NCBI GenBank assembly: GCA_013376995.1
Contig: JACAAZ010000023.1
Span: forward strand, 1 to 64,000
DNA from: Bacteroidota bacterium
Lineage (GTDB): Bacteria > Bacteroidota > Bacteroidia > Bacteroidales > UBA4417
Direction of reading: 5' to 3'
Length of the DNA: 64,000 nt
The notes beneath the pieces are model-generated. The model ran no database searches and had not been told where the DNA came from. It saw only the letters and a list, made by a program, of their open reading frames with translations. The position numbers were made by a program, and so were the translations under genes. Position 1 is the first letter of the stretch, and the number at the start of each line of letters is the position of its first letter. This document shows positions 1-64,000 of this stretch, piece after piece.

Positions 1-112
1 GCCGGAAGCCGGAAGCCGGAAGCCAGAAGCCGGAAGCCGGAAGCCGGAAGCGGGAAGCGGGAAGTCAGAAGCAGGAAGTCAGATGGGAGAAGTAGGAGGC
101 AGGAAGCAGTAA
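1..112. repeat. Heptamer tract, GCCGGAA type
   Basis: Sixteen consecutive 7-nt units in one register, starting as GCCGGAA and drifting through GCGGGAA, GTCAGAA and GCAGGAA to GCAGTAA. No gene lies here. The tract probably continues to the left of the window. Confidence 0.9.
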
Positions 113-184
113 GGCATGAGCATGTGAGGGCGTGAGAATTTGAGGGCGAGAGAGCGGGATTGCGAGAGGGCGGGATTGGGAGAT
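113..184. repeat. Octamer tract, NNNNNGAG type
   Basis: Nine 8-nt units follow the heptamers directly: GGCATGAG, CATGTGAG, GGCGTGAG, AATTTGAG, GGCGAGAG, AGCGGGAT, TGCGAGAG, GGCGGGAT, TGGGAGAT. The period changes from 7 to 8 at about position 113. No coding potential is evident. Confidence 0.75.
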
Positions 185-199
185 TGCTGGTATGATATC

Positions 200-243
200 A
201 ACCTTTTAACCCTTGAACCTGTTAACCTTTTAACCCTTGAACC
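200..243. repeat. Octamer tract, AACCYTTK type
   Basis: Five and a half 8-nt units: AACCTTTT, AACCCTTG, AACCTGTT, AACCTTTT, AACCCTTG, AACC. This is a different unit from the neighbouring octamers. Confidence 0.75.
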
Positions 244-250
244 ACTCTCT

Positions 251-544
251 CAGAATCCGAAACCTTCACCCGGCACTCGGAACCTGGCACCCTGAACCCA
301 ACACCCAGCACCCGGCACATGGCACACGGAAAACGTATGTCTGAGGCAGGAGGAACGAAAGATAAAAGACAAAAGGAAAAAGACAAAAGATAAAAGATAA
401 AAGACAAAAGATAAAAGACAAAAGGAAAAAGACAAAAGATAAAAGATAAAAGATAAAAGACAAAAGATAAAAGACAAAAGACAAAAGGAAAAAGACAAAA
501 GATAAAAGACAAAAGGAAAAAGACAAAAGGAAAAAGATAAAAAT
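251..544. repeat. Heptamer tract switching from GGCACCC to CAAAAGA units
   Basis: Forty-two 7-nt units in one unbroken register. Units at 265-334 are of the GGCACCC / GGAACCT kind. From 356 to 544 they are CAAAAGA, TAAAAGA, CAAAAGG and AAAAAGA. The changeover at about 335-356 keeps the register. A short further run (GCAACCC, GGCACCT, GGAACCT, GGAACTT) sits at 618-645. Long Leu/Phe/Ser-rich minus-strand translations here are a by-product: a 7-nt period without stops gives the same 7-residue repeat in every frame. Confidence 0.9.
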
Positions 545-673
545 GTCCCGAAGTGGAGACTTTGGCTAAAAGATAAAAGAAGTTTCTCGTGGTTCATTGC
601 AATGGAAATGAGAACATGCAACCCGGCACCTGGAACCTGGAACTTTTCATAACATTAAACTCTATATTCCCCG

Positions 674-1333
674 ATGTGCGGACGATTTTCATTGACAGTA
701 AGTGAAGTAGAACTCAACCTGAGATTTGAACTGGAGGGGGGCATTGCACCCTACGAATCCAGGTACAATTGTGCGCCAACTCAAATGCTGGCTGTTATCA
801 CCAATCAAAATGAAAGGCAACTCAGCTACCTGAAATGGGGATTAATTCCTTCCTGGGCAAAAGATCCATCTATCGGAAATAAAATGATTAATGCACGGGC
901 GGAAACTATAGCTGAAAAGCCCTCTTATCGAAATCCTCTACGGTCACAGCGATGCCTGATTCCATCTGATGGATTCTACGAATGGAAACTAAACGGGAAA
1001 AAGATCCCTTATCGGATCTTTTTAAAGGATACACGAATATTCTCTTTTGCAGGAATCTGGGAAAAATGGAAATCACCTGATGGGGACCTGGTTCAGACAT
1101 TTACGATCATCACAACTTCTGCCAATGAATTCATGAAGTCCATTCATGAACGAATGCCAGTGATCTTAAATCCCGAAGACGAAAAACGATGGCTTCATGA
1201 AACAGATCATGCTGCTGTCATGTCATTATTAAAACCCTGTCCTCCAGACACTATGGATGCTTACCCCGTTTCTGACCTGGTGAATTCACCAAGGAATGAA
1301 GGGCCAGGAGTTTTGGAGAGGATTGGGGGATAG
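674..1333 (+). CDS. SRAP-domain protein (YedK/HMCES family)
   Basis: This is a SOS-response-associated peptidase-fold protein of 219 residues, the usual length. Family members bind abasic sites in single-stranded DNA and crosslink to them through the N-terminal Cys, protecting the lesion during replication. The family's active site is present: Cys2 (start MCGRF, the initiator Met being removed), Asn73 in MINARAE, Glu103 in DGFYEW, and His158 in SIHERMP. The ATG is fixed by the need for Cys at position 2. The gene stands alone: repeat tracts end 29 bases before it, and an octamer tract begins right after its stop codon. The function is well supported by family; why it sits among repeats is unknown. 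Confidence 0.95.
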   Translation: MCGRFSLTVSEVELNLRFELEGGIAPYESRYNCAPTQMLAVITNQNERQLSYLKWGLIPSWAKDPSIGNKMINARAETIAEKPSYRNPLRSQRCLIPSDGFYEWKLNGKKIPYRIFLKDTRIFSFAGIWEKWKSPDGDLVQTFTIITTSANEFMKSIHERMPVILNPEDEKRWLHETDHAAVMSLLKPCPPDTMDAYPVSDLVNSPRNEGPGVLERIGG

Positions 1334-1334
1334 T

Positions 1335-1398
1335 GGAACCTGGGGGACCTGGGGATGGGGAGACAAGTGGATGGGAAGAAAAGGGGACAAGGGGAAAT
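1335..1398. repeat. Octamer tract directly after the SRAP stop codon
   Basis: Eight 8-nt units: GGAACCTG, GGGGACCT, GGGGATGG, GGAGACAA, GTGGATGG, GAAGAAAA, GGGGACAA, GGGGAAAT. They start two bases after the stop codon of the SRAP gene. They resemble the upstream tracts in being short-period and purine-rich. Confidence 0.65.
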
Positions 1399-1461
1399 TA
1401 TCAGCATTTGACCTGATGGAGAGATTTGACCTTCCTTGAGAAAGTTACTAGTTCATTACCC

Positions 1462-2451
1462 TTAAGAAACGAGCAAGGAGCAGCCCCGGATATCGCTATT
1501 ATCAAAACGGCCCAGGACTTCAAAACTATCATCATCATATTTTCTGCCAAGGTCCTGGGTTGAAATAAAACTGCAGCTATAAATATTCGCAAGGTCAATT
1601 ATATTTATTGCACCTGTCCTGCCATTTTCAATGATAGTAAATGGATCATTCGGATCTGTAATAACAATTTTCATCCAGGGAGGGCATTGGAAAATACCTT
1701 CCTTTTTTGACCAGGCCTGCGATAATAACTCTGTCATTCCATATTCTGAGTGAATGGATTCTACGCCAAAGCCCTTTTTGAGATGTTCATGAAGTTCCAT
1801 TCTTACCAGTTCCTTTCTCCTGCCTTTCATACCTCCTGTTTCAATCACGATAGAACCTGGGATCTGCATCGGGAATTTTTCTGCCATATCCAGTAAGGCA
1901 AAGGTCACACCAAAAAGCATGATCTTTTTCCCTGAATTATATGCCTCCATAATCGAATCCCTGAGTTGATCCATTTCCTTCAGGTAAAAGCCGCCGAAGG
2001 TTCTGTCGCTTTTCCACATCAATCTTTCAACCATATAAATGAGGGAAGAGTGCTGTCGCTCAAGGTAAGATGGCAACAAAGCAAAGACATTGTAGCCGGA
2101 GATATCACCATAAAACAATTCCAGGCAGCGGGTGAAACTCTCTTCATACAGTTTGGTATCTGCAACATAATGCCGGCTTGGGATCATACCTGTTGTGCCG
2201 CTGCTTTCAAAAATCAGTTGCTCGGGATAATCTGCTGCCAATACCCGGTGGGACTTGAAGAAACTTACAGGCAGGAAAGGAATCTGGTCAGGATTAGCAA
2301 TAACATTGGGGTTAATTTTAAGTCCATCCACAAACCGCCTGTAAACGGAATTACCTGCATACTGGAAACGTAATATATCCTGAGCCGCTGCGTTAAATTC
2401 ACGGGGGTGGGAAATAGAAAAAATCCGTTGTTGCAATCCGTCTGTATCCAT
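1462..2451 (-). CDS. LuxE-like acyl-protein synthetase / acyltransferase
   Basis: The protein has about 329 residues and belongs to the LuxE branch of the adenylate-forming (ANL) superfamily, which activates or transfers fatty acyl groups. Visible signatures are a Ser/Thr/Gly-rich loop (FESSGTTGMIPSRHY), an acyl-site stretch ending in IETGGMKGRR, and HSEYGMTELLSQAW, the usual Y-G-x-T-E motif. I chose the ATG giving MDTDGLQQRIF at 2451; a longer frame adds 36 unlikely residues and would run into the lipoprotein gene transcribed the other way from 2489. In Bacteroidota such proteins often sit with surface polysaccharide or aryl-polyene-type genes, but no such cluster is here, so the substrate is unknown. 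Confidence 0.8.
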   Translation of the reverse strand: MDTDGLQQRIFSISHPREFNAAAQDILRFQYAGNSVYRRFVDGLKINPNVIANPDQIPFLPVSFFKSHRVLAADYPEQLIFESSGTTGMIPSRHYVADTKLYEESFTRCLELFYGDISGYNVFALLPSYLERQHSSLIYMVERLMWKSDRTFGGFYLKEMDQLRDSIMEAYNSGKKIMLFGVTFALLDMAEKFPMQIPGSIVIETGGMKGRRKELVRMELHEHLKKGFGVESIHSEYGMTELLSQAWSKKEGIFQCPPWMKIVITDPNDPFTIIENGRTGAINIIDLANIYSCSFISTQDLGRKYDDDSFEVLGRFDNSDIRGCSLLVS

Positions 2452-2488
2452 TACAAATTGTTGTAATTTTATTCCACTGAATTCAAGT

Positions 2489-2998
2489 ATGTATAAAGTG
2501 CCAAAGATAATCGCTTTTGTCATAATCCTGATCGCTCTCGGCCTGGGTTCATGCGTCAAGCAGGATTCCTATCCAGCAGAACCTGTGATTAAGTTTGAAG
2601 GTTTTGGAGTTCTCAAGGACATAAACCAGCATGACTCACTGGGAGAATTGACCGTATCCTATACTGACGGGGATGGCGATATTGGATTATACGACTCTGA
2701 TACTGTGGAGCCTTACAAGTATAATTTCTTCCTAAAGTTTTTCTACTTGAAAAACAATCAAAGGATTGAATTAATACCCACCGATACAGCATTGGGATTC
2801 AATGCCCGCATTCCCGTTCTTACTCCTGGTGGCAAAAACAAAAATATTAAAGGAAATATCAGCTTTGATCTCGAACTCTATTATGCCTGGCCTTTGTTGG
2901 GTTCCGACACTATAGCATTTGAAGTCTATATCAAGGACCGGGCACTGCACAGCAGCAATGTAGTCCAAACACCGCTTTTTGTAATCTCTAAACCTTAA
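2489..2998 (+). CDS. Lipoprotein of unknown function
   Basis: A 169-residue lipoprotein: a hydrophobic signal (residues 7-20) ends in the lipobox LGSC with acylated Cys22. The mature part is predicted beta-rich and carries the acidic stretch DGDGDIGLYDSD, which resembles a calcium-binding loop and recurs in hypothetical lipoproteins of this phylum. It is divergent from the LuxE-like gene, with only 37 bases between starts, and is followed by an exported VirK-like protein. I do not recognise a family with a known role; location at the periplasmic or outer-membrane face is inferred from the lipobox. Confidence 0.75.
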   Translation: MYKVPKIIAFVIILIALGLGSCVKQDSYPAEPVIKFEGFGVLKDINQHDSLGELTVSYTDGDGDIGLYDSDTVEPYKYNFFLKFFYLKNNQRIELIPTDTALGFNARIPVLTPGGKNKNIKGNISFDLELYYAWPLLGSDTIAFEVYIKDRALHSSNVVQTPLFVISKP

Positions 2999-3023
2999 TA
3001 CTATTTTAAATCAAAACCATCCT

Positions 3024-3500
3024 ATGCGATTACTGTACACCATTTTTACAAGCCTTTTGTTATTCTTAACATTGACGGTTTCAGCACAACAGGTAAATAA
3101 TTTTGATGAGTTGATGGTCCAGCTCAAAGCAGGTAAAAAGGTACATGCCGTCTTTCAGTATGCAAAGTTCAAGCTAATCAGCGATAATGAAGAGCAGGAA
3201 AAAGTTCCGGATGCAGTGGGAGGTATGGATCTATCTACCTGGGAATATTTTGCTCCAAATTCAGTGAAGAATAAGGATGCCTTCATCGTTTTCTCTGATA
3301 GCAAACTGATCAAGAATCCCAAAGGTGATGGATTCGTTTACGATTATGTCAAGGTAAAGATTTCTTCTGACAATAAGGTTAAAGTAACCGCTGAATACCT
3401 TGATGCCTCAACTTATGCCGAAAAGATGGACGAAAATTTCTTTGGTGTAGTTAATGACGGTAAAAATGAGGGTGGATTACTGCTTTATATCTCTCAATGA
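3024..3500 (+). CDS. Exported VirK-like protein
   Basis: A 158-residue protein with a cleavable signal peptide (residues 1-21, cut after SAQ). The mature part resembles the VirK family: NFDELMVQLKAGKKVHAV matches the conserved N-terminal 'F-x-x-L-x-x-L-x-x-G-x-x-V' pattern, and KVTAEYLDASTY matches the conserved C-terminal strand that precedes the last hairpin. VirK proteins are small periplasmic proteins without an agreed biochemical function. The gene overlaps the following YdcF-like gene by four bases (ATGA), so the two are co-transcribed. The family assignment is from pattern memory and is moderate. Confidence 0.6.
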   Translation: MRLLYTIFTSLLLFLTLTVSAQQVNNFDELMVQLKAGKKVHAVFQYAKFKLISDNEEQEKVPDAVGGMDLSTWEYFAPNSVKNKDAFIVFSDSKLIKNPKGDGFVYDYVKVKISSDNKVKVTAEYLDASTYAEKMDENFFGVVNDGKNEGGLLLYISQ

Positions 3501-4219
3501 AAGGAAGAGCTAAATCGATTCTGAGGATATTTAAAATACTCTTTCTGAGCTTTGGCATCTTTTTCATCCTGCTTTGTAGCCTGGCATTTACAACAATTCC
3601 TTATTATGCCTGGCATTGGCTTGGAGTAAACAAAGGATGTATTGAAAAAGAGCCTGCAGTTGTTGTCTTGCTGGGCGGATCAGGGATGCCCTCAGGAGAT
3701 GGATTGATCCGAAGCTATTATACGGCAATGATCGGGAAAGAATATCCGAAGTCAATTATCATAATAGCTCTACCCGGAGATACAACCGACAGTACTAGTT
3801 CCATAAGTCTTTTGCGTTATGAGCTTTTGCTGAGAGGGATCGATAAAAACCGTATTAGCCTTGAATGTACCGGGCATAATACTCGTCAGCAAGCAATGCA
3901 AATTGCCGGCAGCATTGGTAAAACTCATTTCCTGAAACCAATGGCACTTGTTACATCACCGGAAAACATGTACCGCTCCATTTTATCATTTCAAAAAGTG
4001 GGATTTACTGATGTAAAGGGATTACCAACATTTGAGACTTCAGTCAATGAGAACAATCTTTACTTTAGGGACAAAGATCTAAAAGGTAATCCATTTGTAC
4101 CACCGATAGGCCAATCGAAACAGCTGCGCTACCAATTCTGGAATCATCTGAAATATGAAATACTAGTATTCCGTGAACTTTTTGCTATCGGATATTATAA
4201 GCTTAGAGCATGGATTTAG
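3497..4219 (+). CDS. YdcF/SanA-like DUF218 membrane protein
   Basis: A 240-residue protein with one N-terminal membrane segment (about residues 12-34) and a DUF218 domain. The conserved features are VVVLLGGSGMPSGDGLIR near residue 55, the R-I-S-x-E stretch with following H-N-T-R-Q-Q around residue 130, and LVTSPENMYRS, where the family usually has the T-S-x-x-H-x-x-R motif. Family members are implicated in envelope integrity and vancomycin resistance (SanA) but their reaction is uncertain. The start overlaps the stop of the VirK-like gene. A 125-base gap separates it from mrdA. Confidence 0.8.
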   Translation: MKGRAKSILRIFKILFLSFGIFFILLCSLAFTTIPYYAWHWLGVNKGCIEKEPAVVVLLGGSGMPSGDGLIRSYYTAMIGKEYPKSIIIIALPGDTTDSTSSISLLRYELLLRGIDKNRISLECTGHNTRQQAMQIAGSIGKTHFLKPMALVTSPENMYRSILSFQKVGFTDVKGLPTFETSVNENNLYFRDKDLKGNPFVPPIGQSKQLRYQFWNHLKYEILVFRELFAIGYYKLRAWI

Positions 4220-4289
4220 TGCGTTAATCAAGTAAATATTTTAATTACTCCATCTGTTATATTAATCATAACTATTGTTTGTAAAAGCG

Positions 4290-4297
4290 TAATTTTG
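4290..4297 (+). promoter_or_regulatory. Candidate -7 box upstream of mrdA
   Basis: TAATTTTG matches the Bacteroidota -7 consensus TANNTTTG and lies 48 bases before the mrdA ATG. I see no TTTG at the usual -33 distance, so support is partial. Confidence 0.35.
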
Positions 4298-4344
4298 CTT
4301 TTCTCCAATTTATTCAGCAGCATTTTCCAAACAATTGATTTTCA

Positions 4345-6156
4345 ATGGCCAGTCGTATTTATGCCGATAGAAAAATCGTTATAGTTACGACATTCGTGGT
4401 TATAGGATTTATTTACCTCCTCCGGCTTGCCTATATTCAGCTTATTGACAGGAGTTATACTTTATCAGCCAACAACAATGTGCTGAGGTATGTAACCCAA
4501 TTCCCTGCAAGAGGTCTGCTCTATGACCGCAATGGCAAGCTGATTGTATACAATGAAGCAGTTTATGACCTGATGGTCACTCCAAGTCAGGTCAAGAATC
4601 TAGATACCGCTGAATTATGCCGCCTGCTCGATATTGACAAAAACGGGTTTATCGAGCGATTGAAGAAAGCCCGGGAATATTCATGGTCGAGCCCATATGC
4701 CTTTGAAAAACAGATCTCAAAGGAGACTTATGGATATATCGAAGAGAAATTATACAGGTTCCAAGGATTTTTTGTCCAGCCCAGAACCTTGCGGAAATAT
4801 CCTCAGTCGATAGGAGCACATATCCTGGGCTATATTGGTGAAGTCACCCAAAAGCAGGTTGAGAAAGATGTTTATTACAAACAGGGCGACTATATAGGAA
4901 TCAGCGGGATTGAGCGATCCTATGAGAAAGAGTTGCGAGGGATAAAAGGGATGAAGATCCGGATGGTAGATGTATTTAACCGGGATGTAGGAAGTTTTGA
5001 GAACGGGAGATATGATACAGCAGCTGTTATGGGTAATGACCTTTATACGGGCCTCGATGCTGAGCTGCAGGCATATGGTGAAAAACTCATGCAAAACAAG
5101 AGAGGGAGCATTGTAGCGATTGAACCCAGTACCGGGGAGATCCTGTGCTTTTTATCAAGTCCATCTTATGATCCCAATTTATTGGTTGGCAGGATCAGAG
5201 GCAAGAATTTTGAGCTTCTGAATGAAGATCCCGTTAAACCACTACTTAACCGCGCCATTTCAGGGACCTATCCTCCAGGTTCTACTTTTAAAATGGCGAA
5301 TGATCTCATTGCATTACAGGAAGGCGATCTTACAACAGCTACCCGCTATTCATGCCAAGGGCCATCATCATCCCCCATAAAATGCACTCATAACCACCAG
5401 ACTCCCCTGGATGTGTTTACAGCCATCCAGCAATCCTGTAACCCGTTTCACTGGCAAGTATTCAGATCGATCATGAATGATCCGGATTACAGCTCAGTTA
5501 AAGCACGTTACGATATGTGGAGAAACCACTTGATCAGCATGGGATTTGGCCGGTCGCTGGAATCAGATCTTCCATATGAAGTAAAGGGAAGTCTCCCTTC
5601 ATCCAACTTTTTTGATAAGATTTACGGAGCCGGGCATTGGAATGCTATGACTATTCGGTCTTTAGCTATCGGGCAGGGAGAAATTACGGTAACTCCACTT
5701 CAACTTGTTAATTATGCAGCAATGGCAGGCAACAGGGGATGGTTTTATCCTCCACATATCGTCAAAGCTATTGGTTCTGAGAAGAACAAGGTTGATTACT
5801 CCCATAAAAAGAATGTTATTACAATTGATCCTCAATTTGTGGATGTTGTGAGGAAAGGAATGGAAGAGGTCGTTGAAGAAGGTACGGCCAGGGGGATCAA
5901 GATAGACAGTATTTCAATAGCCGGTAAAACTGGTACGGCTGATAATCCGCGCGGGAAGCCACACTCTGTCTTTATCGGGTATGCGCCTGTTGATCACCCT
6001 AAGATCGCCATATGCGTAATTGTTGAGAATGCAGGGTTTGGTGCAACCTGGGCAGCTCCTATTGCTTCGCTGATGATTGAGAAATACATAAGAAGAAAAA
6101 TAACCCGTACCAATATTGAAGAAAATATGCTAAATGTTAACCTGCTTAACAATTGA
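4345..6156 (+). CDS. mrdA: Penicillin-binding protein 2 (elongasome transpeptidase)
   Basis: PBP2 crosslinks peptidoglycan during lateral wall growth, working with the glycosyltransferase RodA. The 603-residue protein has one N-terminal membrane anchor (residues 11-31), a PBP dimerisation domain (about 50-220) and a transpeptidase domain. The catalytic motifs are intact: S313-T-F-K316 (SxxK), S364-C-N366 (SxN) and K528-T-G-T531 (KTG). The next gene, rodA, begins inside this stop codon, which supports translational coupling and the PBP2 rather than PBP3 identity. The usual upstream mreBCD genes are not here; the YdcF-like gene precedes instead. Confidence 0.95.
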   Translation: MASRIYADRKIVIVTTFVVIGFIYLLRLAYIQLIDRSYTLSANNNVLRYVTQFPARGLLYDRNGKLIVYNEAVYDLMVTPSQVKNLDTAELCRLLDIDKNGFIERLKKAREYSWSSPYAFEKQISKETYGYIEEKLYRFQGFFVQPRTLRKYPQSIGAHILGYIGEVTQKQVEKDVYYKQGDYIGISGIERSYEKELRGIKGMKIRMVDVFNRDVGSFENGRYDTAAVMGNDLYTGLDAELQAYGEKLMQNKRGSIVAIEPSTGEILCFLSSPSYDPNLLVGRIRGKNFELLNEDPVKPLLNRAISGTYPPGSTFKMANDLIALQEGDLTTATRYSCQGPSSSPIKCTHNHQTPLDVFTAIQQSCNPFHWQVFRSIMNDPDYSSVKARYDMWRNHLISMGFGRSLESDLPYEVKGSLPSSNFFDKIYGAGHWNAMTIRSLAIGQGEITVTPLQLVNYAAMAGNRGWFYPPHIVKAIGSEKNKVDYSHKKNVITIDPQFVDVVRKGMEEVVEEGTARGIKIDSISIAGKTGTADNPRGKPHSVFIGYAPVDHPKIAICVIVENAGFGATWAAPIASLMIEKYIRRKITRTNIEENMLNVNLLNN

Positions 6157-7412
6157 AAGAAGAAACCGGAATATTCAGAAATATTGATAAGCCTCTGCTT
6201 TTCATCTACCTTGCACTTGTAGTGATCGGCTGGATCAATATTTATGCTGCTGTTTATAATGAGCAGCATTCCAGCATTTTCGACATGTCGCAGGCTTACG
6301 GCAAGCAAGTGATCTGGATTATCACTGCATTTGCGCTTGGAATGATGGTAATGCTTACCGATGTAAAGTTCTTTTCAGCTTTTGCCTATGTATTTTATGG
6401 GGTAACCATTGTATTGCTTATAGCTGTTTTACTCCTTGGGACTGTAGTAGCCGGTTCCAAGTCATGGTTCCAGATAGGTAGTTTCCGGCTTCAGCCTGCG
6501 GAGTTTGCCAAATTTGCTACAACACTGGCCCTGTCCCGATATCTTAGTGCTTTGGACTTTGATGCCCGAAAATTAAAATCGCGGATCATCCCGTTGGTCA
6601 TTATGTTTATTCCGGCCTTACTTATCCTGCTTCAAAATGACACTGGTTCCGCGATCGTTTACGCAGCCCTGGCCCTGGTACTATACAGGCAGGGTATGTC
6701 AGGCAGTATACTGCTTATAGGTATTGCTACTGCTATTATTTCTATTGCTTCATTAATGTTTGAAAAGTACTGGGTAATCGGAGGGCTCTTGGTCATTCTC
6801 CTCGTCATGCTTCTTTTTATCAGGAGAAACCGGAAGAATATACTTACGTTAATAGGAATATTCCTTGTTGCAACAGCTTTTACCTTCACAGTAAACTTTG
6901 CTTTCAACAATATATTGGAGTTACATCAGAAGACCCGCATCAATGTATTGCTTGGAAAGCAGATCGACCTGAAAGGTGCCGGCTATAATGTGAATCAATC
7001 CAAAATTGCCATAGGTTCTGGTGGATTTACAGGTAAAGGATTCTTGAAGGGCACTCAAACAAAATTCAATTTCGTACCCGAACAAAGTACTGACTTTATT
7101 TTTTGTACGGTAGGAGAAGAATGGGGCTTCCTTGGAACCCTGGTCGTAATATCGCTCTTTATTTACCTGTGCGTGAGGATTGTTATGCTTGCGGAGCGAC
7201 AACGCTCCGATTTCAGCCGTATTTATGGATATGGGGTCGCCTCGATCCTGTTTTTCCACTTCTTCGTTAATGTAGGAATGACGATAGGACTGATGCCCGT
7301 TGTTGGTATTCCCCTTCCCTTCTTCAGTTATGGAGGTTCTTCCCTTTGGGCATTCACTATCCTGGTATTCATTTTTATTAAGCAGGATGCAAACCGCCTG
7401 CAATTGGTCTAA
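6153..7412 (+). CDS. rodA: RodA (SEDS peptidoglycan glycosyltransferase)
   Basis: RodA polymerises lipid II into glycan strands in the elongation machinery. The 419-residue protein is almost wholly membrane segments and carries SEDS signatures: GSFRLQPAEFAKFA (around residue 105), LLQNDTGSAIVY with the conserved Asp, and near the C-terminus the stretch VVGIPLPFFSYGGSS. The start is TTG at 6153, overlapping the mrdA stop by four bases; no ATG fits as well. It ends the mrdA-rodA unit, and about 580 bases without genes follow. Confidence 0.95.
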   Translation: MKEETGIFRNIDKPLLFIYLALVVIGWINIYAAVYNEQHSSIFDMSQAYGKQVIWIITAFALGMMVMLTDVKFFSAFAYVFYGVTIVLLIAVLLLGTVVAGSKSWFQIGSFRLQPAEFAKFATTLALSRYLSALDFDARKLKSRIIPLVIMFIPALLILLQNDTGSAIVYAALALVLYRQGMSGSILLIGIATAIISIASLMFEKYWVIGGLLVILLVMLLFIRRNRKNILTLIGIFLVATAFTFTVNFAFNNILELHQKTRINVLLGKQIDLKGAGYNVNQSKIAIGSGGFTGKGFLKGTQTKFNFVPEQSTDFIFCTVGEEWGFLGTLVVISLFIYLCVRIVMLAERQRSDFSRIYGYGVASILFFHFFVNVGMTIGLMPVVGIPLPFFSYGGSSLWAFTILVFIFIKQDANRLQLV

Positions 7413-7655
7413 CCCAATTATACATTTTAGCCATACCTTATCATCATAAAGCATACGTTTTCTTTCCAGGGAGGATAGAAATAAGACTGTTTGGGATGCA
7501 GGCGTTTAACCTGTCAATTCGGTTCAAAGGTTGTGTTTCTGAAATCCAACAAGCATCCAATTTTTTTGAATTTTATTTATCCCGGGAAACAAAAAGATAT
7601 TTTGATCGAAGACTTATGATAACATTTTGCCAATCACGGGTATGAACCCCAGGGC

Positions 7656-7818
7656 TCTCGCCACGAGAAAGATTGATGCTATATTGATAAATTTCTCTTT
7701 CGTGACGAGACTGGACCCATTTTCCGCCCCAAGGGGCGGGGTATTAAACCCTCCGTCACGTCTTTGACGCGACGGGATTGTTCAACATCTGTTTTCAATG
7801 CACTTCGTTTTTGAAAAC
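7656..7818. repeat. Cluster of four inverted repeats in a gene-free stretch
   Basis: The gap 7413-7995 has no credible gene. Within it lie four hairpins in a row: an imperfect pair 7656-7674 / 7690-7710 (TCTCGCCACGAGAAAG against CTTTCGTGACGAGA); CCGCCCC-AA-GGGGCGG at 7724-7739; CCGTCACGTC with GACGCGACGG at 7753-7762 / 7766-7775 (one mismatch); and GTTTTCAA with TTGAAAAC at 7791-7798 / 7811-7818. Outside this cluster the gap shows nothing I can name. Confidence 0.6.
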
Positions 7819-7995
7819 ATTGTTTCAGGAATAAATAATGCCAATGCACAAGCTCCATTAGCGGATAGTTAGGGTTAGTGTAAGTTATTCACCTATAGCA
7901 AATAATGATCAAGCTATGAGGTTTAACACCAAAGGAGCCATGGGAAATCACAAAGGGTAAACGAGAAAGCTCAGGGTATCAGTGAAAAGAAAAAA

Positions 7996-8026
7996 AATCC
8001 GGCTGACAGATATTGCCAGCCGGATT
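7996..8026 (-). terminator. Rho-independent terminator of the foldase-lptC operon
   Basis: AATCCGGCTG (7996-8005) pairs perfectly with CAGCCGGATT (8017-8026) over an 11-nt loop. The A-run before it on the plus strand becomes a U-run after the hairpin on the minus strand. It lies 22 bases beyond the stop of the foldase gene. Confidence 0.9.
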
Positions 8027-8048
8027 AAATATTTATACAAGCTTTCTC

Positions 8049-10160
8049 CTAATAGAAAGTAAGCCTGTTATCCTTAATGTCTGCCTTTTCTTTAAGAACA
8101 GTCATGATCTGATTGTTACGGCCCTGGAAAGTCATCATCATTTGTTTTTTCTGGCTTTCAAAATCCTTGGTAGGAGGAGCATTGGTAAAATCATCAACTA
8201 TGACTACATAAACAGCCTGTTCACCCTGAATTGGTGAAGAAACCTGGCCTTTTTTCATTGCAAATATCTGACCTGTAACCTTAGGTTCATGACCATAATT
8301 AGGAATATTTGAACTTGTAAATGAAACGTCACAAGTATCAATCTTGCCTTTATACTCACTGATCAGCACGTTGATATCCTTAAGTTTTGCGAACTGGTTA
8401 TTGATCTTCTTAGTTATCATTTCAGCCTTCTTGTCCCTGATTACCAGCGGCTTAATAGGATGCTTAACAACTTCCAATGGAACAATTCCTTTTTCTACAA
8501 TGTTCTTAACTGCAGCAACAACATATTTCCCATCTGTATCGAATACATTGGAAACATTTCCTTTTTCGGTTTCTTTCTGGAATGCCCAACGTACTACTTC
8601 GCGAGCCCTGTCAACGCCTGGAAGTTTATCAGCCATCTCATCTGTGCGATCAGCACTTCTCACATTGAGGCCCTTGTCTTTAACAGTCTTATCAAATTTC
8701 TCGATTGTATTGTTGTCGGCTGCAAATGAACTTGCATCATTGTAAACGCCTTCAATAGTTTTTGTGCTGGGTTCGATCCTGCGATCTACACTGGCTACCC
8801 TGATCTTGAGGACAGGTTCTTTTTTACCGGTGATTTTGATGATGTGAAAACCGAACTGGGTTTCTACCTTGACAATATCCCCAATTTTACCATTTAGCAC
8901 TGCATTGTTAAATGCAGGAACCATAGCGCCATCAACGAACCAATCAAGGTCACCCATTTTTTTCTTGGCGGTTTCATCATCAGAAAGAGTACCAGCTATG
9001 TTCTCGAACATTGCAGGGTTCTTCTTTACAACTGCGAGGATGCTATCAGCTTCCTTTTCTGCGGCAACCTTTGATCTTTTGGCTGTTTTAATTGGAGTTC
9101 CTTCATATGAGATCAGGATATGGCTGGCTTTGAGCGAATCTGGCCTCGCCTGTTTATCCATGATCTTGTATATCTTGAGTGTATTGTTATCATCATAAGG
9201 AGGAAGGATGGTACCAACAGCTGCATGGAAAAGGATAGAATCAATGCCGGGGGAGAAAGAACCTTTTTTCTTCCAGGTACTGTCATACCTGTTGTCAGAG
9301 GATGAGTTAACAAACGTTGGAACATCAGTAACAGTCTGGAATTCCTCATAGAGTTTGCTTACATCCTGTTTGATCTTGGCCATATCTTCTTCAGAAGCTT
9401 TAGGCTCGAATACAACAAATTCAATGTCCCTGATAGGTTTCTCCTGGTAGAATTTGTACTTGTTCTCATTGTAATACTTTTCATAATCAGCGTCTGTGAT
9501 TTTAACCATACTATCAGAAACTGACTGATACCTTACACCGGCAATACGGATCTTTGCCATTTTATTTGTTTCCTCATAGTTACGCTTTGCAAACGCAGTA
9601 GGAACATAATAACCCTTGAAGATCAAATTATTGTACTTGGTGGTCAACCTGTCGGTTTTAATGGCTTTTTCCATGGCAAGGTAGCGTTCCCTCATTTTGG
9701 GATCTACATTGTCGAGATTCTGGAGAAAATTATTTACAGCCTTGGGGTCGAATTGCCCTGTTTTAGGATCTGTGAAACTCTGAATGATATATTGATGCGG
9801 ATGCTTACCACGGATCATGTCGTCGAGTTCTTCTGTCGAAACTGAAATCCCAAGCTTATCATACTGCTTGTTCATGATAATTTCATTCAGCATCTGTTCC
9901 CAGGTTCCCTGACGGATCTGAAAACTTTCGTCGGCAGTGATATTATCCTTACCGGTATTAGCTTTTTGAAGTTCTATATTCTCCTCAACCTTCCTGTTGA
10001 ATTCAATAGCGGAAATCTTTTCCCCGGCTATAACGCCAATAGTATCTGTATGTTTTGACCTTTTTCTTGAAAAGTCGCTGAGAACAAAAAGTAACAGCGC
10101 TACACCGATAATGACGACAAGCAACCAATAATGTTTACGAATTTCTCCAATGATAGCCAT
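8049..10160 (-). CDS. PpiD/SurA-like periplasmic peptidyl-prolyl isomerase
   Basis: A 703-residue membrane-anchored foldase. Residues 11-29 form one membrane segment next to a short cytoplasmic tail. A long SurA_N-type chaperone region follows (about 35-330). One parvulin domain lies near residues 340-450, recognised by KASHILISYEG, the G-D-L-D-W-F motif and the FGFHIIKITG end. A second long C-terminal chaperone region follows. Proteins of this type assist outer-membrane protein folding. It is last in a five-gene minus-strand run with coaX, a barrel protein, lptC and a CNNM protein, and a strong terminator follows. The single parvulin domain makes it more PpiD-like than SurA-like. Confidence 0.9.
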   Translation of the reverse strand: MAIIGEIRKHYWLLVVIIGVALLLFVLSDFSRKRSKHTDTIGVIAGEKISAIEFNRKVEENIELQKANTGKDNITADESFQIRQGTWEQMLNEIIMNKQYDKLGISVSTEELDDMIRGKHPHQYIIQSFTDPKTGQFDPKAVNNFLQNLDNVDPKMRERYLAMEKAIKTDRLTTKYNNLIFKGYYVPTAFAKRNYEETNKMAKIRIAGVRYQSVSDSMVKITDADYEKYYNENKYKFYQEKPIRDIEFVVFEPKASEEDMAKIKQDVSKLYEEFQTVTDVPTFVNSSSDNRYDSTWKKKGSFSPGIDSILFHAAVGTILPPYDDNNTLKIYKIMDKQARPDSLKASHILISYEGTPIKTAKRSKVAAEKEADSILAVVKKNPAMFENIAGTLSDDETAKKKMGDLDWFVDGAMVPAFNNAVLNGKIGDIVKVETQFGFHIIKITGKKEPVLKIRVASVDRRIEPSTKTIEGVYNDASSFAADNNTIEKFDKTVKDKGLNVRSADRTDEMADKLPGVDRAREVVRWAFQKETEKGNVSNVFDTDGKYVVAAVKNIVEKGIVPLEVVKHPIKPLVIRDKKAEMITKKINNQFAKLKDINVLISEYKGKIDTCDVSFTSSNIPNYGHEPKVTGQIFAMKKGQVSSPIQGEQAVYVVIVDDFTNAPPTKDFESQKKQMMMTFQGRNNQIMTVLKEKADIKDNRLTFY

Positions 10161-10352
10161 TTGTATAAATTTTATGTGTTCCTCAAAAAGAGGCGCAAAT
10201 TTACAATAAATCCCGAAGTTGAAAAATAATTTTACGAATTTCGGATTAAATAGCAGAGGAAATTCTTTATGTATGAAGTAATTAGAGAATTGACCCGCTC
10301 AGAAACCCTGCCTGATGGCATTTTTTATCAACAAATTACCAAAATGTAATGA

Positions 10353-11621
10353 TCATGAAGTAAGAATATTCAGCTGAACTTTTTCTATCCGGGTCTCTGA
10401 AGCATCCATAATCGTGAATGTTAGCTTGTCGACAATGATCTTTTCATTGACCTCGGGAATATCCTGGTGATAATGAAGAATCAGCCCTGCCAGTGTTTCA
10501 TACTCATCGGATTCGGGAAGATCCAGGTTATATTCTTTATTGATAAAATCTATTTCCAGCCGGCCTGCAAAAATGTATTCCGTGGGACTGACTTTCTTTG
10601 CGGTAAATTCTTCGAGGTCGAATTCGTCGTCAATCTCCCCAAAAATCTCCTCAATCAGGTCTTCAATAGTTACCATACCGGAAGTCCCTCCAAACTCATC
10701 AACCACAACTGCAACACTTTTCCTTTGATCAATCAGCATATTGAGCGCATTGGAAGCAGTGACAGTTTCCGGCACAAAAATCACTGGCCTGGTAACTTTG
10801 GAGAGCACTTCAGGCTTGCTGAACATGTCGAACAAATGCACATATCCTGTCATGATATCAATGGTGCCTTTATAGGTCAGAACTTTTGAATGGCCAGAGT
10901 CAAGGAACAGGGTGTGCAACTCCGTAATTGGCTCTGTTTCGTCAATTGCTACAATTTCATTTCTTGGGACCATACATTCCCGCACCTTGGTAACATGGAA
11001 ATCCATCACATTCTGAATCATCTGGATCTCCTGGTCTCCATCCCTGGGTTCGTTGTCAGCAGGAAAGAAATCCCTGATATATTCATCCAGGTCGAGGGCA
11101 GTGAATTGATATCCTTTTTCGCCAATATTCATTCCAAGGACTTTTTTAAGCAGGAACTCAGCAAAGCCGATAAACAGGTAAATTAGGGGGTAGAGAATGA
11201 TAAAAAGGAGAAAAGCAGGAATTGCGAAAACATTCAGTAATCCGTTCGGGTTTATTCGGAACAGCACTTTCGGCAGGAATTCAGCCAATACCAGGATGAT
11301 AAGTGTTGAAACAAGGGTTTGGAAGAAGAGGAGTAAGCCTGCCGCATGCAGAAAATGTGGCAGGTAAGCATCCATGATGGGTTCGAGGACGGCAGCCATG
11401 GCTATACCGTAAATCACCAGGGCGATATTATTTCCCAGCAGCATAGCTCCTATGAAACGCGATGGCCGTTGCAGGAATCCGGACAAGATCTTGGCCGAGA
11501 TCATTCCTTTGCTTTTGTCAAGTTCAACCTTGAGTTTGTTAGCGCTTACAAAGGCTATTTCCATCCCGGAAAAGAAAGAAGAGAAGGTCAATGTCAGAAT
11601 AATGACCAGGGTCGTGTCCAT
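10353..11621 (-). CDS. CNNM/CBS-domain membrane protein (HlyC/CorC family)
   Basis: A 422-residue membrane protein of the CNNM (DUF21) family. The order is an N-terminal DUF21 membrane domain with about four segments (1-165), a CBS pair beginning at VRECMVPRNEIVAID (about 215-330, ending IDQRKSVAVVVDEFGGTSGMVTIED), and a C-terminal CorC/HlyC transporter-associated domain (350-422). Relatives export or regulate Mg2+ and Co2+; in gliding Bacteroidota the orthologue is called GldE. I cannot tell transport from gliding roles here, since no other gld gene is near. It sits between lptC and the foldase gene, an order conserved in the phylum. Confidence 0.88.
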   Translation of the reverse strand: MDTTLVIILTLTFSSFFSGMEIAFVSANKLKVELDKSKGMISAKILSGFLQRPSRFIGAMLLGNNIALVIYGIAMAAVLEPIMDAYLPHFLHAAGLLLFFQTLVSTLIILVLAEFLPKVLFRINPNGLLNVFAIPAFLLFIILYPLIYLFIGFAEFLLKKVLGMNIGEKGYQFTALDLDEYIRDFFPADNEPRDGDQEIQMIQNVMDFHVTKVRECMVPRNEIVAIDETEPITELHTLFLDSGHSKVLTYKGTIDIMTGYVHLFDMFSKPEVLSKVTRPVIFVPETVTASNALNMLIDQRKSVAVVVDEFGGTSGMVTIEDLIEEIFGEIDDEFDLEEFTAKKVSPTEYIFAGRLEIDFINKEYNLDLPESDEYETLAGLILHYHQDIPEVNEKIIVDKLTFTIMDASETRIEKVQLNILTS

Positions 11622-11696
11622 GAATGGCTTTATTATTCGCTAAAGTTACGAATTTGAAAGTATGGGAAGGCTTAAAATTTAATTATGGAAACAGTA

Positions 11697-12275
11697 TTAT
11701 CGTCTTTCATTTACATAGAAAGTACCGGAAACATTCCTGACAACCCAATTGTCAAAAACTTCATCCGATTCCATGCTTTTCCCGGTAATGATCTTTTCGG
11801 GGGTAGATATTTTGACATATACTTCAGAATACATCCTGCGGGTATTTTCATTCCAGGTAAGATGCTCAGTATTCAATTGAGCCTGTTTGGCAAAGTTCTT
11901 TACCACGACATTCCCCTTGGCTTCCATAAGCCTTTTATTATCCCAGCTAATTCCATACTTGGCTGTAAGTTCTGATTTCGGCTGTCTTAAGGAGTCAAAA
12001 AATATGATCTTGATCCCGTTTGGAAATTCCGTATAAGGATTATTCCCGGCCTGGTAGGCTTTTAATTTAGGAGCAGTAAGCTGTGTGGAAATGTTGCCTG
12101 ACTCACTCTGCTTAACAATAATATTGTCGATTGAAATATCTGGCAGAGAATCCATTGAAGTAAGGGCTTTTACCTTCTGAATATCCGTATTGCATGAACA
12201 GACATACATGGCCATAAAAGCCACAAATAATCCCGGGATCATCTTCGTCAGAGCTTCCTTCTTAATCCGGATCAT
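11697..12275 (-). CDS. lptC: LptC-like LPS export protein (lipoprotein form)
   Basis: LptC links the inner-membrane LPS ABC transporter to the periplasmic LPS bridge. I start it at the ATG at 12275 (MIRIKKEALTKMIPG), giving 192 residues, the family's usual length; an upstream in-frame ATG would overlap the barrel gene. A hydrophobic signal ends in VCSC-N, a plausible lipobox, in place of the membrane anchor of enterobacterial LptC. The mature part is the beta-rich OstA/LptC fold, with the characteristic LTAPKL, GNVVVKN and TEHLTWNENTRRMYSE stretches. It follows the barrel gene by 37 bases. Confidence 0.88.
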   Translation of the reverse strand: MIRIKKEALTKMIPGLFVAFMAMYVCSCNTDIQKVKALTSMDSLPDISIDNIIVKQSESGNISTQLTAPKLKAYQAGNNPYTEFPNGIKIIFFDSLRQPKSELTAKYGISWDNKRLMEAKGNVVVKNFAKQAQLNTEHLTWNENTRRMYSEVYVKISTPEKIITGKSMESDEVFDNWVVRNVSGTFYVNERR

Positions 12276-12312
12276 ATTCAACAGGTTGGCAAAAGATGGG
12301 CAATATTTTGGC

Positions 12313-13629
12313 CTAGTCGTATTTCCTCTTGAGGAACCACTTTTCAAACATAGCAGCGCCAATGCTGAATCGGAAATAGTTTTCCTTGATAAGGTTATTG
12401 TTTGTTGAGCCAAACGTACCAACTTCAAATGCCAGGTTCAGTGTTGAACGCGATTTTTTCATTGGCAGGCCAGCTCCGAAACTGACGCCTATATCATTGA
12501 GGCGTGTATTCCTCAGCTCTAGGTTACTCATTTCAAACCGCACGCCAGCCCTGTAATTGATGCGCTTCCAATAGGTTCCGACATCAAGGGCAGAAGGCCT
12601 GAATTGACCGCCTAATGAGATACGTGTGCTGTTTTTAAGGTTTCCGGATTCACCGAAGTATGTATACTTTTCCCATTGTTGCCAGCGCACATCAGCATAG
12701 GTCGACCAGCGTGTTGAGCGTCCAAATGCTATCCCGGTACCTATGCTCATTGGAAGAACAACTTTTCCCTTGGTCCCATCCTCGAAAAGGATAGTATCCC
12801 TTGTAACATCTATGTTTGAGCTATAATTATGGAAATAGTTAACCGCCAGGTTATTCGAACTTGAGCTCATGGACTGCTGAGGCGTGAGGGTAAGGCCAAA
12901 AGTAAAATTCCGATCATTCGAGAAAGCGGTATAATATTGTAAGCCGAAATCGAAAATCAGGTTTTTTATTGCAGCTGAACTTGTGATCCTTGACCTCATG
13001 TACCCGTTTGAATCAGGGTAAGATAAAGTCCGCTCGTGATTAATGTTCCCAAAATAATAGGCAACATTTAAACCCGCTGAAATGTGTTTCGTTAATTTAA
13101 ATCCATTGCCGATATAAGCCTTGTTAAGGCCTCCGCTACCGGTATATCCGTATTCTACTTTCCCAAGCTGGGAAATTACGCTGTCGCTTCCAATAAGATA
13201 GCCGATTGACGAATAAGGAAGTAAACCAACACTGGCTTTCCACCACTTTGTCAATGGAAAACCCATTGTAATATATGCCAGGCTGGCATCATTGACCTTG
13301 AAAGAAGTGGTGTTCGTTTTAAGTGTCATCAGGTTAGCCTGTAATCCAGCATCAAAGACAAAGCTGGTAGTATCAAATGAAGTGTAGGAAGCCGGGTTAT
13401 AGGGATTCACACACAAGGGTGACCGCAAGGCTGAGGATGAGCCGCCCAGGGCCATCATCAACGTATTGTTATTAGGACTGATTTTCCCCAGCCCAAAACG
13501 GGAATATGGTGAGGAATTACTGGTCTGGGCCTGGAGTTCACTTACTGAACATAAGATCATCAGCGCCAACAATAAATTTCGTAGGATTCTATTTCTCAAG
13601 GTTGTAATTGAGTATAAGATTGAGTCCAT
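12313..13629 (-). CDS. Outer-membrane beta-barrel protein, FadL/OMPP1-like
   Basis: An exported barrel protein of about 438 residues. A hydrophobic signal ends in SELQA-QTS. The mature N-terminus, SSPYSRFGLGKI, and the alternating strand pattern to a terminal aromatic-rich strand fit outer-membrane barrels of the FadL/OMPP1 type found beside coaX in this phylum. The start is uncertain: ATG at 13629 overlaps coaX by 41 bases, while a TTG at 13599 overlaps by 11 and gives a shorter signal. The transported substrate is unknown. Position between coaX and lptC suggests an envelope role but does not prove one. Confidence 0.75.
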   Translation of the reverse strand: MDSILYSITTLRNRILRNLLLALMILCSVSELQAQTSNSSPYSRFGLGKISPNNNTLMMALGGSSSALRSPLCVNPYNPASYTSFDTTSFVFDAGLQANLMTLKTNTTSFKVNDASLAYITMGFPLTKWWKASVGLLPYSSIGYLIGSDSVISQLGKVEYGYTGSGGLNKAYIGNGFKLTKHISAGLNVAYYFGNINHERTLSYPDSNGYMRSRITSSAAIKNLIFDFGLQYYTAFSNDRNFTFGLTLTPQQSMSSSSNNLAVNYFHNYSSNIDVTRDTILFEDGTKGKVVLPMSIGTGIAFGRSTRWSTYADVRWQQWEKYTYFGESGNLKNSTRISLGGQFRPSALDVGTYWKRINYRAGVRFEMSNLELRNTRLNDIGVSFGAGLPMKKSRSTLNLAFEVGTFGSTNNNLIKENYFRFSIGAAMFEKWFLKRKYD

Positions 13630-14314
13630 CAAGGACCAGGTTTGGGGCTGCAAAGGTCTTAATTTTAAATTGTTTATCAAAATAATAATGGTCACCGCCT
13701 GTTAATACTACCTGTATACCGGGATATTGCTGCTCATACAGGCGAATTACTCCTTCTACTTCAAGCTTTGTCCCGTTTAACACCCCGGAATGAATGCTCA
13801 TATTTGTTGAATCTCCTGTAAGCGGGGCTGACTCTTCTGAATCAAGTAACGGCAAGCGTCCTGAAAAAGTATGGAGAGCCTGGTACCGCATACGGATACC
13901 TGGCGAAATAGCCCCTCCATGGTATTCACCTGATGAAGTAATAAAATCATAGGTAATGGCTGTACCGGCATCAATTACCAGGACATCCCTGCCAGGAAAG
14001 AGTTCAAATGCAGCCGCTACTCCTGCAAGTCGGTCTTTCCCCAGGGTTTCAGGAGTAGAATACCTGTTTCTAAATGGAAGTTTGGTTTGATAGTCAAATT
14101 CCAGTATTGAAAACCTGCCTGACAAATCACCCAGTTCATAGGGTTGCGCGCTGACCGAAGAAATGATACAAGCTGATGGCATTGTATGTTCGGCTATTAA
14201 CTGATTTACATACTGAATATTGAAAGAATCATGCCTTCCAAAAGCCAGCATTTGCTTCCCTTCGAAAACAGCAATCTTTGTCAGTGTATTGCCAATATCA
14301 ATTACCAACTTCAT
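13589..14314 (-). CDS. coaX: Type III pantothenate kinase
   Basis: CoaX phosphorylates pantothenate, the first step of coenzyme A synthesis. The 241-residue protein begins MKLVIDIGNTLTKIAVFEG, the family's phosphate-binding loop with Asp6. It has LGKDRLAG and VIDAGTAITYDFI, which carries the second conserved acidic motif, then GGAISPGIRMR and LTGGD. It is first in the minus-strand run that continues through lptC to the foldase. A divergent thioredoxin-like gene starts 162 bases away. Confidence 0.95.
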   Translation of the reverse strand: MKLVIDIGNTLTKIAVFEGKQMLAFGRHDSFNIQYVNQLIAEHTMPSACIISSVSAQPYELGDLSGRFSILEFDYQTKLPFRNRYSTPETLGKDRLAGVAAAFELFPGRDVLVIDAGTAITYDFITSSGEYHGGAISPGIRMRYQALHTFSGRLPLLDSEESAPLTGDSTNMSIHSGVLNGTKLEVEGVIRLYEQQYPGIQVVLTGGDHYYFDKQFKIKTFAAPNLVLDGLNLILNYNLEK

Positions 14315-14405
14315 TTTTCAATTTTTATAGCTGCTATTTGCAAAATGAGCCAGGTATTTTTCAAATCCTGAGCCCATTATCAGACAAATGTAGAAAATCC
14401 GTTAG

Positions 14406-14437
14406 TTGAAATACTATTCCAACTGTTATTACCTTTG
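14406..14437 (+). promoter_or_regulatory. Candidate promoter of the thioredoxin-like gene
   Basis: TACCTTTG at 14430-14437 fits the Bacteroidota -7 box TANNTTTG. A partial -33 element (GTTG ending at 14408) lies 21 bases upstream, within the usual spacing. The gene starts 40 bases downstream. Confidence 0.4.
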
Positions 14438-14476
14438 GCGTTTAACGCAATTTAACAACTCAACCCAAAAAATACC

Positions 14477-14971
14477 ATGAAGTTCATCCACGTCATTCTT
14501 TTTTGCTTTTTCGTTGTGCAAATGGCCCAGGCGCAACAGAAGATTGAGATCTATAATCCAAATGCAGATGCTGCAGCCGACATTACCAAAGCAACTGCGC
14601 TTGCCGGGAAAGAAGGCAAGCATGTATTTCTACAGGTCGGTGGTAACTGGTGCCCATGGTGTATCCGGTTCCACAAATTTGTAAATGAAGACGCTCAGCT
14701 GGATAGCATCTTAACTGCAAATTTTGAAGTGGTGAAAGTAAATTACAGCAGGGAAAATGAAAACAGGAAAGTATTAGCTTCCCTGGGTTACCCTCAGCGA
14801 TTTGGCTTCCCGGTATTTGTAATCCTTGATGGAAACGGGAAGGTAATTCACATACAGGATAGTTCCCTCCTCGAGGAAGGCAAAGGGTACAGTGCAGAAA
14901 AGGTGAAAAACATGTTCCTTATGTGGTCTGCAGAGTCATTAAGGCTTGCTTCGGAAAAATACAAACCTTAG
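14477..14971 (+). CDS. Exported thioredoxin-fold protein
   Basis: A 164-residue protein with a signal peptide (1-19, cut after AQA) and a thioredoxin fold of the DUF255/thioredoxin_7 kind. The active site is W58-C59-P-W-C62, with a Trp between the cysteines like that of disulphide-handling relatives in this phylum. The cis-Pro region GFPVFVILDGNGK is present. It is probably periplasmic and reduces or shuffles disulphides, but the partner is unknown. It starts a plus-strand run with the CtpA protease, 119 bases on. Confidence 0.85.
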   Translation: MKFIHVILFCFFVVQMAQAQQKIEIYNPNADAAADITKATALAGKEGKHVFLQVGGNWCPWCIRFHKFVNEDAQLDSILTANFEVVKVNYSRENENRKVLASLGYPQRFGFPVFVILDGNGKVIHIQDSSLLEEGKGYSAEKVKNMFLMWSAESLRLASEKYKP

Positions 14972-15021
14972 CCCCGATTGTTAACTGTTCTTAAAAGCTC
15001 TTTCTCCAATCCAATTTTAGC

Positions 15022-15029
15022 TAGTTTTG
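15022..15029 (+). promoter_or_regulatory. Candidate -7 box upstream of the CtpA-like gene
   Basis: TAGTTTTG fits TANNTTTG, 61 bases before the start codon. No clear -33 TTTG is seen. Confidence 0.3.
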
Positions 15030-15090
15030 CGGATGAAGAAGCAGTAGTTGTCATTAGTTCAAATACTTCCATTAAAATACCTCATACCTG

Positions 15091-16704
15091 ATGTCAGAAA
15101 AACGTCGAAGTTTTATATACCTGCCTATTGCATTTGCCCTGGTCCTCATCCTGGGGATCGTTCTTGGATATTACCTGCTCAGGGTTTCATTTGTACTAAA
15201 TCACCCGTTATTGAAAATGGGCAGCAAGGGCGGATCCATTCCTGAACTGATCAGGTACATTGATCAAAATTATGTTGACACTGTAAATCCTGAAAACCTG
15301 CAGAAAGAAGCCATCGACGGGATGCTGCTCAGTTTGGACCCTCATTCGCAATACATTCCTGCATCAGAATTCCATGATGCCAATGATCCTCTGATGGGTA
15401 ACTTTGACGGGATCGGGGTTCAATTCCGTATTGAGCATGATACGATTGTTGTAATCAACACGGTTTCCGGAGGGCCATCTGAAAAACTGGGCATACTCGC
15501 CGGTGACAGGATTGTTAAGGTAGATGATAAAAATGTAGCCAATATCAAGATCACTAATGAAATGGTGATGAAGAAGCTGAAAGGGCCTAAAGGAACTAAG
15601 GTTAAGGTTGGCATTTTCAGGAAGGGCTTGAAAAAACTTATCGACTTTACCATTACAAGGGATGTAATTCCAACCTGGAGCATCGATGTGTCATATGCTG
15701 TTTCAAAAAATACAGGCTATATTAAACTCAGTAAATTCAGTGCAACAACCCATGATGAACTGGTTGAATCAATGAAAAAGCTGAAAAAAGAAGGTGTTAA
15801 CAAACTCATCCTTGACTTACGGGAAAATTCAGGAGGATACCTGAATGAAGCCATCGCAGTTGCCGATGAATTCCTGCCTGCTGACAAACTTATCGTTTAT
15901 ACCAAAGGTCTGCACAGGCCGAAACAAGTTGCAACCTCTACCTCAGAAGGCGAATGGGATAATCTTCCCGTTGTTGTTCTGATTAATGAGAATTCAGCAT
16001 CAGCAAGTGAAATTGTTGCCGGAGCCATACAGGACAATGACAGGGGTGAAATCATTGGCAGGCGTTCTTTTGGAAAAGGATTGGTCCAGGAGCAGATTAA
16101 TCTTTCTGATGGTTCCGCCCTCCGCCTTACGGTTGCCCGCTATTACACTCCTACAGGCAGATGTATCCAGAAACCTTATACCAAAGGAGCAGACGATTAT
16201 TACATGGAATATTACCACCGTTACGAAGATGGAGAACTTGAGAGGGCAGACAGCATTAAAATGGTGGATTCCCTGAAGTTCAAGACACCAAAAGGAAAGA
16301 TCGTTTATGGCGGCGGCGGTATTATGCCGGATATTTTTATACCGATAGAAAAGGGGCCAAATTTTAAGTTTTTCAATGAAACTTTCAGGAAGGGCCTGCT
16401 CTATCAATTTGCATTTGACTACACAGATCAGCACAGGCAGGAGTTGAAGAAACTTGGCGACTTTAATGCTTTCGACAGGAAATTCACGGTAACTCCTGCT
16501 ATTTATTCGGAGTTTGTTGCCTATACCGGTAAAAACGGTATTTCTTCAAAGCCAGAGGAAGTGAAGGCTTCAACACCCTATATTTCAGATCTTATTAAGG
16601 CATATGTAGCGCGGAACCTTTTTGATGATAAGGGCTTCTACCCTATCTACCTACGTACGGACAAAGGATTCCAGCGAGCAGTCCAGGAACTCTCCAAGAA
16701 ATAG
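15091..16704 (+). CDS. Carboxy-terminal processing protease (CtpA, S41 family)
   Basis: A 537-residue S41 peptidase. The order is an N-terminal membrane anchor or uncleaved signal (9-30), a PDZ domain (about 105-190, with GIGVQFRIEHD and the GPSEKLGILAGDRIV loop), and the S41 core. The catalytic dyad is Ser304 in NSASASEIV and Lys329 in RSFGKGLVQ, 25 residues apart as in other CTPs. Such proteases trim periplasmic proteins from their C-termini, for instance amidase regulators or lipoproteins. The long tail after residue 400 is normal for Bacteroidota CTPs. Confidence 0.93.
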   Translation: MSEKRRSFIYLPIAFALVLILGIVLGYYLLRVSFVLNHPLLKMGSKGGSIPELIRYIDQNYVDTVNPENLQKEAIDGMLLSLDPHSQYIPASEFHDANDPLMGNFDGIGVQFRIEHDTIVVINTVSGGPSEKLGILAGDRIVKVDDKNVANIKITNEMVMKKLKGPKGTKVKVGIFRKGLKKLIDFTITRDVIPTWSIDVSYAVSKNTGYIKLSKFSATTHDELVESMKKLKKEGVNKLILDLRENSGGYLNEAIAVADEFLPADKLIVYTKGLHRPKQVATSTSEGEWDNLPVVVLINENSASASEIVAGAIQDNDRGEIIGRRSFGKGLVQEQINLSDGSALRLTVARYYTPTGRCIQKPYTKGADDYYMEYYHRYEDGELERADSIKMVDSLKFKTPKGKIVYGGGGIMPDIFIPIEKGPNFKFFNETFRKGLLYQFAFDYTDQHRQELKKLGDFNAFDRKFTVTPAIYSEFVAYTGKNGISSKPEEVKASTPYISDLIKAYVARNLFDDKGFYPIYLRTDKGFQRAVQELSKK

Positions 16705-16713
16705 CATGGTTCC

Positions 16714-17232
16714 ATGAGAAGGGTAAAGCTGTTCATTGCCACCAGCCTGGATGGATATATAGCCAGGAAAGATGGAGGCATCGACTGGCTTTTTACAGAT
16801 GGGGATTATGGTTATGCTGATTTTTATGCCTCCATCGATACTACATTGACAGGCAGGAAAACCTATGAGCTTATCCTCACATTCGGTGATTTTCCTTACC
16901 CAGGTAAAACGAATTATATTTTTAGCCGGGCAGGGAGTTGGGGCAGTGCTGAACAGGTCACATTTGTAGATGAAGATGTTGCAGCTTTTGTTGAGCGCCT
17001 GAAGAAGCAAGAGGGTCGGGATATCTGGCTTGTCGGAGGCGCAGAAATTGTTTCAGCACTTGAAAGGGCTGGTTTGATAGACGATTATATCATTTCTGTC
17101 CATCCTATCATCCTCGGTGATGGAATTTCGCTTTTTTCTGATGCAGGGCTCAATCAATCCATCGAACTAGTCAGTACAGGGAGCTTTCCTTCCGGATTGG
17201 TCCAGTTAACGTACAGGAGAATAGAACGTTAG
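16714..17232 (+). CDS. RibD C-terminal-type dihydrofolate reductase family protein
   Basis: A 172-residue NADPH-dependent reductase-like protein. It has the family's start MRRVKLFIATSLDGYIARKDG, TTLTGRKTYEL, and WLVGGAEIVSALERAGLIDDYI, which shapes the nucleotide pocket. Relatives such as YyaP/YwjB have no settled substrate, and the absence of an N-terminal deaminase domain argues against riboflavin synthesis. It begins 10 bases after the protease gene, so the two are co-transcribed. Confidence 0.9.
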   Translation: MRRVKLFIATSLDGYIARKDGGIDWLFTDGDYGYADFYASIDTTLTGRKTYELILTFGDFPYPGKTNYIFSRAGSWGSAEQVTFVDEDVAAFVERLKKQEGRDIWLVGGAEIVSALERAGLIDDYIISVHPIILGDGISLFSDAGLNQSIELVSTGSFPSGLVQLTYRRIER

Positions 17233-17355
17233 TAAATCAGGAAATTAACTGCTTTTCACCGATTTAGGGGATTCATATTGGATCGCAAACAAATAATATA
17301 TTTCCTTCGGGCAAAGGCCTTTCAACATTGAAAATAATACCTGCCGGGAAAATTT

Positions 17356-20088
17356 CTAGTAAGCCACTAACTTCCGGCCTGTTTCATGGCCATTCATTTC
17401 AAGCTTAAGCAGCAGCACTCCCTTGTAATTTCGAGGAACAGGAATTCTCATTTCACCTCGCAGGCCGAGGGATTGATCAGATATCAGCCTGCCATCTGTT
17501 GAATAAAGCCTCAGCCTTGCCTGCCCATGATTCTCCGAACCGGCATCCATCCTGATTTCATGAGATTCTGAGGAAAAGAATATGTTCATCTTTGATAATA
17601 GGCCTTCACTCACTGAAGTAGTGATATCATAATTGAAAGTAGTCGTGAACAAACCTCTTCCATGTGTTGCTGCGAGCACCTTACTGTCGGCAGGCCTGTA
17701 CCTGAGCATATCAACCCTTACATTTGCCATTCCGGATGTTTGAGGTTGCCACAGTACATTTTCCGACTGCAGGTTACTGGTTGACCAAACACCCAGTTCT
17801 GTTGCAATCAATGCCTGGTTTGGGAATTGTGGGTGATAAATAGCCCAGCGGACAGGCATATCAGGCAGGTTACCCTCTACTTCTCTCCAGTCGGAACCCG
17901 CATTACAGGTTTGCCATATTGAAGAAACACCGTAATTACTGAAAGTAACCAGCAAGGTATCTTCTGATCCTCCTATTGCAACGCATGAAATATTGGATTG
18001 CGGAAAAGCCGGGCTGCCAATTTCGGTGGTTACCGGAATGTTCTGGGCATTGGTGATTCTGAAAAGGCGACCGGATCCTGTTCCGATAAACAGATGAGTA
18101 TTACTGCTGGTTGAGTAAGGTGACACCTTCACATGTGAAATATAGGATGTTCCGATAGAACTTAGGCTTACAAAAGAACCATTCCCATTCTGGGGTATAT
18201 TGGGCACCCTGAGTATTTTATTGGCATTGCCTCCCCATAGATCAACACCGTTGGCGTAAAGAACATTCTGCGAATTATCATAATCTGCAGGATTTATGAA
18301 TAGCCCGCTCTGATTGTCAATATAAGCAACCTGGAAGCCTCCGTCAAATATTGAATACCGGTTATAATAGTAGGAGGTGATATAAATATTCGATTCATCC
18401 TGGTCCCAAAAACAATAAGCTCCGTCGCCCCCATCAATCATATCATTGATGGTTAGTGGCGAACCCTGGTAAAGCAAGGTCCCGTTATCCTGCAAGCCAC
18501 CTATGAACTGATTCTGGCCGGCATCCGGATGCATTGTGCAGGTATAGAACTGTAAGGTGTTATAGTTTTTGTTTTTCTGAATAAAAACAGGGGATATGCT
18601 GTTCCCTGTTTCCGTATAAAACACGCCTCCATCGCTGCCGAAAAGCATTTTAGTGGAAGATCCGGGTTTATACACAATTATGTGCTGATCTGCATGAATG
18701 TAATTGGGGCCGCCACCGGAATACATGAGTGACCAATCTGATAAATGTGTCCAGCTGCTGCCTGAATTTGTAGTTCGCCACATATCCAGTCCTCCGGCGT
18801 AAACAGTTGCAGGATCGTTTGGATCAACCGCAATATCCATGGCATGCCATGCAAGGTTTGCCCAATCTCCGGTTCCATCAGGGGTACTAACTTCGATCCA
18901 GCTGGCCCCTTTATCATCCGACCTTAAAAAGTAGTACCCTTTATAAACAGGGTTAGTCGTTGCAGAAATTGTTCCTGCTGAAATTGCTGCGTATACAATA
19001 TTTGCATTCGAAGGAGATGGCGCAATCACAACCCTATGAGGTATGTTGTTGATTGGATCCATTTCGATGACTGTCCTAATATCTGTGTATTCTGTCCAGC
19101 TTCCTGCTGTTCCCTGGTCCGAGTAAAGGATGGTACCTCCTCCCTGGTGATCCGGGTTTGAAGTTGTCCCGACGAATATACGTCCACTGGCTCCAATCTG
19201 TACATCTCCCGGTGAATAGGGAACCGTCAGTCCATCAATATTGGGAAGTACCTGCTCCCAGCTATTTCCCCCATCAGTTGAGCGGAATAGGCCATCGCTG
19301 GGTTGGCTTTGCCAGACTGATCCCTTATAGATGCCGGAACAGACACCTGCATAGATGACACTCTGGCCGCTCTCATTCCTTACAGCGATTTTAGTAATGT
19401 ACTGAAACCCGGCAGTAGAAGGTAAAAGGGTGAAAGATTGACCTCCATTCGTAGTTTTCCAGATGCCAACGCCCCTGCCTGAAGACTCCCGGTATGTGAT
19501 AAGAGCAGTTTGTGATTCACCGGTCCCGACATAAAAAACCAGGGGGTTGTTTGGATCATAGGTTATGCAACTGACCACAAGATTCTGCCATGAATCACTT
19601 ACGGTTTGCCACATGGAAAACGAAGAGGTGATATCAGGGTTGTACCAGAGACCGCCGGTAACACCACCGGCCCAAACCTTCTTCCCTGAAGGATCGTTTG
19701 GATCCCACATAATGGCACGGGTTCGTCCACCCATTTCAGAGGTGATGCCTGTCCATTCCAATGCGTAAGATGAAGACTTCGTCTGGTACTGATGCATACT
19801 GGCCCAGGCTGCATTCAGCCTTTCACTTGGCACCCTAAGCAATGCCGGGTCCATCGTCATGAAGTAATCCTGCAAGGCGGCCATATCCGGTTGATCAACA
19901 CCTCCATCCTTCTCATTCAAGGAAGGCTTTCCCCCGTATCTTAAGGCAAGCAGATGCAGTTGCTGTTCATAAGCAAGCCGTGGATTCAGCCTGAGTTTGT
20001 CGAGCCTCAGGGAAACCAGCCCTAGAAGGGCAATAAATAGAATTATGAAATATGAGTAATGAGCAGGGGAATCCTTCGTGATTTTCAT
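17356..20088 (-). CDS. Secreted BNR/sortilin-like repeat protein with T9SS sorting domain
   Basis: A roughly 910-residue extracellular protein. I start it at the ATG at 20088 (MKITKDSPAHYS), which places a hydrophobic signal at residues 8-27. Most of the protein is beta-propeller built from BNR/VPS10-type repeats, each with a variant of the 'S-x-D-x-G-x-x-W' motif: STDGGNSWEQV, SDDKGASWIEV, TTNSGSSWTHL. The last 75 residues form a type IX secretion sorting domain (LRLYSTDGRLIS ... GVLLLKLEMNGHETGRKLV), so it is expected to be exported through the outer membrane. Function may be carbohydrate binding or hydrolysis, but no catalytic residues can be named. It reads towards the RibD-like gene. Confidence 0.88.
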   Translation of the reverse strand: MKITKDSPAHYSYFIILFIALLGLVSLRLDKLRLNPRLAYEQQLHLLALRYGGKPSLNEKDGGVDQPDMAALQDYFMTMDPALLRVPSERLNAAWASMHQYQTKSSSYALEWTGITSEMGGRTRAIMWDPNDPSGKKVWAGGVTGGLWYNPDITSSFSMWQTVSDSWQNLVVSCITYDPNNPLVFYVGTGESQTALITYRESSGRGVGIWKTTNGGQSFTLLPSTAGFQYITKIAVRNESGQSVIYAGVCSGIYKGSVWQSQPSDGLFRSTDGGNSWEQVLPNIDGLTVPYSPGDVQIGASGRIFVGTTSNPDHQGGGTILYSDQGTAGSWTEYTDIRTVIEMDPINNIPHRVVIAPSPSNANIVYAAISAGTISATTNPVYKGYYFLRSDDKGASWIEVSTPDGTGDWANLAWHAMDIAVDPNDPATVYAGGLDMWRTTNSGSSWTHLSDWSLMYSGGGPNYIHADQHIIVYKPGSSTKMLFGSDGGVFYTETGNSISPVFIQKNKNYNTLQFYTCTMHPDAGQNQFIGGLQDNGTLLYQGSPLTINDMIDGGDGAYCFWDQDESNIYITSYYYNRYSIFDGGFQVAYIDNQSGLFINPADYDNSQNVLYANGVDLWGGNANKILRVPNIPQNGNGSFVSLSSIGTSYISHVKVSPYSTSSNTHLFIGTGSGRLFRITNAQNIPVTTEIGSPAFPQSNISCVAIGGSEDTLLVTFSNYGVSSIWQTCNAGSDWREVEGNLPDMPVRWAIYHPQFPNQALIATELGVWSTSNLQSENVLWQPQTSGMANVRVDMLRYRPADSKVLAATHGRGLFTTTFNYDITTSVSEGLLSKMNIFFSSESHEIRMDAGSENHGQARLRLYSTDGRLISDQSLGLRGEMRIPVPRNYKGVLLLKLEMNGHETGRKLVAY

Positions 20089-20153
20089 GTAAAATGTTTT
20101 TCCTGAATTATGGTTCAAAGATCAACATTAAACAAATGTCTAAAGAGGATAGC

Positions 20154-20921
20154 TTAAGAAATCTCTTCGGGAATTTCCGTTTTAAACTGAAGGTGGAGGA
20201 GTTCCTTAACCTTGTCGACCGTATAGGCTTCCTGCAGATCATAAGGGCCAACACGGGTGCGGCAGAGGGCTGTCAAATGGGCCCCGCTATCCAATGCTTT
20301 CCCAAAATCGCGTGCAATGGATCGAATGTATGTGCCTTTACTGCAAACTATCCTGAAATCTACCTCCGGTAAAGCTATCCGTGTGATCTCAAAAACAGGA
20401 ATGCTTACCGGCCTGGCTGCAATTTCAACCTCCTGGTCCTTCCTGGCATAATCATATGCTCTTTTCCCTTTGATCTTGATTGCTGAAAAAACAGGGGGAA
20501 CCTGTTGAATATCTCCCGTCAGGCTTTTAGCTGCTTCAAGAATTTTTTCTTCTGTGATATGATCTACGGGATATACTTCATCCACGGGTTTTTCCAGGTC
20601 GAATGATGCTGTCGTTGATCCCACTGAAAAAGTACCAGTATATTCTTTGTCAAAATCCTTGAACTCTTCGATTCTTTTGGTAGCAGGCCCCCAGCATAGA
20701 ATGAGCAAACCGGTTGCAAGAGGATCCAGGGTACCAGCATGACCAATCTTAAACTTCTTTATCCCAAGTTCCTTTTTAAAGAAATACCGGATCGAACCAA
20801 TAACATCGAAGGATGTCCAATGATAAGGTTTGTTTACAAGAACGACTTCTCCCTTTTCGAGATCAAACACTTTTTGAGGTATTGTATGTGGGAAATGCAG
20901 AGCGCGAAGGGCATAGCGCAA
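20154..20921 (-). CDS. truB: tRNA pseudouridine-55 synthase
   Basis: TruB makes the universal pseudouridine 55 in the tRNA T-loop. The 255-residue protein carries GHAGTLDPLATGLL with catalytic Asp66, the KEYTGTFSVGSTT substrate loop, and KIKGKRAYDYAR. The C-terminal part is short, as in other Bacteroidota. The start is uncertain: the first 20 residues look variable, and a start near the conserved VVLVNKPYHWTS would also fit. It lies 42 bases after uppP in the conserved ftsX-DUF3098-uppP-truB unit. Confidence 0.93.
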   Translation of the reverse strand: MRYALRALHFPHTIPQKVFDLEKGEVVLVNKPYHWTSFDVIGSIRYFFKKELGIKKFKIGHAGTLDPLATGLLILCWGPATKRIEEFKDFDKEYTGTFSVGSTTASFDLEKPVDEVYPVDHITEEKILEAAKSLTGDIQQVPPVFSAIKIKGKRAYDYARKDQEVEIAARPVSIPVFEITRIALPEVDFRIVCSKGTYIRSIARDFGKALDSGAHLTALCRTRVGPYDLQEAYTVDKVKELLHLQFKTEIPEEIS

Positions 20922-20962
20922 AGCTGATCATTTGAAATTTAACAGTAATAACCGGGGCAGGA

Positions 20963-21769
20963 TTAAACAACACTAAGGCTTACTCCCATCAACAACAGTA
21001 TGATGAGGGTCAGCCCAACAACAATACGGTACCATCCAAAAGCCCTGAAACCGTGTTTTTGAAGGAAAGAAATGAAGGTCCTGATTGCTACAATAGCTAT
21101 GGCAAAACCCACTATATTTCCAAGTGTCAGAATCTCAAAGTTCCTGGCAGTTAATAGTTCAGGAGTATGTTTATAGGCATCCCAAAGACTTAGAACAAAT
21201 GCCCCTGCAAGAGTCGGAACAGCAAGGAAAAACGAGAATTCTGCTGCTGCTTTCCGGGTCATTTTCTGCTGCATCCCGCCGACTATAGTAGCAGCGCTTC
21301 TGCTTATACCAGGAAATATGACTGATAAAATCTGGAACAATCCTATAATGAAGGCATTTCCATAAGAAAGCTTCTGCTCACTTTCGATGGTTGGATTTTT
21401 GAACCAGTTATCAACAAATAAGAGGATAACACCTCCAACGAACATAACTGAAGCTATAAACATTGGATTGCCAAGGATACTGTCAATATGTTCCTTAAAT
21501 AAAACTCCGATGATGGCTGCCGGAATAAAAGCAACAATAAGTTTGATATAGAAACTCAGTTCCTTGAAATTCAAAAACTTACGCCAATAGAGAATAATAA
21601 CCGAGAGAATGGTGCCAAACTGAATATTTTCAATAAATAGCTTGGTAAAAGCATCTTTTTCAATTCCAAGAACTGAAGCTGCAATAGCCATATGCCCGGT
21701 AGAGGAGATGGGAAGGAATTCCGTGATCCCTTCTACAATAGCCAGAATGATTGCCTGTAACCAACTCAT
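20963..21769 (-). CDS. uppP: Undecaprenyl-diphosphate phosphatase
   Basis: UppP (BacA) recycles undecaprenyl diphosphate to the lipid carrier for wall synthesis and confers bacitracin resistance. The 268-residue membrane protein shows both family motifs: EGITEFLPISSTGHM (residues 13-27, the E-rich motif) and PGISRSAATIVGGM (around 158-171). The start codon follows the DUF3098 stop by a single base, so translation is likely coupled. Confidence 0.96.
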   Translation of the reverse strand: MSWLQAIILAIVEGITEFLPISSTGHMAIAASVLGIEKDAFTKLFIENIQFGTILSVIILYWRKFLNFKELSFYIKLIVAFIPAAIIGVLFKEHIDSILGNPMFIASVMFVGGVILLFVDNWFKNPTIESEQKLSYGNAFIIGLFQILSVIFPGISRSAATIVGGMQQKMTRKAAAEFSFFLAVPTLAGAFVLSLWDAYKHTPELLTARNFEILTLGNIVGFAIAIVAIRTFISFLQKHGFRAFGWYRIVVGLTLIILLLMGVSLSVV

Positions 21770-21770
21770 A

Positions 21771-22052
21771 TTATTCTTTTGGCTTCTTCATGATGGCAAA
21801 CAATTCAACAACAAATCCGGCAAGTATCAGGATTGGAGCCAGTGTAAGACGTTGAAAATCATATATGGCATTGTTGAAGACTTTCGGATCGTTGGAACCT
21901 CCACCGAGCATGAAGATAAATCCAAGGACAATTAAAGCGAGTCCTATGTATAATATGATGAAGTTTTCTTTGCCAAAGGCGAATTCAGGGCCAGTTTCAT
22001 CAGCTTTCTTTTTAATGGGAGCTGAGGCAACAACTTTGGTTTCTTTAGCCAT
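21771..22052 (-). CDS. DUF3098 small membrane protein
   Basis: A 93-residue protein with two membrane segments (about 32-50 and 71-87). The linker has FMLGGGSNDPKVFN, and YDFQRLTLAPI precedes the second segment; both are typical of DUF3098. Its role is unknown. It lies invariably between ftsX and uppP in this phylum, which suggests a link to envelope growth or division. Confidence 0.85.
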   Translation of the reverse strand: MAKETKVVASAPIKKKADETGPEFAFGKENFIILYIGLALIVLGFIFMLGGGSNDPKVFNNAIYDFQRLTLAPILILAGFVVELFAIMKKPKE

Positions 22053-22091
22053 AAAAAAGCGTATTTAATAAAGGTTTGTGTTAACTTTTGA

Positions 22092-22967
22092 TTAATGCAT
22101 ATACATGTTATCCGACCTCATTTTCAGGAATCTCCTCACAGCAAAATAGGTTGAAATACCTGACAGGAATATCCCTATAAGGAATACCAGTCCGAAAAAA
22201 ATTCCGAATTGCCTGAAATCCTGCAATTTGACCAGTTCAGGTATATGTTGCTGAGCCAATAAGAGTGTACCGGTCAATAAGAGTACGGCAATAACTCCGG
22301 CATAGGCTCCATGGATGATACTTCTGAAAATAAATGGCCATCTGATAAAAGATTCAGTTGCTCCTACCAGTTGCATGCTTCGGATAATAAACCGGCGTGC
22401 ATAGACTGAAAGACGGATGGTATTATGGATCAGGATAATGGCTATGAGAAGAAGTATGAGGCTAAAACCCAGGATAACCAACGATATCTTGTTGATGTTG
22501 TTATTGAGTTCATCAATCATTGATTTCTGGTACACTACTTCTTTAACAAACTTGTTATCCATCAGGACATGTTCGATTTTAGCAATACTGTCTGTATTTG
22601 CATACTCTGATTTCAACTGCAGGTCAAGTGAAGGCGGTAAAGGATTATACCCCAGGAATTGTACAAAATCCTCGCCAAGGTCTTTGGTTAGTTCCTGCGC
22701 TGCTTCGTCCCTGGTAATAAAACGGGAAGCTTTAACAAATTCAGACTTGTCAAGCCTTTGCCTGAAAGTCTGAATAATGTCATCTGAAACATCCTGTTTT
22801 AGGATTACGGTAACATTGATATTCTCGCGGGCATAATCTGACAACTTGCGGCCATGAAGGATAATCAAGCCCAAAAGCCCGAGCATGTAAAGCACAAGCA
22901 TAATGCTAATGATGCTTGTAACATAGGATGCCCGAAGCCTTCTTTTCCTTAAGTTTTCCTCTGCCAT
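22092..22967 (-). CDS. ftsX: Cell-division protein FtsX
   Basis: FtsX is the permease-like partner of the ATPase FtsE and controls peptidoglycan hydrolases at division. I start it at the ATG at 22967 (MAEENLRKRRLRASY), giving 291 residues, the family's length; a longer frame to 23060 adds 31 residues that overlap the likely promoter. There is a membrane segment at about 15-36, a periplasmic domain to about 160 (NINVTVILKQDVSD ... VKEVVYQKS), and three more segments. ftsE is not in the window, as is usual in this phylum. Confidence 0.93.
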   Translation of the reverse strand: MAEENLRKRRLRASYVTSIISIMLVLYMLGLLGLIILHGRKLSDYARENINVTVILKQDVSDDIIQTFRQRLDKSEFVKASRFITRDEAAQELTKDLGEDFVQFLGYNPLPPSLDLQLKSEYANTDSIAKIEHVLMDNKFVKEVVYQKSMIDELNNNINKISLVILGFSLILLLIAIILIHNTIRLSVYARRFIIRSMQLVGATESFIRWPFIFRSIIHGAYAGVIAVLLLTGTLLLAQQHIPELVKLQDFRQFGIFFGLVFLIGIFLSGISTYFAVRRFLKMRSDNMYMH

Positions 22968-23087
22968 GAATGCCTGATTACGACGACACGAAAGTAAGAA
23001 AATTTTGTTAGAGCCTGTCAGCCTGCTTGTTTGTGAAACGTTAGAAAATGTTAAATACATTGATTATTACAGCCAAGCCGGCAAGTA

Positions 23088-23116
23088 TTTAAAGTTCCTG
23101 CAATTTCCTACTTTTG
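23088..23116 (+). promoter_or_regulatory. Candidate leuS promoter
   Basis: TACTTTTG at 23109-23116 fits the -7 box. TTTA at 23088-23091, one base off the -33 TTTG, lies 17 bases upstream. leuS begins 71 bases further on. Confidence 0.4.
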
Positions 23117-23186
23117 CAAACTTATCAGCCAGGGACATCTACCTGGTTCTATTCCAATAATAATCAACCTTTTATAACTACTAAGC

Positions 23187-26100
23187 ATGGATTACAATTT
23201 TCGTGAAGTTGAAAAAAAATGGCAGGCATACTGGAGTGGGAACAAAGTCTTTAAGGCTGAAATTGACAGGGAAAAGCCGAAATTCTTTGTTCTTGATATG
23301 TTTCCCTATCCTTCCGGGGCAGGGCTACATGTAGGCCATCCGCTTGGTTATATCGCTTCCGACATCTATGCCAGGTATAAAAGGCTGAAGGGGTTTAATG
23401 TTTTGCATCCCATGGGATACGATGCTTATGGCTTACCAGCTGAACAATATGCTATCCAGACAGGCACTCATCCTGCCATTACTACTGAAAAGAACATTGC
23501 CCGCTACCGTGAACAGCTTGATAAGATTGGTTTCTCATTCGACTGGGACCGCGAAGTCCGCACCAGTGATCCCGCTTATTACAAATGGACACAGTGGGTT
23601 TTCATCAAGTTATTCCATTCCTGGTATAACAAGAGCAACAATAAGGCAGAGACTATTTCAGGCTTAATTGATTTGTTTGAAAAGCAGGGAAATGAAAACA
23701 TTTTTGCAGCTTGTTCAGAGACTGCAGTATTTTCAGCAATTGAATGGAAAGCAAAGTCTGAAACGGAACAGCAGGAAATCCTGATGAATTATCGCCTGGC
23801 TTACCTGGCGGAGACTGCAGTTAACTGGTGCCCTGCGCTGGGAACCGTACTTGCCAATGATGAGGTAAGTGAAGGATTTAGTGTAAGAGGCGGCCACCCG
23901 GTTGAGAAGAAAAACATGAAGCAATGGCTGCTGCGGATTACAGCTTACGCAGAGCGACTCCTCAACGGACTGGAAACAATCGACTGGAGTGAATCAATTA
24001 AGGAAATTCAGCGAAATTGGATTGGCAGAAGTGAAGGGGCAAGTGTGAGATTTAAGATTGCGGGGGCTAACCGGGGTGAAGGCCACCCCCTGACCCCCTC
24101 CGAGGGAGGGGGAATAGATTCCTCAACTGGAGTTGAGGATGGATCACAACGTTATGGGTATATGACAGCAAACCCTGGCCCTTACAAAACCCTTCGTGAA
24201 TATGCAGATAATTTACGGCAAAATCCGACAGAGGCAGAAGCCCTTGTCTGGGAAAAGCTAAGAGCTAAAAAGACTGATTTCAAATTCCGTAGACAACATA
24301 ATATTGGAAACTATATAGTGGATTTTGTTTGTCTCTCAAAAAAGACAATTATTGAAGTTGATGGTAAAATCCATGATTTTCATCAAGAGCAGGATGAAGC
24401 TCGTACCATATATTTTGAGTCAATTGGTTTTGAAGTCCTCAGGTTCACCATTGAAGAAGTATTAAATAATATTGAAGAGGTAATTACAAAAATAGTCGAT
24501 CACTTAAAGACAAAAGTCCTCCCCTCAGGGGAGGATTTAGGTTGGGCTGAACTCGAAATCTTTACCACCCGTCCTGATACAATCTTTGGGGTTACCTTCA
24601 TGGTGCTGGCGCCGGAGCATCCTTATGTTGACAGCATTACAACTGCTGAGCAAAAAGAAAAGATTGAAAAATATGTTAGCTGGGCAAAGAACCGCTCAGA
24701 GCGGGAACGCATGACGGAAGTCAAAAAAGTGAGCGGTGAATTTACCGGCGCTTATGCGATCAATCCGCTTAACAATATTGAGATCCCGATCTATGTGGCA
24801 GATTACGTGCTCATGGGTTACGGGACCGGCGCTATCATGGCTGTTCCGGGCCACGACAGCCGCGATTTTGCTTTTGCGCGGCATTTCAACCTTCCAATTG
24901 TACAGGTTGTTTGTCCTAAGGGCGAAGAACCATCCGATACTGCCTCCTGGGAAGAATCACTCGATTCAAAGGAAGGCACCATGATCAACAGTGGATTTAT
25001 TAACGGAATGGATGTTAAACAGGGTATTAAAGCCACCATCCGTGAAATTGAAGCCATGGGAATCGGATATGGCACAATTAATTTCAGGTTGAGAGATGCT
25101 ATCTTCAGCCGCCAACGTTACTGGGGAGAACCTTTCCCGGTATACTTCAAGGATGGAATGCCTTATACACTGTCGGAGGACAAGCTTCCCCTGGAACTTC
25201 CAGAAGTTGATGCTTACCTTCCCACTGAAAGCGGTGAACCTCCGCTGGCCAGGGCAAAAAACTGGAGAACTGCCGAAGGTTATTCGCTTGAAACGAATAC
25301 CATGCCTGGCTTTGCAGGGTCAAGTGCTTATTACTTACGCTATATGGATCCTGGTAATTCGGATGCAATTTTTTCGACGGAAGCTGTTAATTACTGGAAA
25401 AATGTTGACCTCTATATCGGTGGTTCAGAGCATGCCACCGGTCACCTGTTGTATGCCAGGTTCTGGAACAAATTCCTTTTTGATATGGGACTTTCTGTGG
25501 TTGAAGAACCTTTCCAGAAACTCATTAACCAGGGAATGATTCAGGGCCGCTCGAATTTCGTTTACCGGGTCCAGGGCAGCAACAGCTATGTATCGCTTGG
25601 GTTAAAAGACAATTATGAATTTCAACCCTTGCATGTTGATGTTAATATTGTCCATAATGACATCCTTGATTTGGATGCCTTCAGGAAATGGCAGCCTCAG
25701 TATGCAGATGCAGAATTTATCCTGGAAGACGGCAAATACCACTGTGGTTGGGAAGTTGAGAAGATGTCCAAATCCAAGCATAACGTTCAGAATCCGGATG
25801 ACCTGATAGAAAAATATGGTGCGGATACCCTAAGGATGTACGAAATGTTCCTCGGGCCTTTGGAGCAATCCAAACCCTGGGATACCAATGGAATTGAAGG
25901 AGTATCCCGATTTATAAGGAAATTCTGGAGGTTGTTCCATGATGAACAGCTGAATTTCAGGGTAAGTGATGAAACCCCCACTCCTGCTGAACTCAAGGTG
26001 CTTCATAAAACGATTAAGAAAATCCAGGAAGATATTGAACGATTTTCGTTTAACACTGCAGTCAGTACATTCATGATCTGCACGAATGAACTGGCTGATC

Positions 26101-26444
26101 TGAAATGCTCAAAAAGAGCAATTCTCCAGGAACTGGTCATTCTTATTTCCTCCTATGCGCCACATATTGCTGATGAATTATGGTATCTGCTTGGAAATCA
26201 AGGCAGTGCTTGCAATGCACGATTCCCTGAATATAAAGCTGAGTACACGGTAGACGATACCTTTACCTATCCGGTTTCCTTTAACGGCAAAACACGTTTC
26301 ATGCTTGAAATGCCTGCTGATACTGATGTTACTGATGTAGAAAAGGCTGCGCTTTCAGCTCCTGAAGCACAGAAATGGCTTGAAGGAAAGGCACCGAGAA
26401 AGGTGATCGTTGTTCCGAAGAAAATCGTGAATATCGTACTTTAG
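23187..26444 (+). CDS. leuS: Leucyl-tRNA synthetase with an in-frame DUF559 nuclease domain insert
   Basis: LeuRS charges tRNA-Leu. The 1085-residue protein has the class I motifs H48-V-G-H51 (in [11 protein letters not shown]) and K859-M-S-K-S863, plus the editing-domain motifs TTRPDTIFG and [12 protein letters not shown]. It is about 160 residues longer than usual because residues 294-452 are a foreign segment holding a DUF559 domain. The insert lies between VRFKIAG and [13 protein letters not shown], a loop near the start of the CP1 editing domain. The frame is open throughout and the flanking LeuRS sequence is intact, so the enzyme is probably functional, with the nuclease domain as a surface appendage. 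It is divergent from ftsX. Confidence 0.96.
24066..24542 (+). mobile_element. DUF559 nuclease element inserted inside leuS
   Basis: About 477 bases, a multiple of three, with palindromic GC-rich ends. The left end has ACCCCCTCCGAGGGAGGGGG (translated PLTPSEGGG) and the right end has TCCTCCCCTCAGGGGAGGA (translated LPSGEDLG). Between them is a PD-(D/E)xK nuclease of the DUF559 (Vsr-like) family: [40 protein letters not shown] and GFEVLRFT, with the expected Asp, Glu and Asp of the active site. Neither end contains a stop. It has no intein motifs. The free-standing relative at 43625-44014 is also bordered by palindromes. Movement of the whole segment is an inference from the uninterrupted host gene on both sides. 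Confidence 0.65.
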
Positions 26445-26521
26445 GCCTCCCCCTGGTCCAATCGCGGATTAGTTTAATGTAGCTTTTAAAACTCAATCGG
26501 CCCTGGGCGAACAATAGGATC

Positions 26522-26830
26522 CAGTAGTTTTCTATTGTGATTTCAATTGTGTCCTATGTGCCTGTTGTGGTGAATATTTGAAACACATTAGGCACAGTAG
26601 TTTTCTATTGTGATTTCTATTGTGTCCTATTTGCCTATTGTAGTGAATATTTGAAACACATTAGGCACAGTAGGGCGCAGTAGTTTTCTATTGTGATTTC
26701 CTATTGTGTCCTATAAGCCTGTTGTGGTGAATATTTGAAACAAATTAGGCACAGTAGGGCGCAGTAGCTTTCTATTGTGATTTCCTATTGTGTCCTATGT
26801 GCCTAATGTGGTGAATAATTGAAACAATAG
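26522..26830. repeat. Four tandem hairpin-bearing repeats after leuS
   Basis: Units begin at 26522, 26595, 26678 and 26762, each with CAGTAGTTTTCTATTGTGA or a near variant, and are 73, 83, 84 and about 69 bases long. Inside each is TGTGCCT-NN-TGTG, then about 14 bases, then CACATTAGGCACA, its near-complement. Each complete unit can therefore fold into a hairpin of about 11 pairs; the last unit lacks the right arm. The gap 26445-26852 has no gene. Confidence 0.85.
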
Positions 26831-26852
26831 GGTTTAATAAAAGAAATATCCT

Positions 26853-27182
26853 TTAAACTGGCTCCACTACTACAGCGGTGCCGTAACATATCACTTCAGT
26901 GACTCCAGACATCACTTCAGCTGATTCATAGCGAATACCAACAACGGCATTCGCTCCGAGTACATCTGCATGAACCATCATTTCAGTGTATGCATCGAAG
27001 CGTGTTTTTTCGCATAATTCGGTTAACAGGGTGATATTGCCTCCAACAATAGTTTGCAGACTGGCTCCAATCGTCCCGAAAATCGATCTTGACCTGACGA
27101 TAATTCCCCTTACCAACCCAAGGTTGCGGGTAATCTTATGACCGGGTATTTCAAAAGTAGTTGAGGTTTTCCCTAATTCCAT
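26853..27182 (-). CDS. YbjQ/DUF74 heavy-metal-binding-domain protein
   Basis: A 109-residue protein of the YbjQ (DUF74) family, which forms pentameric beta-rich assemblies of unknown function. Family marks are GLVRGIIVRSRSIFG, the conserved GGNITLLTELCEKTR, and HADVLGANAVVGIRYES, near an acidic C-terminal strand VICYGTAVVVE. The start is the ATG before LGKTSTTFEIPG. It is transcribed away from rarD and stands alone. Confidence 0.9.
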   Translation of the reverse strand: MELGKTSTTFEIPGHKITRNLGLVRGIIVRSRSIFGTIGASLQTIVGGNITLLTELCEKTRFDAYTEMMVHADVLGANAVVGIRYESAEVMSGVTEVICYGTAVVVEPV

Positions 27183-27279
27183 AGTTCTTGTAATTAATTG
27201 TTATAAATGTAAAAATACGACATTTGAGAGAAGAGACGTTATGTTTCAATCCTAAGTATCTTCGCAGCAAATTTCCAGG

Positions 27280-28176
27280 ATGTCACTACAGAAGAAAAAC
27301 ACTTATATCACAGGCCTGTTCTACGCGCTTGCCTGTTACTCCTCCTGGGGCATCTTTCCCTTATACTGGAAACTCTTATCGCAGGTTCCGGCCCAGCAAA
27401 TACTAGCACATCGTATAGTTTGGTCAGCATTTTTCCTGCTGGTGATGATATTGGTATTAAAAAACAATAAATTCCTCATCTATCTAAAAACACCAAGGAC
27501 TGTTGGTTTATTATTGATCACGGGGATCCTGATAGGAGGTAATTGGTTTGTATATATCTATGCAGTAAATCACGAACACATTGTGGAAGCCAGCCTTGGC
27601 TATTACATCAACCCCTTGGTAAATGTATTACTGGGGGTAATTTTCCTGCACGAAAGGCTTAAAAAACTTCAGATCCTGGCGGTTCTGTTTGCATTTGCCG
27701 GGGTTACATGGCTCACCTTCCATCTCGGACGAGTACCCTGGGTCTCACTTTACCTGGCAGTTTCATTTGCCCTGTATGGCTTGCTTAGAAAGAAAGCGAA
27801 CCTTGAATCTTTACCTGGCTTGCTAATTGAAACGCTTCTACTCTCTCCCCTGGCACTTTATTACCTCTGGTTCGTTAATCAGCAGGGAAGTGGTATGTTC
27901 CTACACGCATCCTGGCTAACAAACCTGCTTCTCATTCTCGGAGGGCCTGTCACAGCAATTCCGCTGTTCTGGTTTGGAAAAGCTGCTACCAGGATACCGC
28001 TTTCCACCATTGGATTCATACAATATCTTTCTCCAACGTTCCAGTTGCTGATTGGGCTCTTCGTTTTCCACGAAGCCTTTAACCCGGTATTTTTAGCCAG
28101 TTTCGGCTTGGTTTGGACAGGCCTGGTTATATATACGGTCAGCTTGTTCAGGGATTACAGGCAGAGAATAAAGTAA
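27280..28176 (+). CDS. rarD: RarD-like EamA-family transporter
   Basis: A 298-residue inner-membrane drug/metabolite transporter with ten predicted segments in two EamA halves. It begins with GLFYALACYSSWGIFPLYWK, diagnostic for the RarD subfamily, and has HRIVWSAFFLL, GGNWFVYIYAVN and ASLGYYINPLVNVLLG. The substrate of RarD proteins is not established; the name comes from chloramphenicol sensitivity in Pseudomonas. It is a lone gene. Confidence 0.9.
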   Translation: MSLQKKNTYITGLFYALACYSSWGIFPLYWKLLSQVPAQQILAHRIVWSAFFLLVMILVLKNNKFLIYLKTPRTVGLLLITGILIGGNWFVYIYAVNHEHIVEASLGYYINPLVNVLLGVIFLHERLKKLQILAVLFAFAGVTWLTFHLGRVPWVSLYLAVSFALYGLLRKKANLESLPGLLIETLLLSPLALYYLWFVNQQGSGMFLHASWLTNLLLILGGPVTAIPLFWFGKAATRIPLSTIGFIQYLSPTFQLLIGLFVFHEAFNPVFLASFGLVWTGLVIYTVSLFRDYRQRIK

Positions 28177-28243
28177 GGCAAACTCAACCTTTTCTCCAAT
28201 AGGATGATAGATGAGATTGCAATCAAATTTCAGAAAGTCCGGA

Positions 28244-29215
28244 TTATTGTGCCTTTACCTCCTTTATGGATTGTATCAGCTGGGGCAATACTTTCTGAAC
28301 ATCCCCGACAATGCCATAATCGGCAACAGAGAAGATAGGAGCCTCAGGATCTTTGTTGACGGCAATAATCACCTTGGATGAGCTGATCCCTGCAACATGC
28401 TGTATGGCTCCTGATATCCCAAATGCAAAATAAACATTGGGGGCAATTACCTTACCGGTCTGACCTACATGCTCGGTGTGCGGCCTCCAGCCCTCATCGG
28501 CAACAGGCCTTGAACATGCGGTTGCGGCTCCGAGCACGGAAGCAAGTTCCTCAATTGGCCCCCAGTTCTCCGGGCCTTTCATTCCACGTCCTGCTGATAC
28601 AACAATGTCAGCTTCCGTGAGCAATACCTTGCCTGAAAACTTTTCGGATGATTCTACTTTTGTAGTAAAGTCAGCATCGGTAACTGAAGGTGTGAACTGT
28701 TTAACCTCAGCAGTTACGGGTGCTTCATGAACTCCAAAAGCATTAGGGGCCAGGGTAATTATCCTGACAGGAGTATTGATCACAACATCTGAAAAAGCCT
28801 TACCGGAAAATGTTTTCTTCCTGACAGTAAATGGATTATAACTTGAAGGAACAGCTGTTGCATAAGCAACCATGCCGGCACGCAACCTTGCTGAAAGACG
28901 GGGAGCTATCGCCTTTCCTGTAAACCCGGATGCCATAACAATAACGGTTGCTGATTCCTGTTGCACAGCCTGCTCAATCACTTTTGTCCAGGCGGCATTA
29001 TCCAGTTGTGAAAGCCTGCTGTCATTCACATTCAAGACTTTACCAGCTCCATAAGCACCAGCTTTTGAAAGCTCATCTGACGGAACATCTCCCAATGAAA
29101 GCGCAACCAGGCTAGTGCCCATGTCATTAGCTATTCTGGAGGCATAGGAAACCAATTCAAAGGCTCCCTTGTGAAATTTGCCTTCACGGTGTTCAATAAA
29201 TACGAGAACTGACAT
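28244..29215 (-). CDS. etfA: Electron-transfer flavoprotein alpha subunit
   Basis: EtfA binds FAD and with EtfB accepts electrons from acyl-CoA dehydrogenases. The 323-residue protein has the C-terminal FAD motif: VSAGRGMKGPENWG, then SRPVADEGWRPHTEHVGQTGK and FAFGISGAIQHVAGI, with INKDPEAPIF. It lies 66 bases after etfB on the minus strand, downstream of an acyl-CoA dehydrogenase gene, the usual beta-oxidation arrangement in Bacteroidota. Confidence 0.96.
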   Translation of the reverse strand: MSVLVFIEHREGKFHKGAFELVSYASRIANDMGTSLVALSLGDVPSDELSKAGAYGAGKVLNVNDSRLSQLDNAAWTKVIEQAVQQESATVIVMASGFTGKAIAPRLSARLRAGMVAYATAVPSSYNPFTVRKKTFSGKAFSDVVINTPVRIITLAPNAFGVHEAPVTAEVKQFTPSVTDADFTTKVESSEKFSGKVLLTEADIVVSAGRGMKGPENWGPIEELASVLGAATACSRPVADEGWRPHTEHVGQTGKVIAPNVYFAFGISGAIQHVAGISSSKVIIAVNKDPEAPIFSVADYGIVGDVQKVLPQLIQSIKEVKAQ

Positions 29216-29281
29216 GCTATGATTATTGTTAGGTTCGAGATCGTTTGAATTCAGAGGTTCTGTGCCTCCATTGCAAAATTG

Positions 29282-30031
29282 TTAAATGACTTTTGCTTCG
29301 CTGTGCAGAAGCCTGACAAGTTCAGGGACATTTTCAGCATCTACCATACGGCAGGCAGATTTTGGGACCGGCAGGCTGAAATTGCCGAAAGATGTCAGGG
29401 AAGGACTACCACAGGATGCCAGGACTGAAAGAGGTTTGGTCCTTGAAGCCATGATTCCTCTCATGGAAGGAATTCTTGGATCGATGGCAATACCTTTCTG
29501 GACGATAGCAACGAGGGGAGCAGAAACAGAAATAGTTTCCTTACCACCGTCAATTTCGCGGGTGAGTGCAACTTTCCCATCCTGGAGGCTGAGTGAACTT
29601 ACTGAAGATATAGAAGTGTATCCCAGCAGTTCTGATAACATCCCACCAACCATGGAACCATTATAATCACTTGATTCAATCCCGCATAGTATGATTTCAT
29701 AAGGATTCGCCTTAATGAGGCCGGCCAGTTCAGCAGCAACCTGGAATGCATCAGCAGGATCCAGGTCAACCCTGAAAGCATCATCAGCGCCAATTGCCAA
29801 AGCTTTCCGGAGAGTAGGCTCAACTTCCGTTTTTCCAACCATGGCGACTGAAACTTTCCCAACCAGGGTGCCGGTTGTCTCCTTAATTTCCAGAGCCCGT
29901 GTAAGAGCCAGTTCATCCCATGGATTGATCACCCACTGAATTCCTGACAGATCGACTTTTGAGTTATCAGCGGCCAGTTTGATCCTTGTTGTGGTATCGG
30001 GAACATTGCTGAGGCAAACTAGTATATTCAT
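29282..30031 (-). CDS. etfB: Electron-transfer flavoprotein beta subunit
   Basis: EtfB pairs with EtfA and carries AMP or a second FAD. The 249-residue protein has NPWDELALTRALEIKE, then the nucleotide-binding stretch AIGADDAFRVD, then GIESSDYNGSMVGGMLSELLG, where family members bind adenine. The recognition loop near residue 190 is followed by PRIPSMRGIMASRTKPL. A heptamer repeat tract separates it from the acyl-CoA dehydrogenase gene upstream. Confidence 0.96.
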   Translation of the reverse strand: MNILVCLSNVPDTTTRIKLAADNSKVDLSGIQWVINPWDELALTRALEIKETTGTLVGKVSVAMVGKTEVEPTLRKALAIGADDAFRVDLDPADAFQVAAELAGLIKANPYEIILCGIESSDYNGSMVGGMLSELLGYTSISSVSSLSLQDGKVALTREIDGGKETISVSAPLVAIVQKGIAIDPRIPSMRGIMASRTKPLSVLASCGSPSLTSFGNFSLPVPKSACRMVDAENVPELVRLLHSEAKVI

Positions 30032-30078
30032 TTCGTGATGGTTATGGTTATTATGATAGTGGGGGATTGTTTAAGGGT

Positions 30079-30505
30079 GGAGGCAGTAAGCAAGAGATAA
30101 AAGATAAAAGGCAAAGACAAAAAGCAGGTGGCAGGAGGCAGGTGGCAGGTGGCAGGTGGCAGGTGGCAGGTGGCAGGTGGCAGGTGGCAGAAGATAAAAG
30201 ATAAAAGACAAAAGACAAAAGACAAAAAGCAGTAGGAAGTAGGAAGTAGGCAGAAGATAAAAGATAAAAGATAAAAGACAAAAGGTAAAAGACAAAAAGC
30301 AGTAAGAAGTAGGCAGGTGGCAGTGGGCAGTAGGCGGGACTCTGTAAGCAGTAATTGGTTGGCAGTAAGTGAAATACAGGAAGCAATATTTGGAATGTAC
30401 CTTTATCTGTTCCCTTTTAACTTTTGTCTTACCCCTTTTATCTTTTGTCTTCTAAATTCCTACTTCTTCCGGCTTCCGGCTTCTGACTTCTTACTTCTTA
30501 CTTCA
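30079..30505. repeat. 61-unit heptamer tract between acd and etfB
   Basis: One 7-nt register runs from 30079 to 30505. From 30079 to 30372, 42 purine-rich units alternate in blocks: GTGGCAG repeated, then AAGATAA / AAGACAA, then TAGGAAG / TAGGCAG, and back. Four irregular units follow (30373-30400). Then 15 pyrimidine-rich units in the same register (TTTTATC, TTTTGTC, GGCTTCC, TACTTCT) continue into the stop codon of the acyl-CoA dehydrogenase at 30498-30500. Apparent open frames here are repeat artefacts. Confidence 0.92.
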
Positions 30506-31637
30506 AAATATCCCTTGAAATAACGATCTGCTGTATCTCCGAAGTACCTTCATAGATCTGTGTCAGCTTGGCCTCACGCATCAGGCGTTCAACATGGTAT
30601 TCCTTCACATAGCCATAGCCGCCGTGTATTTGAACAGCCTGGGTTGTTATCTCCATTGCCGTTTCAGCAGCGTAGTATTTTGCCATTGCGCTGGCAACAC
30701 CATAGGGTTTCCCCTGATCTTTCAGCCATGCAGCTTTAAGGCAGAGATTCCTCGCATTTTCAATTTTAACGGCCATATCTGCCAGCTTGAATGCAATTGC
30801 CTGGTGGTTCGCTATTTCAGTTCCAAAGGCTTTTCTTTCCTTCGCATATTTAACAGCCCTCTCAAATGCACCGGAAGCAAGTCCCAGGGCCTGGGATGCA
30901 ATACCGATCCTTCCTCCTTCCAGGGTCTTCATGGCAAAGGTAAAACCGAAACCATCCTCCCCTATCCTGTTCTCTTTCGGAACAATCACATCATTGAACA
31001 TCACAGAATGAGTATCGCTGCTGCGCATTCCCATTTTATCTTCATGAGGGCCGACTGTAATCCCCGCTGAATGCCGGTCGACAATCAGGCAGTTTATGCC
31101 TTTATGTTTCTTTTCCGGGTTCGTTTGCGCAATAACGAGGTAGGTCCCGGCCGTATTTCCATTGGTGATCCAGTTCTTGGTACCATTTAACAAATAATGA
31201 TCGCCTTTGTCTTCAGCTGTGGTGCGTTGTGAAGTTGCATCCGATCCGGCTTCCGGTTCCGACAATAAAAATGCTCCGATCTTTTCACCTCTTGCCAGGG
31301 GCTTGAGGTACTTATTCTTCTGTTCTTCTGTACCGAATGCTTCCAGACCATAACAGACAAGCGAATTGTTCACACTCATGATTACACTGACCGAAGCATC
31401 CACTTTAGAGATTTCTTCCATCGCCAGTACATAGGAAACCGTATCCATGCCTCCACCATCATAAGCCGTATCGACGAGCATCCCGAGGAAGCCCAATTCC
31501 GCGAGTTTCTTAACATGTTCAGTAGGATAAATGGAACCTGCATCTCTCTCAATAACATCTTTAATAAGCTCCCGCTGGGCAAAATCGCGTGCAGCATCGC
31601 GGATCATCAGCTGCTCCTCGGTGAATTCGAAATCCAT
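30498..31637 (-). CDS. Acyl-CoA dehydrogenase
   Basis: A 379-residue short/medium-chain acyl-CoA dehydrogenase. The start MDFEFTEEQLMIRDAARDF is typical. FAD motifs are AFLLSEPEAGSDA and NWITNG, and the C-terminal end has QIHGGYGYVKEYHVERLMREAK followed by IYEGTSEIQ, with the catalytic Glu at about residue 363. Electrons would pass to the adjacent EtfAB. The chain-length preference cannot be read from sequence. Its final codons and stop lie inside the end of a heptamer repeat tract. Confidence 0.95.
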   Translation of the reverse strand: MDFEFTEEQLMIRDAARDFAQRELIKDVIERDAGSIYPTEHVKKLAELGFLGMLVDTAYDGGGMDTVSYVLAMEEISKVDASVSVIMSVNNSLVCYGLEAFGTEEQKNKYLKPLARGEKIGAFLLSEPEAGSDATSQRTTAEDKGDHYLLNGTKNWITNGNTAGTYLVIAQTNPEKKHKGINCLIVDRHSAGITVGPHEDKMGMRSSDTHSVMFNDVIVPKENRIGEDGFGFTFAMKTLEGGRIGIASQALGLASGAFERAVKYAKERKAFGTEIANHQAIAFKLADMAVKIENARNLCLKAAWLKDQGKPYGVASAMAKYYAAETAMEITTQAVQIHGGYGYVKEYHVERLMREAKLTQIYEGTSEIQQIVISRDILK

Positions 31638-31809
31638 GGTAAATAAAAGGTTAGGTTATGAAAAGGTTGATCTGGTCCGAAACAAATGTAAGAAAATTTT
31701 AAAGTTGTAAACAACATATGTAGATAATTATATCCATAGTCCAAAAGCAGTTTTGATTTGTTTACATAAGCATAATGGCAACTATTCAAAATCAATAAAA
31801 AGACAAGCA

Positions 31810-32592
31810 ATGCAGTCAAAAATCAATAGCAAGACAGTTGTATTTCTTCATGGTTTATTTATGAACCCAAAAAGCTGGACTAAATGGGTACAGTATTTCC
31901 AAAATAAAGGCTATAAGTGCTACACCCCGGCATATCCTTTTCATGAAGGGCAACCTGCTGAACTTAGGCAGAATATAGATCCGGAATTGGGAAAACTCAC
32001 CCTCGGTGATGTTATTGAAAAGCTAGAAGACTTCATTGGGACCTTACCCGATAAGCCAATTCTCATTGGTCATTCAATGGGCGGACTTGCCGTTCAGAAG
32101 CTAATTGAACTGGGCCTGGGAGTCGCCGGAATCTGCCTGAATCCTGCTCCACCTAAAGGTGTATTATCATTCAAATACAGCTTTCTGAAAGCAAACTTCC
32201 CAACCATTAATCCTTTGAAGGGCAATACAGTTTGTTTGCCAACGCCAGAATGGTTTCATTATGCATTTTGCAATACAATGTCAATTGAAGAAACACTTAT
32301 AGAATATGCTGAATTTGTTGTGCCTGAAAGCAGGAACATTCCAAGAAGCAGTACAGGACAGGATGGTACGCTCGATTTTAGCAAGCCACATGCACCACTT
32401 CTTATCATAGCTGGTGAAAAAGATCACATCATACCAAAATCGCTTAACAGGAGAAATGCCTATTCTTATACTGACAGGGAAAGTGTAACAGATTTCAAAG
32501 TATTCCCGGGCAGGACACACTATATTTGCGGTCAAAAAGGCTGGGAAGAGGTAGCTGATTATATCTTTGGCTGGATCAAACAAATACAATAA
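31810..32592 (+). CDS. Alpha/beta hydrolase
   Basis: A 260-residue alpha/beta-hydrolase fold protein. The start at 31810 (MQSKINSKTVVFLHGLF) places the first strand and oxyanion HG motif correctly; an upstream ATG adds 19 unlikely residues. The catalytic triad is Ser in GHSMGG, Asp in IIAGEKDHIIP and His in FPGRTHYICG. It has no signal peptide, so it is cytoplasmic. The substrate is unknown. It is followed 19 bases on by a haem lipoprotein. Confidence 0.85.
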   Translation: MQSKINSKTVVFLHGLFMNPKSWTKWVQYFQNKGYKCYTPAYPFHEGQPAELRQNIDPELGKLTLGDVIEKLEDFIGTLPDKPILIGHSMGGLAVQKLIELGLGVAGICLNPAPPKGVLSFKYSFLKANFPTINPLKGNTVCLPTPEWFHYAFCNTMSIEETLIEYAEFVVPESRNIPRSSTGQDGTLDFSKPHAPLLIIAGEKDHIIPKSLNRRNAYSYTDRESVTDFKVFPGRTHYICGQKGWEEVADYIFGWIKQIQ

Positions 32593-32611
32593 CCCTTCAT
32601 TAATCACCCAC

Positions 32612-33118
32612 ATGAAATATCTCGTGCTATTATTCACTCTGTTGGCAATTATTGCCTGCGATCGCCCTTCTGACAGGCGCCATGAATTGCTTAGCCGGAT
32701 TGACAGCCTGGAGAAGAAACTGGCCCAATCCTATAAACCAGGGCTGGGAGAATTTATGAGCAGCATTCAAACCCATCATGCCAAGCTTTGGTTTGCAGGT
32801 CAAAATCAAAACTGGAATCTCGCAGATTTTGAAGTACATGAAATTATGGAAGCGGTTGACAACATTCAAAAATATGATACTGAGCGAAAAGAAAGCAAAC
32901 TTCTTGAGATCCTTTCGCCATCAATCGATACTGTTAATATGGCAATTAAAAAGAAAGACAAAACTGCATTTGACAGAAGTTTCAACCTGCTTACCCAAAC
33001 TTGTAATAAATGTCACCAACAGGTGAATTTTGCATTCAACGTGGTGAAAATTCCCGAGGTTTCAACTTTCAGCAACCAGGATTTTAACCTTCAGAATCCT
33101 GCAGATAAAAACAAGTAG
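32612..33118 (+). CDS. Lipoprotein with a single c-type haem site
   Basis: A 168-residue lipoprotein. The start at 32612 (MKYLVLLFTLLAIIAC) puts the lipobox IIAC at Cys16. The mature part is helical and ends in C131-N-K-C-H135, a CxxCH haem-attachment motif, followed by QQVNFAFNVVKIP. A C-terminal CxxCH after several helices is the layout of class II (cytochrome c prime-like) cytochromes. It probably carries one haem at the membrane surface; partner and redox role are unknown. No cytochrome maturation gene is near. Confidence 0.7.
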   Translation: MKYLVLLFTLLAIIACDRPSDRRHELLSRIDSLEKKLAQSYKPGLGEFMSSIQTHHAKLWFAGQNQNWNLADFEVHEIMEAVDNIQKYDTERKESKLLEILSPSIDTVNMAIKKKDKTAFDRSFNLLTQTCNKCHQQVNFAFNVVKIPEVSTFSNQDFNLQNPADKNK

Positions 33119-33306
33119 TTATCTGAAAGTATCATTTGCCAATCCCCAGGCCCTGTTTCCAAATAATTTTATCCTGAACAAATTATTAAGATCTGTGTTA
33201 TTAGTCAAGATATCAATACTTCATTAATGCATTTTACTGATATTAATGTGTACATTGGTAATTGGACAGATAATTATATTGATACTTTCTAATCATTATC
33301 GAATTC

Positions 33307-34014
33307 ATGAAACGAACGATAACGCTATTTCTTGGAGTTTTGCTTGGCATATCCGGTGCAATAGCTCAAGACGCTGATGGTGCATTTATAAATTTCAGCC
33401 TTATGGGCGTTAAAGCTAACCGTCCTAACATGGATGCTTATGTCAAAGTGCTGAGTGATACGCTGAATTTAGATCCTGCACTAAAGCCCAACAATGGTTA
33501 TGGCCTCAACGCTGCTTTTATTACCCGCAAGAACAAATTTGAATTTGAATTGGGTGGTTATGTGACAAAAACACACTATACAACTTCCATGGACCTTAGT
33601 GGAGATATTCCAATTATCAAATGCGGCGATATTGAAATTCACATGGGAGCCAACTACCTGCCTGTCAACTGGCTCATTTTTGGCGCTCATCTCCTTCTAA
33701 ATGCTGAACAAAATAACCAGCTTAAGAATGCCAATTCTGCATCGGTTACTTCACCTGAAAGCAATGTTGATCTCAATATATTCAGGGGTTACTCCTTTGG
33801 AGTTAAAGCCATAGCAGGCTTGAATATCCCTTTGTCGAAAAAGGGTAATAATTTTATCAGGATCACTCCGTTTTACCAGCTGGGAATATCGAAATACAAC
33901 TATTACAAGGCTTTCGACAATTATCTTGCAAACTATTCAGGAGATAAAAAAACACGCATTAGCCAGACTGGCATTTTGGTAGGATTGGTATTCAAGATCA
34001 AAGACGCATCCTGA
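33307..34014 (+). CDS. Outer-membrane beta-barrel protein of unknown function
   Basis: A 235-residue exported protein with a signal peptide (1-20, cut after AIAQ) and alternating amphipathic strands fitting an eight- to ten-strand barrel: FEFELGGYVTKTHY, NYLPVNWLIFGAHLLLNAEQ, GYSFGVKAIAGLNIPL and FIRITPFYQLGISKYNYY. No family is recognised. It reads towards the fucosidase gene, with ten bases between the stops. Confidence 0.7.
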   Translation: MKRTITLFLGVLLGISGAIAQDADGAFINFSLMGVKANRPNMDAYVKVLSDTLNLDPALKPNNGYGLNAAFITRKNKFEFELGGYVTKTHYTTSMDLSGDIPIIKCGDIEIHMGANYLPVNWLIFGAHLLLNAEQNNQLKNANSASVTSPESNVDLNIFRGYSFGVKAIAGLNIPLSKKGNNFIRITPFYQLGISKYNYYKAFDNYLANYSGDKKTRISQTGILVGLVFKIKDAS

Positions 34015-34024
34015 CAGGATATTC

Positions 34025-36103
34025 TTATTCCGCTCCAATTTCATCTATAAAGATCCAGGCTTTCCCGCCAGCTCCCGGATGGCCCTCCGGACAAGTCTTC
34101 CTGTTTTTTGCTGTGAACCTTATATACTGGGTATAAACTTCCGGGAATACGTCGGAGTATTCCTTAATTGCATCGGGTGATCTCCAGATAGTAGGAATGA
34201 ACTTCTTATCCAGCAGAGGCTCGAAATCCTTCCCGTCATCAGAAGCTTCTATAATGAACTCGATAGGCTCAAAAATCCAGGCTTTGTTTTGGACGAGGTA
34301 GCTGATACTGGCTGTATGGATATTCATTTTCTTCCCCATATCAAGAACTGCAACGAAATCTGTTCCTTCAAATCCCAGCCAGTTTCCATCCGAAATTTTC
34401 ATTTTTCCATGCTTTGCATCTGTGAGGCTTGCACCTCCTGATGCAGCATACTTTGATGAGGGAGGGATTTTAAGTGATACTGACTTCCCATAAGAAACCG
34501 GCAATTTAATTGATATGACATCTCCAAACTTCCTGTCATTATAGTAAAGCACAGCTTTAAAGTTAACCGGGGTCTTTATACCGGCAGGCTTGGTATATTG
34601 ACTTGATTTATCGTTTGGCTCAAGCCCGTTTGAGGTGTAATAAACGGCAACTTTGGGATTGTTATATACTGTCGTCATCAATGCAACAACCTTATCAATC
34701 GACTGATCATACTTGAATGAAAACTTTGGAGAGTCGAGTATTTCTGGCTTACCTTTTATATCAAGGACCACGACAGAGCAAATTGAATCTGGAGCTAATC
34801 CCTGTAAGGATATCTCAATATTCCCATTCCTTCGGGTAATTGTAAGGGCATTCTTTTTAAAATCAGATAACAGGTATGATCCTAGCGGTTCATTCAACAA
34901 TCCTTGTAAAACTATCCTGTCATTTTTGGGCCATTCAAAAATGTGAAGATAAAGGCGGGTTCCGTTTTCGATTGACTTTTGAGTGCATTTACCCCAGGTA
35001 ATATCGTTTAAAGGGCTTGCCTGCGTCCCATAAATTGATTCTCCGTTCACTTTCATCCAGGAGCCGATAACTTTCAGGCGATCCAGGCTGGCTTGGGGTA
35101 AGAGGCCTTCGGAGGTTGGTCCGACATTCAACAGGAAATTGCCACCCTTTGAGGCAATATCAACGAGGTTGTAAACCAGGGCTCTTGACGATTTCCAGTT
35201 ATTATCATTTTTATTATAACCCCAGTGATCATTCATGGTCATACAGGATTCCCAGTCCTTGCCGGGCAGCCCGGTTTCAGGAATTTCCTGCTCCGGCGTT
35301 CCAAAATCACCCAGTGCTTCCGGATTAGTACTGATGCCGGCCATTCCATCGCGGTAAACATCTATCCTGTTATTAATCAGGATATTGGTGTCAATTTCTT
35401 TGATATGCTGATACAATTTGAGGGCATATTCATGTGACCATGTGTTCTCCCATTCTCCATCAAACCAGATGACAGAAACAGGGGCGTATTTGGTTATAAT
35501 CTCGTCAACCTGGTTTTCTAAATATTCGAAAAAACGCGCATAAGAAGTGCTATCAGATGGACGGTTCGTCTCCCAATCCCGCCTTGGTAAATAGTCAGGG
35601 TTATGCCAGTCCATGATGGAATAATACCACCCTATTTTTATCCCGTTCTTATGGCATGCGTCCGATAATTCTTTAAGAATATCCCTATGAAAGGGTGTAG
35701 ACATCACATCAAAACCGGTATACTTTGAATCGAACAGGCAAAAGCCGTCATGATGTTTAGATGTCAGAATTATATATTTCATCCCGGCATCTTTGGCAGC
35801 CTTAACCCAGTCGTCAGCATTGAATTTTGAAGGATTGAACTGCTGGACAAACTTATCATACTCCTCAACCGGAATTTGTGCAGTATTGCGAATCCATTCC
35901 GCATGGTCCTTCTGGCCCTTCCACTCTCCTGCCGGGATGGAATACAGCCCCCAATGCAGGAACATCCCAAAACGGGCATCACGCCACCATTCCATCCGGT
36001 CATTCTCTATAGCGCTCTTAGCTGATGTTGACTGCGCAAAAAGAGAAATCACCGGCATGCCAAGAGTCATAGTAAACAAACAAAGAATTAAGATCCTTTT
36101 CAT
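34025..36103 (-). CDS. Exported GH29 alpha-L-fucosidase
   Basis: A 692-residue glycoside hydrolase of family 29 that removes alpha-linked L-fucose from glycans. A signal peptide (1-23) precedes the catalytic domain (about 35-370). Marks are WWRDARFGMFLHWGLYS, ILTSKHHDGFCLFDS and VIWFDGEWENT, with the nucleophile Asp215. A C-terminal chitobiase/beta-hexosaminidase C-like part (about 460-530) and a discoidin-like (F5/8 type C) domain (about 540-692) follow. It is a single gene without SusC/SusD neighbours, so this is not a complete polysaccharide-utilisation locus. No T9SS domain is seen. Confidence 0.93.
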   Translation of the reverse strand: MKRILILCLFTMTLGMPVISLFAQSTSAKSAIENDRMEWWRDARFGMFLHWGLYSIPAGEWKGQKDHAEWIRNTAQIPVEEYDKFVQQFNPSKFNADDWVKAAKDAGMKYIILTSKHHDGFCLFDSKYTGFDVMSTPFHRDILKELSDACHKNGIKIGWYYSIMDWHNPDYLPRRDWETNRPSDSTSYARFFEYLENQVDEIITKYAPVSVIWFDGEWENTWSHEYALKLYQHIKEIDTNILINNRIDVYRDGMAGISTNPEALGDFGTPEQEIPETGLPGKDWESCMTMNDHWGYNKNDNNWKSSRALVYNLVDIASKGGNFLLNVGPTSEGLLPQASLDRLKVIGSWMKVNGESIYGTQASPLNDITWGKCTQKSIENGTRLYLHIFEWPKNDRIVLQGLLNEPLGSYLLSDFKKNALTITRRNGNIEISLQGLAPDSICSVVVLDIKGKPEILDSPKFSFKYDQSIDKVVALMTTVYNNPKVAVYYTSNGLEPNDKSSQYTKPAGIKTPVNFKAVLYYNDRKFGDVISIKLPVSYGKSVSLKIPPSSKYAASGGASLTDAKHGKMKISDGNWLGFEGTDFVAVLDMGKKMNIHTASISYLVQNKAWIFEPIEFIIEASDDGKDFEPLLDKKFIPTIWRSPDAIKEYSDVFPEVYTQYIRFTAKNRKTCPEGHPGAGGKAWIFIDEIGAE

Positions 36104-36544
36104 GCGTTAAAAGATTATTTTTTTTGAAATAGAACGTGGATATCGATAACTATTTTAAGAGGAAGCAGGTGGAAAGTTTTTATTGTTTCCGGAACAATTC
36201 AGGAATTCGGTTGTTTTATAAAAGTACAATTGAAGTATCATCGCTATTGTTACCGGCAAAGTTACTTCAAGACGTCCAAAGCTACAAAAGCTTAGCGTAC
36301 CAACTGTAGGTCAAATTTATAATGGGTTATTGATGATTTACGACATAACAAAAACCCATTCACCTGCAGGCGCTTCGAATGACCAGGGACCTATTCCGGG
36401 CACCATCGGTTAATGATCACATTCATCAACTGATCTCATTCCCACGCAACTTGCATGTTGATTTACGGCAATACTACTTGCCCTGACAGGGTAAAGTACG
36501 CCTTAGACAGTTTATCGATCATTAATCATGTTAAATAAATTTCG
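36104..36544. other. Gene-free stretch before the desaturase gene
   Basis: About 440 bases with no credible open frame, and no repeat or strong hairpin that I can see. It should contain the promoters of the fucosidase (minus) and desaturase (plus) genes, but I found no convincing -33/-7 pair. Confidence 0.4.
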
Positions 36545-37561
36545 ATGATAACAGAACAACCCCTGACGGAAGCAACTGAAACTTCCTGGGCTAAGATAAT
36601 TTCCAAGTACCGCACTCCAAGCAGAGCACTCAGTTGGTGGCAAATAGCGAACAGCTTTATTCCTTATATTATACTTTGGGGACTAATGGTATGGAGCCTG
36701 TCATTTTCATACTGGCTTACCTTGTTGCTGATGTTGCCTGCTGCAGGTTTCACAATACGCCTGTTCATCATCTTTCATGATTGCGGGCATGGCTCCTTTT
36801 TCAAATCACAAAAACTGAGTGATCTAGTCGGGTATTTTATTGGTGTATTAACATTTACTCCTTATGCGCACTGGCATCATGCACACCAGATTCATCACCG
36901 TACCGCGGGCAACCTCGATAAGCGAGGAGTTGGTGATGTATGGACGCTCACTGTTAATGAGTACAAGGCCTTGCCCTGGAAGAAAAAACTGTTCTACAGG
37001 CTATACCGGAACCCCCTCCTAATGTTTGGCCTGGGCCCTGCCCTTGTCTTCTTCATCTCCAACAGGTTTACCTTTAAGGGATATTCACGCCAGGAACGCT
37101 TCAGTGTTTACCTGACCAATCTTGGAATATTCACCATTGCATTGGTGCTTTGCCTTACCATTGGATGGAAAGCTTATGTGCTTATCCAGTTCCCGATGAT
37201 GTACCTTGCTGCTGTTGCGGGGGTATACTTATTTTATGTCCAGCACCAGTATGACGAAGTTTACTGGACGGATGATAAGAACTGGGATTTCAAGCTTGTT
37301 GCTTTGCAAGGATGTTCATTCTTCAAACTCCCTAAGGTACTACAGTGGTTTACAGGTAATATCGGGTTTCACCACATTCATCACCTGAGCTTCAAAATAC
37401 CCAATTATTATCTCGAGGCTTGTCATAATGAGAGCCCTGTTTTTAAGCAAATCAAACCGATAACTTTTTTCAAAAGTTTCAGGACCCTTCGCCTGCGACT
37501 TTGGAACGAGGAGACACGACGATTGGTTAGCTTCAGAAGCCTCAAGCCAAATTATTCCTGA
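36545..37561 (+). CDS. Membrane fatty-acid desaturase
   Basis: A 338-residue membrane-bound di-iron desaturase of the omega-6 / delta-12 type. The three His boxes are complete: H78-DCGH82, H111-HAHQIHH118 and H276-HIHH280. Four or more membrane segments surround them (about 40-75, 95-108, 160-175, 190-230). It introduces a double bond into membrane lipid acyl chains with oxygen as co-substrate, which fits an organism able to use or tolerate oxygen. The regiochemistry cannot be told. A 71-base gap separates it from the DUF3857 genes. Confidence 0.92.
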   Translation: MITEQPLTEATETSWAKIISKYRTPSRALSWWQIANSFIPYIILWGLMVWSLSFSYWLTLLLMLPAAGFTIRLFIIFHDCGHGSFFKSQKLSDLVGYFIGVLTFTPYAHWHHAHQIHHRTAGNLDKRGVGDVWTLTVNEYKALPWKKKLFYRLYRNPLLMFGLGPALVFFISNRFTFKGYSRQERFSVYLTNLGIFTIALVLCLTIGWKAYVLIQFPMMYLAAVAGVYLFYVQHQYDEVYWTDDKNWDFKLVALQGCSFFKLPKVLQWFTGNIGFHHIHHLSFKIPNYYLEACHNESPVFKQIKPITFFKSFRTLRLRLWNEETRRLVSFRSLKPNYS

Positions 37562-37632
37562 TTAAGCCGGATTTTTCGAATCCCTTTTAGTTTTGTATTA
37601 ATTTCACCGCGTTATTCCATAATTGAGGAAGA

Positions 37633-39597
37633 ATGCGAAAACGTTTACTCTTATTGCTATGCCTGGTTTCCATTAGGATTATTAGCCAGGCGCAGGCCAT
37701 CCCCGACCTGATCAGTTCCTGTGGAACTAAATCCGATTTCCCCGGAGCTAATATCCTAGTAGTTTTTGACAGCACGAAGGTGCAGGTCGAGGCCAGCGGG
37801 CTCAGTCATGTATTCACTCACAGGTTAACCAAGATCCTCACACCGGCTGGTGCAAAAAGCCTCAGCGTGGTAAAGTACGATTATGATCCGCTATCAGCCT
37901 ATGTTGAAATCCAGGGGGTAACACTCTACCATGCTGATGGGACGCTGGAACGGCTAAACCCATCTTTGGTAATGGATTACCCGGCACCAGCCAGGGCAAT
38001 ATATTGGGGGTCAAGAGAGAAAATGATAGAAGTTGGACGGCTTGTCCCGGGCGATGCCGTTGAGATCTTCCTTTACAGAAAAGGGTTTACTTACGCCCTT
38101 TTACAGGATGGAGGTGATGGAGACGAGCGTTATATTCCGCCAATGAAAGGGCAGTTTTACGATATCGTTCCCTTTTGGAGCTCAGATCCGGTCAGGAATA
38201 AGGTTTACCAGGTATCTGTTCCTAAGGACAAGCCGCTTCAGTATGAATTCTATAACGGTGAGGCTTCATCGAAACTGGAAATGCGTGATGATCAGCTGGT
38301 TTACACTTTCACCAAAAAGAATATTTCTTCCTGGAAAGGAGAATCCCGTTCAGTTGACCCTTCGGACATTGCCCCGAAATTACTGGTATCGAGCACTTCT
38401 GACTGGAAAGCCAAATCCCTCTGGTTCTATGGTGTAAATGAAGATTATAAAAGTTTCGAAACCAATCCCGCCATTCGTGAGAAGGTTAATGCCCTGCTGA
38501 AAAATGCCAAAACCGAGATCGACTCCATCAGCATTCTTACACATTGGGCCGGAGACGAAATTCGATATTCAGGAATCTCGATGGGAAAAGGAGAAGGCTT
38601 TACCCTCCATAAAGGAAGCATGGATTTTACCGATCGTTGCGGTGTATGCAAGGATAAAGCAGGTATGCTGATTACTATGCTGCGGACGGCCGGGTTCGAA
38701 GCATATCCGGCCATGACCATGGCAGGATCCAGGATCGAAAAGATCCCCGCTGACCAGTTTAACCATTGCGTTACAGTAGTTAAAAGCAGGAAAGATGGTA
38801 AATATCACCTGCTTGACCCTACCTGGGTCCCTTTTGTCAGGGAATTATGGTCAAGTGCCGAGCAACAACAAAACTACCTGATGGGAGTCCCCGGAGGAGC
38901 TGATCTTGCAGAAACCCCGGTTTCTTCAGCCCAAAATCACTACCTGAGGATTTCAGGGGTTTCCATGATAAGGCTCGACGGCACACTGGAAGGTGAATAT
39001 ACCTTAACTGCTGAAGGACAAACGGATGCCTCGGTACGCAGCATGTTTACGCGTGCTTATTGCGCTGACTGGGCCAATAACCTTGAAAAAGAGGTTCTCA
39101 GGATATCGCCCCTGGCACAGCTTGTCAAAGTATATTATGAGAATGATCCCTATGATTACCAGGCTGGCCCTATCAATATTCATTTCAGGATACGAATCCC
39201 TGATTTTGCCAGGGTAACACATGATGAACTGATATTTACACCGCTTACTGCCTCGGGGTTCTTTAAGAGAGCTATGCCACATCTCACATTTGAAACTACC
39301 CTGGAGAAAAGGGAGTATCCTTTCCGCGACAGGACTTCCCATTCCGTTGAGATCTCCGAAAAGATAAGCGTTGAAAATGGGAAGGAATTTCTTTCACTGC
39401 CCGAACGCACGAGCGAGAGTGGCTCCGGTGCTGCATACAGGGGCGGATACAAATCATCAGGCAATGAACTAACCTTCGATTTCTCGGCAGAATTTCCAAA
39501 ACGGATCTACCAGGCAACTGATTGGTCTTCGTTCAGGGCAGCGGTAAAATACCAGAACCAACTGGCTGAAACACCCGTTATCGTTAAAGTAAAATAG
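37633..39597 (+). CDS. Exported DUF3857 and transglutaminase-like protein
   Basis: A 654-residue exported protein with a signal peptide (1-22, cut after QAQA). DUF3857 (about 50-200) is followed by a transglutaminase-like core: catalytic Cys339 in RCGVCKDKAGML, His in FNHCVTVVK, and Asp in LLDPTWVPF. A DUF3858-like beta-rich end follows (about 430-654). Such proteins may process peptides or crosslink them in the periplasm or on the cell surface; no substrate is known. It heads a three-gene run with a related protein and a CotH-type protein. Confidence 0.85.
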   Translation: MRKRLLLLLCLVSIRIISQAQAIPDLISSCGTKSDFPGANILVVFDSTKVQVEASGLSHVFTHRLTKILTPAGAKSLSVVKYDYDPLSAYVEIQGVTLYHADGTLERLNPSLVMDYPAPARAIYWGSREKMIEVGRLVPGDAVEIFLYRKGFTYALLQDGGDGDERYIPPMKGQFYDIVPFWSSDPVRNKVYQVSVPKDKPLQYEFYNGEASSKLEMRDDQLVYTFTKKNISSWKGESRSVDPSDIAPKLLVSSTSDWKAKSLWFYGVNEDYKSFETNPAIREKVNALLKNAKTEIDSISILTHWAGDEIRYSGISMGKGEGFTLHKGSMDFTDRCGVCKDKAGMLITMLRTAGFEAYPAMTMAGSRIEKIPADQFNHCVTVVKSRKDGKYHLLDPTWVPFVRELWSSAEQQQNYLMGVPGGADLAETPVSSAQNHYLRISGVSMIRLDGTLEGEYTLTAEGQTDASVRSMFTRAYCADWANNLEKEVLRISPLAQLVKVYYENDPYDYQAGPINIHFRIRIPDFARVTHDELIFTPLTASGFFKRAMPHLTFETTLEKREYPFRDRTSHSVEISEKISVENGKEFLSLPERTSESGSGAAYRGGYKSSGNELTFDFSAEFPKRIYQATDWSSFRAAVKYQNQLAETPVIVKVK

Positions 39598-39623
39598 AGT
39601 TAGATTTAAGTTGATTTGTTGAT

Positions 39624-41465
39624 ATGAAATTTGCTACATACAAATCCATATTCCTTTTGCTCCTGCTATTAGTAGCAGTAGGCGTTAGATCACTTGCCCA
39701 GGAGACTCCTTCGGATGCCATCTACCTGGACCAGGTCAAAGAATATACCCTACACCCGGATGGAAGCTGGGATTACCATTACAGCCACCAACTGAAACTG
39801 CTGACTTACTATGCAATAAATTCCCTGTATGGAGAAGATTTTATTGCCTACAATCCCAGGTATCAGAAATTACGGATCAACCGCTGCATTACAACCATGG
39901 CAGACGGGAAAAAGGTTATGGCTCCTGAGAATGCTTTCAATGAACTGCTCCCTTCATTCGCAGCAAATGCACCTGCTTACAATCATCTTCGTGAAATGGC
40001 AGTAACCCATACAGGCCTTGAACGGGGGGCTATTGAAGACTTCGATTACACTTTGTCTTCTTCCCGTGACTTCACTCCTGCCCTCACCGGGAATGATATC
40101 CTGTGGATGAACTCTCCAGTAAATAAACTCACATTTATTATCCGAATTCCTGCTTCTACCTCATTGAATTACAATCAGTTCAATATCAATGGAAAACCAG
40201 TAATAACACGTGCTGGTAGTCAAACAACTTACACTTGGTTGATCAGCAATTTACCAGCTGCCTTGAGAGAGGATTTCAGGCCAAGGGAATTGCAGAATCG
40301 CCCGCGAATCGTTTTTTCCACGGCTAAGAACCTGGACAAATTGCTGGCAGGATTTCTGAACCAGGATGCTTTTACTACCAAGCCTGACGAACAGCTGAAT
40401 AAGATTATAGAAAAGGCAAAAACCGAAACCCCTGTTGAAGTATCATTGATGATTAAGCTACAGGATATTGTCGTTAACGAATTGAATTTTCAACCTGTTC
40501 CTCTTGCCCTGAACGGATATCTTATCAGGAACTGCAACCAGGTATTTAAAAGCAATGGAGGATCAGAACTTGAAAAGACGGTACTTTTGGCAGCCATGCT
40601 TGAGAATGCCGGGATGAAAGCTATTCCGGTGGCTGTTATACCCGACAGGTATTTTAGTAAAAAATCCGGCAACCTCCTGCTGGCAGACAAATTCCTCGTT
40701 AAGGCTACAGATTCAAGAGGTGAAAACTATTACCTCTCCGCTATTCAAAATGATTTACAGGATCAGTCATTTTTTCTGAATGGAAAGATGTTGGTACTCC
40801 TCTCCGGTAAAACTCCTGTTTTTGAAAAGGCTGATTGCAAAGCCCCTGCCCTGGAACTGAATGCCAAATTGAATCTTTCAAAGGCCCTGGAATTGGATGG
40901 CTCAATGACACTTTCACTTAACCAGCGTCTTAACCCATACCTGAAATTGCAACAGGATTCATCCTTTGCAAAGAAACTGCTAAATGGAACACTCGAATCA
41001 TCAAAGATCAACACTTACAGTTTCGACCGTCTCGAAAAAGAACAGTCAGTGATCAGCTACAATATTGTAAACTCTGACCTAGTAAAGGAAACTGCAGAAC
41101 ACTTTTTCTTGAAATTCCCTGCTCTGACGGCAGGAATAGATGGATGGCACATGACAGAACTGGTGTCCGCGAGGATAGAACCTTTTGAAATCCCATTCCC
41201 GGTCAATGAAACTTATCATATTGCTATTACCTTACCCGAAGGTTATGTATTAATAACGGAGGAAAGTTCTGTAAGCTCACATAAAGATTTCGGGAACCTG
41301 GAGATTCACATCTCCCAGGAAGGCAGGACATTGCAGGTTGACAGGGTAATTCACCTGCTAACAACAGAGATACAACCAGGGCAATATCCTGAATTTAAAG
41401 CCTTTATAGACACCTGGAATAACAAAAAGTATCGCGAAGCAATTTTAAGGGTTGGACCAAAATAA
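39624..41465 (+). CDS. Exported DUF3857 protein with a degenerate transglutaminase core
   Basis: A 613-residue protein with a signal peptide (1-25, cut after SLAQ) and the same overall layout as the preceding gene: DUF3857 (about 30-200), a transglutaminase-like region (270-400) and a beta-rich end. The transglutaminase motif is degenerate. Where the preceding protein has GVCKDKAGML this one has GGSELEKTVLL, so the Cys is replaced, and the His and Asp stretches read DKFLVKATD and LSAIQNDL without the His. It is probably a non-catalytic partner of its neighbour. The two genes are 26 bases apart. Confidence 0.8.
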   Translation: MKFATYKSIFLLLLLLVAVGVRSLAQETPSDAIYLDQVKEYTLHPDGSWDYHYSHQLKLLTYYAINSLYGEDFIAYNPRYQKLRINRCITTMADGKKVMAPENAFNELLPSFAANAPAYNHLREMAVTHTGLERGAIEDFDYTLSSSRDFTPALTGNDILWMNSPVNKLTFIIRIPASTSLNYNQFNINGKPVITRAGSQTTYTWLISNLPAALREDFRPRELQNRPRIVFSTAKNLDKLLAGFLNQDAFTTKPDEQLNKIIEKAKTETPVEVSLMIKLQDIVVNELNFQPVPLALNGYLIRNCNQVFKSNGGSELEKTVLLAAMLENAGMKAIPVAVIPDRYFSKKSGNLLLADKFLVKATDSRGENYYLSAIQNDLQDQSFFLNGKMLVLLSGKTPVFEKADCKAPALELNAKLNLSKALELDGSMTLSLNQRLNPYLKLQQDSSFAKKLLNGTLESSKINTYSFDRLEKEQSVISYNIVNSDLVKETAEHFFLKFPALTAGIDGWHMTELVSARIEPFEIPFPVNETYHIAITLPEGYVLITEESSVSSHKDFGNLEIHISQEGRTLQVDRVIHLLTTEIQPGQYPEFKAFIDTWNNKKYREAILRVGPK

Positions 41466-41477
41466 TTTACACTTACA

Positions 41478-43559
41478 ATGAAACAGTTTATATTATTACT
41501 TGGAATTCTTGGATTTCTTATTGTCAGGGTAGCCGGGCAAACATATTCAGGTTCAGGTGGAGCAGTTGGAAATACAGGAACGGCAACCAATTATGCGCTG
41601 GAAGTAACCGGCTTACCGCAAAATACAACAGGTTCTGATTTTGGAGTTGAGAATGTTACCATCAACCTCATGCATCCTTATGATGCAGAGATCGAAGTGA
41701 AGATAGTAGCACCCGATGGAACAACCCGTATCCTGACTCATGCCAATGGTGGAAATGGTGATAATTACAGCATCACAACTTTTACGGACTTTGCCTCTAC
41801 ATCTGTAATTGATGGAACAGCTCCTTTTAATGGTTCTTACGCCCCTCAGCAAACACTGGGAAATGTAAATAACGGGCAGGACGGAAACGGCACATGGAGA
41901 TTGAGTATAACGGACCTTGTGGCCAATAATGCAAATTCCGGGTATCTTTCAGCTTGGTCAATTACTTTCGGTTATAACCCAAATCCTTCAGGAGACTTTA
42001 CATCCTCAAACCTGCCAATCGTTGTAATTGACACGCATGGACAGACGATTCCGGACGATCCAAAAATTCCGGTAGATTTTGATATTATTTATAATGGCCC
42101 GGGAGTAAGGAATTTCCTCACAGATTCCTCCAGTTTCCAGGGATTTGCAGGGATTGAAATCCGGGGATCCTCTAGCCAGATGTTCCCCAAGAAAAGCTAT
42201 GGTTTCGAAACATGGAATATGTTGGGACAGGAAATCGATACAACTTTACTTGGTTTGCCATCTGAAAGTGACTGGATCCTGAATGCCAATTATACGGATA
42301 AAACATTCTGCCGGAATGTCCTGGCTTATCAAACATGGATGAACATGGGTCACTATGCTACACGGTATCGCTATGTAGAATTAGTGATCAATGGTGAATA
42401 CCTTGGCATCTACGTTTTATCTGAAAAGATCAAGCGTAGTAAGGTCAGGGTGAATATTGCCAAACTCAATCCTGATGAAAATACCGGGGATGATGTTACC
42501 GGAGGATATATTCTGAAAATTGATAAAACAACCGGCAGCGGGGGTGACGGGTGGGTTTCCCCATTCCCTCCGCCAGTTAACCCGAATGGTCAAAGCATAT
42601 TCATTCAATACGATTACCCCGCATCAGATCAAATTACGGATCCGCAGAAAACATATATTCAATCCTATGTAAATCAATTTGAAACTGCCCTTGAAGGACC
42701 CACTTTTGCAGATACCAGTATAGGTTACAGACATTATGCAGACGAAGCCAGCTTTTTCGATTATTTTCTTGTTAATGAGATAAGTAAAAATGTTGATGGA
42801 TACCGGTTAAGCACATTTTTCCACAAGGAAATAGACAGCAGGGGAAGTAAGATAAGGATGGGGCCTGTTTGGGATTACGATATAGCCTGGCATAATGCAG
42901 ATTACTGTGGTGGAGACCAGTCAACCGGCTGGGCCTACCAGTTCCCTTGCAACTATGATACATGGCAGGTGCCATTCTGGTGGGCCCGCTTATTGCAGGA
43001 TCCTTTATATGCAAGCCACCTGAAATGTCGATGGATGTACCTCCGGAGTAACATCCTCAGCAACCAGTACTTTGAGAATTTTATCGACTCAATTGCTAAC
43101 CAACTGAATGAAGCACAAGCCAGGAACTTTGTAAAATGGCCTATCCTTGGTATTTATGTATGGCCTAATCCCTGGCCTTTCCCTCAAACTTATGCCGGCG
43201 AAATTACCAGCCTAAAGGAATGGATAAACACGAGGCTTGGGTGGTTGGATGCTAATATGCCTGGCACATGTTATACTGTCGGACAGGAAGAATTCTCCGG
43301 GAAAAGACCGGAAATTGAGGTTTTCCCTAATCCAGCCCACAATATCCTGACCATCAATTCAGAGCAGTATGCAAAAGGAGCAGTAAAAATCCAGGTTCTC
43401 AGTCAATCAGGCTCAGAATTGATTTCGGTTGAAGGCGGAACCAGGGCACCCGGATATTACACAGACCAGTTGAACATTGAAAACTTGTCTCCGGGGGTGT
43501 ACCTCCTCAGGATGAATTTGAACGGGATCGTAATAAACAGGAAGATTGTGAAGCTGTAA
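41478..43559 (+). CDS. CotH-kinase-like T9SS cargo with P-domain
   Basis: A 693-residue secreted protein. After a signal peptide (1-20), a proprotein-convertase P-domain (about 25-170, with NVTINLMHPYDAEIEVKI and the GTWRLSITDL strand) precedes a CotH kinase-like domain (about 185-590). CotH marks are GIEIRGSSSQMFPKKSYGFE, LGLPSESDWILNANYTDKT, and MGPVWDYDIAWHNAD, the likely metal and nucleotide site. A type IX sorting domain ends it (VFPNPAHNILTIN ... GVYLLRMNLNG). CotH proteins phosphorylate spore-coat proteins in Bacillus; targets here are unknown. It ends the DUF3857 run, 12 bases after the second gene. Confidence 0.9.
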   Translation: MKQFILLLGILGFLIVRVAGQTYSGSGGAVGNTGTATNYALEVTGLPQNTTGSDFGVENVTINLMHPYDAEIEVKIVAPDGTTRILTHANGGNGDNYSITTFTDFASTSVIDGTAPFNGSYAPQQTLGNVNNGQDGNGTWRLSITDLVANNANSGYLSAWSITFGYNPNPSGDFTSSNLPIVVIDTHGQTIPDDPKIPVDFDIIYNGPGVRNFLTDSSSFQGFAGIEIRGSSSQMFPKKSYGFETWNMLGQEIDTTLLGLPSESDWILNANYTDKTFCRNVLAYQTWMNMGHYATRYRYVELVINGEYLGIYVLSEKIKRSKVRVNIAKLNPDENTGDDVTGGYILKIDKTTGSGGDGWVSPFPPPVNPNGQSIFIQYDYPASDQITDPQKTYIQSYVNQFETALEGPTFADTSIGYRHYADEASFFDYFLVNEISKNVDGYRLSTFFHKEIDSRGSKIRMGPVWDYDIAWHNADYCGGDQSTGWAYQFPCNYDTWQVPFWWARLLQDPLYASHLKCRWMYLRSNILSNQYFENFIDSIANQLNEAQARNFVKWPILGIYVWPNPWPFPQTYAGEITSLKEWINTRLGWLDANMPGTCYTVGQEEFSGKRPEIEVFPNPAHNILTINSEQYAKGAVKIQVLSQSGSELISVEGGTRAPGYYTDQLNIENLSPGVYLLRMNLNGIVINRKIVKL

Positions 43560-43567
43560 GACCTCAA

Positions 43568-43612
43568 CCCCTCACCCTGCCCTCTCCCCACGGAAGTGGG
43601 CAGGGTGAGGGG
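43568..43612. repeat. 15-bp GC-rich palindrome between CotH and DUF559 genes
   Basis: CCCCTCACCCTGCCC (43568-43582) pairs perfectly with GGGCAGGGTGAGGGG (43598-43612) over a 15-nt loop. It lies 8 bases after the CotH stop and 12 bases beyond the DUF559 stop. It may terminate both convergent transcripts, but no T-run follows. Similar GC-rich palindromes border the DUF559 element inside leuS. Confidence 0.85.
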
Positions 43613-43624
43613 AAACAATATCAT

Positions 43625-44014
43625 TCAAACCGTTGTCGCTTCAATTATCGACGAAAGCACTTCGCCAAGATTATTGACTACCTCTTTATTTGAAAATCGG
43701 AGCACTCTAAGGCCAAGTTCTTCCAGGACAGTAGTCCTGTGGTCATCATATTCATGAATTTCGGGAGCCTGGTGGATGCTGCCATCAATCTCGATGGCTA
43801 TTTTGTGTTCAACACAATAAAAATCCAGGATATACCTGAAACTTGGATGTTGTCGCCTGAATTTCAACCCATTACACCTTCTTGATCGGATAGCTTCCCA
43901 TAATACTTTCTCAGCTACAGTCTGTCTTTCCCTTAAATCCTTTGCTCTCTCAAAAAGTGTAGCAGATGCTCCGAAATTATATTCCTTAGTACCTGATTTC
44001 CTTATATAAATCAT
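43625..44014 (-). CDS. Free-standing DUF559 endonuclease-like protein
   Basis: A 129-residue PD-(D/E)xK nuclease-fold protein of the DUF559 (Vsr-like) family. Active-site residues are visible: Asp in YILDFYC, Glu and Asp in IAIEIDGSIHQ, after LKFRRQHPSF. The remainder matches the domain inside leuS: AEKVLWEAIRSRR against [13 protein letters not shown], and LRVLRFSNKEV against [12 protein letters not shown] role in DNA cleavage or mismatch repair is assumed from the family but not shown. It is flanked by palindromes at 43568-43612 and 44104-44122, and sits between unrelated genes, as a mobile gene would. Confidence 0.88.
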   Translation of the reverse strand: MIYIRKSGTKEYNFGASATLFERAKDLRERQTVAEKVLWEAIRSRRCNGLKFRRQHPSFRYILDFYCVEHKIAIEIDGSIHQAPEIHEYDDHRTTVLEELGLRVLRFSNKEVVNNLGEVLSSIIEATTV

Positions 44015-44103
44015 AAGATGAGATATAAAATATTTCCTTCAAATCAAAAAAAATAACAAGTAACTGTTAAGATCAAAAAGAATAGTTTGTCTATATGACA
44101 CTA

Positions 44104-44122
44104 CCTTCTCCAGGGGAGAAGG
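44104..44122. repeat. Palindrome upstream of the free-standing DUF559 gene
   Basis: CCTTCTCC (44104-44111) pairs with GGAGAAGG (44115-44122), followed by GTCGGGGATGAGG. With the palindrome at 43568-43612 it brackets the DUF559 gene. Confidence 0.65.
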
Positions 44123-44207
44123 GTCGGGGATGAGGTCCTGGATTCCTCAACAAATTCCGATAATCAAACTACCTATATTCTAAATTCTTATTTGTAAAAT
44201 CCCTCGA

Positions 44208-46163
44208 TCAGACAATAGTCCTCCCCAACTTGACATCAATAAGGTTCGCAACTTTTTGAACATTCCGGTAGTGTTCCATAAACTCTATCTGCTCCTCAAC
44301 GGTTGGGGCATCCTTGATCTTTTCTTCGATCTCCCTCATCAGTTGCCTTACTCTCTTTGCTTTAAAGGCAAGTATACAATGCGGTACGTGCTGATCTAAA
44401 ACCTCGCTTTCGAGAGCCAGGCGTATTTTCCTTTTCTCCCAGTTCGGGCTAAACGTGTATTTGGTAGCAATGAGGTCGATGACCGTCTGGGTGATATCCT
44501 GGTCGGGATGATTGGTTAATTTGCGGTAGTCAAGTTCGCGGGTTTCATCAAGTGTTTTGGAGCCTGCTTCAAAAATCTTCTGGTACAAGGGATTGCTGAA
44601 TGAAATCTCATCGTTCTTCATATCCGATATGATGAAGCTTGCAACCTTGGTCTCCATAACTTCCATTTTCCCTTCATCCTGGCCGGGATATTCAACCTTG
44701 ATGGGTTCCTCCCCGAACAATAATAGCTGACGGATAATCTCCTTTTCCTGGTATTCTGTATCAAGTTTATCGAAAGATTCCTGGGGTTCAGGTTCAAAGA
44801 AATCAGGCGGGGGTTCAACTACGATGGCTTCTTCTTCTGTTAAGCCTGTCTTCTGGGATAACTTCCTCCTTAATACCTTATTCAGTTCGCCCAAAACCGC
44901 TTTCTCATCCATTTCCATCTGGTGAGCGCTTTCCCTGACATAAGCCAACCTTGTTAGCCTGTCGGGAATAAGGGAAATGCTTTCGATAAACTCCTTAAGA
45001 ATAGCAACCCGTTTAATTGGATCCCTTCCTGTCTCCTTTAAAAGAAGCCCGATTTTAAAATGAATGAAGTCCTTGGCATTCACAGCGATAAACTCAGAGA
45101 CTTCTGCACTGCGACGGGTCCGGGCAAAGGAATCAGGGTCTTCTCCATCAGGGAACAAAACTACCTTAACATTCATCCCCTGTTCAAGGATCATGTCAAT
45201 CCCGCGGAATGAAGCCTTTATCCCGGCCGGGTCACCATCATACAGGATAGTGATGTTGGGCGTATATCGCTTGATCAGCCGGATCTGGTCAGTAGTAAGC
45301 GAAGTGCCGGAAGAGGAAACTACATTCTGGATCCCCGCCTGGTGGAGGCTGATAACATCTGTGTATCCTTCCACAAGGAAACAGACATCGTTTGCGACAA
45401 TGGCATTCTTGGCGAATGCTATGCCATAAAGAACTTTACTCTTATTGTAAATCTCACTTTCAGGTGAGTTGACATACTTGGGCTTTGTCTTATCCGAGGA
45501 AAGGATCCTCCCTCCAAAACCTATGACCTTTCCGGCCTGGCTGTGGATAGGGAACATAACCCGTCCACGGAAACGGTCATAATGCTTTTCGTCTTTGACA
45601 ATAGTAAGCCCGGTTTTTTCAAGCATCTCCAGGCTGTAACCACTTGCCAGTGCATGTTTTGTAAAATTGTCCCATTCCTCCAGGCTGTAACCCAGCTGAA
45701 ACTTCTTAATCGTATCGTCGCTAAACCCACGATCATGGAAATAGGATAAACCAACCGACTTCCCTTCGTCAGAATTAAAAAGCTGTTCCGCAAAATACTT
45801 TCCAGCAAAATCAGAAAGCACTGTCAATCCCTCCCTTGCAGTCTTTTCCTGGATTTGCTCAGCTGATTCCTCTTCTTCCTGTATATCAATATGATACTTC
45901 TTAGCGAGGTATCTTAATGCCTCAGGGTAAGTGAATTTCTCATGCTCCATGACAAAATTCACAGAATTGCCTGCTTTACCGCATCCAAAGCATTTGTATA
46001 TCCCTTTTACCGGAGATACATGGAAGGAAGGTGTTCGTTCATTATGAAATGGACATAGTCCGACCAGGTTGGCACCCCTTCTTTTCAGTGATACAAAATC
46101 CCCAACCACCTCTTCTATGCGAGAGGTATCAAATATGGATTCTATGGTTTGGTGAGGGATCAA
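44208..46163 (-). CDS. dnaG: DNA primase
   Basis: DnaG makes RNA primers at the replication fork. The 651-residue protein has the N-terminal zinc-binding domain (CPFHNERTPSFHVSP then YKCFGCGKAGN, residues about 37-65), the catalytic core with a TOPRIM fold (FLVEGYTDVISLHQAG about 262-277, and ILYDGDPAG near 307), and a C-terminal helicase-interaction region. The start MIPHQTIESIFD is normal for the family. It stands alone between the DUF559 gene and the haem-copper operon. Confidence 0.96.
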   Translation of the reverse strand: MIPHQTIESIFDTSRIEEVVGDFVSLKRRGANLVGLCPFHNERTPSFHVSPVKGIYKCFGCGKAGNSVNFVMEHEKFTYPEALRYLAKKYHIDIQEEEESAEQIQEKTAREGLTVLSDFAGKYFAEQLFNSDEGKSVGLSYFHDRGFSDDTIKKFQLGYSLEEWDNFTKHALASGYSLEMLEKTGLTIVKDEKHYDRFRGRVMFPIHSQAGKVIGFGGRILSSDKTKPKYVNSPESEIYNKSKVLYGIAFAKNAIVANDVCFLVEGYTDVISLHQAGIQNVVSSSGTSLTTDQIRLIKRYTPNITILYDGDPAGIKASFRGIDMILEQGMNVKVVLFPDGEDPDSFARTRRSAEVSEFIAVNAKDFIHFKIGLLLKETGRDPIKRVAILKEFIESISLIPDRLTRLAYVRESAHQMEMDEKAVLGELNKVLRRKLSQKTGLTEEEAIVVEPPPDFFEPEPQESFDKLDTEYQEKEIIRQLLLFGEEPIKVEYPGQDEGKMEVMETKVASFIISDMKNDEISFSNPLYQKIFEAGSKTLDETRELDYRKLTNHPDQDITQTVIDLIATKYTFSPNWEKRKIRLALESEVLDQHVPHCILAFKAKRVRQLMREIEEKIKDAPTVEEQIEFMEHYRNVQKVANLIDVKLGRTIV

Positions 46164-46298
46164 GAGGCAATTTCTACTTTTGAGAATCTAGTTATCCGGC
46201 AGAGCTTATTCAACAATGTGGCTGAATACAAAGGTAAAAATGAGAACGGATAATTAATCTTTTAATCCTGAAATGTTCATGCCAGGCATCTAAAAAGA

Positions 46299-46339
46299 AA
46301 GCTGCCCCAGTATTGAAAAGTACCATTCCGGGGCAGCTT
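46299..46339 (-). terminator. Terminator of the haem-copper oxidase-like operon
   Basis: AAGCTGCCCC (46299-46308) pairs perfectly with GGGGCAGCTT (46330-46339) over a 21-nt loop. Reading on the minus strand, the U-rich TTTCTTTTTA follows. It lies 22 bases beyond the stop of the catalytic subunit gene. Confidence 0.85.
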
Positions 46340-46360
46340 AAAGTTATAAGAATTAAGGGA

Positions 46361-47962
46361 TCAGGAAGGTAAAAGATCCTTGGTTTTCTTTTCTGAAGGC
46401 GTGAATATTCCAATCACACCCTTTAACCCTAAGCTCATCACAATATTGAAGAAAAAAGCCAGGAATGCAAAAAGCAGCAGTGATCCGGCTAGAGCAGCAA
46501 GAATCATGTAAAGATTAAACTCGCCATTGAAATAAACAGAGCGCCTTAGCATACCTTTCAGACCGGCCATTCCCATGAAAGCCCCCATGCCGATTCCACC
46601 CAGCAGGTGCGCCCAGAAGTGGAAGTTGGCCAGTTTCTGGCTATACAACTTTGCGCCATTAGTTAGAATCGGAAACAAAAAGTATATGGCAGAATATAAG
46701 GTCATCGTCAAACCCACCAGGATAGCGACATGAACATGTGGCCCTACAATCCACTGGGTATTGTGCAGGATCCGGTTCAGTCCAAGGTCAGCCTGCATGA
46801 TCCCGGCAGGGACTGCCAATGCAAAACCGGTCAGTCCACCAAGTAAAAACTTGAGTGGATTGCTCATCTGCAACGGACGAGCCTGCCATAAAGTTGCGAG
46901 AGTAATGAAAAATGCAAGTCCCTGGGTGATAAGTTCAAATGCAGTGAGCATTTCACCAGAGAATATCTTCAGGAATGCCGGTTGTGCCTGGTCCGACATC
47001 AGGTGATGGGACCAAACAAACCATGAAACGATCATTTCGACTAGCAAAGCAGCCCTGGCCCATTTCTCCATGAAAATTTTCTTCCCTGTGATAAGGCTGG
47101 CCAATAGATACCATGTGCCCGCTACAAAGATCAGGACAAGCCCGTCAGCAATGAGATCGAGCCCCCACCAGAACCAGTTCTTGTAAAGCAAGGCATCAAC
47201 AGCCGAGTGTTTGAGATCATGACCAAGCAAAGCAGCAACCATATAAACCAGGATCAGGACCCCAGTAAAAGTGATAATACCGGCATTGAGCATGGTATCA
47301 ACGGTTCCCCTGGCAATGGCAGCCACTGGCGTGGAAACAACATTAGTCCCATCAGCATTTTTAAGTCGTCTGAAACCAAGTGCAGAAGCCAGGACACCTT
47401 TTATCTGTTTTTCAGATCCTTCAGGAGTATACGCAATGGTTTTGAAAATATTGAGGACGAAGAACAATGTCCCTACCATTACAAGAGCAATTCCCAGGAC
47501 AAAGAATATCCCCCCAACCACGCTGAATTGAGTAAAATCTGCCGGTAAGGGCCAGTATAGTGTATAAAGTGGTGAATAATGCGACAGGAACCCGGCAAAC
47601 CAAAATGTAAAGGTTCCAATGGCAACAAGCCACAAAGTCCAGTTTGCCAGTTTGATACTCCAGAGCGGTTTCTTCATAAGGAAAGGAACCAGGAACAGGA
47701 ATGCCCCGAAAACGATGGAATAGGAGGATCCGAATATTCCTACCAGCGGATGGGCAGTCATGATCGCAAAGAACTGTTTGTCATCCATCAAGGCTCCTGG
47801 AGCAGCAAGATGGATCCGCATTAGCATGCCTTCTACAACCGCAAACAGGTAGTAAAACAACCCAACCACCACGAAACGGAGTGTAAGTTTTTGCATGGGA
47901 GTTAAATTCACAGGTTTGAACAGGCCCTGTTCTCCATTCATAAAAGTATTGATGAAGCTCAT
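46361..47962 (-). CDS. Haem-copper oxidase-family catalytic subunit, NO-reductase-like
   Basis: A 533-residue membrane protein with about 12-14 segments. Low-spin haem ligands are His71 (TAHPLVGIFG) and one of His409/His411 in GPHVHVAIL, and the high-spin haem ligand is the other. His319-His320 (WSHHLMSDQ) supply two ligands of the second metal. Where oxidases have the third ligand (GHPEVY) this protein has NWFWWGLDLIADG, with Asp269 in the His place and no cross-linked Tyr. That pattern fits a nitric-oxide-reductase-type member rather than an oxygen-reducing one. It follows the subunit II gene by 25 bases, under an Rrf2 regulator. The substrate is an inference. Confidence 0.8.
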   Translation of the reverse strand: MSFINTFMNGEQGLFKPVNLTPMQKLTLRFVVVGLFYYLFAVVEGMLMRIHLAAPGALMDDKQFFAIMTAHPLVGIFGSSYSIVFGAFLFLVPFLMKKPLWSIKLANWTLWLVAIGTFTFWFAGFLSHYSPLYTLYWPLPADFTQFSVVGGIFFVLGIALVMVGTLFFVLNIFKTIAYTPEGSEKQIKGVLASALGFRRLKNADGTNVVSTPVAAIARGTVDTMLNAGIITFTGVLILVYMVAALLGHDLKHSAVDALLYKNWFWWGLDLIADGLVLIFVAGTWYLLASLITGKKIFMEKWARAALLVEMIVSWFVWSHHLMSDQAQPAFLKIFSGEMLTAFELITQGLAFFITLATLWQARPLQMSNPLKFLLGGLTGFALAVPAGIMQADLGLNRILHNTQWIVGPHVHVAILVGLTMTLYSAIYFLFPILTNGAKLYSQKLANFHFWAHLLGGIGMGAFMGMAGLKGMLRRSVYFNGEFNLYMILAALAGSLLLFAFLAFFFNIVMSLGLKGVIGIFTPSEKKTKDLLPS

Positions 47963-47987
47963 ATCTTTATAGTTATTAGTTTGTGAA

Positions 47988-48533
47988 TCATTTAACTACC
48001 ACAACATCCTTAAGTATCATGTTGGAACCTTTCCAGCCTGAATACTCTGTTGAGCGGATCGTATATACCTGGGGTTTGTCGAATTTCCAGAGAATATCAT
48101 TCATATGCCCGGGAATAACCTGCATCTGGAATAACATGGAATTATCCTGCCTAAAAAGCCCAAAGCCATAGGTGAGATCTTCAGAAGTGACCTTGAACAG
48201 AACCATGTCATTCTGATCGATCTTTAAGGTATCAGCAGGTAATTTGTATTGATGGTCCTTAATGCTGATCTCAAAGAGCTTATCGTGTGCAATTTTATCC
48301 CTGTTGAGGTCTATCGGTTTCCAGGGAATAGTTTCGTGGGTTACGATATGCAGGCTGACTCCCAGTACAACCAGGAAACCCACAAATGAATAAAACAATG
48401 CAGGTTTGATGCCTTCGCTCTTCCCCTTCCGGGTGATCTGGTAGCCAAACCAGCCCATAAGCAGCAAAATGACAATCACATACAGCGTGTATGCAATCGT
48501 TTGCCCTGCCAATACAGTAGTTGTGTCAATCAT
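47988..48533 (-). CDS. Subunit II-like protein lacking the CuA site
   Basis: A 181-residue protein with two N-terminal membrane segments (about 10-28 and 44-63) and a periplasmic cupredoxin domain. It aligns with ba3-type subunit II from TSEDLTYGFGLF (oxidases: VIHGFHV) to TIRSTEYSGWKGSNM (oxidases: ICNQYCGLGHQNM). Both CuA cysteines are Ser and both His ligands are Tyr or Gly; only the Met remains. It therefore cannot hold a normal CuA centre, and electrons must reach subunit I by another route, perhaps from quinol. It opens the two-gene operon and has an unusually strong ribosome-binding site. Confidence 0.82.
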   Translation of the reverse strand: MIDTTTVLAGQTIAYTLYVIVILLLMGWFGYQITRKGKSEGIKPALFYSFVGFLVVLGVSLHIVTHETIPWKPIDLNRDKIAHDKLFEISIKDHQYKLPADTLKIDQNDMVLFKVTSEDLTYGFGLFRQDNSMLFQMQVIPGHMNDILWKFDKPQVYTIRSTEYSGWKGSNMILKDVVVVK

Positions 48534-48537
48534 GATT

Positions 48538-48543
48538 CCTCCT
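48538..48543 (-). promoter_or_regulatory. Consensus Shine-Dalgarno of the subunit II gene
   Basis: On the minus strand AAAAAAGGAGG stands four bases before the ATG at 48533. Bacteroidota genes rarely have a perfect AGGAGG, so this fixes the start and suggests strong or transferred expression signals. The 61-base gap to the Rrf2 stop is AT-rich and may hold a separate promoter. Confidence 0.75.
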
Positions 48544-48594
48544 TTTTTAATTAAGATTATTATACCTTTTTATAGCATTTTATCATAAAAAAAA

Positions 48595-49005
48595 CTAGCC
48601 GGCAGATACTTGCCTTTTCAGATCTGCCAGGCTTGTGGTTGTGAGCATTTTAACCTGGGCTATGTAGTTCTCAGTCCAAAGATTATGAATTGCACATGGT
48701 GAATCCAGGGCACATTCCTTAAATCCAAAAATGCATTTGGGAGCCCAGTCAACTCCTTCTGAGAAATTAATAATATCAGCAAGGAAAATGGACTTAATAT
48801 CCCTAACAAATGAAAATCCTCCATTTCTCCCCCTGCTACTACTGATGAAACCACCTTTTGAAAGATCTGTCAACATCCGCTGAAGGTATTTCTTAGGGAT
48901 TTTAAGTTCAGCATATAATAACTCGGCAGAACAAATAACATCGTCATGCAAAGCCATGTAGCTAAGGATCCTTAAGGCATATTCAGTAGTTCTGTTGAAG
49001 TTCAT
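48595..49005 (-). CDS. Rrf2-family regulator with three Fe-S-type cysteines
   Basis: A 136-residue Rrf2 regulator. The winged helix-turn-helix is residues 1-75: TTEYALRILSYMALH, PKKYLQRMLTDLSKGGFI, and the wing SSRGRNGGF. It has C91-x6-C98-x5-C104 (KCIFGFKECALDSPC), the cysteines that hold an iron-sulphur cluster in NsrR and IscR relatives. It lies just upstream of the haem-copper pair in the same direction, so control of that operon in response to NO or oxygen is likely. Which signal it senses cannot be told from the sequence. Confidence 0.88.
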   Translation of the reverse strand: MNFNRTTEYALRILSYMALHDDVICSAELLYAELKIPKKYLQRMLTDLSKGGFISSSRGRNGGFSFVRDIKSIFLADIINFSEGVDWAPKCIFGFKECALDSPCAIHNLWTENYIAQVKMLTTTSLADLKRQVSAG

Positions 49006-49108
49006 TAAAAGTCTACCTTCTTGTAGTATTTAGCAAAATTAGAATAATTTTTAAAAAAGAGTTCATCAAGGATTATTTTTTTTGAAAAGAAGAAATCTTT
49101 CTATGAAA

Positions 49109-49807
49109 TCAGGTCTGAAAGCATATTACTCCACCGCCATCCACCAAAGGGCCATCATAGAGTTCTAAAATCTGGAATCCTTTACCATTGGCAAATGACT
49201 TAAAGGCCTCTCCTTCTTCATAGTGTTTAAACGAACCTGAGATCAGGATTGAATCTCTCAGTATCCCGCAGCATCCCCCGATGAATCCATGAGGAAAGCC
49301 ATTGAGCTCAATTCCTGTCGGTGAAACATACAATACCTGAAAACCCAGGTTGACCAATACCTTTTCAATGCCCTTATCAGAGGTTATAAAATTTCCATTG
49401 CCAAGGTCGAGGAGATTGCACCTGGTGTAGCCCTGGGCAACTTGAATGAATGATTTGCCTTCAGCAAGCGTTTTGATAAGTGGATCTGTTATTTCATGGT
49501 TATGGATGATATAATTTTCAGCTACCACTGCATTATAATGAGCAGTATCAGGATAAGCCATCCCAACATCTCCGTTTCCGAATTTTGGTGTTACCTTATG
49601 CCTGGCAAGCTTGCTGATAATTCCGTTAGGGGTATTCGGTGCAGCAATCAAACCCTCTGGCGTTTCGCAGAAAAACACATCGGGATGCCCTGAAATTGAT
49701 TCATAAGTGATGCCCGAGGAGGAAAAACAAATCAAATCACCAAGTGAAGAAAGCCTGTTTTTTGCTTCTGCAGGTAAACGGTCGTTGATTATGATCAAAT
49801 TTTTCAT
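49109..49807 (-). CDS. Probable GME-fold protein (DUF6873-like)
   Basis: A 232-residue soluble protein. It resembles guanidine-group-modifying-enzyme-fold proteins: KFGNGDVGMAYPDT (about 75-88), HNHEITDPL, and HGFIGGCCGILRD with His173 and Cys179/Cys180, the sort of His-Cys arrangement used for catalysis in that fold. I assign it to the DUF6873-like group from memory, with moderate confidence. The reaction is unknown. It follows the radical SAM gene by 13 bases on the same strand, so the two may work together. Confidence 0.55.
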   Translation of the reverse strand: MKNLIIINDRLPAEAKNRLSSLGDLICFSSSGITYESISGHPDVFFCETPEGLIAAPNTPNGIISKLARHKVTPKFGNGDVGMAYPDTAHYNAVVAENYIIHNHEITDPLIKTLAEGKSFIQVAQGYTRCNLLDLGNGNFITSDKGIEKVLVNLGFQVLYVSPTGIELNGFPHGFIGGCCGILRDSILISGSFKHYEEGEAFKSFANGKGFQILELYDGPLVDGGGVICFQT

Positions 49808-49820
49808 AACATTCTAAAAA

Positions 49821-50879
49821 TTAGATCAATTCAACCAAGGCTTTAAACTTTCGTCCAGCTAGCATCGAATTCTCCCTGAATTTCACCTCTTTAAAAGCTC
49901 CTGATAACATGGCTTTGTTGGATCCTTTATGCCCGACAGCCGCATTAACCTGGCCGGGTGGGACTTCTACGATTAGCCTTTTCTCACGATGATTTCCCGG
50001 CACCGCATTTACTTGCTTCAAAGCCTCACAGGCATTCACCTCTTCCTTTAAAATTGTTGCAAGTTCTTCCTCCCAGAGTGAACTCAATACCAGCTCACCA
50101 AAAGATACATGGAAAGGCCCGGCAACAAGGCTTTCACCATTCAGCAATCCCTCGGATGGATGCAATCCCATTCGCAGGATACGCACATTGCCGGCTTCAA
50201 ATATTTTAACGACTTCCTTTGTCCATTCAACCGCCTCCGGCAAGGTTAACACCTGGTATCCTCCGGAATTATAAAGTGCTTCCAGCGCTGTATCCTTTAT
50301 CACAAGCGTCGGATAGATCCTTGTATTACTGGCACCCAGGCTGACAATCATCCTTGCAGTCGCAAGGCATTTTTCCAGGCTGTCACCTGGCAAGCCAATC
50401 ATCATCTGCAATCCCAATTCAAAACCTGATTCCAGGATAAGCCGGGAAGCATTTATTACATCCATTGAAGTATGTCCCCTGCCAGATTTAATCAGCACTT
50501 CATCGTCCAGGGATTGGGCACCTAATTCAATGGTTCTGACACCATAGCGCTTCAGAAGCTTCAACGTTGAATTATCAATGTAATCAGGCCGTGTAGACAA
50601 ACGGATGCTTCTTACAACACCTTTGTTGATAAAGTCTTGGGCTAAGCTGAGGTAGTTTTCCTGCAATCCTGTGTCTATCCCGGTAAAATTACCCCCGAAA
50701 AATCCAATTTCCACTTCACTCCCTTTAGCGATTGTAGCCAACCTGCTTTCAATGATTGAAACAACCTCCTCATTAGCAGGCTGGCACATAGTCCCGGAGA
50801 TTTTCCGCTGGTTGCAGAAAACACATTGGTTTGGGCAGGCCAGTTCAGGTATGAATATCGGTATGGTAAAATGTCGCAC
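49821..50879 (-). CDS. Radical SAM protein, Elp3/coproporphyrinogen-type
   Basis: A 352-residue radical SAM enzyme. The cluster motif is C15-PNQ-C19-VF-C22 (CxxxCxxC), followed by GFFGGNFTGI, the SAM-binding GGE-like loop, and RLSTRPDYI and LGAQSLDDEVL, as in Elp3/MiaB-like proteins. The C-terminal part (about 230-352) is an unrecognised domain. Substrate is unknown. It is paired with the GME-fold-like gene. An Fe-S cluster and reductive SAM cleavage are expected from the family. Confidence 0.85.
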   Translation of the reverse strand: MRHFTIPIFIPELACPNQCVFCNQRKISGTMCQPANEEVVSIIESRLATIAKGSEVEIGFFGGNFTGIDTGLQENYLSLAQDFINKGVVRSIRLSTRPDYIDNSTLKLLKRYGVRTIELGAQSLDDEVLIKSGRGHTSMDVINASRLILESGFELGLQMMIGLPGDSLEKCLATARMIVSLGASNTRIYPTLVIKDTALEALYNSGGYQVLTLPEAVEWTKEVVKIFEAGNVRILRMGLHPSEGLLNGESLVAGPFHVSFGELVLSSLWEEELATILKEEVNACEALKQVNAVPGNHREKRLIVEVPPGQVNAAVGHKGSNKAMLSGAFKEVKFRENSMLAGRKFKALVELI

Positions 50880-50993
50880 TTTGCAAAACTACTAAAGAAA
50901 TGAGAGCTGATTTTCTTAAGATGATACCATTCTCCCCCTTTGGAAACATGAAAATAAACTAGCCGACAATACTGAATCCAGGACACAAAAAAA

Positions 50994-51014
50994 CCGGGGA
51001 GAGATTGGCCCCGG
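50994..51014 (-). terminator. Terminator of the 35-residue protein gene
   Basis: CCGGGG (50994-50999) pairs with CCCCGG (51009-51014). On the minus strand the hairpin is followed by a run of seven U. It lies 33 bases after the small gene's stop. Confidence 0.85.
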
Positions 51015-51047
51015 CTGCAAGTAGTAATGAAAGCTACACAATAGAAA

Positions 51048-51155
51048 TCAGCCTTTTGAGGCTTTTTTCTCTTTCTTTTCGGCCCTTTTTTCCTTCAGGG
51101 ACTTAGCAGGCTTTTTCTTTTCCTCTTTTTTCTCTTTATCCATCGACTTTCCCAT
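51048..51155 (-). CDS. 35-residue lysine-rich protein
   Basis: A very short gene encoding 35 residues beginning MGKSMDKEKK and ending KKASKG. Over 40 percent are Lys and nearly a fifth are Glu; it has no Cys or aromatic residues. A rho-independent terminator follows 33 bases after the stop, which supports its being a real transcript. Such basic mini-proteins could bind nucleic acid or ribosomes, but this is only a guess; no family is recognised. It lies between the radical SAM gene and a repeat tract, with no operon partner. Confidence 0.65.
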   Translation of the reverse strand: MGKSMDKEKKEEKKKPAKSLKEKRAEKKEKKASKG

Positions 51156-51230
51156 GGCACAAGTATTTAGAATTTCAGAGAACTAAAGTACGATAGATTT
51201 TTAATTGGTGCAAGTTTTTGTTGAGTGAAA

Positions 51231-51573
51231 AGCTGGGAGTCGGAAGGCCGAAGTCCGAAGTCCGAAGCTGGGAGACTGAAGTCAGGAGTCCGAAGTCCGA
51301 AGCCGGAAGATAGAAGCTGGAAGACATAAGTTTGGAGACCGAAGTCCGAAGTCGGAAGGCCGAAGTCCGAAGTCAGAAGCTGGGAGACTGAAGTCAGGCG
51401 TCCGAAGTCCGAAGCCGGAAGATAGAAGCTGGAAGACATAAGTTTGGAGACCGAAGTCCGAAGTCGGAAGGCCGAAGTCCGAAGCTGGAAGACAGAAGTC
51501 CGAAGCCGGAAGACAGAAGTTGGGAGACTGAAGTCAGGAGACCGAAGCCAGGAGACTGAAATCGGGTGACAGA
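51231..51573. repeat. 49-unit heptamer tract with a 112-bp internal duplication
   Basis: All 343 bases fit one 7-nt register. Most units match AG-N-N-N-G-A or AG-N-N-N-G-G (AGTCCGA, AGCTGGA, AGACTGA, AGCCGGA, AGATAGA). Units 6-21 (51266-51377) recur as units 22-37 (51378-51489) with only a few differences, so a 16-unit block has been duplicated. Apparent open frames on the minus strand are repeat artefacts. Confidence 0.92.
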
Positions 51574-51625
51574 AACAGAACGATGGAATTAAGAAGTCTT
51601 AGATCTGGTAATGATTTTCAGGAGT

Positions 51626-51979
51626 TCAATTGATTTTGTCTTTAAAAGATACCATCATATTCATGAGATTAAATGCAAACTCATAGTGGACATTGAAGTC
51701 TGCGTCCGAAATATACTCTCTGCGCTTAGCCTTATACAAGCAGGTAACTACCTCAGCAAGGGAGCGTATTGAGTAGCCCATAAACTTTCTGTATTCAGCA
51801 TTGGATTGACCTATAGCCCCTTCCGAAATATTTAAAGCTATCGAATCTGCTGCTCTTCTTATTTGAGAAGTAAGATTATAGATTTCTATTGGCGGAAATT
51901 TGTTAGAAAGAATATGTATACTCTCACCATAATCCATGGCCTTCTGCCAAATGACTAACTTTTCAAACTTAAATTTCAT
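51626..51979 (-). CDS. Four-helix-bundle protein (S23 / Avd-like family)
   Basis: A 117-residue protein of the four-helix-bundle family that includes 23S rRNA intervening-sequence proteins and the Avd accessory protein of diversity-generating retroelements. Marks are FEKLVIWQKAMDYGESIH, the R-R-A-A-D-S-I-A-L-N-I-S-E-G core in helix 2 (about 41-55), and EYRKFMGYSIRSLAEV. Family members bind nucleic acid. No reverse transcriptase is in the window, so a retroelement role is not supported here. The gene is flanked by a purine-rich heptamer tract (51231-51573) and a pyrimidine-rich one (52201-52318). Confidence 0.9.
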   Translation of the reverse strand: MKFKFEKLVIWQKAMDYGESIHILSNKFPPIEIYNLTSQIRRAADSIALNISEGAIGQSNAEYRKFMGYSIRSLAEVVTCLYKAKRREYISDADFNVHYEFAFNLMNMMVSFKDKIN

Positions 51980-52200
51980 ATTAGTTTGTTTTTGAATAGG
52001 TTAATACTAAAATAATCAAGAAAAGATATAGAAGAATCTCTTATTTATCTAATTGCTTTTTAATACTTTACTTTCTTTTGGGGACCGTGAAATTTTATTC
52101 TTCAGCTTCAAATATTTGCTCAGGTACAAAATTAAACTTAAGTACATTTAGATGCAAATCATTCCAATTTGCCATTAATACATTGATCATTTTTACTAAC

Positions 52201-52318
52201 TCCTGGTCCTCTGACTTCTATCTCCCGGCTCATAAAATCCATCTTCAGGTTTCCAGCTAACGACTTCCGGCCCCTGACACCGACTTCCGGCTTCTGACTT
52301 CCAGCTTCATCTCCTGAC
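52201..52318. repeat. Pyrimidine-rich heptamer tract upstream of ileS
   Basis: Seventeen units of the CTTCCGG / CTTCTGA kind, with one 6-nt unit at 52278-52283. The units are the complement of those at 51231-51573, so the two tracts face each other across the four-helix-bundle gene. The rest of the gap 51980-52413 holds nothing else that I recognise except the ileS promoter region. Confidence 0.8.
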
Positions 52319-52370
52319 TGAAAATCAACTCATAAGATAAGGTCCACACAATCGGTATTATTTTTTTGCT

Positions 52371-52378
52371 TAACTTTG
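52371..52378 (+). promoter_or_regulatory. Candidate -7 box upstream of ileS
   Basis: TAACTTTG fits TANNTTTG, 35 bases before the chosen start. No clear -33 TTTG at the expected distance. Confidence 0.35.
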
Positions 52379-52413
52379 CACACTTTTTTAGAATCAGTTC
52401 AATACACTTGGAA

Positions 52414-55400
52414 ATGGGCAAGAAATATCCTGAATATAAACAACTTAGCCTTACTCGGATCGGCGATGAAGTACTGAAGTTCTGGACAGACAATCACATC
52501 TTTGAACAGAGCCTTAAGAACCGTCAGCACCATGCCCCATTTGTCTTTTATGAAGGCCCTCCTTCAGCAAATGGCATCCCGGGCATACACCATGTCATGG
52601 CTCGCGCCATTAAGGATATTTTCTGCCGTTATAAAACACTTAAGGGTTTTTATGTCGAACGTAAAGCCGGTTGGGATACTCATGGATTACCAATCGAAAT
52701 TGCTGTTGAAAAAACCCTGGGTATCACAAAGGAAGATATAGGCAAGAAAATCAGCGTCGACGATTACAACAAAGCCTGTCGTAAGGAGGTAATGAAATAT
52801 AAAGACCTCTGGGATGAGCTAACACTTAAGATCGGCTACTGGGTTGACCTTAAGAACCCTTACATAACTTTCGATAACACTTACATCGAAACCTGCTGGT
52901 ACCTGCTCGCTCAACTTTATAAGAAAGGCCTGCTTTACAAAGGATATACCATTCAGCCATATTCACCTGCTGCCGGAACAGGCCTAAGCACACACGAACT
53001 TAACCAGCCTGGTTGCTACCGCGATGTTAAGGACAACACTGTCGTTGCCCAATTCAAGGTCAGGATGGATACAGGCCATGCCCTCATACCTGTGCTTGCA
53101 GGTGATGAAAATGAAGACGCTTTTATCCTTGCATGGACAACCACACCCTGGACTTTGCCTTCAAATACTGCACTGGCTGTAGGAAAAGACATTGACTATG
53201 TCCTTGTTAAAACATTCAACCCATATACTTCAATACCTGTCCGGTTAGTCCTGGCCAAACCATTGTTCGACAAGTACTTCCCTGAGAAGAATGCTGAACT
53301 GAAATTTGAAGAATACGAACCCGGGCAAAAGAATATCCCTTTCAAAGTACTTGCTGAATTTAAAGGATCTGAACTCGCCGGATTAAGGTATGAGCAATTG
53401 CTACCTTATGCCCAACCTGAAACAGGTGATGCATTTGTGGTAGTAACAGGTGATTTCGTTACTACCGAGGATGGAACTGGTATTGTCCATATTGCACCCA
53501 GTTTTGGCGCGGACGACTTCAAGGTTGCAAGGCAATACGGAATTGGTGCCCTTACCCTCGTTGACAAGCAGGGCCGGTTCACAGAACAGATGGGTGAATT
53601 TGCCGGACGGTACGTGAAATCGGAATACATGACCGATGACGATCCGCTCCGGAATGAAAATGTTGACATCGATATTATTGTAAAGCTCAAGAAGGAGAAT
53701 CGTGCCTTCAAGACTGAAAAATACGAACACTCCTATCCGCATTGCTGGAGAACTGACAAACCTATCCTTTATTATCCCCTGGATTCCTGGTTTGTAAGAG
53801 CTACTGCCATGAAGGAAAGGATGATGGAACTCAACAAAACCATCAACTGGAAACCGGAATCAACTGGAACCGGCAGGTTCGGCAACTGGCTTGAAAACCT
53901 GAACGACTGGAACCTTTCCCGCTCAAGATATTGGGGCACTCCATTGCCTATATGGGTTAGCGAAGATCGCGAAGAAGAGATCTGCATTGAATCCGTTGAG
54001 CAACTGAAAGCAGAAATTGAAAAGTCGATCGTAGCAGGTTTTATGAAGCAGAATCCCTTTGCAGATTTTGTACCCGGAGATAACTCACACGAGAATTATA
54101 CCAGGTTTGACCTGCACAGGCCTTATGTTGACGATATTTTCCTTGTATCTCCTACCAGAAAGAAAATGACCCGGGAGACTGACCTGATCGATGTTTGGTT
54201 TGATTCAGGTGCTATGCCTTATGCACAGTTCCATTATCCTTTTGAGCGCGGCAATGAACTGAATGATTACTTCCCTGCCGATTTCATTGCTGAAGGAGTT
54301 GACCAGACACGTGGTTGGTTCTATACTCTTCACGCTATCGGTACCCTGGCTTTTAATTCCGTGGCTTTCAAGACAGTTGTTTCCAACGGGCTGGTCCTCG
54401 ATAAGAATGGGAACAAAATGAGCAAGAGGCTGGGCAATGCAGTTGATCCGTTCGAAACTCTTGCCAAATATGGCCCTGATGCTACCCGCTGGTATCTCAT
54501 AACCAATGCACAACCCTGGGATAACCTCAAATTTGATATTGAAGGAATTGCTGAAGTACAGCGCAAGTTTTTCGGGACGCTTCACAATACCTATAGTTTC
54601 TTCTCACTTTACGCCAATATAGATGGATTCAAATACTCCGAGCCGGAAGTTCCTTTTGACCAGCGCCCGGAAATTGATCGTTGGATATTGTCAGAACTTA
54701 ACAGCCTGATCCTTGATGTGGATGATGCTTATGCTGATTATGAGCCAACTAAGGCCGGACGTTTTATAGCCAACTTCGTGGATGCTCACCTGAGCAACTG
54801 GTATGTTCGCCTGTCGCGCCGCCGCTTCTGGAAGGGTGAATATTCTCTGGATAAGATTTCAGCATACCAGACCTTGTATCGCTGCCTGTTAACCCTGGCC
54901 AAGCTATCTTCTCCAATAGCACCTTTCTTCTCAGACAGGCTGTTTATTGATCTGAATACTGCTACCGGTAAGGAAAGTGTGAGCTCTGTTCACCTATCGG
55001 ATTTCCCGGTAGCTGATCAGAATATGATTGATAAGCAACTGGAGGAAAGGATGGAGCTTGCGCAGGAGATCTCCAGTATGGTATTAAGTCTTCGCAAGAA
55101 AACCAACCTGCGGGTGCGTCAACCACTTCAAAAGGTGTTAATCCCTGTATCTTCTTCAGGTTTCAGGGAACAGCTTGAAAAAGTGAGCAACCTGATCACT
55201 TCTGAAGTGAATGTTAAAGAATTGGAGTACCTGTCTGAGTCAAATGGATTCCTGGTTAAGAAAATAAAGGCCAACTTTAAAACGTTAGGACCTCGTTATG
55301 GTAAGCAAATGAAAGATATTGCTGCTGCCATAGCAGGTTTTTCGCAGGAAGACATTAACAGGATTGAGACTGAAGGCACCTATAACTTTACTCTCCAGGG

Positions 55401-55785
55401 TGAAGAGATTAACCTCCAACTAGCTGATGTTGAAATCATTACGGAAGATATTCCGGGTTGGGTTGTTGCGAATCAAGGTTCATTGACCGTTGCATTGGAC
55501 ATCACCCTAACTGATCAATTGGTAGAAGAAGGCCTTGCCCGGGAACTGGTAAATCGCATTCAAAATTTGCGCAAGGATAAAGGCTTTGATGTGACTGATA
55601 AGATAAATCTTGGTATTCAGAAAATCGGTTCATTAGAACAAGCGATCGTACATAATTATAATTATATTTGCTCGGAGACCTTGTGTGAAAACCTGGAATT
55701 GTTGGAAGCGGATAATTCTGATAATAAAGAAATTATTGAGTTAACTGATGACATTTCAGTAGGTATAGTTATTAATAAAATATAA
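52414..55785 (+). CDS. ileS: Isoleucyl-tRNA synthetase
   Basis: IleRS charges tRNA-Ile. I start it at the ATG at 52414 (MGKKYPEYKQLSLTRIGD), giving 1123 residues; an upstream ATG would add 16 residues over the likely promoter. The first signature reads PSANGIPGIHHVMAR with His59-His60, the normal form in this phylum, and the second is K668-M-S-K-R672. The editing domain has AWTTTPWTLPSNTALAVG. The C-terminal extension is long, as in eukaryote-like IleRS. traR/dksA and lspA follow in the conserved order. Confidence 0.96.
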   Translation: MGKKYPEYKQLSLTRIGDEVLKFWTDNHIFEQSLKNRQHHAPFVFYEGPPSANGIPGIHHVMARAIKDIFCRYKTLKGFYVERKAGWDTHGLPIEIAVEKTLGITKEDIGKKISVDDYNKACRKEVMKYKDLWDELTLKIGYWVDLKNPYITFDNTYIETCWYLLAQLYKKGLLYKGYTIQPYSPAAGTGLSTHELNQPGCYRDVKDNTVVAQFKVRMDTGHALIPVLAGDENEDAFILAWTTTPWTLPSNTALAVGKDIDYVLVKTFNPYTSIPVRLVLAKPLFDKYFPEKNAELKFEEYEPGQKNIPFKVLAEFKGSELAGLRYEQLLPYAQPETGDAFVVVTGDFVTTEDGTGIVHIAPSFGADDFKVARQYGIGALTLVDKQGRFTEQMGEFAGRYVKSEYMTDDDPLRNENVDIDIIVKLKKENRAFKTEKYEHSYPHCWRTDKPILYYPLDSWFVRATAMKERMMELNKTINWKPESTGTGRFGNWLENLNDWNLSRSRYWGTPLPIWVSEDREEEICIESVEQLKAEIEKSIVAGFMKQNPFADFVPGDNSHENYTRFDLHRPYVDDIFLVSPTRKKMTRETDLIDVWFDSGAMPYAQFHYPFERGNELNDYFPADFIAEGVDQTRGWFYTLHAIGTLAFNSVAFKTVVSNGLVLDKNGNKMSKRLGNAVDPFETLAKYGPDATRWYLITNAQPWDNLKFDIEGIAEVQRKFFGTLHNTYSFFSLYANIDGFKYSEPEVPFDQRPEIDRWILSELNSLILDVDDAYADYEPTKAGRFIANFVDAHLSNWYVRLSRRRFWKGEYSLDKISAYQTLYRCLLTLAKLSSPIAPFFSDRLFIDLNTATGKESVSSVHLSDFPVADQNMIDKQLEERMELAQEISSMVLSLRKKTNLRVRQPLQKVLIPVSSSGFREQLEKVSNLITSEVNVKELEYLSESNGFLVKKIKANFKTLGPRYGKQMKDIAAAIAGFSQEDINRIETEGTYNFTLQGEEINLQLADVEIITEDIPGWVVANQGSLTVALDITLTDQLVEEGLARELVNRIQNLRKDKGFDVTDKINLGIQKIGSLEQAIVHNYNYICSETLCENLELLEADNSDNKEIIELTDDISVGIVINKI

Positions 55786-55857
55786 TTTCATCGGGCTGGA
55801 GAAATAATCCATTTCATCAGCTTTAGTCTATTTAATAAAACAGTAACAACACAGCAT

Positions 55858-56259
55858 ATGAAAGAGGAAGAAGTACAAGAGGAAAAAGTATGGGGAAGAT
55901 ATTCGGATGAAGAGCTTGAAGAATTCCGTCAGATCATTCTTGAAAAACTTGATAAAGCTCGTCGTGACCTTCAATTGTTAACCGAAGCCTATACAAACAG
56001 CAACGACCACGATATCATGGACACTTCTCCCACATTTAAGGTTCTTGAAGAAGGATACCAGGTAATGTCGAAAGAGGAAAATTCCCGTTTGGCCGCCCGC
56101 CAGGAGAAATTCATACAGAACCTTGAAAATGCCCTGGTGCGCATTGAAAACAAAACATATGGTATTTGTCGTGCCACCGGTAAGCTGATCTCCAAGGAAC
56201 GGCTCCGCTCTGTACCACATGCCACGCTAAGCATTGAAGCAAAGCTTAACCAGAAATAG
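55858..56259 (+). CDS. TraR/DksA-family zinc-finger protein
   Basis: A 133-residue TraR/DksA-family protein that would bind RNA polymerase through its secondary channel. A coiled-coil N-terminal half (about 15-85) precedes the conserved end YGICRATGKLISKERLRSVPHATLSIEAK. Only one Cys of the usual zinc site remains, which is normal for Bacteroidota members. lspA starts within its stop codon, so the two are coupled. It follows ileS by 72 bases. Confidence 0.9.
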   Translation: MKEEEVQEEKVWGRYSDEELEEFRQIILEKLDKARRDLQLLTEAYTNSNDHDIMDTSPTFKVLEEGYQVMSKEENSRLAARQEKFIQNLENALVRIENKTYGICRATGKLISKERLRSVPHATLSIEAKLNQK

Positions 56260-56960
56260 TGCTGGCATTGAAAAAGTCGTTATTGATCGTTTTCGTCATC
56301 CTGGTCATTGACCAGACAATTAAGTTTTGGGTAAAAACAACCATGACCCTTGGGCAGGAGATACATCTGGCCGGCAATTGGGCAATTATCCATTTTACTG
56401 AGAACAATGGTATGGCATTCGGGATGCAGTTTGCCGGAGATTATGGCAAACTTTTCCTGAGCCTGTTTCGTATTATAGCTGTAATCCTCCTAACCTGGTA
56501 TCTTTTTCACCTCAGCCGGAAAAAAGAAAAATTTGGGGTAATCTTCTCCTTTTCACTTATTCTTGCCGGAGCAATCGGAAATATCCTGGATAGTGCCTTT
56601 TATGGTATGATGTTCAGCGAAAGCACTTATTTTGATATTGCACGATTATTCCCTGTTGAAGGCGGATATGGAACCTTCCTTCATGGCAGAGTGGTAGATA
56701 TGTTATATTTCCCCATCCTCGAAGGCTCTTACCCACATTGGTTCCCTTTCTGGGGCAACCAGCAATTCCTTTTCTTCCGTCCGGTTTTTAATATTGCAGA
56801 TTCTTCAATTACTTGTGGTGTACTTAGTTTGATCCTGTTCCAGAGAAGGTTCTTTCAGGCTAAAAATGAATCCGAAACAACGGTTGAGTCTTCTGAAAAT
56901 CCTACTATTGGATCACCAAATGAAGAACCCCAAACCAAGCAGGATATAGAATCCTCCTAG
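56259..56960 (+). CDS. lspA: Lipoprotein signal peptidase
   Basis: LspA cleaves prolipoproteins after diacylglyceryl transfer. The 233-residue protein starts with GTG at 56259, overlapping the previous stop by one base. It has four membrane segments and the catalytic aspartates Asp147 (GRVVDMLYFP) and Asp181 (FNIADSSITCG), plus NNGMAFG near residue 50. A soluble tail of about 35 residues rich in Glu, Thr and Ser is added, typical of this phylum. Confidence 0.95.
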   Translation: MLALKKSLLIVFVILVIDQTIKFWVKTTMTLGQEIHLAGNWAIIHFTENNGMAFGMQFAGDYGKLFLSLFRIIAVILLTWYLFHLSRKKEKFGVIFSFSLILAGAIGNILDSAFYGMMFSESTYFDIARLFPVEGGYGTFLHGRVVDMLYFPILEGSYPHWFPFWGNQQFLFFRPVFNIADSSITCGVLSLILFQRRFFQAKNESETTVESSENPTIGSPNEEPQTKQDIESS

Positions 56961-57154
56961 TTACTGCCAGAGATTTTGCCTTTTCTTTCAATAAAGCTTG
57001 ATAACTTGTCAACGGGATGAGCTGAGTATCCTGAATACAGGCATGAATAGCCAAACCTGGTTATTTAAGGTGATCATTCTGAAGGATTTCATAAGATCTG
57101 AATATCCAATTTTGAAGTATATTATTAGATTTGTACCTGATACATATTTCAATT

Positions 57155-58222
57155 ATGAAACGAATAAAATTTATCATTGTACTGATTATTATTACATATA
57201 CATCAGGAATTAAATCTCAGAATGCTACTGCTAACAGGCGTATTGCAGACAAATTCAACCTTTCCGGTATTCAATCGTATGCAAACAACCAATTCGCTGA
57301 AGCTGTTCAATACTTCGACACTGCCATTCTGTATAATAAGTCTGAGGCAGATTATTACCGTAACCGGGCAGATGCGGAATCTGCCCTTGGAAAGAATGTA
57401 AAAGCTCTTTATGACCTCCATACCTGCATTGCGCTGCAACCTGAAAACTACAGGTATCAATACCTTGCAGCCAATATTTACCAGAAGATAAAGGCTTATG
57501 ATAGCGCTATTTACACCTATTCAAAAGTTATCAATCTCATTAAGGATCGTTCCGGCGACGACCTTGTAAATACCTATTTTAACCGGGGAAATACATATCT
57601 GAAACAAGAAAAAAATGAGCTTGCAATCATTGATTATGATAGTTCCATTTCAATCAAACTGACGCATTATCCGGCTTATGCTAACAGGGGCATTGCTCTC
57701 TATAAATTAAACCGGAATGATGAAGCTTGTATTGATTGGTATATTGCATCTATTAATGGAGTTGAAATTGCTGATGTGAATTTCAAAAGCAATTGTAAGG
57801 ATTTCAAAGTACCTGATTCTTTAATCTCTGCCTTAAATGCTGTCACGAATTCTATTAAAACGAAGCAGCCAACTGATGGCAAGGCTTTGTCGCAAAATGG
57901 GGATGTCATATTAACGGAACCTGAAGAAATGCCGGAATTCCCCGGCGGTGAAGAGGAAATGATGAAATATCTCATTAAATCAATCAAATATCCTCAAATA
58001 GCCAGGCGCGCCGAAATTTCCGGTTGTGTTTATGTAACGTTTGTCGTGGAAAGAGATGGAACTGTAACAAATCCCAGAATTTTAAGAGGAATAGGGGGCG
58101 GTTGTGACGAAGAATGTTTAAGAGTTGTAAAAAATATGCCGAAATGGAAACCAGGCAAACAGAAAGGAAAAATTGTCGCGGTGCAGTTTAACATGCCTGT
58201 CAAATTTACTTTAGGAGGGTAA
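57155..58222 (+). CDS. Exported TPR protein with TonB-like C-terminal domain
   Basis: A 355-residue protein; I start it at the ATG at 57155 (MKRIKFIIVLIIITYTSG), whose hydrophobic run is a signal or anchor. Three to four tetratricopeptide repeats follow (about 30-180: QFAEAVQYFDTAILYNKSEADYY, KAYDSAIYTYSKVINL, ELAIIDYDSSISI). A TonB C-terminal domain lies at 260-355 with FPGGEEEMMKYLIKSIKYP and MPKWKPGKQKGKIVAVQFNMPVKF split by a conserved loop. Such proteins occur in Bacteroidota as envelope energisation or gliding-linked factors, without known partner. Confidence 0.82.
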   Translation: MKRIKFIIVLIIITYTSGIKSQNATANRRIADKFNLSGIQSYANNQFAEAVQYFDTAILYNKSEADYYRNRADAESALGKNVKALYDLHTCIALQPENYRYQYLAANIYQKIKAYDSAIYTYSKVINLIKDRSGDDLVNTYFNRGNTYLKQEKNELAIIDYDSSISIKLTHYPAYANRGIALYKLNRNDEACIDWYIASINGVEIADVNFKSNCKDFKVPDSLISALNAVTNSIKTKQPTDGKALSQNGDVILTEPEEMPEFPGGEEEMMKYLIKSIKYPQIARRAEISGCVYVTFVVERDGTVTNPRILRGIGGGCDEECLRVVKNMPKWKPGKQKGKIVAVQFNMPVKFTLGG

Positions 58223-58312
58223 TACAAAATTCCAGTTTAGACCTTCCACTAATATCTTCTCCCACATGGAATGATTTTAAATATCGAATTCGCTATATAT
58301 TCGGAACTTTAC

Positions 58313-59845
<1,533 letters not shown>

Positions 59846-59882
59846 GCCAATAAAAACTGCTTATAAAAACCAACTCATTCCT

Positions 59883-60119
59883 ATGACTATAGAGATCATA
59901 ACTCCTGATACTACCATTTATACCGGCGAATGCACATTGGCACAACTGCCGGGTATGGATGGATCATTCGAGATTATGAACAATCATGCCCCGCTTATTT
60001 CGGTTCTGAGAAAAGGTAAGATCAAATTACTTGACAATCAGAACCAGCCCCAGTTTTTTGAGGTGAATGGTGGTGTGGTTGAAGTATTGAGGAACAAGAT
60101 TTTAGTTCTTGCGGAGTAG
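59883..60119 (+). CDS. atpC: ATP synthase epsilon subunit (N-terminal domain only)
   Basis: A 78-residue epsilon subunit with only the N-terminal beta-sandwich: IITPDTTIYTGE, LPGMDGSFEIMNNHAPLIS and VNGGVVEVLRNKILVLAE. The C-terminal helical hairpin that inhibits ATP hydrolysis in E. coli is missing. Short forms of this kind are known in this phylum, so this need not be a truncation by mutation. Confidence 0.92.
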   Translation: MTIEIITPDTTIYTGECTLAQLPGMDGSFEIMNNHAPLISVLRKGKIKLLDNQNQPQFFEVNGGVVEVLRNKILVLAE

Positions 60120-60132
60120 TTGAATTAAAAAT

Positions 60133-60182
60133 AAAAAAAGCAAACCTGTCAGGTCTATAGACCTGACAGGTTTGCTTTTTTT
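60133..60182. repeat. 50-bp perfect palindrome (REP pair) after atpC
   Basis: Two perfectly complementary 23-nt arms surround a self-complementary TATA. Each arm holds the 11-nt palindrome ACCTGTCAGGT or its mirror ACCTGACAGGT next to AAAGCAA. The right end overlaps the stop codon of the transposase gene. The run of T on both sides allows it to terminate both convergent transcripts. Confidence 0.9.
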
Positions 60183-60798
60183 ATTCAATCACATACTTCT
60201 CAAAAAGCTCATAGGGCAAAATCTGTTCATGCTGACTAATAAATGCACCTCTTCCGTCAAACCAGCCAATAACCCGTTCTCGTTGCAGCCTGCATGATTT
60301 GAATGAAAGGATGGTTCGATAAGAAGACCATGGATAATCTTTATAGTTATCTGTAAATCCATGATGAACCGGGTTGTTGTGGATGTATACTATCAGCGTG
60401 CTGAAATAGCCCGGATCATCTACAAGGATTCTCCTGAACGGACGCTGGAATAGCGAACCAGATCTATTTTCCTGCTTACAGATTGCTTTAGAATATGCGT
60501 TAAAAAAATCTGAGAAATAGAAATGTGGCTTTCTCAATACAGCGTGATAACCAGTCTCCGGAGCATTTGTTGGTATCGGAAGGGCATTTAAGTTTACTTC
60601 AGAATCTTCCTTGATCCTTACAAGTAAATGAAAATGGTTTCCCAATAATGCCCATGCGTAAGTATCTGCAATCGGATCAATATACTTGTCGTAAAGGCGA
60701 AGGAAATACCGGTAGTTTTCTTTGGAATAGAATAAGGCACATTTGTTAATTCCTCGGTTGTAAATGTGGTAAATCTTACCAGGTTGTAGTAGAATCAT
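60181..60798 (-). CDS. REP-associated tyrosine transposase (RAYT, Y1 family)
   Basis: A 205-residue HUH/Y1 nuclease related to IS200/IS605 TnpA, normally single-copy and associated with REP palindromes. Marks are LLQPGKIYHIYNRGINK, the HUH motif in GNHFHLLVRI, the catalytic Tyr region FNAYSKAICKQENRSGSLFQ, and IHNNPVHHGF. REP-type palindromes flank it at both ends (60133-60182 and 60822-60836), with the same core ACCTGACAGGT. A role in spreading REP elements is known for the family and inferred here. Confidence 0.9.
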   Translation of the reverse strand: MILLQPGKIYHIYNRGINKCALFYSKENYRYFLRLYDKYIDPIADTYAWALLGNHFHLLVRIKEDSEVNLNALPIPTNAPETGYHAVLRKPHFYFSDFFNAYSKAICKQENRSGSLFQRPFRRILVDDPGYFSTLIVYIHNNPVHHGFTDNYKDYPWSSYRTILSFKSCRLQRERVIGWFDGRGAFISQHEQILPYELFEKYVIE

Positions 60799-60821
60799 GA
60801 TATATGAATTTTTATATTAAT

Positions 60822-60836
60822 AAACCTGACAGGTTT
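60822..60836. repeat. Single REP palindrome upstream of the transposase
   Basis: AAACCTG-A-CAGGTTT, a perfect 15-nt palindrome 24 bases before the transposase start. It matches the core of each arm of the palindrome at 60133-60182. Confidence 0.85.
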
Positions 60837-60956
60837 ACCAATTATCATACCAATATTCTCATTCATTCTCCATCCCACATCTTCATAACTAAAACCAAAA
60901 TCCTCTTGCTTTCCCCCTAAAAATTGACTATCTTTAAAAGCAAATCCCGAAGAACC

Positions 60957-61280
60957 ATGAATAAGTCATTACACCTTTTAAATTCAATTTTACATCCTTA
61001 TCACACTGGAAAAGTGAAATTTATTCTATCGGGATCGGTTGGCGATTACAACATCACCTATAAGGGAAACGAAGATCATGCTTACCAGGTTCCGCACGCG
61101 CGCAAAAGCTGGCGTCATAGCTTTACAGCAAAGGAAGGAGAATACGTGTATTTTTCAGCTCAGGCAAATGAGCCCGGGGCCCAGGTACAGATCAAAATCG
61201 TTTATAATGGGAAAGTGTTTAAAACTTCTACAGCAATGGGTGATTTTGCAATTGCCCTTGCAGGCGGGTGCCTGTGCTGA
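60957..61280 (+). CDS. Small beta-rich protein, MmpS-like
   Basis: A 107-residue protein; I start it at the ATG at 60957 (MNKSLHLLNSILHPYHTG) rather than a further 33 bases upstream. It has a beta-sandwich-like pattern, KFILSGSVGDYNITYKG, WRHSFTAKEGEYVYFSAQAN, and VQIKIVYNGKVFKTSTAMG, resembling the MmpS-like proteins common in Bacteroidota. It has no signal peptide and ends AGGCLC. Function is unknown. A terminator follows at 61304. Confidence 0.6.
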   Translation: MNKSLHLLNSILHPYHTGKVKFILSGSVGDYNITYKGNEDHAYQVPHARKSWRHSFTAKEGEYVYFSAQANEPGAQVQIKIVYNGKVFKTSTAMGDFAIALAGGCLC

Positions 61281-61303
61281 TCTGCTTAAAGCAGATTAGT
61301 CGG

Positions 61304-61333
61304 AAAAGGGGCTGCACAATGCTGCCCCTTTTT
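61304..61333 (+). terminator. Terminator after the MmpS-like gene
   Basis: GGGGC (61308-61312) pairs with GCCCC (61324-61328) over an 11-nt loop. AAAA precedes the stem and TTTTT follows it. A second hairpin of the kind ATCTGCTTAAAGCAGAT lies just before it. Confidence 0.8.
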
Positions 61334-61502
61334 ATTTTACCTATTTCCCGCCGCCAATTCCCTATTTGCAGGCAATTTTCACAGAATTCCAGCAATATCT
61401 TCCTTAATCCTTGCAATTGTAGCAAGTTTTCTCCTCAAAAACGATTACTAAACAGCTGTTGGTTAATTAACTAATGAGACACTCTCGAAAATCCCAAGAA
61501 AC

Positions 61503-61535
61503 AAATTTTGCTATATTTGTACAATAGCAAAATTT
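61503..61535. promoter_or_regulatory. Operator-like palindrome over the regulator's promoter
   Basis: AAATTTTGCTA (61503-61513) is matched by TAGCAAAATTT (61525-61535), a perfect 11-bp inverted repeat with an 11-nt spacer. The -7 box TATATTTG (61512-61519) overlaps the left arm. The regulator gene starts 21 bases after it, so autoregulation is plausible. Confidence 0.6.
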
Positions 61536-61556
61536 AATTGTATGTAATTCAAGGAT

Positions 61557-62912
61557 ATGGATAAAGTTTTAATCATAGATGACGATGAATGGAATCGTCA
61601 AATAATGAAGGAAACCCTGAAGAAGGAAGGTTATACACTGTTCGAAGCTACCGATGGGGAATCAGGGATCGCAACTGCACGTAAAGAAAACCCTGATGTT
61701 GTTATTACAGACTATTTGATGCCTGGTATCAACGGACTCGAGGTTCTCATGGAACTGAGAAAACTCAGGAATAATATGCCGGTAATTCTGCTTACAGGTT
61801 TTGGTGATGTCGGCCTTACCATCAAATCAATACAGATGGGAGCGTTCGATTACCTGGAAAAACCGGTGAAATCATCACAATTGAAAACAGTTGTCAGGGA
61901 TGCATTGAATTCTGTTAAGGTTAGCAGCAGCCTGAACGAAGTAATTCCTGATGATATTTCAACAGTACTCGTCGACAACCTGCTTGTTGGGAAAACGCCG
62001 CAGATGAAGGAAATCTTCAAGAATATCGGGCGTATCTCAATGAATAAGGTAAACATCCTTATACAGGGTGATACTGGAACCGGCAAGGAGTTAATAGCCC
62101 GACTGATCCATTTCTCGGGCATAACCCGTGATAAACCACTGGTTATAGTTAATTGCAGCGCCCTCACAGAATCACTGCTTGAAAGTGAATTATTCGGTCA
62201 CGTGAAAGGATCTTTTACAGGCTCTATTCGTGATAAGGCCGGCAAATTCGAGCTCGCCGGGGAAGGAACTATTTTCCTTGATGAAATCAGCGAAATCTCT
62301 CTCAACACCCAGGTAAAATTGCTACGGGTTATCCAGGAACTGGAATTCGAAAAGGTTGGAGGGGAAGCCTCTGTCCCTATGAAAGCCCGTATCATTGCAG
62401 CTACCAATAAAGACCTTGAAGAACTTATCAAACAAGGAAAATTTAGGGAAGACCTGTATTACAGGCTAAAAGTGTTTACCATCGGCCTGCCTCCATTGCG
62501 TGACAGGAAAGAAGATATTCGTGACCTCGTTGTTCACTTCCTCCATAAATTGAATAAGAGATTTAATAAGAATGTGGTAAAAATTGGTGACGGTGTCATC
62601 GAAATGCTTCAGGAACATGAATGGCAGGGCAATGTGCGTGAACTTGAAAACACCATCCTGCAGGCGATTGTAATGTCGAAAGCTGATGTGCTTGAAAAGG
62701 AGAATATCACATTGATTGCCCGCAGGCATTCAATAGTCGAATCATCACAAGGTGAAATGCAGTTCAAAACCCTTGCTGACCTTGAAAAGTATCACATCAA
62801 ACGTGTATTGGATGACCTAAAGTGGAACAAAGTGGAAGCAGCACGATTCCTTGACATCACAAGGCCTACACTAAATGCCAAGATCGAAAAATACGATCTG
62901 AAACAGGATTGA
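61557..62912 (+). CDS. NtrC-family sigma-54-dependent response regulator
   Basis: A 451-residue activator with three domains. The receiver (1-120) has acidic residues D8-D-D10, phospho-acceptor Asp52 in ITDYLMPG, and Lys102. The AAA+ domain (about 140-375) has Walker A G171-DTGTGKE178 and Walker B GTIFLDE (237-243). The sigma-54 contact loop reads G218-S-F-T-G-S223 in place of GAFTGA; Phe, Thr and Gly are kept. A Fis-type helix-turn-helix ends it (WNKVEAARFLDITRPTLNAKI). No histidine kinase is adjacent, so its input is unknown. A terminator follows. Confidence 0.93.
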   Translation: MDKVLIIDDDEWNRQIMKETLKKEGYTLFEATDGESGIATARKENPDVVITDYLMPGINGLEVLMELRKLRNNMPVILLTGFGDVGLTIKSIQMGAFDYLEKPVKSSQLKTVVRDALNSVKVSSSLNEVIPDDISTVLVDNLLVGKTPQMKEIFKNIGRISMNKVNILIQGDTGTGKELIARLIHFSGITRDKPLVIVNCSALTESLLESELFGHVKGSFTGSIRDKAGKFELAGEGTIFLDEISEISLNTQVKLLRVIQELEFEKVGGEASVPMKARIIAATNKDLEELIKQGKFREDLYYRLKVFTIGLPPLRDRKEDIRDLVVHFLHKLNKRFNKNVVKIGDGVIEMLQEHEWQGNVRELENTILQAIVMSKADVLEKENITLIARRHSIVESSQGEMQFKTLADLEKYHIKRVLDDLKWNKVEAARFLDITRPTLNAKIEKYDLKQD

Positions 62913-62936
62913 TCAAATAATTTTACCTTAATACAA

Positions 62937-62963
62937 AACCGGGCAGAAATGCCGGGTTTTTTT
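62937..62963 (+). terminator. Terminator after the response regulator
   Basis: AACCGGGCA (62937-62945) pairs with TGCCGGGTT (62950-62958) except for one central mismatch, with GAAA as the loop. A run of seven T follows. Confidence 0.8.
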
Positions 62964-63032
62964 ATTCCCAGGTATTCGCTCCATTCATAAATACTTGATC
63001 TCAAGTAAGATTGAATACATATTTCAAAACCC

Positions 63033-64000
63033 TTACTTGAATTGAATCACAAATGATTCTGCAAAACCCCTGCTTTTAAGATTTGGCATAAACATCACAG
63101 CTTCCTGGCGCTCCTGGAAACCAGTTACAATTACCTTATAGAGTTTGTTATCCTCCTGGACATAAACTTCCTTATTAAGAGCATCCACAACCCTGTTGCG
63201 CACGGCTTCAGCATTTGCAAGACCGGAATAGGCGCCAATCTGAATTCCGAAACTGCCGGGCAAAGGCCTCTTGACGTTAGCTAATGGTTTCAGGACTAAT
63301 TTATCTGTTTCAGATGTCTTCGAATTGCCCGTCTTCTCTAATTCCTTAACATCCGTTTTGGATGGCACTATACTCATATCCTTGACCGGTTCAGATTGCT
63401 TTGCAGGAGCAACTGCCGCCTCAACGGGTTTGACATTAGTCTCTTTTTTTTCAGGTGAATTTTCTGCTTTCTCTTTAACATTAGGCTGAGCGGGCTCTGG
63501 ATTGACAGGCTTAGCTGCAATTATGGTTAACGGTGAATTTTCTTTAATGGTCTGTACGGATTTGTCAGCCGGTAATGTCTCCTTATTTCCTGCAGGTTTC
63601 ATTTCGCTTGTAACAGGCAGGGTTGACAGCAGAATGAACTCCAGTCCATCCACAACATCGCCATCAACGGATTTGTGCATTTCAAAAGGCAAGGAAACCG
63701 GAGAAGAAATCATATTGATCTTCTTCAACTGGCCCGAATCAATCCTTGCAGTATATTTCCCTGGAGGTAAACCTAGGAAACTGAAATACCCATCCGTTTC
63801 ACTCAGGGTCCTTCCTGCCAGTTTCCCGGCTTCATTAAAGAAGCAAACGACAATCCGGCCTTGTCCCTTTATTGATTTAGCACCTTTCAGAAAAACAGTT
63901 CCTGATGCTTCTCCCAGCACTGAAATTGGCACCTCCAGTAAATGGAACTGGTTAGGATCAATGGCAACACTCATCGAGTTATATTTCAGTTGCCATGCAA
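63033..64000 (-). CDS. SPOR-domain protein, N-terminus beyond the window
   Basis: The 3' part of a larger gene. The frame is open past the Met at 63974 to the window edge, so the true start is outside. A carboxypeptidase-regulatory-like beta-sandwich comes first (SGTVFLKGAKSIKG to GKYTARID), then a Pro/Lys/Glu-rich linker (roughly residues 125-230 counted from the Met at 63974), and a SPOR domain at the end (FGIQIGAYSGLANAEAVRN ... YKVIVTGFQERQEA). SPOR domains bind denuded peptidoglycan, so it probably acts at the cell wall. It converges on the response regulator gene. Confidence 0.8.
   Translation of the reverse strand, partial: AWQLKYNSMSVAIDPNQFHLLEVPISVLGEASGTVFLKGAKSIKGQGRIVVCFFNEAGKLAGRTLSETDGYFSFLGLPPGKYTARIDSGQLKKINMISSPVSLPFEMHKSVDGDVVDGLEFILLSTLPVTSEMKPAGNKETLPADKSVQTIKENSPLTIIAAKPVNPEPAQPNVKEKAENSPEKKETNVKPVEAAVAPAKQSEPVKDMSIVPSKTDVKELEKTGNSKTSETDKLVLKPLANVKRPLPGSFGIQIGAYSGLANAEAVRNRVVDALNKEVYVQEDNKLYKVIVTGFQERQEAVMFMPNLKSRGFAESFVIQFK

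Follow-up and report, generated by a model that had tools for sequence, protein, structure and literature searches.

A composite degenerate heptamer array and the prevalence of period 7 among intergenic tandem repeats of a Bacteroidales-like bacterium

How can a tandem array exchange one repeat unit for a very different one and still count in sevens? The question is raised by the first bases of a 64,000-nucleotide stretch of DNA (the window), where GGCACCC-like heptamers are followed by AAAAGAC-like heptamers. Position 1 of the window is base 1 of contig C16, in a 5.05-Mb assembly of 43 contigs from an uncultured, Bacteroidales-like host. The initial annotation of this DNA had counted 42 units between 251 and 544, described a complete change of unit in unbroken register, held that slippage does not easily give such a change, and proposed that the 7-nt spacing itself is made or selected, for example through a template or a spaced protein. 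The arrays, and the genes next to them, are listed in Table 1.

Table 1. Tandem arrays of the window and adjacent genes, in window coordinates.
Feature	Position	Strand	Measure or context
Compound of tandem arrays	first 660 bases		periods 7, 16, 8, 7, transition, 7
Heptamer array, GCCGGAA/GGAAGTC-like, runs off the contig start	1-112	+	lag-7 identity 0.78
Period-16/8 array, GGGCGAGA-like, non-heptameric	113-199	+	lag-16 identity 0.70
Period-8 array, AACCTTTT/AACCCTTG	200-243	+	lag-8 identity 0.78, lag-24 identity 1.00
Degenerate heptamer array, GGCACCC-like, about 9 units	265-329	+	lag-7 identity 0.71
Transition, about 4 irregular units intermediate between the GGCACCC-like and AAAAGAC-like types	330-357	+	
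Heptamer array of AAAAGAC/AAAAGAT/AAAAAGG units, 26.4 copies	358-542	+	TRF period 7; lag-7 identity 0.83
Short GGAACCT-like heptamer stretch	621-643	+	31 bases upstream of the next gene
ORF of 219 aa, MCGRFS start, presumably SRAP family	674-1333	+	downstream of the arrays
Second composite heptamer locus (GCAGGTG, AAAAGAT/C, GAAGTAG), partly inverted	30124-30504	-	between etfB-like and acyl-CoA-dehydrogenase-like genes (presumed names)
Third heptamer locus (GAAGTCC/GAAGCTG)	51235-51560	+	112-nt (16 x 7) segment duplicated at 98% identity

The tandem periodicity and the two differing unit types are both real. TRF finds either array (the GGCACCC-like one at 267-329, with period 7 and 9 copies), and base shuffles, which give lag-7 identities of about 0.32 for 267-329 and about 0.55 for 358-542, reached the observed values in 0 of 5000 trials. 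Other parts of the first description did not hold. Only about 35 of the 42 units are well formed: there is hardly any 7-nt periodicity at 251-264, and the core of the junction (323-364) is weakly periodic, with a lag-7 identity of 0.46 (shuffle P 0.016), which rises to 0.57 over 316-371 (P 0.0004). The supposed abrupt switch is instead a passage through intermediate units, in the succession GGCACAC GGAAAAC GTATGTC TGAGGCA GGAGGAA CGAAAGA TAAAAGA.

The constancy of register proves to say little. Whatever frame is chosen, a 7-periodic array divides into heptamers, which makes the statement that no register shift occurs nearly empty. GGCACCC and CAAAAGA match at one of seven positions in phase and at three of seven in the best other rotation; the units are unrelated, and their relative phase is therefore undefined. 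Phase is meaningful solely where units resemble each other. Since the next-door arrays have periods of 8 (200-243) and 16 (113-199), the wider locus has no constant 7-nt register either. TRF likewise reports period 16 at 113-183 and, at 1-78, period 7 with 11.1 copies. A similar row of period-7, period-8 and period-16 arrays, in an order like that of positions 1-243 and with an N run between, is present at 100-700 of locus L208.

Downstream of the arrays lies the 219-aa ORF that we take to be a SRAP-family gene. Its best matches, at 63-69% identity, were found in 10 of the 10 same-genus genomes searched, and its nearest named relatives are Bacteroidales MAGs. At L036 a CAGTCAG heptamer array (10149-10187) lies within the coding sequence of an SRAP gene as an in-frame insertion, giving 22 residues more than the window's protein has there. 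Elsewhere in the window, the second heptamer locus has a mirror-image inverted partner, and a minus-strand transcript of 30124-30504 could form a long hairpin (z -2.1). At the third, TRF reports a period of 112 over 51238-51484 (2.2 copies, 98% matches); the heptamer arrays at 51235-51560 and 52282-52308, in opposite orientation, flank a 117-aa ORF (51626-51979) that presumably encodes a four-helix-bundle protein. TRF also reports a 63/70-nt duplication in the window that contains both unit types. A tandem repeat at 26522-26827, with a 73/84-nt unit rich in CTATTGTG, is unrelated to the heptamers.

Period 7 prevails well beyond this locus. Lag-p match scoring of 864 kb of this genome gave 32 strong tracts with period 7, six with period 11, and none to two for every remaining period from 2 to 13; the stretches were sampled at fixed coordinates, except L197, which holds an array known beforehand. 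Shuffles in an earlier 464-kb pass yielded at most one tract beyond two N runs. The reported tract is a heptamer tandem array longer than expected by chance, and seven is the commonest tandem unit length among periods 2-13 in the 864 kb, where 28 heptamer clusters were counted; extrapolation gives about 150-160 for the genome. In several species of the same genus period 7 is likewise dominant, though the units are others (TGGTGAC, TAAGGAG, GCACTAA, TGGTGAG and CGTGTTA), and it prevails in same-genus species of differing G+C. Other, less sampled species of the genus have few or no period-7 tracts. Eight genomes from other families of the order gave one tract in about 228 kb sampled, and at SRAP-gene loci of other phyla period 7 is not special. 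The idea of a genome-wide 7-nt period that does not depend on the unit sequence is thus borne out, in this genome and in several of its genus.

Arrays of eight, nine and eleven nucleotides are also present. The 11-nt arrays of the GAATGACNATN type number 74 pattern matches in this genome and occur in small numbers in 6 of the 12 same-genus genomes, and their unit, unlike those of the heptamers, is kept across the genus. They lie at L219-L224, elsewhere in this genome (G000) and at L036 9700-9810; several contigs end in them, and an array similar to this type occurs in a Lentimicrobiaceae MAG.

The STRR heptamers of cyanobacteria are tandem 7-nt repeats dispersed in the genome. Membership of the present tract in that family was rejected on the phylum of its Bacteroidales-like host, which sets it apart by host and not by unit comparison; heptamers of Calothrix are mentioned in PMC4692102. 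More generally, heptanucleotides are described as the commonest class of long simple sequence repeat in most genomes surveyed (Mrazek, Guo and Shah 2007, as related in PMC4679880 and PMC4692102). Like the tract described here, the repeats of that account are 7-nt tandem units above chance, mainly intergenic, with seven the commonest length. The arrays of the present genome differ from them, as far as that account goes, in being degenerate and composite, with several unit types at a locus and a species-specific vocabulary. Intergenic tandem heptamers were also reported with the SPADE program in 2018 (PMC6344855); relative to the passages describing these, the unit change within an array and the turnover at orthologous sites are what is described here.

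Two further families are close in kind. The GGGAATC and GGGGA(T/C)T repeats of Xanthomonas and Nostoc are likewise intergenic heptamers, which lie between the same genes in related genomes and vary in length and sequence (according to the account in PMC4692102). They are G-rich with quadruplex potential, whereas the AAAAGAC and GGCACCC units have no GGG, and membership in a G-quadruplex class was rejected on the lack of any run of three G in these two units. The TAACTGA repeats of Beggiatoaceae, Cyanobacteria and some Bacteroidetes also form intergenic heptamer arrays, but with one conserved unit near start codons, as PMC4679880 presents them, while here the unit is free and the position not fixed. 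TAACTGA is absent from 244-545, and membership was rejected on that ground. The tract is an instance of a known, widespread heptamer class, and the window holds nothing outside it. The present analysis adds that units that are free, a vocabulary specific to the genome, intermediate units and turnover of sites come together in one genus.

Turnover was seen at four array sites traced to orthologous genes across the genus. Among nine sisters with sequence upstream of the SRAP gene, three have clear period-7 arrays there (CATCCGA; CCCTAAT), a fourth has a weak TTTGC-rich one, another has period-8 and period-9 arrays, and four have none. Set against the roughly 7-9% of gaps that hold arrays generally, this gives P of about 0.03-0.05, and an enrichment of the SRAP site in sister species is suggestive only. 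At the other three sites, arrays were found in 0 of 10, 1 of 7 and 0 of 10 sisters, the last count leaving aside an array that is weak and distal. Apart from this distal tract, the sisters have nothing comparable upstream of the genes that we take to be etfB-like and cystathionine-lyase-like; the one array of 1 in 7 lies upstream of a presumed aldehyde-dehydrogenase-like gene, where the unit differs (GCACTCA/GCACAAA). From species to species, sites gain and lose arrays, usually with period 7.

Within arrays, units can be followed as they change. One array drifts stepwise through GACAAAA-GATAAAA-GTAGGAA-GTCGGAA-GCCGGAA, and another through AAAGACA-AAAGAGT-AGGCAGT-ATGCAGA. Over 21 unit changes in this genome and its relatives, old and new units matched on average at 3.38 of 7 positions in phase 0, compared with 1.86-2.05 in the six other phases; the measure uses consensus windows adjoining the junction and covers related units as well. 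Given this in-phase likeness and the stepwise drift, the usual course is the derivation of one unit from another, and not the arrival of an unrelated unit of equal length. Units of the AAAAGAC and GCAG types meet at one relative phase at 30124 and at another in L128, a difference that independent joining would explain as well as drift.

Units are also shared between loci. Exact units common to separate loci were found in 67 of 483 tract pairs within this genome, compared with 14 of 483 when letters were shuffled within units; between this genome and four sister species the count was 14 of 736 pairs. AAAAGAY triplets number 157 in this genome and 1 in 12 same-genus genomes, and they were found in one further genome among 147 of the phylum. 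Such sharing is not what independent births with random units would produce, so arrays or array segments were probably copied or homogenised within the genome. No conserved order or phase of block types was found across loci, and no conserved unit between species. At L034, two inverted GGGACTT arrays (15513-15728 and 16183-16250), about 450 bases apart, are strongly alike; in the genome overall, inverted pairing is not in excess (inverted score 10.8 at the own locus against 12.3 at other loci), a few striking cases apart.

We consider it fairly probable that the tract is a composite degenerate heptamer array which arose by slippage or unequal exchange within the period, together with point mutation, and with copying between arrays. 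Slipped mispairing or unequal exchange would alter the length by multiples of the existing period, so that the 7-nt period would be inherited. Point mutations would alter units, and local amplification of variant units could then leave blocks of differing units in one array, while part of the genome's unit vocabulary may have spread between loci via recombination or copying of array segments. Slippage, exchange and spread are molecular events that we infer; the duplications in multiples of seven are directly observed. The assertion that slippage could not yield a change of unit is not supported; against it stand the junction intermediates, the in-phase likeness of neighbouring units and a toy simulation of mutation, in-period slippage and rare indels, in which, with assumed rates and an assumed acceptance rule, the founder unit is replaced and period 7 mostly stays. 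Against drift at the reported junction are the single consensus position kept out of seven and the weak periodicity of the transition. A bias towards seven at the birth of arrays is left unexplained by slippage and mutation.

It is possible, though rather unlikely, that the two blocks are instead separate arrays juxtaposed by recombination or insertion, with a shared period that merely reflects a heptamer-rich genome and a register that is a bookkeeping effect. The poor in-phase agreement of GGCACCC and CAAAAGA favours such a join, as do the adjoining blocks of periods 8 and 16 and a unit vocabulary common to multiple loci, and the dominance of period 7 makes neighbours of equal period expected. 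It sits less well with the lag-7 continuity across the junction, which is weak but above chance, and with the in-phase likeness of units at junctions overall.

A more far-reaching proposal is that a cellular process indifferent to sequence, such as the grip of a polymerase, favours 7-nt duplications, so that a new array starts out with period 7 and a unit of any sequence. Seven nucleotides has been put forward as the length that contacts DNA polymerase (Mrazek et al. 2007, as related in PMC4679880 and PMC4692102), and the dominance of period 7 whatever the unit, across several species of the genus that differ in units and G+C, speaks for it, as do orthologous-site arrays that differ in unit and mostly keep period 7. 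In intergenic DNA outside called arrays, moreover, exact runs of 9-10 matches at period 7 number 5 against a mean of about 1 in this genome, and 9 against about 2.3 in the sisters. This excess may consist of decayed arrays, however, and is missing from short runs in coding DNA, although selection against frameshifts would hide it there. The units common to several loci are unlike random births, and arrays of 8, 9 and 11 nt exist too. We regard such a process as doubtful. That it makes new intergenic duplications preferentially with period 7 in this genus, with spacing and not sequence as the heritable or generated trait, we hold to be improbable. Of the suggestion that the 7-nt period itself is favoured, the dominance of period 7 stands, while a dedicated process is not needed.

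Selection for a 7-nt spacing, whether for protein binding or for use by a transcript or an encoded peptide, is very improbable. Cold-shock proteins are reported on heptamer direct repeats, one protein per heptamer (in the account of PMC4679880), and the three minus-strand frames of the tract are nearly free of stops (0, 1 and 1 per 100 codons). Peptide coding was nevertheless rejected, since a 7-periodic tract gives the same codons in all frames and open minus-strand frames follow from any such tract. For the reported tract, an Rfam search gave no match, RNA folding was no better than in shuffles (z 0.33), and no promoter-like site was found. Of 24 placeable arrays, none falls within an ORF, with the proviso that the ORF caller leaves out ORFs made mostly of array, and no preference was found for gene arrangement, gene side, start-codon proximity or purine strand. 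With neither a strand or gene-orientation preference nor a conserved site, there is no sign of the template or protein spacing first proposed; no unit is conserved between species, and most orthologous sites are without arrays. Nothing points to a function; the arrays seem mainly neutral, and tolerated where they lie between genes. An assembly artefact is barely credible: the tract lies at a contig end, and contigs of this assembly often end in repeats, but like arrays occur at many loci well away from contig ends, in genomes that were assembled independently, and in one 100%-complete genome (G032), on a contig of 2.3 Mb.

No cause for the dominance of 7-nt repeats in intergenic DNA of bacteria has been accepted since the 2007 report. 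The genus amounts to a natural experiment, in which related genomes have the period in common but differ in units, and orthologous sites acquire and lose arrays. The origin of period-7 arrays can therefore be told apart here from the inheritance of their sequence.
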